The position numbers and the translations under genes are program-made. A stretch of DNA of 23,383 nt. Source: Myxococcota bacterium. Lineage in GTDB: Bacteria > Myxococcota_C > UBA6777. The stretch is taken from NCBI GenBank assembly GCA_023150835.1, contig JAKLKB010000110.1, positions 1-23,383 of the forward strand. The letters run 5' to 3'. This document shows positions 1 to 23,383 of this stretch, piece after piece. Each line of letters opens with the position of its first letter. The stretch's first letter is position 1. Under the pieces are notes generated by a model. That model did no database searches. It had not been told where the DNA came from and saw nothing but the letters and a program-made list of their open reading frames with translations.

Positions 1-103
1 CTGCCCAACCGCTGAAGTCAGCCCCCTGTGGCTGCCCAACCGCTGAAGTCAGCCCCCTGTGGCTGCCCAACCGCTGAAGTCAGCCCCCTGTGGCTGCCCA
101 ACC
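1..103. repeat. 31-bp tandem repeat, three perfect units plus a partial fourth, cut by the left edge
   Basis: Units at 1-31, 32-62 and 63-93 are identical; each starts CTGCCCAACCGCTGAAG and ends CCCCCTGTGG. The fourth (94-103) keeps only the first ten bases. The unit is not a multiple of three, so it is not a coding repeat, and no unique spacers separate the copies, so it is not CRISPR. Each unit contains the inverted repeat GCTGA-AG-TCAGC. The array probably continues to the left of the window. Confidence 0.97.
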
Positions 104-109
104 ACAGGG
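86..109. other. Hairpin at the end of the 31-bp array
   Basis: CCCTGTGG (86-93) and CCACAGGG (102-109) are perfect 8-bp complementary arms around the loop CTGCCCAA. The hairpin lies about 110 bases beyond the kinase stop on the minus strand and could stabilise or end that transcript. No T-run follows in either direction, so it is not a classical intrinsic terminator. The symmetry is seen; the role is inferred. Confidence 0.5.
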
Positions 110-220
110 CGTCTACAACGGATCGCAGCGATGTTTCATGTACACATCCGTCGGATATCGGCTCGCTTATATCTGCTCTAGCGAAGCGGCAGGTGATCTC
201 GATGAGAGAGGGGGATCGAT

Positions 221-3200
221 CTAGCGGGGCGAGGGTTTGTCTTTGCAAGAAGCCCATCCTGCGCCTTGTGCGCACTGACAAGCGTGGATGCGTTGATGAA
301 GCCAGTTTTTTTCGGTCTTTCGTGGCATCTCACGTAGATACTTTCGATAATGCTGCTCCGCCTCCTTCCATTCTTTCCGTGTGTAGGCTTCTTCGGCGGA
401 TTGCAGGATCTGTTGACCGTCCGAACACATCCGCAGCAATATCTTCAGCCCTTCGAGAAAAGCTTCGTAGCTCTTGGGAGAGAGAAACTTTAACACACTC
501 TCTCTTCGAGCATTCATATCGTCCATCAACAAGAGCACTTGTTGTTGGCCTTTGGAGGGCGCAGCATCCGCCAAAAACGCATGGATCACAGTGATCTCTT
601 GAAAGATCCGTGTCATCTCCTGAAGGGCCACCAAAGAGGCTTTGTCTTCACCAAAGGTCTCCAACAAAGCGATCCAGCGGGGCGGGAGATTCTTCCAAAG
701 ATGGAGCGCTTGGAGGATCTGCGAACGCCCAAGCAAGCGTTTGATCTGTTCGAGAAGCGAAAGCGTGCGCTTCCATGCTTCGGCTTCTTTGGCTTCTTCT
801 TCGAGGGCTTTGCTTTCCCACACAGGCTGCGTGATCGGATCTTGGGCGGAAGACAGACGCCAAGCTTCGGGCAAAGCAAATGCGGCCAACCAAGCCGAGA
901 GCGAGGTTTGGAGGCTTTCTTCGAGCGCTTTTTGATAGGCTTTTTGAAGGCGAAGTGCGTGGCGCGCCTGTTGCGACATCATGGCCCGTCGCTGCTGGAA
1001 AAACAGCAAATGAAACAGCGGCATCGAGCCGTGTGATTGAAGACGGACACGGACTTCACGCAGCGTCGCAGCCTCCGAACTGCGCTGTGTGGCCTGCACA
1101 AGCGATGTGATGTGCTGCACCAAAACACGCTGGGCGATCTCGTCTTCACGTAGCAGCGCAGCTTCGGCTTTCGCCCACGCAGCGGACTCTTTGGTGGTCA
1201 GATCAAGAATCGGCGTGATCCGACGAAAAAAGGACAGCGAAAGCGACGGAACCACAGGCGAAAGCAGCAACAAAGCTTTGCGCATCGAAGAAGCCGTCAT
1301 CGGCAACGATCGAAATTCGGCAAAGGCTTTTTGGGCGGCGGCGATGTCTTTTTGTACGATGGCCTGCTGGATTTGTACGAGAAGGTGTTGTCTTTTGGTT
1401 TGGCTGTGTTTTTGTTGCTCGCGTAGTCCGCGAAGAAGGGCTGTCGTTTTGTCTGCAACGCTGCGATCTTGGCGCGTATGTTTGGCGAATTGTTCAAAGT
1501 AGCGGATCGAGGCGTCCGGCTGCTGGAGCTTTTGCATCGCCCCGCCCATCGCCTCGAAAAGACCGGGAGAATACGCGCTATTCTCCCATCCTTTGACTTG
1601 CAGGGCAGCTCTCCAATGCTGCGCCGCCACCGCATAACGCTGTCGCTTCCACGCCGCATCGGCTTTTTCAACCCACGGCTTGATCTGCCCCGTGTTCTGG
1701 GCATAAAGCTCCTTGGCCTTCGTCTGTTTTTTCGCCGTTTCACTCGGTCCGGTCGGCAACCAGCGCGACGAAAACAATACACCCACGATCAAGAGCAACC
1801 CCAAGCCGCCCCCCACCAACAACAACCCGATCAGACCCGGACGCCGAACAGGCGAAGTATCCGACCGCAGAACAGGCGAAGCGACCGCAGAACGCGGATT
1901 GCGCGTTGAAGAAGCCCGCTTGGGTTCGTCAGGAAGGATCGGCGTGTAGGGGATGGCGTTTTGGGCAGAAGACGCAGGAGTCGCTGAAAATGCGGAAAGT
2001 GCGCGTCTTTCAGCAGAAGAAGCCGATGACACCGATGGCACCGATGACGCCGATGACACCGATGGCACCGATGACACCGATGACGCCGATGACGCCGATG
2101 ACACCGATGACGCCGATGCGGGAGGAGGCGTTTTTTCCGAAAAGCGCCGTTCAGGGATGGTTTGGGCCAACATCGCTTGGGCTTGTTCTGTTGCCACCAC
2201 AAGGCGATCAGGAACCGTCTTCGCCATCTCCACCAGCCCCGACGTGGAAGAGATCGGCTGTTCACGAAAAGTGTCCGCGTACGGTGAGTCAGGCTGTCCG
2301 CGTGCAGTGTCCGCGAACGGAGAGACATCGGGAAGATGCCCCAACATCTCGTCGATCTCGCGATTCGGCAGCGGTTGTGAAGGAGAAAAACTGGGCGCAG
2401 CGACCGTTGCAGCGGGCGCTTTCATGCTGCTACGCGGCGCAGACGTTGGTTGAGTGGGCGAAGAGCCTTGTTCGGACAAGATGCGCAAAAAATTCTCGCT
2501 GTGCGCCGTTGCAGTCAACGCCAACGGATGCGTGGGCGAAGACGCCGAGAAAGGCGGCGAATGAAGCGAAAAGGGTGAATCAAAGGCGGCATCTGGAGCG
2601 TGCTCGGCGGGGACTTGGGACCACGATGCGCTTTCGCTTTGGGGCAACGAGTCACTTGATGGGGCCTCTACACGCGCTTTGTTGACCCAAGGGTTTGGCG
2701 CGTTCAGAGGCTGCGCTTTGCGTGAAGCAGGTTCGTCTTGCGTCGGTGCGGATGCTGCGTACGATTCCTGCGCGATCTGATCGAGAAAGAGTAGTGTGAT
2801 ATTAGCGGGGATGTCCAATTGACGGGCAAAAGCATCGGTTTGATCGAGGCGAAGATTGGGCAACCCACGCAGCGCCTCTTGAAGTACACGACACGAAGGG
2901 TAACGCCGCTCTGGTTTTTTTTCCAAACACCGCAGGATGATGGTTTCGAGCATGGGGGCGATGTGAGGATTGTAGGTGCTTGGCAGGGGTGGAGGCTCGC
3001 TTTCGTGCTGACGCATCAAAGCAAGCGCGCTTTTTTGCCGAAAAGGTAGCGTCCCTGTAGCGATGCGGTACAACAAGATCCCCAAGCTGTAGACGTCCGA
3101 TCGCTGATCCACTTTCTTGCTATCCATGATCTGCTCGGGCGACATATACTTGGGCGTCCCAAGCACCGAACCCGTCACAGTGTTGGAGTTGGCTTCGTTG

Positions 3201-3730
3201 AGCAACTTCGCAACGCCAAAGTCCCCCAACTTCGGGACGATCTGCCGCCCATCAAAATGAAACAACACGTTGTCAGGCTTCAGATCACGATGGATCACTC
3301 CTCGTTCGTGGGCCAGCGCAAGAGCGTCCAACAGCGGATTCATCAGCGACCACACGCCTTGAAAGTCCAAGGAGCGCCCCCCGCGCTTCAACCAAAACTT
3401 GAGATCCCGCAGGTTGGCCCATTCCAACACAGTCCCAAAAAAAGGCGGCTGGTTGATCGCGTCTAGTACTTGGACGATGTGCGGGTGATTGATCTCGTAT
3501 TGGATGTAGGCTTCTTCGAGAAAGCGCTTGCGAAACTCGGGCGTCTCTGCGAGATGGGGAAAGAGGATCTTGAGGGCGACGTAGGCTTGTGTCGAAAGCT
3601 GTTTGGCCCGATAGATCCAAGCCATCCCCCCGCGCCCGACTTGTTGCTCCAACAAGTATCCTTGGAGAACTTGGCCGACCAAAGCTTGCTCTTGGGATTG
3701 CTTTCCTTGGGGCTGCGCGTGGTTTGCCAT
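221..3730 (-). CDS. Transmembrane Ser/Thr protein kinase with long TPR-like extracytoplasmic tail
   Basis: 1169 residues. An N-terminal Hanks-type kinase domain (about 20-290) has all key elements: glycine loop VGRGGMAWIY (31-40), ATP lysine K54, helix-C glutamate E73, catalytic loop VIHRDLKPDN (D149, N154), DFG at 170-172 and SPE at 197-199. It should be an active cytoplasmic kinase. A Ser/Pro/Ala-rich linker (about 320-630) with a run of Ser-Ser-Ala/Val triplets follows, then one membrane helix (about 632-654). The last 515 or so residues are extracytoplasmic and mostly helical, with TPR-like stretches just after the membrane and at the C-terminus (YTRKEWKEAEQHYRKYL). No PASTA repeats are visible. 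The start is set by GAGGAGG six bases upstream. The murB stop shares one base with this ATG (TGATG), implying translational coupling. Fold of the tail and signal sensed are unknown. Confidence 0.95.
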   Translation of the reverse strand: MANHAQPQGKQSQEQALVGQVLQGYLLEQQVGRGGMAWIYRAKQLSTQAYVALKILFPHLAETPEFRKRFLEEAYIQYEINHPHIVQVLDAINQPPFFGTVLEWANLRDLKFWLKRGGRSLDFQGVWSLMNPLLDALALAHERGVIHRDLKPDNVLFHFDGRQIVPKLGDFGVAKLLNEANSNTVTGSVLGTPKYMSPEQIMDSKKVDQRSDVYSLGILLYRIATGTLPFRQKSALALMRQHESEPPPLPSTYNPHIAPMLETIILRCLEKKPERRYPSCRVLQEALRGLPNLRLDQTDAFARQLDIPANITLLFLDQIAQESYAASAPTQDEPASRKAQPLNAPNPWVNKARVEAPSSDSLPQSESASWSQVPAEHAPDAAFDSPFSLHSPPFSASSPTHPLALTATAHSENFLRILSEQGSSPTQPTSAPRSSMKAPAATVAAPSFSPSQPLPNREIDEMLGHLPDVSPFADTARGQPDSPYADTFREQPISSTSGLVEMAKTVPDRLVVATEQAQAMLAQTIPERRFSEKTPPPASASSVSSASSASSVSSVPSVSSASSVPSVSSASSAERRALSAFSATPASSAQNAIPYTPILPDEPKRASSTRNPRSAVASPVLRSDTSPVRRPGLIGLLLVGGGLGLLLIVGVLFSSRWLPTGPSETAKKQTKAKELYAQNTGQIKPWVEKADAAWKRQRYAVAAQHWRAALQVKGWENSAYSPGLFEAMGGAMQKLQQPDASIRYFEQFAKHTRQDRSVADKTTALLRGLREQQKHSQTKRQHLLVQIQQAIVQKDIAAAQKAFAEFRSLPMTASSMRKALLLLSPVVPSLSLSFFRRITPILDLTTKESAAWAKAEAALLREDEIAQRVLVQHITSLVQATQRSSEAATLREVRVRLQSHGSMPLFHLLFFQQRRAMMSQQARHALRLQKAYQKALEESLQTSLSAWLAAFALPEAWRLSSAQDPITQPVWESKALEEEAKEAEAWKRTLSLLEQIKRLLGRSQILQALHLWKNLPPRWIALLETFGEDKASLVALQEMTRIFQEITVIHAFLADAAPSKGQQQVLLLMDDMNARRESVLKFLSPKSYEAFLEGLKILLRMCSDGQQILQSAEEAYTRKEWKEAEQHYRKYLREMPRKTEKNWLHQRIHACQCAQGAGWASCKDKPSPR
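2022..2120. repeat. 9-bp tandem repeat, 11 units, inside the kinase linker
   Basis: Eleven contiguous 9-bp units of the form (G/A)CCGATG(A/G)C, the last degenerate. In the kinase frame on the minus strand they encode Ser-Ser-Ala or Ser-Ser-Val triplets around residues 538-570. Because the unit is a multiple of three, gain or loss of units changes linker length without a frameshift. Confidence 0.95.
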
Positions 3731-4830
3731 CAGAGGCCCTCCTCAAACCCCAGAGCGATCGGCTCTGGCTGTAAACAGACACCACACACCTCTTGCACTC
3801 GTTGCTGGATATGTCGCGCAAAGGCCATCACTTCAGAAGCTGGCGCTCCGCCTCGATTGATCAGGGCCAGCGTATGACGCTGCGAGATGCCGACGGCTCC
3901 GTCACCATAGCCTTTCGGCATCCCACAACGCTCGATCAGCCAAGCCGCTGATAGCTTGACATGCGTTTGCTGTTCCGTCGGATAGACCGGCATCTGCTCT
4001 CCATCTGCAAGGCCCTGTGCAAGGCGCTCACGCACCGCATCCGCCATCGAACGCAAGACGACAGGGTTGGTAAAAAAAGACCCTGCGCTTCGGGCGTTTG
4101 GGTCATCGAGATCCCATACCATGCTCTTTTGACGGCGGATCGTCAACACCGCCTCTCGCACCTCGCGCAAGGATGGGTTCGATCGTCCCGCAAAGTATGC
4201 CTGTAAGTCTCGATAACGCAGCGATGGAGCTTTCTCCTGCCAAAGCCCCAACACCACTGCCAACACCACATAACGCGACCCGCCTTCTTGTTTCAAACGA
4301 CTTTCGCGATAACCAAAACGCCAATCCTCCGCGTTCCAACGCACAACACGGCGCTCCTCCCGATCCCAAAGCTCGCTCTCCACGAATACTTCTCGCAGTT
4401 CTTGGCCGTACGCACCGATATTCTGGATCGGCGCAGCCCCCACATGCCCCGGTATCCCCGACAAACACTCGATCCCCGCAAGCCCCCGTTCCACCGACCA
4501 CAACACCAGATCATCCCACGCACACCCCGCTTCTGCCCGCACCAACTCCAGCCCCGATCCTTTCGCGATCACGCTCAGCCCCCGCATCTGCGGCTGGATC
4601 ACCAATCCCCGCAATCCCTGATCCGCGATCACCACATTGCTCCCTCCCCCCAACCACCAAACCCGCAACCCCTCCGCCTCCGCCCAATCCACACAAGCCA
4701 CCAACGACGCAACATCTCTCGGACGCCCCAAATAATCCGCCCCCCCCCCTACACCCAACGTCGTCAACGGAGCCAAGGCCACCTCCGCCTCAATCGGTAG
4801 GCCCGCAGGGATCTTCCTCACTTGCGACAT
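3730..4830 (-). CDS. murB: UDP-N-acetylenolpyruvoylglucosamine reductase (MurB, type I)
   Basis: 366 residues. MurB reduces UDP-GlcNAc-enolpyruvate to UDP-MurNAc with NADPH and FAD, the second committed step of peptidoglycan precursor synthesis in the cytoplasm. Visible motifs: FAD-binding WLGGGSNVVIAD (59-70) and SGIPGHVGAAPIQNIGAYG (124-142), FGYRESRLK (172-180, R175 matching E. coli Arg159), AGSFFTNP (249-256, S251 being the proton-donating serine) and LQPEPI near the end (E356, matching E. coli Glu325). The YRESR segment marks the E. coli-like type I form. AAGGAGGAG lies seven bases before the ATG. It starts 31 bases after the gamma-glutamyltransferase stop, and its TGA overlaps the kinase ATG, so murB and the kinase are almost certainly co-translated. 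Confidence 0.97.
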   Translation of the reverse strand: MSQVRKIPAGLPIEAEVALAPLTTLGVGGGADYLGRPRDVASLVACVDWAEAEGLRVWWLGGGSNVVIADQGLRGLVIQPQMRGLSVIAKGSGLELVRAEAGCAWDDLVLWSVERGLAGIECLSGIPGHVGAAPIQNIGAYGQELREVFVESELWDREERRVVRWNAEDWRFGYRESRLKQEGGSRYVVLAVVLGLWQEKAPSLRYRDLQAYFAGRSNPSLREVREAVLTIRRQKSMVWDLDDPNARSAGSFFTNPVVLRSMADAVRERLAQGLADGEQMPVYPTEQQTHVKLSAAWLIERCGMPKGYGDGAVGISQRHTLALINRGGAPASEVMAFARHIQQRVQEVCGVCLQPEPIALGFEEGL

Positions 4831-4861
4831 CCGCTCGCTCCTCCTTGATTCTTCCCGATAT

Positions 4862-6430
4862 CTACGGCTTGATCTCTCCGATACCGACGATATTTGAGGC
4901 GATCACACCGTTGCGTCGGCGATCTCCAGCCGCATCCAATGCCCCGTCAGGCCGTCGAACGATGGTCTGTACACCTCCGTAAAACATATTCTGCGCTTGC
5001 CATCGCACCACAGGAGCGATCTCCGAAAGCATATACGCACCTTCTTCAAAGCCGGGTTCCAGATGAAGGCCGTGTGGTTCAAAGTGCATCCGAGGCCCAT
5101 TGACCGCCGCATCCACACCCAAGCCGAGATCGAGCAGCTTGACGATCACCTGCAAGATCGCAGAGCGGATGCGATTGGAGCCGCCGCTTCCCATCACAGC
5201 ACGCCAACGCTCTTGGGCATCCAACAAGATCGTCGGAGACATCATCGACGAGACCCGCACATCCTCTTTCCATTGATGAAAGCCATGCGGTGAAAGATCT
5301 TCTTCACCCAACATATTGTTGAGCATCATCCCCGTCCCTGCGGGGACATAGCCTGATCCCTCGCCATTCGATCCAGTCATCGCCGCTGCGTTGCCCTCTT
5401 CGTCGACGATGCTGATGTGCGACGTGCTGCCCGAACGGCTCTGAAACCCCTCTTGGATCTGCGAAAAAAAGTCTTCCGCAAAAAATCGCTCGATCACGTC
5501 GGCATCAAACAGGTGATGATCAAGGCGCGTACGTCGGGCTTCTCGCGTGGCTCGCATCGCTTCCCCGATCAGCTTGGCGTAGGCTGTCGAACCTGCTCGA
5601 AGACGCCTCAGATCGTGGCCTTCCAACAGCGCCAAGGTGAACGCGATCAACGCTCCCCCCGAACTTGGCGGGGGGTTGGTCAACAAGAAGTGATCGCGAT
5701 AACGCCGCCGCAGCGGTTTGCGCTCGATCACTTGATACCCCCGCAGATCCGCCATCGTCAAATAACCGCCTCGCTGCTCACAGTCTTGCACGATGCGTTG
5801 CGCGATCTCGCCTTCATAAAATCCCCGCTTACCCTCACGTTGCAAAAACTCCAACATCTCCGCAAATTCCGGCAACCTTTGCCAATGGCCTTTCTGCAAC
5901 AGCCGTCCCTCTGGAGCAAACAACGCTCGCGTCGCTTCGTGTTGGACCAATATGGGCCGAAGCATCGAATAATTCAGCGACTGCGCATCATCCACTTCAA
6001 ATCCTTCACGCGCCAAACGGATCGCAGGCCCCATCAGATCAGCCAACGGCAACGTACAAAAACGTTCATGTAGCCGAAAGATCCCCGCGATCCCGCCCGG
6101 AACAGCGATCGATCCCAGACCCACATGAAACTCTTGGGTCGTCGCGCCAAAATCCACATGTATCGGATAAAAATCGAGCTCCGCTTCGGGGCGTTTGTAC
6201 TTGGGCGTCTGCACAAAAAAATCCAACACCACATCTTCGCGCCCTGCACTGTGTGCCAACAAAAATCCACCACCACCCGCCGATATCAAACACGGCTCCG
6301 CCACAAAAGCCGCAAGCATCGCACCCAACATCGCATCAAACGCATTCCCCCCTTGCTCCAAGATCTGCAACCCCGCACGCGCTGTCTCCACATGACCCGC
6401 CGCCACAATTCCCTTCTTTGCCGATGGCAT
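4862..6430 (-). CDS. ggt: Gamma-glutamyltransferase family protein (Ntn hydrolase)
   Basis: 522 residues from the preferred ATG. The family is made as a proenzyme that cleaves itself at a threonine, which becomes the nucleophile for hydrolysis or transfer of gamma-glutamyl groups such as that of glutathione. Visible: GNAFDAMLGAMLA near the N-terminus, AVPGGIAG (109-116), TNPPPSSGG (251-259), the processing site STSHISIVD with nucleophile T336, and GTGMMLNNMLGEED with MGSGGSNRI after it. The frame stays open to 6598, but that extension overlaps the symporter gene. TAGGAG lies eight bases before ATG 6430 and only two before ATG 6436, so 6430 is preferred. The chosen protein has no signal peptide, although most bacterial GGTs are periplasmic. 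It sits about 50 bases after the symporter and 31 before murB. The true substrate could be another gamma-glutamyl or acyl amide. Confidence 0.94.
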   Translation of the reverse strand: MPSAKKGIVAAGHVETARAGLQILEQGGNAFDAMLGAMLAAFVAEPCLISAGGGGFLLAHSAGREDVVLDFFVQTPKYKRPEAELDFYPIHVDFGATTQEFHVGLGSIAVPGGIAGIFRLHERFCTLPLADLMGPAIRLAREGFEVDDAQSLNYSMLRPILVQHEATRALFAPEGRLLQKGHWQRLPEFAEMLEFLQREGKRGFYEGEIAQRIVQDCEQRGGYLTMADLRGYQVIERKPLRRRYRDHFLLTNPPPSSGGALIAFTLALLEGHDLRRLRAGSTAYAKLIGEAMRATREARRTRLDHHLFDADVIERFFAEDFFSQIQEGFQSRSGSTSHISIVDEEGNAAAMTGSNGEGSGYVPAGTGMMLNNMLGEEDLSPHGFHQWKEDVRVSSMMSPTILLDAQERWRAVMGSGGSNRIRSAILQVIVKLLDLGLGVDAAVNGPRMHFEPHGLHLEPGFEEGAYMLSEIAPVVRWQAQNMFYGGVQTIVRRPDGALDAAGDRRRNGVIASNIVGIGEIKP

Positions 6431-6480
6431 CTTCATCTCTCCTACCGACGACGATTTTTCCTTTGCAACATCCAGCCTGT

Positions 6481-7419
6481 TTACGCCCTTCCATCCGCAC
6501 CATCCGCACCATTCGCAGCCCCCGAAGCTCGGCGCTTGTCTTGCGACCAGTACAACGCCAACGACGAACCCGCGATCAAGTGCCACACTCCCCACCATGC
6601 TGCGATGATCGCCATCCCGCCCTTACCATCAAAAAAATTAAAGATCAACACCAACCCCAACCCCGAGTTCTGTATCCCCACTTCGATCGTCACCGCTCGC
6701 CGATCCAACACATCCAATCTCCCCAACCATCCGCTCACATAGCCCGTCAAAAAGGCCAGTCCGTTGTGGATCGCCACCAACACAAAGATCAATTCCAGCG
6801 ATCTGAGAAAATGGCTCCAATTGTTCGCCAACGCCAACACCACAAACCCCGCAAACGCCACCAAAGAAAATACCTGAAACGGCCCACGTATCCGCGCAGC
6901 CCAATGACTCGCTCTCGCCGCCACAAGCATCCCCAACACCAACGGCAACAACAACAGCCACAGCACCGATTGGAACATCTGCCAAAAATCAACATGCACC
7001 TCTTGCATCGCCTTTGCCGTCTCCGGCAACAACCCCGCCCAAAATGCAAAGTTCCAAGGCGTCAAGATCACCGCAACCAACGAAACCACCGCTGTCATCG
7101 ACACCGATAAACTCGTATTCCCTCCCGCCATGTGCGTCAAAAAATTCGAAACGTTCCCACCCGGACAAGCCGCCACCAAAAACATCCCCAACGCAATGCT
7201 CGGCGAAGGACGCCACAGCCACACCAACACCCACGTCACCGCAGGCAAAAACACCAACTGCGCCAACAAACCCACCGCCATCGCTCGCGGCTGCTCAAAC
7301 ACCCCCCGAAAGTCCGACACTTTCAAATCCAACGATACACCAAACATCACCAACCCCAAGATCACGTTGAGCACCATCAACGACTGGGGATTAAAATTCA
7401 AACGGATCTGATCCTCCAT
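6481..7419 (-). CDS. Bile acid:sodium symporter (BASS/SBF) family transporter
   Basis: 312 residues, about nine or ten hydrophobic helices, inner membrane. The family moves organic anions (bile acids in animals; pantoate, pyruvate or other acids in microbes and plastids) with Na+. Visible: CPGGNVSNFLTHMAGG (85-100) followed by LSVSMTAVVS, and EVGIQNSGLG (246-255), whose E246, Q250 and N251 match the sodium-site residues described for bacterial ASBT homologues. The start at 7419 is chosen because GGGAG lies eight bases upstream and the protein begins just before the first helix; an upstream in-frame start would add 30 arginine- and glycine-rich residues. The C-terminus is a Gly-Ala-Asp tail from a small 9-bp repeat (about 6488-6515). 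It is probably the first gene of the symporter-ggt-murB-kinase operon. The substrate cannot be read from sequence. Confidence 0.93.
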   Translation of the reverse strand: MEDQIRLNFNPQSLMVLNVILGLVMFGVSLDLKVSDFRGVFEQPRAMAVGLLAQLVFLPAVTWVLVWLWRPSPSIALGMFLVAACPGGNVSNFLTHMAGGNTSLSVSMTAVVSLVAVILTPWNFAFWAGLLPETAKAMQEVHVDFWQMFQSVLWLLLLPLVLGMLVAARASHWAARIRGPFQVFSLVAFAGFVVLALANNWSHFLRSLELIFVLVAIHNGLAFLTGYVSGWLGRLDVLDRRAVTIEVGIQNSGLGLVLIFNFFDGKGGMAIIAAWWGVWHLIAGSSLALYWSQDKRRASGAANGADGADGRA

Positions 7420-7781
7420 GCGCTCCACTCCCTTTCTTCCGAAACCACGCCCAAAAACCACGCCCTTCCAAAACCGAACGCCTCGCATTCTTCCCGAAAA
7501 CAACGCCACAGCGCAATGCCCCCTTGTCTACACCTTCTGCTCGCGGCATCCTCCCGCCCCACAAACGCCACCACAACGGCGTTCCGTTGGTTTTTTCTGC
7601 CCCAAAGGATCGCACCTTGAGCAAACGCAATACACATCCCAAAAAACCACCCCACCCCAAGATCCCTCCCTCCCCAAACTCCCGCCTTCACACCCAAAAA
7701 CCACCCCACCCCAAAGCTCGCCCGCCTACACCTCCCGCGCAAACCTCCTCTCTCCACACCGAAAACCCTTCTCGGCCCTCC
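7420..7781. promoter_or_regulatory. Divergent intergenic region between symporter and DUF2254-like gene
   Basis: 362 bases with no convincing gene; the reading frames across it are proline-rich and low in complexity. It must carry the promoters for the minus-strand symporter operon and for the plus-strand membrane-protein gene. The plus strand is extremely C-rich and holds a pair of direct repeats (listed separately). I saw no clear -35/-10 pair. Confidence 0.5.
7637..7716. repeat. Pair of about 22-bp direct repeats in the divergent intergenic region
   Basis: Two nearly identical stretches share the core AAAAACCACCCCACCCCAA (about 7639-7659 and 7696-7716), each preceded by ACAYCC. They are spaced about 57 bases apart, centre to centre. 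The first copy has one extra A. They lie 65-145 bases upstream of the plus-strand ATG at 7782. Confidence 0.7.
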
Positions 7782-9431
7782 ATGCCCAGCTTCCCAGCAC
7801 ATCTCAGCCCTGATATCCCCAACCTCTCCCGCCCTGCTTCGGGGATGTACCGCGCCGAGATCCTCCCCACCATCGAACAACCCACCACCACACCCCTCCA
7901 AGCCCAACCCCTCCACTTCCGCACGATCACCGCCATCATCGTCGGCTCGCTCCTTGTTTGGCTCTCCTTGCTCTGGCCCTACACGCAACCCCTCTGGCCT
8001 CTCCCCCAAACTCCCGAAGCCACCCTCAACTTCCTCGGCAGCGCACACCGCGCCCTCGGCGTCTTGCTCGCCTCCACCCTCACCCTCACCGCTATCGCTA
8101 TCCCCCTCACCGCCAACAATTACACCCCCAAACTCATCTCCCTTTTTCTTAAAAACCACCTCAATCAAGCGATGTTTGCTCTCTTTACTTTCGCCAACGT
8201 CTTTACCCTCTTTGCGATCGTCTGGTCGGGAACCGCCCGCCCTCCCCTCTGGCCCCTCGCCCTCACCGGCTTTTTTACCACCGTCAGCTTTCTCTTGATC
8301 ATCCCCTACGCTTTTTACGTCTTCCGCGACCTCCAACCTGAGATGATCATCTGCAACATCGGGCGCGGCATCATCCAAGATCTGTCCCGCGTCCCTTCTC
8401 TCCAAGACCCTTCACACATCTCCTACATCCGCCACCGCATCATCCAAGATCTCAAGTACCTCTCCAACATCACCCTGCGCTCCGTCGAGCGCCATGACCG
8501 CGACACCGCCTCCTTTAGCATCGACGCCCTCCGCTGCATCCTCGACCATTATTTCAAACTCAAAGACACCATGCCCACTCCTTGGTTTGAAGTCCAACGT
8601 AGCGACTTTCTCGCTCACTCAGGTGAACTCCGACGCCAATTCCAAGAAAATCGTACCTTCCTCGAAGGCGAAGTCATGGAAGAATTCGCCATGATCCTCG
8701 CTGGCTCCTTTGGCAAACTCCACGATATCGTCCGTATGCTCAGCGAAACCATGAGCTACATCGGTATGCAAGCACAAAGGCACAACCTCCCCCGCGTCCT
8801 CGAAACCACTTCCCTCTACTTCAACACCTACCTGCGCGCCGCCATCTCTCTACGCCACCCCAACGCCATCTATATGCTCGTCTTCCACTACCGCAAACTC
8901 GCCGAAGCCCTCATGCTCGTTAACCCCGAACGCACCGTCAAGATCGCCTTCTATCTCGATTACTACGGACACCAAGCCGTCCGCTCCGGCATGGTCTTCG
9001 TCGCCAACCTCATCGCCTACGATCTCGCCGACCTCACCGCACTCGCCTACCAACGCCAAGCCTCCTGCCGAAAAGAACTTTTCCAGCACTTCCTTCAATT
9101 CGATAACGAAGACCAGATGCGCCGCCTTCCCGGTGTGATCAAAAGCCACATCAAGCTCGCAACCACCCTCTATCCTCTCGAAGCTCTCGAAGAAGTCGAC
9201 GCCATCTGCCTCGCCCTTCAAAAAGTCCCCCACGACCTGCTCTCCGATGCCTTCCAACAAATCGACGGCGTACAACACAGCACCTACTGGGAAGTGACGG
9301 ACCGCCGCAAGCACAATGACTTCATCGAACCCGCTTTCCGCCCCTACTTCGACGCCCTCCGCAAACGCCTCCACGCCTCTCCCTCCACCCCTCCCGCCGC
9401 GATCCCCCACAACCCCCACACGATCCAATAA
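7782..9431 (+). CDS. DUF2254-like predicted membrane protein
   Basis: 549 residues from ATG 7782. Four membrane helices are visible (about 48-68, 89-111, 129-149, 158-181), then about 365 soluble, helix-rich residues with no motif I recognise. The segment from the end of helix 2 into helix 3 (LTANNYTPKLISLFLKNH, then Gln-Ala and a Phe-rich helix) resembles DUF2254 proteins, where a Ser/Ala-rich helix is followed by an sQ(Y/F)SPRLL-type motif. The function of that family is unknown. The start is uncertain: neither ATG 7782 nor ATG 7845 has a clear ribosome binding site. Upstream codons are low-complexity and proline-rich, so the longer frame from 7524 is unlikely. It is a single gene, divergent from the symporter operon, and its stop is immediately followed by a dispersed intergenic repeat. 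Confidence 0.8.
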   Translation: MPSFPAHLSPDIPNLSRPASGMYRAEILPTIEQPTTTPLQAQPLHFRTITAIIVGSLLVWLSLLWPYTQPLWPLPQTPEATLNFLGSAHRALGVLLASTLTLTAIAIPLTANNYTPKLISLFLKNHLNQAMFALFTFANVFTLFAIVWSGTARPPLWPLALTGFFTTVSFLLIIPYAFYVFRDLQPEMIICNIGRGIIQDLSRVPSLQDPSHISYIRHRIIQDLKYLSNITLRSVERHDRDTASFSIDALRCILDHYFKLKDTMPTPWFEVQRSDFLAHSGELRRQFQENRTFLEGEVMEEFAMILAGSFGKLHDIVRMLSETMSYIGMQAQRHNLPRVLETTSLYFNTYLRAAISLRHPNAIYMLVFHYRKLAEALMLVNPERTVKIAFYLDYYGHQAVRSGMVFVANLIAYDLADLTALAYQRQASCRKELFQHFLQFDNEDQMRRLPGVIKSHIKLATTLYPLEALEEVDAICLALQKVPHDLLSDAFQQIDGVQHSTYWEVTDRRKHNDFIEPAFRPYFDALRKRLHASPSTPPAAIPHNPHTIQ

Positions 9432-9558
9432 GTTTGGTGGGGTTCCACCCCACACCCCGCCATAGACAGTCGCCCCTTGACCCCGTATTGGCGAAACGAT
9501 CATCGTTTTCTACACAAACAACTCTCTCGCTTGAACAGGCACGAACACGGGGTTTTTT
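9432..9558 (-). repeat. Dispersed intergenic repeat, copy A
   Basis: About 127 bp, the reverse complement of the family orientation used here. It starts at the base after the DUF2254-like stop codon. The hairpin GTGGGGT-TCC-ACCCCAC lies at 9437-9453, the core complement of CCAATACGGGGTCAAGGGGC at 9472-9491, and the far end CACGGGGTTTTTT at 9546-9558. It aligns end to end with copies B (14477-14604) and C (15590-15716). Confidence 0.9.
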
Positions 9559-9585
9559 GGCGACGGGTCACTTCGATGCAGAGAC

Positions 9586-9610
9586 GAGTCGAAAAACTCT
9601 CGACTCTTTT
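9586..9610 (+). terminator. Possible intrinsic terminator for the DUF2254-like gene
   Basis: GAGTCG (9586-9591), a nine-base loop and CGACTC (9601-9606) are followed by TTTT. An overlapping, competing inverted repeat is GTCGAAAA (9588-9595) with TTTTCGAC (9607-9614). The site lies about 155 bases after the upstream stop. The stem is short and the T-run weak. Confidence 0.35.
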
Positions 9611-9711
9611 CGACATCCGCTTACTTTTAATTCTCACAAACGACTCTATCGCCCGCAATATCCGTAAAAACGGCATCGATCCCACCCTCTCCTGCCAAAG
9701 AAAAAAGCCAA

Positions 9712-10257
9712 CTAGCGCGTCGGTTCGTCATATACCCCGTTCTCTTCGCCTTCTTCGTCATCTTCGTCCCAGATCCGCTGCCTTGCGCGGGCAGAAAAAC
9801 GCACCAACGCCTCTGCACAACTGACCTTCAATCGTTCTTCTCCACCATAATCCATCGCCCAGATCCGCCGTTTTTCTTCCCACACGCCGAGGATCGCCCC
9901 CAATAGTCCGCCCAGATCGCCACCCTCAAACTCTTTGGGATATCCCACCCCGTGCCGTTCGGCGATCTTGACGCGGCCTTGTTGTGTAGCCCCTGCGATC
10001 CGCTTGATCAGTTCCGCCCCCACCGCTGCGATCCCCTCGAAACTGCACAACGCAAAACGCACACACACATAATGTTGCGCATAATACAAGATCTCGATCA
10101 CATGGCGCTCATCTTCGTACAAAAACCAGCTCATCGCGTTATAGCCATGCAAATAACGCACATGCGGCAACCCCAACAAACACGCTTTGATCGCCTCTGG
10201 CGTCTCGATCCGCGCTTCGATTTCCACTCGGAGATCTTCGATTCCCATCGCCACCAC
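9712..10257 (-). CDS. Uncharacterised 181-residue protein
   Basis: I do not recognise this family. The protein is soluble, with no signal peptide or membrane helix. It begins with a charged segment (MGIEDLRVEIEARIETPE), has an aromatic region (YLHGYNAMSWFLYEDERHV, then YYAQHYVCVRF), a Gly-rich segment (GGDLGGLLGAILGVWEE), and ends in a very acidic tail (WDEDDEEGEE). The frame is read as coding because it fills the gap between the TetR gene and the DUF2254-like gene and its amino-acid make-up is protein-like. The start may be GTG 10257 or ATG 10248; GGAAAG lies four bases before the GTG. It is divergently transcribed from the TetR gene across about 205 bases, so TetR could regulate it, which is inference. 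Confidence 0.6.
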   Translation of the reverse strand: MVAMGIEDLRVEIEARIETPEAIKACLLGLPHVRYLHGYNAMSWFLYEDERHVIEILYYAQHYVCVRFALCSFEGIAAVGAELIKRIAGATQQGRVKIAERHGVGYPKEFEGGDLGGLLGAILGVWEEKRRIWAMDYGGEERLKVSCAEALVRFSARARQRIWDEDDEEGEENGVYDEPTR

Positions 10258-10462
10258 TCATCTTTCCAAAACACAAGTCCTTGCGTTGCGCATCCCTAAC
10301 AGATGGTCAAAGATATCCCTCGACGCAAGGGGCCAACCCTCGATATCCCCAAAACATACGCGGCCAAACGCAGATCACGCTAGGCGACACGCCCAAGGTG
10401 TGCTACACAAACCCTCGCAAACTGCTGTCCACCCGATGCAAACTCACCCCTCCGAGGTCCGC
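10258..10462. promoter_or_regulatory. Divergent promoter region between the 181-residue gene and the TetR gene
   Basis: 205 bases without a gene. Two GATATC sites occur in a related setting (GATATCCCTCG near 10312 and CCTCGATATCCCC near 10340), about 28 bases apart. They are a candidate operator for the adjacent TetR protein, because such regulators often bind their own divergent promoters. No certain -35/-10 elements were found. Confidence 0.35.
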
Positions 10463-11347
10463 ATGAAGAAAAAAGCCCACAGTCCGCTCAAAGGGATCGA
10501 ACGACGCTCGCGGCGCATCCTTGAAACGGCCCTCAAACTCGCTGAAAAAGGCGGATTCTCCGCCGTTCGCTTGCGCGACATCGCCGCCGAAGCTGGTGTC
10601 GCCCTTGGGACCGTCTACAAACGCTTCCAAAGCAAAGAAGATATCCTGATCGCCATCCTCCAACTCGAACTTACCAAGATCCGACAAATCCTCTCCGAAC
10701 AACCCCCCTCCGGCACCAACCTCTGGCGCGTCACCGATCTGCTCGGCTACATCACCCACTGGCTTTGCGTTCGCCCCCAACTCTCCCAAGCCACCATCAA
10801 GGCCGTCTCTTCAGGCGAACCCGCTCTCGCTGAAAAAGTCAGCCTCTTCCACAACGAGATCATCGCCCTCACCATCGACACCCTGCGCGGCCAAGGCATC
10901 CCCCCCGAATCCCACCTCCTCAACCATCCCCCCTCTCTCACCGAACAACACTTCGCCACCCTCCTCCAGCACATCTGGTTTTCTCTGCTGATCGCTTGGT
11001 CGGGCGGACTCAAAACCGCCGAACAGATCGAAGCCGAGATCACACAAGCCACCCACATCCTTGCCCGTGGACTCGACATCCAAGAAACCCACACCCACAA
11101 TACCCCCCAACTCTCCCTTCTCACCCTCGCCGATGACTCCTCCCGCTCCTCCGATAAATCCGCACTCTCCGATGATGATTCCGCACTCTCCGATGATGAT
11201 CCCGCACTCTCTGATGACGAAGATCCCCTTGCAGACGCCCGCATCACCTACGCAGAGGATCCCTTTCCAAACAACGACCATCCCTCCCTCAACGATGACA
11301 CTTTCTCTCCAAACTACGACGATCCCTCCGACGCCAAGGACGCCTAG
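10463..11347 (+). CDS. TetR-family transcriptional regulator with acidic repeat tail
   Basis: 294 residues. An N-terminal TetR DNA-binding domain (about 13-60) has the usual signature: RILETALKLAEKGGFSAVRL, DIAAEAGVALGTVYKRFQSK, then EDILIAIL. A helical ligand domain follows to about residue 205. The last 90 residues are unusual: Ser/Asp-rich, low in complexity, with three copies of (S/P)ALSDD(D/E) at 233-253. The ATG at 10463 has GAGG five bases upstream and starts just before the HTH domain; further upstream the frame is not protein-like. The SpoIID-domain gene starts three bases after the stop, so both are in one operon. The regulator probably controls this operon, perhaps also the divergent 181-residue gene. 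The ligand is unknown. Confidence 0.92.
   Translation: MKKKAHSPLKGIERRSRRILETALKLAEKGGFSAVRLRDIAAEAGVALGTVYKRFQSKEDILIAILQLELTKIRQILSEQPPSGTNLWRVTDLLGYITHWLCVRPQLSQATIKAVSSGEPALAEKVSLFHNEIIALTIDTLRGQGIPPESHLLNHPPSLTEQHFATLLQHIWFSLLIAWSGGLKTAEQIEAEITQATHILARGLDIQETHTHNTPQLSLLTLADDSSRSSDKSALSDDDSALSDDDPALSDDEDPLADARITYAEDPFPNNDHPSLNDDTFSPNYDDPSDAKDA
11159..11221. repeat. 21-bp in-frame tandem repeat in the TetR tail
   Basis: Three 21-bp units (11159-11179, 11180-11200, 11201-11221), each coding for Ser/Pro-Ala-Leu-Ser-Asp-Asp-Asp/Glu. Units one and two are almost identical; the third has small changes. They sit in the acidic C-terminal extension, outside the conserved TetR fold. Confidence 0.9.
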
Positions 11348-11350
11348 ACG

Positions 11351-13045
11351 ATGCAGCACACCAAACGGCACGCCCTCGCGTGGAGATATCTCGCCCTTCT
11401 CTTCGCATCTTCGGCATTCCTCTCCCTTCCCAATGAACCCTCTCAAGCCAACCAGACACCGCCCTCCTCTCTTGAGGCGATCATGGAACGCCTCTATTCA
11501 GGCCGCTTTTGGATCGGACCCAACGGAGAACCCCTTGTCACCGTCGGGATCATGGACAACCAAGACAAGATCGAGTTTTCCTGCAAACACGGCTGTCGCG
11601 CCCGCCTCTACCGCCGCAACGAGCCTCCCCAAGAAACAGGACTTGAAGCCTATCACTCCTACACCATCCGACCTTTGCGCGCTCGACCTGCTTGGCTTCG
11701 CCATTGGCTCGTCGCCTTTGCCACTCCCTACGACGATACGGCCCGTTTCAACGCTCTCGAAAAACAATGGACGCAACGAGGCTTTGGCATCCACCCGCTG
11801 ATCACAGGCGGCGTCTTTGCCCTCCAAGGCCACCTCTTTGATACACGCCAACGCCTCGGTAGCCTCGCCGTCTTTGCCAAGCGCGAACACGCCACACAAC
11901 GCGCCACGCAGCTTGAAGACCAACTTCACCTGCCGATCCGTCTTCACGAAGAGATCGCTCGACGCCCACAGATCCGAATGTTGCTGCATGGCGGCGGACG
12001 CCTCGAAGCCGACGACCTGATCGAGATCCATCCACGACGCGGAACCATCCGCGTGGAGCGTGTCGAATTTGGCCGTGGCGACCGCTGGCATCGCTTCGTC
12101 CCCCGCCAATTCCTCGGTCCCCTCTGGTTCACCGCCGACCGACACGGCAAACTCGCTCTCGTCCAAAAGATATCCCTTGATGCTTTCTTGCGCGGTGTCT
12201 TACGCGCCGAGATGCCACCTAGCGCACCTCTCGAAGCCCTCAAAGCGCAAGCCGTCTGCGCTCGCAACGAAGTCCTCGCCAAGATCGCAACCCGTCACCG
12301 CGCCGATCCCTTCCTCTTTTGCGCACACACCCACTGCCAAGTCTACACAGGGAACCAAGAAAGCGACACCCGCATCCTCCGCGCCATCCAAAGCACACGC
12401 GGCCTTGTCCTCACCCTCCCCAACGGCCAACTCTCCGACGCGCCCTTTAGCGCCGTAAGCGGCGGACACACCGAACACAACGAGTTCGTCTGGTCGAATC
12501 TACCGCACCCCGCCCTCCGAGGAAAGCTCGATCTGCGCCAGCCTTCCAGCCTTTTTGAACATGGCATCGCTCCCTTCAATCTCCAACGCTGGCTGCTTGA
12601 ACCCCCAGACGCTTACTGCCACGGAAAAACCCCCGCCATCCGCAAAAAATTTCGATGGATCCGCACTTTTTCCCCAGAACAACTCGACAAACTCGTCCAC
12701 CAACGTTATCCCGTCGGCCACATCACCGACCTCATCCCCGAAAAGCGCGGCATCAGCGGTCGGGTCTATGCTCTCCGCATCGTCGGCTCACAACGCACAC
12801 TCCGCCTACACGGTGAACTCAAGATCCGACGCCTCCTCGGAAACCTATCCAGTAGCCTGTTTCTCGTCCAAAAACACACCGGCTCCAACGGTCAGCCCAC
12901 CTCATGGAAACTCATCGGCGGCGGATGGGGACACGGTGTCGGCCTCTGTCAGTACGGTGCCATCGGGCGCGCCAACGACGGACAATCCTTCCGACAGATC
13001 CTCCAACATTACTTCACCCACACCCGCCTTCTCAAAGTCTACTAA
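11351..13045 (+). CDS. Exported SpoIID/LytB-domain protein (putative peptidoglycan glycan-strand lyase)
   Basis: 564 residues. The N-terminus (MQHTKRHALAWRYLALLFA, ending near SQA at 33) looks like a Sec signal peptide, so the protein should act in the periplasm. Residues 120-195 may form a SPOR-like small domain (ARFNALEKQWTQRGF and LAVFAKREHA), but this is weak. The SpoIID domain covers about 205-564: SLDAFLRGVLRAEMPP with E287 at the catalytic glutamate position, LEALKAQAVCARNEVL (294-309), FSAVSGGHTEHN (366-377) and GWGHGVGLCQYGAIG (525-539). SpoIID of Bacillus cleaves glycan strands lacking stem peptides; homologues occur in many non-sporulating bacteria. A CAHTHC motif (324-329) is notable and could bind metal. 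It follows the TetR gene by three bases and overlaps the GNAT gene tail to tail by four. AAGGA lies 11 bases before the ATG. Confidence 0.93.
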   Translation: MQHTKRHALAWRYLALLFASSAFLSLPNEPSQANQTPPSSLEAIMERLYSGRFWIGPNGEPLVTVGIMDNQDKIEFSCKHGCRARLYRRNEPPQETGLEAYHSYTIRPLRARPAWLRHWLVAFATPYDDTARFNALEKQWTQRGFGIHPLITGGVFALQGHLFDTRQRLGSLAVFAKREHATQRATQLEDQLHLPIRLHEEIARRPQIRMLLHGGGRLEADDLIEIHPRRGTIRVERVEFGRGDRWHRFVPRQFLGPLWFTADRHGKLALVQKISLDAFLRGVLRAEMPPSAPLEALKAQAVCARNEVLAKIATRHRADPFLFCAHTHCQVYTGNQESDTRILRAIQSTRGLVLTLPNGQLSDAPFSAVSGGHTEHNEFVWSNLPHPALRGKLDLRQPSSLFEHGIAPFNLQRWLLEPPDAYCHGKTPAIRKKFRWIRTFSPEQLDKLVHQRYPVGHITDLIPEKRGISGRVYALRIVGSQRTLRLHGELKIRRLLGNLSSSLFLVQKHTGSNGQPTSWKLIGGGWGHGVGLCQYGAIGRANDGQSFRQILQHYFTHTRLLKVY

Positions 13046-14424
13046 ATGTAGCTCAAACCATACACCGGCCTCGCAAAAGGCAACAACCGCTTGACCTCTT
13101 CCCAACGCCCCCACGCACCCGCACCCTCAAATACCGGCAAAGGCAAGCGTTCCACACCGTCCACATAACCAAATGCCGGCTCACCAAACAACAGCCGCGC
13201 CAACGTCCCACGCCCTTGCCAACGCAGCCTCCCATCCCCCCATACCATCGAAAAGATATCCCCCTCTTCTTCCAAACGCACCGTCGCTGCGTCCACTCCA
13301 ACCGCTTCTCGAAACGCTCGTTGTATCCGCTCTGTCAAACCTTCCCACGCCAGTACACAGATCACACCTTCTCCTTCTTTTCCTTCTCCCCTCACACCTT
13401 GCTCTCGCAACCACCGCAAGATCTGCCTTTCATGCCAAGGCACCGACCAACGCAGCGGAAAACGGCACAGCTCCCGACGCCCCACCTCCGCCAAACCCAC
13501 CAACACACCCGCCCGATCTCCCGCCCATTCGATCACCTCGGTGTACGTAGAACGCTCCCACAACACCAACGATGCCACAACTTGCTCCCCCGCACACACC
13601 GAATACGCCCGATGCACCGCTTCCCGCATCCAAGGCACGATCTCTCCCCCCAACACCACTCGCCACTCTGCCTCGCTCCGCCCCCAACGCACGCTCTCCT
13701 GCGCTGCGATCTCCATCCATCGCCCCTGATCCTCCGCAACATAACCGCGCAATCTTCTTTCCGCTCCCTGCTCACCCTTTCCAACCAAAAGCTCAACACC
13801 CCTAATCCCCCGCCCATCCGAGCTTTCCACTACCCCCCCAATCTCCCGTCCTTCCGAGCCTTCCACTACCCCCCCAATCCCCCGCCCGTCCGAGCTTTCC
13901 ACTACCCCCCCAATCCCCCGACCATCCGAGCTTTCCACTACATCCCCAATCCCCCGTCTATCCGGGCCTTTCACAGATCCCTCTTCCATGACGCGACGTG
14001 CCGATAGCATCGACTTCTCCAACACAACGCGCTCGATACTTGCGCAGCGAACACCGCCCTGCCGTGCGTACAATCCCCGATCACCCGATATCACAAACAA
14101 ATCGACGCCCTCTTTTCGAGCGCCCTCCATCGCTGCCAACAACAAGCGCGTCCCCACTCCTCCCCCGCGCTGCGATTCTTCCGTACACACCGCCCCGATC
14201 CGCCCAACACGCCACGCCATACGCGGTGTCTCCCATGTATCGGGCAAGTACCCGACATGACCGACCACTTCCCCTGCGCTTTCCTCGATCCACAAGTGCG
14301 AGGCGTTCTCTTCACACAAAAAATGCGGAAAACACCGCTCCATCCGCCCACCTTGTGGACGAAAACACCGATTCAACAAGCCAAACAACCTCTCCCAATC
14401 ACCTACCACAGGATGCCGCATCAT
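13042..14424 (-). CDS. GNAT-family N-acetyltransferase, Eis-like architecture
   Basis: 460 residues. The N-terminal GNAT domain (about 1-135) has the acetyl-CoA loop in RIGAVCTEESQRGGGVGTRL (75-94, with QRGGGVG at 85-91), followed by the FVISGDRGLYARQGG segment common in this group. Five 12-residue repeats of the type VVESSDGRGIGG (about 150-210) form an insert. The rest (about 225-460) looks like a second degenerate GNAT-like part plus a C-terminal sterol-carrier-like domain, ending LARLLFGEP and LLPFARPVYGLSYI, as in Eis-like acetyltransferases that modify amines of antibiotics or proteins. The substrate is unknown. Start ATG 14424 has GAGG ten bases upstream; the frame runs open to 14880, but that part passes through a dispersed repeat and the next gene. 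The stop overlaps the SpoIID stop by four bases. Confidence 0.88.
   Translation of the reverse strand: MMRHPVVGDWERLFGLLNRCFRPQGGRMERCFPHFLCEENASHLWIEESAGEVVGHVGYLPDTWETPRMAWRVGRIGAVCTEESQRGGGVGTRLLLAAMEGARKEGVDLFVISGDRGLYARQGGVRCASIERVVLEKSMLSARRVMEEGSVKGPDRRGIGDVVESSDGRGIGGVVESSDGRGIGGVVEGSEGREIGGVVESSDGRGIRGVELLVGKGEQGAERRLRGYVAEDQGRWMEIAAQESVRWGRSEAEWRVVLGGEIVPWMREAVHRAYSVCAGEQVVASLVLWERSTYTEVIEWAGDRAGVLVGLAEVGRRELCRFPLRWSVPWHERQILRWLREQGVRGEGKEGEGVICVLAWEGLTERIQRAFREAVGVDAATVRLEEEGDIFSMVWGDGRLRWQGRGTLARLLFGEPAFGYVDGVERLPLPVFEGAGAWGRWEEVKRLLPFARPVYGLSYI
13804..13983. repeat. 36-bp in-frame tandem repeat in the GNAT gene, five units
   Basis: Units start at 13804, 13840, 13876, 13912 and 13948. 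The middle units differ at a few positions and the last is the most diverged. On the minus strand each codes for 12 residues of the form VVESSDGRGIGG, with Ser/Gly and Gly/Arg variants. The unit length keeps the frame, so copy number can vary without disrupting the protein. Confidence 0.95.
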
Positions 14425-14476
14425 CTCGCCACCACCTCTTCGCTCGATGTTTCTTTTTGTACGCAGACCTTGTGCA

Positions 14477-14604
14477 AGAAACCCCCGTGTTCGCTTCGCT
14501 TGAAGCGACAGAGTTGTTTGTCTGAAAAACGCCTGCTCGCCTCGCCAATACGGGGTCAAGGGGCGACAGTCCCTTGCGGGGCGTGGGGTGGAACCCCAAA
14601 AAAC
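14477..14604 (+). repeat. Dispersed intergenic repeat, copy B
   Basis: About 128 bp between the GNAT start and the phytanoyl-CoA dioxygenase-family stop. In order: AAACCCCCGTGTTCG, a 7-bp hairpin TCGCTTC-GCTT-GAAGCGA (about 14491-14508), the core CCAATACGGGGTCAAGGGGC at 14545-14564, and the end hairpin TGGGGT-GGA-ACCCCA at 14584-14598 followed by an A-run. The core is identical in copies A and C. Confidence 0.92.
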
Positions 14605-14650
14605 AGACAACCCAGACGTCCGCTCCCAAGACTCAAAGCGAGCGACGGAG

Positions 14651-15442
14651 CTACGCGTAAAGAAACAGATAACGCAACGAGTCCGGGACGCGCTGCAATT
14701 CTTCGGGAGAGATCTCAAGGGCGTGTTGTTGGAAATAATTGACGCAATCGCGGAACCATTGGCGGGCGTAATAGGAATAGAGGACAGGCCGAGGTACAGA
14801 GGAGCGGTTGGCGGTCCCTGCGTGCCAGAGGCGGTAATCCATGAGCAGAGCGTCACCGACTTCGACGACGGGGAGTTCACAGCGGCAAAGTGCTTGGACT
14901 TCTTTGCGAGGAACCGCGTGACTACCCGGCCAAACTGCGGTTGTTCCGTGAAGATCGTTCATCTCAATCAGGGGAGAGATCATCAGGATAGCAAAACAAG
15001 GGAGATGAAGATCGAAGCGATCTTCGCCGAACAGCGGGGGGTGATCGGCATGAACGCCTTGATCGAGTGAGCCGGGCAAGGAGACGACCGAGCCAAACCC
15101 CCCAAGGATGGCGTCTGTTTCGGTGAACAACTGGATCAGTGGCAACAAGAAGGGGTTGGCGTAGATCTCAGGATCGTTGAAAGCCCCTGCCACTTCGATC
15201 GTCACCATCCGACGGCGGTTTCCAACTTCCAAAGCATCGCCGCGCTCTTCTTCGTAGAGATAATCTGCATATTTTTCGAGATAAAGCGTATGCAAGCGTT
15301 CGAGCTTTTCGCGGTTGTACGCTCCCTTGACCAACACCGCACCTGAGGCTCGAAATCCTTCATAAAGACTGCGAAACTCTCGCAGCCACATCCCGCGTTT
15401 GCGCTCTTCTTCGGTCAACGTCAACACCATCAGTTCCGCCAT
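14651..15442 (-). CDS. Phytanoyl-CoA dioxygenase (PhyH) family Fe(II)/2-oxoglutarate oxygenase
   Basis: 263 residues, cytoplasmic, no signal peptide. The family uses Fe(II), O2 and 2-oxoglutarate to hydroxylate varied small molecules, including lipids, ectoine and secondary metabolites. The iron triad is visible: H131 and D133 in VHADHPP and H207 in LWHAGTANRS; R218 in the following VPRPVLYSYYAR is the expected 2-oxoglutarate-binding arginine. DLHGTTAVWPGSH (163-175) is also typical. The length is normal. AAGGAG stands eight bases before the ATG. The gene stands alone: it starts 613 bases from the deacetylase stop and is followed by dispersed repeat B. A 37-bp tandem repeat lies 30-100 bases upstream of its start. 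The substrate cannot be inferred from the neighbours. Confidence 0.91.
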   Translation of the reverse strand: MAELMVLTLTEEERKRGMWLREFRSLYEGFRASGAVLVKGAYNREKLERLHTLYLEKYADYLYEEERGDALEVGNRRRMVTIEVAGAFNDPEIYANPFLLPLIQLFTETDAILGGFGSVVSLPGSLDQGVHADHPPLFGEDRFDLHLPCFAILMISPLIEMNDLHGTTAVWPGSHAVPRKEVQALCRCELPVVEVGDALLMDYRLWHAGTANRSSVPRPVLYSYYARQWFRDCVNYFQQHALEISPEELQRVPDSLRYLFLYA

Positions 15443-15471
15443 CTTCGTTGCTCCTTTTGTGATGCTCGTTT

Positions 15472-15545
15472 GCTAGGTGCTGTGCGCTAGGGTCGCATCT
15501 CCGTCTCGGCTGGGTGCTGTGCCCTAGCGCCGCCTCTCCATCTCA
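15472..15545. repeat. 37-bp tandem duplication upstream of the PhyH-family gene
   Basis: 15472-15508 and 15509-15545 are adjacent 37-bp units that match at 30 of 37 positions. Both contain GGTGCTGTG, then CTAG, then CTCC and TCTC at fixed spacing. They lie 30-103 bases upstream of the minus-strand ATG, where promoter or regulator sites are expected. Confidence 0.85.
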
Positions 15546-15589
15546 GATCGACAGGGCTTTTTCTTCCAAGATTCGGCGCGGCTTGTAGC

Positions 15590-15716
15590 CCAAACCCCCG
15601 TGTTTGCGGCATCTCAAGCGACAGCGCTGTTGTTTTGAACTACGATGCTCTCTTCGCCAATACGGGGTCAAGGGGCGACAGTCTATGGCGGGGTGTGCGG
15701 TAAAACCCCATAGACG
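15590..15716 (+). repeat. Dispersed intergenic repeat, copy C
   Basis: About 127 bp. It begins AAACCCCCGTGTTTG, carries CTCAAGCGACAG and the core CCAATACGGGGTCAAGGGGC (15657-15676), and ends with GGTAAAACCCC. The core and its flanks (TCG before, GACAGTC after) match copy B exactly. The right end touches the 9-bp tandem array at 15722. Confidence 0.92.
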
Positions 15717-15721
15717 TTAGG

Positions 15722-15901
15722 TTTCCGCACTTTCCGTACATTCCGTACATTCCGTACATTCCGTACATTCCGTACTTTCCGTACTTTCCGTACTTTCCGT
15801 ACTTTCCGTGCTTTGCGTGCTTTGCGTGCTTTCCGTGCTTTCCGTGCTTTCCGTGCTTTCCGTGCTTTCGGTACTTTCCGTGCTTTCCGTGCTTTGCGAA
15901 G
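15722..15901. repeat. 9-bp minisatellite, 20 contiguous units
   Basis: 180 bases divide exactly into 20 units of the form (T/A)TTCCGT(A/G)C, with TTTGCGTGC and TTTCGGTAC variants. The variants are clustered: ATTCCGTAC units are together at the left, TTTCCGTAC in the middle and TTTCCGTGC at the right, as expected from repeated local duplication. Both strands stay open in all frames through the array. Confidence 0.97.
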
Positions 15902-16014
15902 CGCGCAACTCCCGTTGGTCGTTGTCCGTGGACTCTTCTTTTCGATATCCTCTGCGTGATGCCCGCGTTTTGTACCCATGTTAAGAGGGGCCAGATGTGG
16001 CTTCACCCAACGCC

Positions 16015-16038
16015 TATGGGGTAAAACCCCACAAAAAC
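16015..16038 (+). repeat. Fragment E of the dispersed repeat (end hairpin only)
   Basis: TATGGGGTAAAACCCCACA resembles the end of copy C (GGTAAAACCCCATA) and copies A and B (GGGGTGGAACCCC). Only the terminal hairpin GGGG-TAAAA-CCCC is recognisable; the core is missing. Confidence 0.5.
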
Positions 16039-16083
16039 CATCCCACAAGGGCCGCCTATTCTGCGTGGGATGCGGCTTTTTTT
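16033..16083. terminator. Bidirectional intrinsic terminator at the end of the deacetylase operon
   Basis: CATCCCAC (16039-16046) and GTGGGATG (16065-16072) form an 8-bp stem around an 18-base loop. Read on the minus strand the stem is followed by G and TTTTT (16033-16037); read on the plus strand by CGGC and seven Ts (16077-16083). The minus-strand reading fits the deacetylase operon. The first stem arm overlaps the last codons of that gene, coding for Ala-Ser-His just before the stop at 16056-16058. Confidence 0.75.
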
Positions 16084-17204
16084 ACGTGTTTGGTCGATTT
16101 GATCTCGATGTGTTCGATATCGGGATCGATCGAAAACAAAGCCAGCTTTGCGCAGCCGCATCGGCCTGTCTGGAAAGAGTGGAGTCGTTGCGATATCTGG
16201 CCTTGGGTGATGGTGATGGCGTCCCATCCGACGGGAATCCAGACTTTTGCGGTGAGGCGATGCTTGCGGGCGCTTTTAAGCAGCGCTCCTTTTAGCGGGA
16301 TAGAGGACTTCTTGTGTCGGCGGATCTGGAGGTTGAGCGCATCATCTTTTTGTTGGGTGACGTGGAGCGTGGTCTCACGGCGCAGATACACATACCGCAC
16401 CACCTCCCCAAACGGTGCGATCCAATAGCGCTTGGATTGCTTTTTCAACGCATCGAAAAGGAAGCGGTACGTCCGAAGCGGCAGGGCTTCCCATCCTTGT
16501 TTGCGCGTGCCGTGAAACATCCACACCACCCAACCGCGTTGACGCAGACCCTGTTTGATCCACTGCAACATCTGTGAGCGTGGCGTGTTTTGGAAGGGTG
16601 TGACAGACGGTACATTCATCATATCTTTCGGTGTATGCGGGGCGATCTTGTGCATGGCTCCTCGGGCAGCGATGTAATACGTGCCCACACGCTTTCGCAC
16701 ACGTGCATTCGAGACACCGTACGGATAAGCCAGCGTATGACAGCGCGCTTGCGGAACACGGCGACGGATGGTCGCGCAAGAATCGCGCAACTCGCGTTCC
16801 AACTGGACAGGCCCGATCTGCGAAAGGTTTGGATGATTCACCGTGTGGCTGCCTAGTTCATGCCCCAAAGACCGCACTTTTCGCCAATGCGGCCAACAGG
16901 CCAGAGATTGCCGCCAAACATTCAGATCGGCCTTTTCCAAATCCACCGTGTTCAAAAAAAAGGTTCCTCGAAAGCCATATCCCCCCAACAACGGGACAAG
17001 GTGCTTGTACTGCGAGGGCAGCGAATCATCAAAGGTCAACGAGGTCGCTGCCACCGCGTCGCCATACCACAACGCGATCTCGGCCTTCCCAACGAGATCA
17101 CAAGCGCGATGCTTTTGTAAACACCGTTCCTGCGGGGGGATGCCCAACCACAAACCATCGCTAAAACCCATCCATCCCACCCACAACGACAACCACCACG
17201 CCAT
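16056..17204 (-). CDS. Exported polysaccharide deacetylase (NodB homology domain)
   Basis: 382 residues. The N-terminus (MAWWLSLWVGWMGF) is a hydrophobic export signal or anchor, although without the usual basic residues. The NodB domain has motif 1 TFDDS (57-61; D59 catalytic base, D60 metal ligand), motif 2 GSHTVNHP (118-125; H120 and H124 metal ligands) and motif 3 LAYPYG (158-163). Such carbohydrate esterase family 4 enzymes remove N- or O-acetyl groups from peptidoglycan or polysaccharides. About 100 basic residues after the catalytic domain (from about 285) are not recognised. Start: AAGGAG eight bases before ATG 17204; a TTG at 17231 would add nine residues. The gene follows the beta-helix lipoprotein by 56 bases, is probably last in the PEGA-lipoprotein operon, and ends in a terminator that overlaps its last codons. 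Confidence 0.92.
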   Translation of the reverse strand: MAWWLSLWVGWMGFSDGLWLGIPPQERCLQKHRACDLVGKAEIALWYGDAVAATSLTFDDSLPSQYKHLVPLLGGYGFRGTFFLNTVDLEKADLNVWRQSLACWPHWRKVRSLGHELGSHTVNHPNLSQIGPVQLERELRDSCATIRRRVPQARCHTLAYPYGVSNARVRKRVGTYYIAARGAMHKIAPHTPKDMMNVPSVTPFQNTPRSQMLQWIKQGLRQRGWVVWMFHGTRKQGWEALPLRTYRFLFDALKKQSKRYWIAPFGEVVRYVYLRRETTLHVTQQKDDALNLQIRRHKKSSIPLKGALLKSARKHRLTAKVWIPVGWDAITITQGQISQRLHSFQTGRCGCAKLALFSIDPDIEHIEIKSTKHVKKAASHAE

Positions 17205-17260
17205 CCTTCCGACTCCTTCGCTACTTTTCAAATTATCCTATCCAACGACGTCCCACAGCC

Positions 17261-18874
17261 TCAATCATCGATCACGGTGTTGGACCACCCTTGCGTCCAA
17301 GGTGTGTCGGTTGCATTCATCGCACCGATGTATCCAACGACTTGGAAGAAAGAGTCGCCCAAGACGGGCGCAGATCCCGAAAGCGCAGCAGAACCCGCGA
17401 GCGGTCGAAAGTCGAAGCGCAGCCGATTCGTTCCTCCTGTCAAATTCGTCAAAACAACGCGATTGTTTGCGTGCAACGTTGTGAAGATCTGTTCGGCAGC
17501 AGACAAACCAGCGGTGTTTAAGACGCCTCCGAATTTGGCCTTGCATCCGGGATCAAGCAGACTGTAATCGACGATAGTTTTCCCTGTGAGTTCATCCGCT
17601 TGGACTGCTTGTTCCAGCGTTTCTGGATCGGCGATGCGAAAGCAAATTCCCGAAAAAGGAGCCAGCAAAAAATTGTAGATCTGTGCGGTGGTTCCTTTAT
17701 TGAGGCTCAGGGCATCGCCGTTTCGTGGGACTGGATAACTTGCACCGATCAGCGAGAAATTCGCCAACATCGGAGCCGAGCGGGGTTCTGCTTCGGGCTT
17801 GACTTCGTTGTTTTCTCCGATCATCGCGTCTGCATCCTCACGGATCTGGTAGATCACACCGAACTGGGCTTTTCCGCGCCAACCATGCCGCCAACGCAGC
17901 CCGTAAAGTGGCGCGTGGCTCACCAAAAGATGCGAAAGATTTACCGTCCCTCCACGAATCGAAAGGCCCGCAGCTAGGCTCATGTGGATCTGGATGTGAG
18001 AGATCGTGGTGTTTGAACCGACAGCCCACAAGCCCAACGCAGGGGTCGTTCCAGCGCCTGCGTACTCGATCCGAACATAACGCATGACACCGCTCGAATC
18101 GGCATCCTCTGTCCCGCCGTAGGTCGTTGTGGTGGCTGCGTGCGTTGCAAGGCAAGGATCTAGCTTGTCTGCATCACATTGATTTTGTTTGGCTTTCCCC
18201 AAGATCAAGATCCCGCCCCACGCACCGGGATTGGGCGTGCGATCCGAAGTCGTGAACACGATCGGTTTTTCAGATGTTCCTTCGGCGATGATCTTCGCAT
18301 GGTTGTTGATCACCAACGCAACCCCCGTAGATTGTTGGGCGAGAACCTTCGCCCCAGCCTCGATCGTGAGCGTGACAGGCTTTTTCCCATCTCCGATCTG
18401 CACAACACCGCTCAAGATCCACTTGAAATTCCCCGTCAGCGCGATATCTTCGGTGTAAGTTCCCTTCAAGATACAGCCCGCGCTCACGCTGCTTCCCGTC
18501 GTACAAAACTTCGGTAGTGTGGGGGTGATCACTTCAGGAACAACAGGGCCGTCTAGAGGCGAACCATCAGGCGGGTTCCCATCGGGCGGGCTCCCATCGG
18601 GCGGGCTCTCATCAGGCAGAGGAACCTCGACGGGAGCCTCGATACAACGGCCTGCGTTGCACAAACGCCCGGGTCCGCACTGCTGATTTGTTTTGCACTT
18701 CGCGCACTGGTTTTGAACACACACCGTAAATGCGCTGCAATCTTCATTTTGTTGACAGGCTTGACCGACTGCAAACTGCGGATCTGCGGGGTTCGTTCGC
18801 GGCACTTGAAGATCCACGTAACACGCGACAAAAAGCCACAGCACACCACCCAACAACAACGTACATCTTGCCAT
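17261..18874 (-). CDS. Large lipoprotein with Cys-rich N-terminal module and right-handed beta-helix domain
   Basis: 537 residues. Signal peptide MARCTLLLGGVLWLFVAC with lipidation at C18. Residues 18-77 form a Cys-rich module beginning CYVDLQVPRTNPADP. Then come four Pro-Pro-Asp-Gly-Ser-type pentapeptides (about 90-109) as a linker. From about 125 the protein resembles exported parallel beta-helix proteins: LTIEAGAKVLAQ, AKIIAEGTSEKPIVFTTSD, GAWGGILILGKAK, YGGTEDADSSGVMRYVRIEY, GGTVNLSHLLVSHAP, GLRWRHGWRGKAQFGVI, and an end of the type VVGYIGAMNATDTPWTQGW. Related proteins occur widely in Bacteroidota and in delta-type bacteria; their role is unknown. GGGAGG lies seven bases before the ATG, and the frame upstream of it is not signal-like. 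It follows the small lipoprotein by about 148 bases and shares its N-terminal module. It is probably anchored in the outer membrane. Confidence 0.87.
   Translation of the reverse strand: MARCTLLLGGVLWLFVACYVDLQVPRTNPADPQFAVGQACQQNEDCSAFTVCVQNQCAKCKTNQQCGPGRLCNAGRCIEAPVEVPLPDESPPDGSPPDGNPPDGSPLDGPVVPEVITPTLPKFCTTGSSVSAGCILKGTYTEDIALTGNFKWILSGVVQIGDGKKPVTLTIEAGAKVLAQQSTGVALVINNHAKIIAEGTSEKPIVFTTSDRTPNPGAWGGILILGKAKQNQCDADKLDPCLATHAATTTTYGGTEDADSSGVMRYVRIEYAGAGTTPALGLWAVGSNTTISHIQIHMSLAAGLSIRGGTVNLSHLLVSHAPLYGLRWRHGWRGKAQFGVIYQIREDADAMIGENNEVKPEAEPRSAPMLANFSLIGASYPVPRNGDALSLNKGTTAQIYNFLLAPFSGICFRIADPETLEQAVQADELTGKTIVDYSLLDPGCKAKFGGVLNTAGLSAAEQIFTTLHANNRVVLTNLTGGTNRLRFDFRPLAGSAALSGSAPVLGDSFFQVVGYIGAMNATDTPWTQGWSNTVIDD
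18548..18607. repeat. 15-bp in-frame repeat coding the Pro-Asp-Gly linker
   Basis: Four 15-bp units on the minus strand code for SPPDG, SPPDG, NPPDG and SPLDG. They connect the Cys-rich module and the beta-helix domain of the lipoprotein. Confidence 0.85.
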
Positions 18875-19022
18875 CGACAAACCTCCCAAATGCCCAAGCA
18901 CAGGACAACATCGTGCTTTAAGACACCTCCAGCCGACCTTGTGGCTGAGATATCTCCGATCGGCATCGTGCGCCGAGAGAACTCTCACCCAACGTACCAA
19001 ACATCCCTCCGAAAAGATGCCT

Positions 19023-19310
19023 TTACTGACAGAGACCTGCAAGGCAGGAGGGCCGCGTCTTTGGACAATGGGATGCTGTCTTGCATTGGGCGCACTTGTT
19101 GTTCACGCAAAAACCAAAGGGGCCACACTCTGGATCTTTTTCGCAAGATACGTCTTTCTGGTATTTCGGATCATACGGGTTGGTTCGTGGAACCGTATCC
19201 TCAAGATAACAAGCACCCAGCCCGCACAGCAAAAAACAGCAAAACCCCAAAGCGCCGAACCGAAGGACTCGCAACGCAGCTCGCCGCACAAAAGCACCGT
19301 TCCTTTTCAT
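19023..19310 (-). CDS. Small Cys-rich lipoprotein, paralogue of the next gene's N-terminal module
   Basis: 95 residues. It has a basic, hydrophobic signal peptide with lipobox GLGAC (C34), then a 62-residue mature part beginning CYLEDTVPRTNPYDP and containing regularly spaced cysteines (DVSCEKDPECGPFGFCVNNK, CAQCKTASHC, SCLAGLC). Nearly every cysteine aligns with residues 18-77 of the downstream beta-helix lipoprotein, so the two share a duplicated module; here it stands alone. The cysteines probably form disulfides outside the cytoplasm. The ATG at 19310 is preferred over a TTG at 19340, which would overlap the PEGA gene. GAGGGGG lies about six bases upstream. It starts 11 bases after the PEGA stop, so the two are co-transcribed. 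Function unknown. Confidence 0.82.
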   Translation of the reverse strand: MKRNGAFVRRAALRVLRFGALGFCCFLLCGLGACYLEDTVPRTNPYDPKYQKDVSCEKDPECGPFGFCVNNKCAQCKTASHCPKTRPSCLAGLCQ

Positions 19311-19321
19311 CCGCCACCCCC

Positions 19322-20782
19322 TCAAGGCTTTTTCTCGCAAGGGCTGATCTGTTCGAGATCAGGCCGTTCGCGCACAAACAGAAACGTCCCAACCCCCATC
19401 CCAACGATCCCAAGAAACATCCCAAGATGCCCCATCGTTGTCAACGAATTGCCCGTTCGCGCCGCATTTTCATAAGCCACCGCGTATGGCTCCATCCCTG
19501 TTTGCGCATTTTCGTACAATCGGCGCTGTCGGGTGGCTTCTTGGTGTGAGGCCGCGCCCATCCCGTATCCGAGACCACCCAATCCAACAAGCGCAAGGCC
19601 CCCAAAAAACGGCACCCATATCGCCGCAGGATGCAAGCGGCTTTGCTGTTTTTTTTCAATCCAAGATTGTGTCTCGGTGTCCTTCTCCAAAAAGAACGGA
19701 AGATGCGCAGGTTTGCCGTCTTCCACTTCGACGCGCCGATCTACCGAGCGATAACACATCCGCTTGATCTTGATCGCGTAGCTTCCACGCGAAACAAACA
19801 GCTTGCTCGGTGTCAAGCCGCTGTACACGCCCTCCACAAAGATCTGTGCCTGCGGCGGACTCGACGTCAGCGTCAGTTGCACAGACGGTCGGGGTACCGA
19901 AAGCGTCATCGGAACCCCTTGCACAACCACAAAAGCCCGTGAGTAAGGCGCGGATTGAGGATGCGCCACGCTCAAGCGATACATCCCGGGCGGCAAACGC
20001 ACTTCCCAACGCGCTGCCTGCGCCGCCAACGGCGCAAGCAACGGCCCCCCTTCCAGAGTCAATCGCGCTTGTTTGTCTTGTGTCTCGATCGTGACGAGCG
20101 TTTCTCCATAAGGCGGAGCGAATGCGTATGTAGCGCGATGACCCGCTTCCAGCCGAAACAAGCGTGTCTGTGGTGTGGAACTCGGATATTGGGCGCTCAA
20201 CAGATACGGACCGGGCGCTAGGCGCAACGTCCAAGCCGCTCCCTTTTGACAACGCTTCGCTCCCGTCTCCTGAGCAACGCAGAGCTGCGCATTCGGATCA
20301 CCCGAAAGGATCGTCAGCTTTGGATCGCGCTTTGGCTTGGGCGGCTCGACGCGGGGCGATGGAACAGGCACCGCAGGAACAAGTGCCTCAAGCTTTTTCA
20401 TCTCCCGCTGCATCTCGCTTTTGCGCTGCTCGCTCTCGAAAAGCTCCTCCGCCATATAACGCCGATACAACCCCAAAGCCCGACCAAACAACACCGCTTG
20501 TTCTTCTTTGTCCTTGCTTTGTTCTGCCGCACGCATAAACAACCGCGCTGCGTTCAACATCAAACGCCCCTTGCGATAACGCGTAATCGGCGGTAGATGG
20601 CTTGATTTCCCTAGATCATCCGCTTGTTTTTGAAAACATTCTCCTGCTTGTTTCGGTTGCCCCTTGCGAAAATACTGCACACAATCCGCTGCCCAAACCC
20701 CACCCAACGGAACCAAACCAAACAAAAACACACACGCGATGCTCCACGCATCACATATGATGCGTCGTACCTTGCGATCCAT
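19322..20782 (-). CDS. Exported PEGA-domain protein with TPR-like N-terminus and two C-terminal membrane helices
   Basis: 486 residues. Signal peptide MDRKVRRIICDAWSIACVFL ending near VWAAD. Residues 35-135 are helical and TPR-like (CVQYFRKGQPKQAGECFQKQ and LFGRALGLYRRYMAEELF). A Pro-rich linker follows, then three successive beta-rich units (about 155-215, 228-296, 300-365). The third is a clear PEGA domain: VQLTLTSSPPQAQIFVEG, with GLTPSKLFVSRGSYAIKI. Two hydrophobic helices (about 390-410 and 450-470) end the protein. PEGA domains are surface or S-layer associated and occur in many secreted proteins of delta-type bacteria. Start ATG 20782 has GGGAGG four bases upstream; ATG 20800 or 20809 would add six or nine residues. 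It is probably the first gene of the lipoprotein operon. Role unknown; envelope structure or surface attachment is plausible. Confidence 0.86.
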   Translation of the reverse strand: MDRKVRRIICDAWSIACVFLFGLVPLGGVWAADCVQYFRKGQPKQAGECFQKQADDLGKSSHLPPITRYRKGRLMLNAARLFMRAAEQSKDKEEQAVLFGRALGLYRRYMAEELFESEQRKSEMQREMKKLEALVPAVPVPSPRVEPPKPKRDPKLTILSGDPNAQLCVAQETGAKRCQKGAAWTLRLAPGPYLLSAQYPSSTPQTRLFRLEAGHRATYAFAPPYGETLVTIETQDKQARLTLEGGPLLAPLAAQAARWEVRLPPGMYRLSVAHPQSAPYSRAFVVVQGVPMTLSVPRPSVQLTLTSSPPQAQIFVEGVYSGLTPSKLFVSRGSYAIKIKRMCYRSVDRRVEVEDGKPAHLPFFLEKDTETQSWIEKKQQSRLHPAAIWVPFFGGLALVGLGGLGYGMGAASHQEATRQRRLYENAQTGMEPYAVAYENAARTGNSLTTMGHLGMFLGIVGMGVGTFLFVRERPDLEQISPCEKKP

Positions 20783-21299
20783 CCGACCTCCCGATGCCAT
20801 CTCGATCATGCCTCATCCCAAACGTTGCGATCACCCACACGCACGATCCGCTCCTGCTCCGTCCCAAAAGCCAGCCTCGTGCATCGACGACCTTGGTTCC
20901 GCTTGTTTCAAAACACAAAGACTTTGCCACGTTTGCCGCTTTCACACAAATAGTCGTGGCGCGGTGGGCAAAAAAACCCGCGTTCGCGCCACCTCAAGCG
21001 ACAGAGCCGCCTACGCGAAAGACCTGTGCTCTCTTCGCCCCTCACGGGGTCAAGGGAGCCGCGCCCCACAAGGGAGTGCGGGGTGAAACCCCACCCAAAC
21101 CATCGAACTGCGTAAGTCCTACAAATAGAAAAGATCCTTTTCCACCACACTGCGTACATCAAACCTCACAAGCCTTCTTCGCGAATCGCTTGCAGCATCC
21201 GTTTTTACCACACCCGCTTGACCACGAACACGCTTGCGTACCGTTTGCCCTCAAACCATCCGCGTGTGTTCCTGTCTTTGACGACCTTGGAGGTTGATC
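20783..21299. promoter_or_regulatory. Divergent intergenic region between the PEGA and MG2 genes
   Basis: 517 bases with no supported gene. It must contain promoters for the minus-strand lipoprotein operon and the plus-strand MG2 gene. Its middle is occupied by dispersed repeat D (20971-21100). I found no convincing -35/-10 pair; frames across it are short or pass through the repeat. Confidence 0.5.
20971..21100 (+). repeat. Dispersed intergenic repeat, copy D (diverged)
   Basis: About 130 bp. It begins AAAAAACCCGCGTTCG, has CTCAAGCGACAGAG (20993-21006) and CTCTCTTCGCC like copy C, a partial core ACGGGGTCAAGGG (21044-21056), and the end hairpin GGGGT-GAA-ACCCC followed by ACCCAAAC, as in copy A. 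It is more diverged than A to C but keeps the same order and spacing. Confidence 0.82.
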
Positions 21300-23383
21300 G
21301 TGTCCCTATCTACACAACGATCCGCAACACCACCCCACAGCGCACACCCACCACAACCCACCCACCACAAAAAACGCGCATCCATCCGTCCACACGAAAC
21401 TGCCCACCCTCCACAGCGCGCCTCGCGCCCTTCCCAACGCTTGGCCCTGTGGACCTTTTTGTGCTGTACGCTGCTCCTGCCCAGCCTCGACGGCTGCGTT
21501 GAAACGCACGCCGCACCCGACAACTGGCCCCAAGGCAAACCACCCATCGCACGCTTTGCCCCCAAAACCAGCACCGCAAAACGCGCCACCGCTCCCACCC
21601 CCAGCGCCCGCGCACTCAAAGATCAATTCTCCCTCGACGCGATCGCACCAAACCCCCAACGCTCCGCCAAAACGCAGTCCCTCAACGCACAACAAACCTC
21701 CCTCGCACAACAAGCCTCCGTCTATTTCGGCAAAGGCCGCCAACTCCGCACCCTGATCGAAACCGACAAGCCCATCTACCAACCGGGGCACACCATCTGG
21801 ACTCGTGCGATCTTCCTCCGCCAACAAGCCAATACACCCCTCAAACAGCGTGGGGCCGCCCTCTTTCAACTCATCGATCCGCGTGGCCGTGTCCAACAAA
21901 AGAAGCGTATCGAAGTCAAAGACGGACACGCTTTTACCGACTTTTCGCTTTCCAAAGACCTCGTCGGCGGTGAGTACATCTTGCGCGTCGAACATCTCCT
22001 CTGGCCCGACCTCAAAAGCGACCACAAGATCACCGTCAGCGTCTATCAGCCCCCTCGCATCAAGAAAAAATTAGACTTCTTGCGCAAAACCTACGGCGCG
22101 GGCGAAGAAGTCCAAGCCTTTTTCTCGATCAAACGCGCAACAGGCGAGCCTCTACGAAACCACGCTGTGCGGATGATCGCCCAACTCGACGGAAAATCCT
22201 ACAAACAATGGGAAGCCAAAACCGACGACAAAGGCGAAGCCATCCTCAGCCTCATTCTTCCTCAATCCCTTGAAACCGATGATGGACTCCTCAACGTCTT
22301 GATCGAAGAAGGCGGCGTCACCGAGTCCATCGCTCGCCCTCTCCCTCTTGCCGTCAAACGCCTCAAAGTCGCCTTCTTCCCAGAAGGCGGATACAGCGCC
22401 CTTGGGCTGACCAGCCGCGTCTACCTCGCGGCTCGAAAAATGCTCGACAACAAACCCTTCGATCTTGTCGGCGATATCCGCGATGATCACGGAAAAACCG
22501 TCGCCACGATCAAGACTTTTCACGACGGCATGGGACGTTTTCTCTACACGCCCAAAAAAGGCCGTTCTTATCATCTCCATATCACCCAACCTACCGGCCT
22601 CACCCAAACCTTTGCACTCCCTGAGGCCCAAGCCATCGGCTTCTCCTTCCAAGTCCACGACGATCCCACCGCGCAACACAACGATCTCTCCCTTACTTTC
22701 CACAGCAAACGCCGACAACGCATCACCTTGCTCGGCCTACAACACGAAAGCATCGTCGCGCACGCCGCTTTCAAGCTCACTCGCGGCTCCCAAAAGCTCC
22801 GCCTACCCCTTAAAAAACAATGGCGCGGCATCCTTCGCCTGACCGCTTTTGACGACAAAGATACGCCTGTCGCCGAACGCCTGATCTTCCGACGGCACGG
22901 CAAAGACCTCAACATCCGCATCCAACCCGACCAAGCCACCTATCCTCTCCGCGCCACCGCCTCCGCCACCTTGCGCGTTACCAATCCCGACGGAAAACCC
23001 GTCCCCAACGCCATCCTTGGCGCATCCGTGGTCGACGACACCGTCCTCAACTTTGCCGATGACCACGAACCTCACTTTCTCTCTCAACGCTTCCTCACTG
23101 CCCAACTCACGGGCAAGATCCACAAACCCAACTTTTATTTCGACCCCAAAGAGAAAAAAGCACCTTACGCCCTTGACTTTGTGATGGCGACTCACGGCTG
23201 GCGTTCCTTCTCTTGGACAGCCGTCCAACAACCACCCTTCCTCCCCACACAACGCCCTCTCTCTTCGCTCATCATCCACGCGCTCCCCACAGCCATGCCC
23301 GAAGGCAGACACCGATTCCGCAGAATGCGCCCGATGGCCGACGGCTTTGCTCAACCCGCACGCGCCCCCATGATGCCGATGGG
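21300..23383 (+). CDS. MG2-domain (alpha-2-macroglobulin-like) lipoprotein, 3' end beyond the window
   Basis: 694 complete codons are visible and the frame is open at the right edge. Start GTG 21300 has TTGGAGG six bases upstream; no ATG occurs in the first 66 codons. An unusual 47-residue hydrophilic His/Pro/Arg-rich stretch precedes a hydrophobic segment (LALWTFLCCTLLLPSLDGC) whose lipobox SLDGC suggests lipidation at C66. Residue 155 onward is a typical MG2 domain: IETDKPIYQPGHTIWTRAIF, then GGEYILRVE. Further macroglobulin-type beta domains follow (YGAGEEVQAFFSIKRATGEP, then FFPEGGYSALGLTSRVYLAA). Near 625-640, ALDFVMATHGWRSFSW resembles the D-x-VMxTxGWRxFxW segment of bacterial MG2 proteins. 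Bacterial A2M-like proteins are thought to trap proteases at the envelope. Any bait region or CxEQ thioester lies outside the window, so inhibitor activity cannot be judged. Confidence 0.9.
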   Translation, partial: MSLSTQRSATPPHSAHPPQPTHHKKRASIRPHETAHPPQRASRPSQRLALWTFLCCTLLLPSLDGCVETHAAPDNWPQGKPPIARFAPKTSTAKRATAPTPSARALKDQFSLDAIAPNPQRSAKTQSLNAQQTSLAQQASVYFGKGRQLRTLIETDKPIYQPGHTIWTRAIFLRQQANTPLKQRGAALFQLIDPRGRVQQKKRIEVKDGHAFTDFSLSKDLVGGEYILRVEHLLWPDLKSDHKITVSVYQPPRIKKKLDFLRKTYGAGEEVQAFFSIKRATGEPLRNHAVRMIAQLDGKSYKQWEAKTDDKGEAILSLILPQSLETDDGLLNVLIEEGGVTESIARPLPLAVKRLKVAFFPEGGYSALGLTSRVYLAARKMLDNKPFDLVGDIRDDHGKTVATIKTFHDGMGRFLYTPKKGRSYHLHITQPTGLTQTFALPEAQAIGFSFQVHDDPTAQHNDLSLTFHSKRRQRITLLGLQHESIVAHAAFKLTRGSQKLRLPLKKQWRGILRLTAFDDKDTPVAERLIFRRHGKDLNIRIQPDQATYPLRATASATLRVTNPDGKPVPNAILGASVVDDTVLNFADDHEPHFLSQRFLTAQLTGKIHKPNFYFDPKEKKAPYALDFVMATHGWRSFSWTAVQQPPFLPTQRPLSSLIIHALPTAMPEGRHRFRRMRPMADGFAQPARAPMMPM

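Follow-up and report, generated by a model that had tools for sequence, protein, structure and literature searches.

An intergenic repeat with IS701-type ends keeps a folded interior as the ends erode in a Myxococcota genus

Introduction

How did a repeat of about 128 bp come to lie four times, each time between genes, in 23 kb of a Myxococcota genome, and why does it persist there? The stretch analyzed here, which we call the window, comprises 23,383 nt and corresponds to contig C50 of a genome (G000) of 7.56 Mb in 239 contigs. A preliminary description of the window offered a MITE-like or REP-like mobile unit or a structured RNA/terminator module as candidates. It saw neither terminal inverted repeats (TIRs) nor target-site duplications (TSDs), and suggested a genome search for more copies, a test for compensatory changes, and a comparison of orthologous filled and empty sites. 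Bacterial MITEs are usually viewed as passive debris. We followed these suggestions in the window's own genome and in a sister genome of the same genus, the Myxococcota MAG KLAP109 (G001).

Results

Copies in the window and beyond

The four full-length copies, with a shared order of motifs, are present in the sequence where they had been described, and the 20-nt core is indeed identical in three of them (A, B, and C), with CCCCTCACGGGGTCAAGGGAGC in copy D. The end hairpin, whose arms had been said to persist, occurs in all four copies, but one arm of copy C is mismatched (GCGGT). A shorter fragment is also present as described and consists of the end hairpin only.

Copy A, 14477..14604, plus strand: interior only, TIRs past recognition; same place in the sister genome
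Copy B, 9432..9558, minus strand: interior and weak TIR remnants; truncated in the sister genome
Copy C, 15590..15716, plus strand: interior only; common to the sister genome; adjoins a 9-bp tandem repeat
Copy D interior, 20970-21099, plus strand: part of the whole element at 20951..21121
Copy D, complete 171-bp element with both TIRs, 20951..21121, plus strand: common to the sister genome
Copy D left TIR, 20951..20967, plus strand: TAGTCGTGGCGCGGTGG, a degenerate TAGGACTTACGCAGTTG
Copy D right TIR, 21105..21121, minus strand: GAACTGCGTAAGTCCTA
Copy D putative 4-bp target duplication, left half, 20947..20950: CAAA, from the sequence and the sister alignment
Copy D putative 4-bp target duplication, right half, 21122..21125: CAAA, from the sequence and the sister alignment
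End-hairpin fragment, 16015..16038, plus strand: ATGGGGTAAAACCCCAC..., below the length callable by profile search

Approximately 20 head-to-tail 9-bp units (TTTCCGTAC/TTTCCGTGC; window 15722-15900) start at the end of copy C, and the sister-genome alignment stops at this array. The window also contains 36-bp tandem repeats inside the ORF at 12904-14007 (13796-13975) and 9-bp repeats (CCGATGACG) inside a protein kinase gene (2014-2121).

In the genome search, the core matched 349 places in the window's own genome when up to one mismatch was allowed, and a control read backward matched none. In the 1.13 Mb of this genome that we read directly, there were 126 near-full copies and ~48 fragments, and the KLAP109 sister genome carries the family just as densely. 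The TIRs described below occur at 147 places in the own genome, at 150 in the sister, and at none in the genomes of three other family members, where a covariance model found at most weak partial matches, in G003 only. The repeat had no Rfam match at gathering score, and a literature search for the TIR and core sequences returned nothing relevant. At two loci of the own genome (L005 and L017), the end hairpin alone is tandemly multiplied beside some copies.

TIRs, target duplications, and empty sites

First, comparison of the flanks of many copies revealed 17-bp TIRs, TAGGACTTACGCAGTTG ... CAACTGCGTAAGTCCTA, just outside the 128-bp interior. The unit first described is the conserved interior, and the true unit, TIRs included, is ~170 bp long (median of TIR-bounded elements, 170 bp). 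Second, an exact direct duplication of 5 or 6 bp flanked 33 of 76 two-ended elements, compared to 0.9% expected from mismatched flanks, and lengths of 3, 4, or 7 and more were never seen among these 76. The absence of TIRs and TSDs from the preliminary description was therefore an error; copy D is itself bounded by TIRs and by CAAA/CAAA. Third, empty sites were found by comparing syntenic stretches of the own and sister genomes (~170 kb; 91-94% identical around the window). The site at L037:15968-16189 is filled in the own genome, where CCAGA is duplicated, and has a single CCAGA counterpart in the sister. Sites at L085:9010 and L090:5460 are filled in the own genome only, and the site at L144:15300 is filled in the sister only, without a clear duplication. 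These results show cut-and-paste insertion that was recently active in the genus. Hypermutation during transposition need not be invoked, as one recent insertion is 92% identical to a copy at another place. With TIRs, TSDs, filled and empty sites, short length, high copy number, and no transposase, the family shows the hallmarks of a MITE, and the MITE-like reading is borne out.

A second MITE family, 116 bp long, has the same TIRs, 5-6-bp TSDs, and an internal hairpin, GGGGCGGTTCGCGAACCGCCCC (L034:19379-19494, L047:10544-10659, and L058:19861-19976, among others). Because the two non-autonomous families share their ends, one enzyme probably moved both. The smallest MITE of the set, at 72 bp, lies in a viral contig (L260:6509-6580); its TIRs are perfect, and AACAAC flanks it as a 6-bp duplication. 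A third repeat family, palindromic (GTAGGGGCAGCCCCCTGTGGCTGCCC ... ACGGGCGGATTTCGTAT), is also common (L126:1200-1470; L085:3285-3395), and 31-bp tandem units at window 1-103 resemble it.

The probable mobilizing transposase

When viral contigs were scanned for the 17-bp end, two (L256 and L258) had the TIR immediately next to the C-terminus of a transposase. The L256 protein matched the NCBIfam IS701 model NF049921 with 405 bits, and the L258 C-terminus is similar. Moreover, a 220-bp element of the sister genome (L281:1435-1654) carries, between the same TIRs, ~50 aa of an IS701 N-terminus that is 50% identical to L256. Because the identical TIR adjoins IS701 transposases and bounds this relic, we assign the repeat to the non-autonomous IS701-type MITEs, of ~170 bp, with its mobility established as far as sequence allows.

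No intact IS701-type transposase was found in the own or sister assembly, both of them fragmented drafts in which absence carries little weight, and long TIR pairs at other loci encode no transposase save the L281 relic. The DDE_Tnp_1 genes of the own genome were rejected as mobilizers, as none is TIR-flanked; the one close to a TIR, in L126, is a degenerate insertion that adjoins a repeat copy. Separately, a tnpB-like gene (TNB domain) of another viral contig has the same 17-bp TIR as its 3' end (L257:9909-9925).

Loss of ends and retention of the interior

Among the 164 copies that lie between called genes, end scores are at background or close to it in 117. The conserved interior columns match the consensus at 93% in these 117 copies versus 95% in copies with good ends, among copies that were detected via the interior, those with a wholly decayed interior being uncounted. 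Where the right end has fallen to background (76 copies), a left end matching at least 11/17 positions is still present in 18 (~2% expected). This continuum of partly eroded ends disfavors a separate family that never had TIRs. TIR pairs without the interior are rare, the 116-bp family aside. Thus, the TIRs of older copies fade to background, and what persists is the interior, made up of a long imperfect hairpin and two G-rich hairpins.

Orthologous copies in the own and sister genomes fell into two groups. For most, the orthologue is the best match. In the five closest pairs, conserved columns differ by 4.1% and variable columns by 15.8% (p=5e-6), and the 45 bp alongside orthologous copies differ by ~12% (summed over pairs). 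At 4 of 12 shared sites, by contrast, the copies are no more alike than random family members, although their flanks are 91-95% identical, and one orthologue ranks only 112th among matches. Copies so unlike between flanks that align indicate that one copy was replaced en bloc, as by gene conversion. As the substitutions of all shared copies can be fitted by conversion plus drift without selection, the case for selection is carried mainly by the unreplaced set and by placement.

Fold of the interior

RNAalifold returned almost no structure from the raw alignment, and pairs were therefore found through covariation and named by hand. On the strand of the preliminary description, a long stem is formed by CCGTGTT and AAYACGG around GCGA/TCGC and inner pairs; CAAGGG/CCCTTG and then TGGGGY/RCCCCA follow. 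In 70 copies, 86.9% of cells pair. The test for compensatory changes gave 98 double-change cells, compared to 47.6±7.1 in shuffled data (0/500), and every slid control was lower. The best single pairs were A-T 45/G-C 20 in the middle helix and T-A 37/C-G 31 closing the end hairpin. A frequent variant, CTATGG in place of CCCTTG, disrupts the middle hairpin, which argues that this hairpin is not essential.

The strongest coupling lies outside the helices. It links the base before the GGGGT that precedes the end hairpin to the central base of the hairpin loop. Among 201 copies, T occurs with A in 82 of ~84 cases, and C occurs with G 75 times and with A 17 times. The G-statistic of this pair is 156, versus 36 or less for any neighboring position, and the lack of linkage to neighbors argues against haplotype linkage as the cause.

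Placement relative to genes

The copies had been described as lying between genes, and called genes contain none of 201 sampled copy centers, at a coding fraction of 82% (home-made gene calls). Centers fall within 150 bp of a gene 3' end in 87 of 164 cases, compared to 62.8±4.3 for random positions in the same gaps, and are depleted within 150 bp of 5' ends (44 of 164; 60±4.9 expected). Within 150 bp of 3' ends, the strand that reads ACGGGG and then a T-run is sense to the gene 68 times and antisense 26 times (p=1.7e-5); the counts are 47 versus 16 in the own genome (p=0.0001) and 21 versus 10 in the sister (p=0.07). Young copies show the same trend, 9 versus 5, numbers too small to part insertion preference from selection. 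Window copies A and B, close behind stop codons with the T-run strand sense, match this trend. The T-run strand of copy A (minus) is sense to the gene at 14651-15442 (PhyH family), 47 bp past its stop, and copy B begins directly after the stop of the gene at 7524-9431 (plus strand, DUF2254).

A scan for compact terminators did not flag the copies, as the loop of the hairpin that precedes the T-run is long and branched. Nor is the length of the T-run better preserved in 3' copies with the terminator orientation than in the remaining copies. Covariation, placement, and orientation at gene 3' ends support the structured RNA/terminator reading of the preliminary description for the interior, with termination itself as a predicted action. 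The survival of the core, mostly behind genes and in a terminator-like direction, suggests use by the cell.

Discussion

We propose a four-step history, which as a whole we judge rather probable. In the first two steps, a ~170-bp unit with 17-bp TIRs inserted by cut and paste, very probably mobilized in trans by an IS701-family transposase. The TIRs, TSDs, and empty sites for the insertion and the transposase evidence, which supports the second step well, make us highly confident of this part. In the third step, TIRs eroded in older copies and the folded interior remained. In the fourth, the interior may be retained because it gives the upstream gene a 3'-end structure in its RNA. Read on the strand opposite that of the preliminary description, this RNA would form two small hairpins and then a long hairpin closed by CCCCGT/ACGGGG, with the T-run directly after, and such a module would resemble a terminator or protect 3' ends. 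Decay asymmetry, covariation, and strand bias point to this last step, to which we give roughly even chances; mRNA 3'-end protection or Rho-linked attenuation would also fit the data. A broader reading is tentative: a transposon-borne RNA module, delivered by IS701, may have been domesticated genome-wide, its core kept by selection at the 3' ends of hundreds of genes to serve as a non-canonical terminator or to protect those ends, with a fold that needs the loop-to-linker pair and with copies periodically rewritten by gene conversion.

A purely selfish IS701 MITE, unlikely in our view but to be taken seriously, would have an interior with no host function, overwritten by non-allelic gene conversion, and would sit at 3' ends as the least harmful places. 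The wholesale replacements at shared sites between well-matched flanks speak for this alternative, and 3'-end enrichment is typical for tolerated repeats (PMC3049150). Conversion, however, leaves unexplained the strand bias at 3' ends, the strict coupling of a single pair with unlinked neighbors, and the slow conserved columns of unreplaced orthologues, and conversion at ~80% identity over 130 bp would be unusual.

The paired changes could also stem from hairpin-templated mutation (quasi-palindrome correction) instead of selection on the fold. The arms of the small hairpins do change jointly, as in the T-A/C-G pair that closes the loop, but the tightest coupling joins a lone pair, the base 5' of GCGGGG and a loop base, which belongs to no arm, and we consider this origin improbable. 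A regulatory or stand-alone RNA from the strand of the preliminary description is more doubtful still. Wobble asymmetry between the strands is mixed, the loop pair favoring the T-run strand and inner long-stem pairs the other; several pairs alternate G-U/G-C on the earlier strand (e.g., 104 GT / 77 GC), on which copy A folds better than shuffles (z -2.84). Behind most genes, this RNA would nevertheless run antisense to the gene before it, copies are depleted at gene 5' ends, the loop pair is canonical with wobble on the other strand only, and Rfam holds no match.

Finally, we reject as very improbable the REP-like reading, a doubled GGGGT tag plus hairpin moved by a RAYT (Y1 HUH) transposase: the inner half does read CGGGGT-hairpin-GCGGGGT-hairpin, with similar doublets in G027 (33 matches, 0 control), G052, and G003, but the own genome has just two partial, borderline Y1_Tnp matches (22.9 and 23.8 bits), with no linkage of RAYT genes to the element ends, the sister and G027 have none, and the TIRs and TSDs are of DDE type. 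The C-G loop combination recurs in the doublets of G027, an unrelated genome in which the search pattern fixed the C. Arrays of G-rich hairpins, each after GGGGT, that strikingly resemble the inner half of the element, down to a C ahead of GGGGT and a G in the loop, were seen in G027 (L170, L174, L177, L180, L183, L186, L189, and L095), G052 (L171), and G003 (L094, L098, and L102).

The repeat has a 17-bp TIR identical to that of IS701-family IS (NF049921), and the sister genome holds a transposase relic between the same TIRs; unlike these IS, the repeat has no transposase, an unrelated interior, and a far higher copy number. We know of no description of interior retention after end loss for the Correia elements of Neisseria or the Nezha elements of cyanobacteria. 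Both are IS-related MITEs (PMC10969869) that have MITE anatomy in common with the present family and differ from it in TIRs and hosts. SPRITE, BOX, and RUP of Streptococcus pneumoniae are small intergenic repeats with structured transcripts; SPRITE, which is AT-rich with 30 copies and AAAA/TTTT ends, crowds gene 3' ends, its co-option as terminators was proposed, and an empty site was not found (PMC3049150). The present repeat is like SPRITE in its 3'-end crowding, here with the T-run strand sense. In contrast to SPRITE, it has G+C-rich arms, hundreds of copies, 17-bp TIRs, empty sites, TIR loss with core retention, and a measured strand bias, and in place of the compact hairpin directly before the U-run of a SPRITE-like intrinsic terminator it has a long branched one. 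REP/REPIN elements with RAYT (PMC2817692, PMC3116915) are likewise short tagged hairpins, intergenic and in many copies, but RAYT is absent here and the ends are DDE-type.

MITEs and SPRITE-like terminator repeats were thus already known, and what is new is that IS701 ends, strand bias, en bloc replacement, and a folded core that is kept occur together. The one loop pair with strict coupling offers an unusual clue to the structure. With hundreds of copies in two related genomes, the part of a MITE that is retained becomes measurable, the ends vanishing and the folded core staying, and it becomes possible to test directly whether a mobile element was recruited across a genome to form the 3' ends of transcripts.
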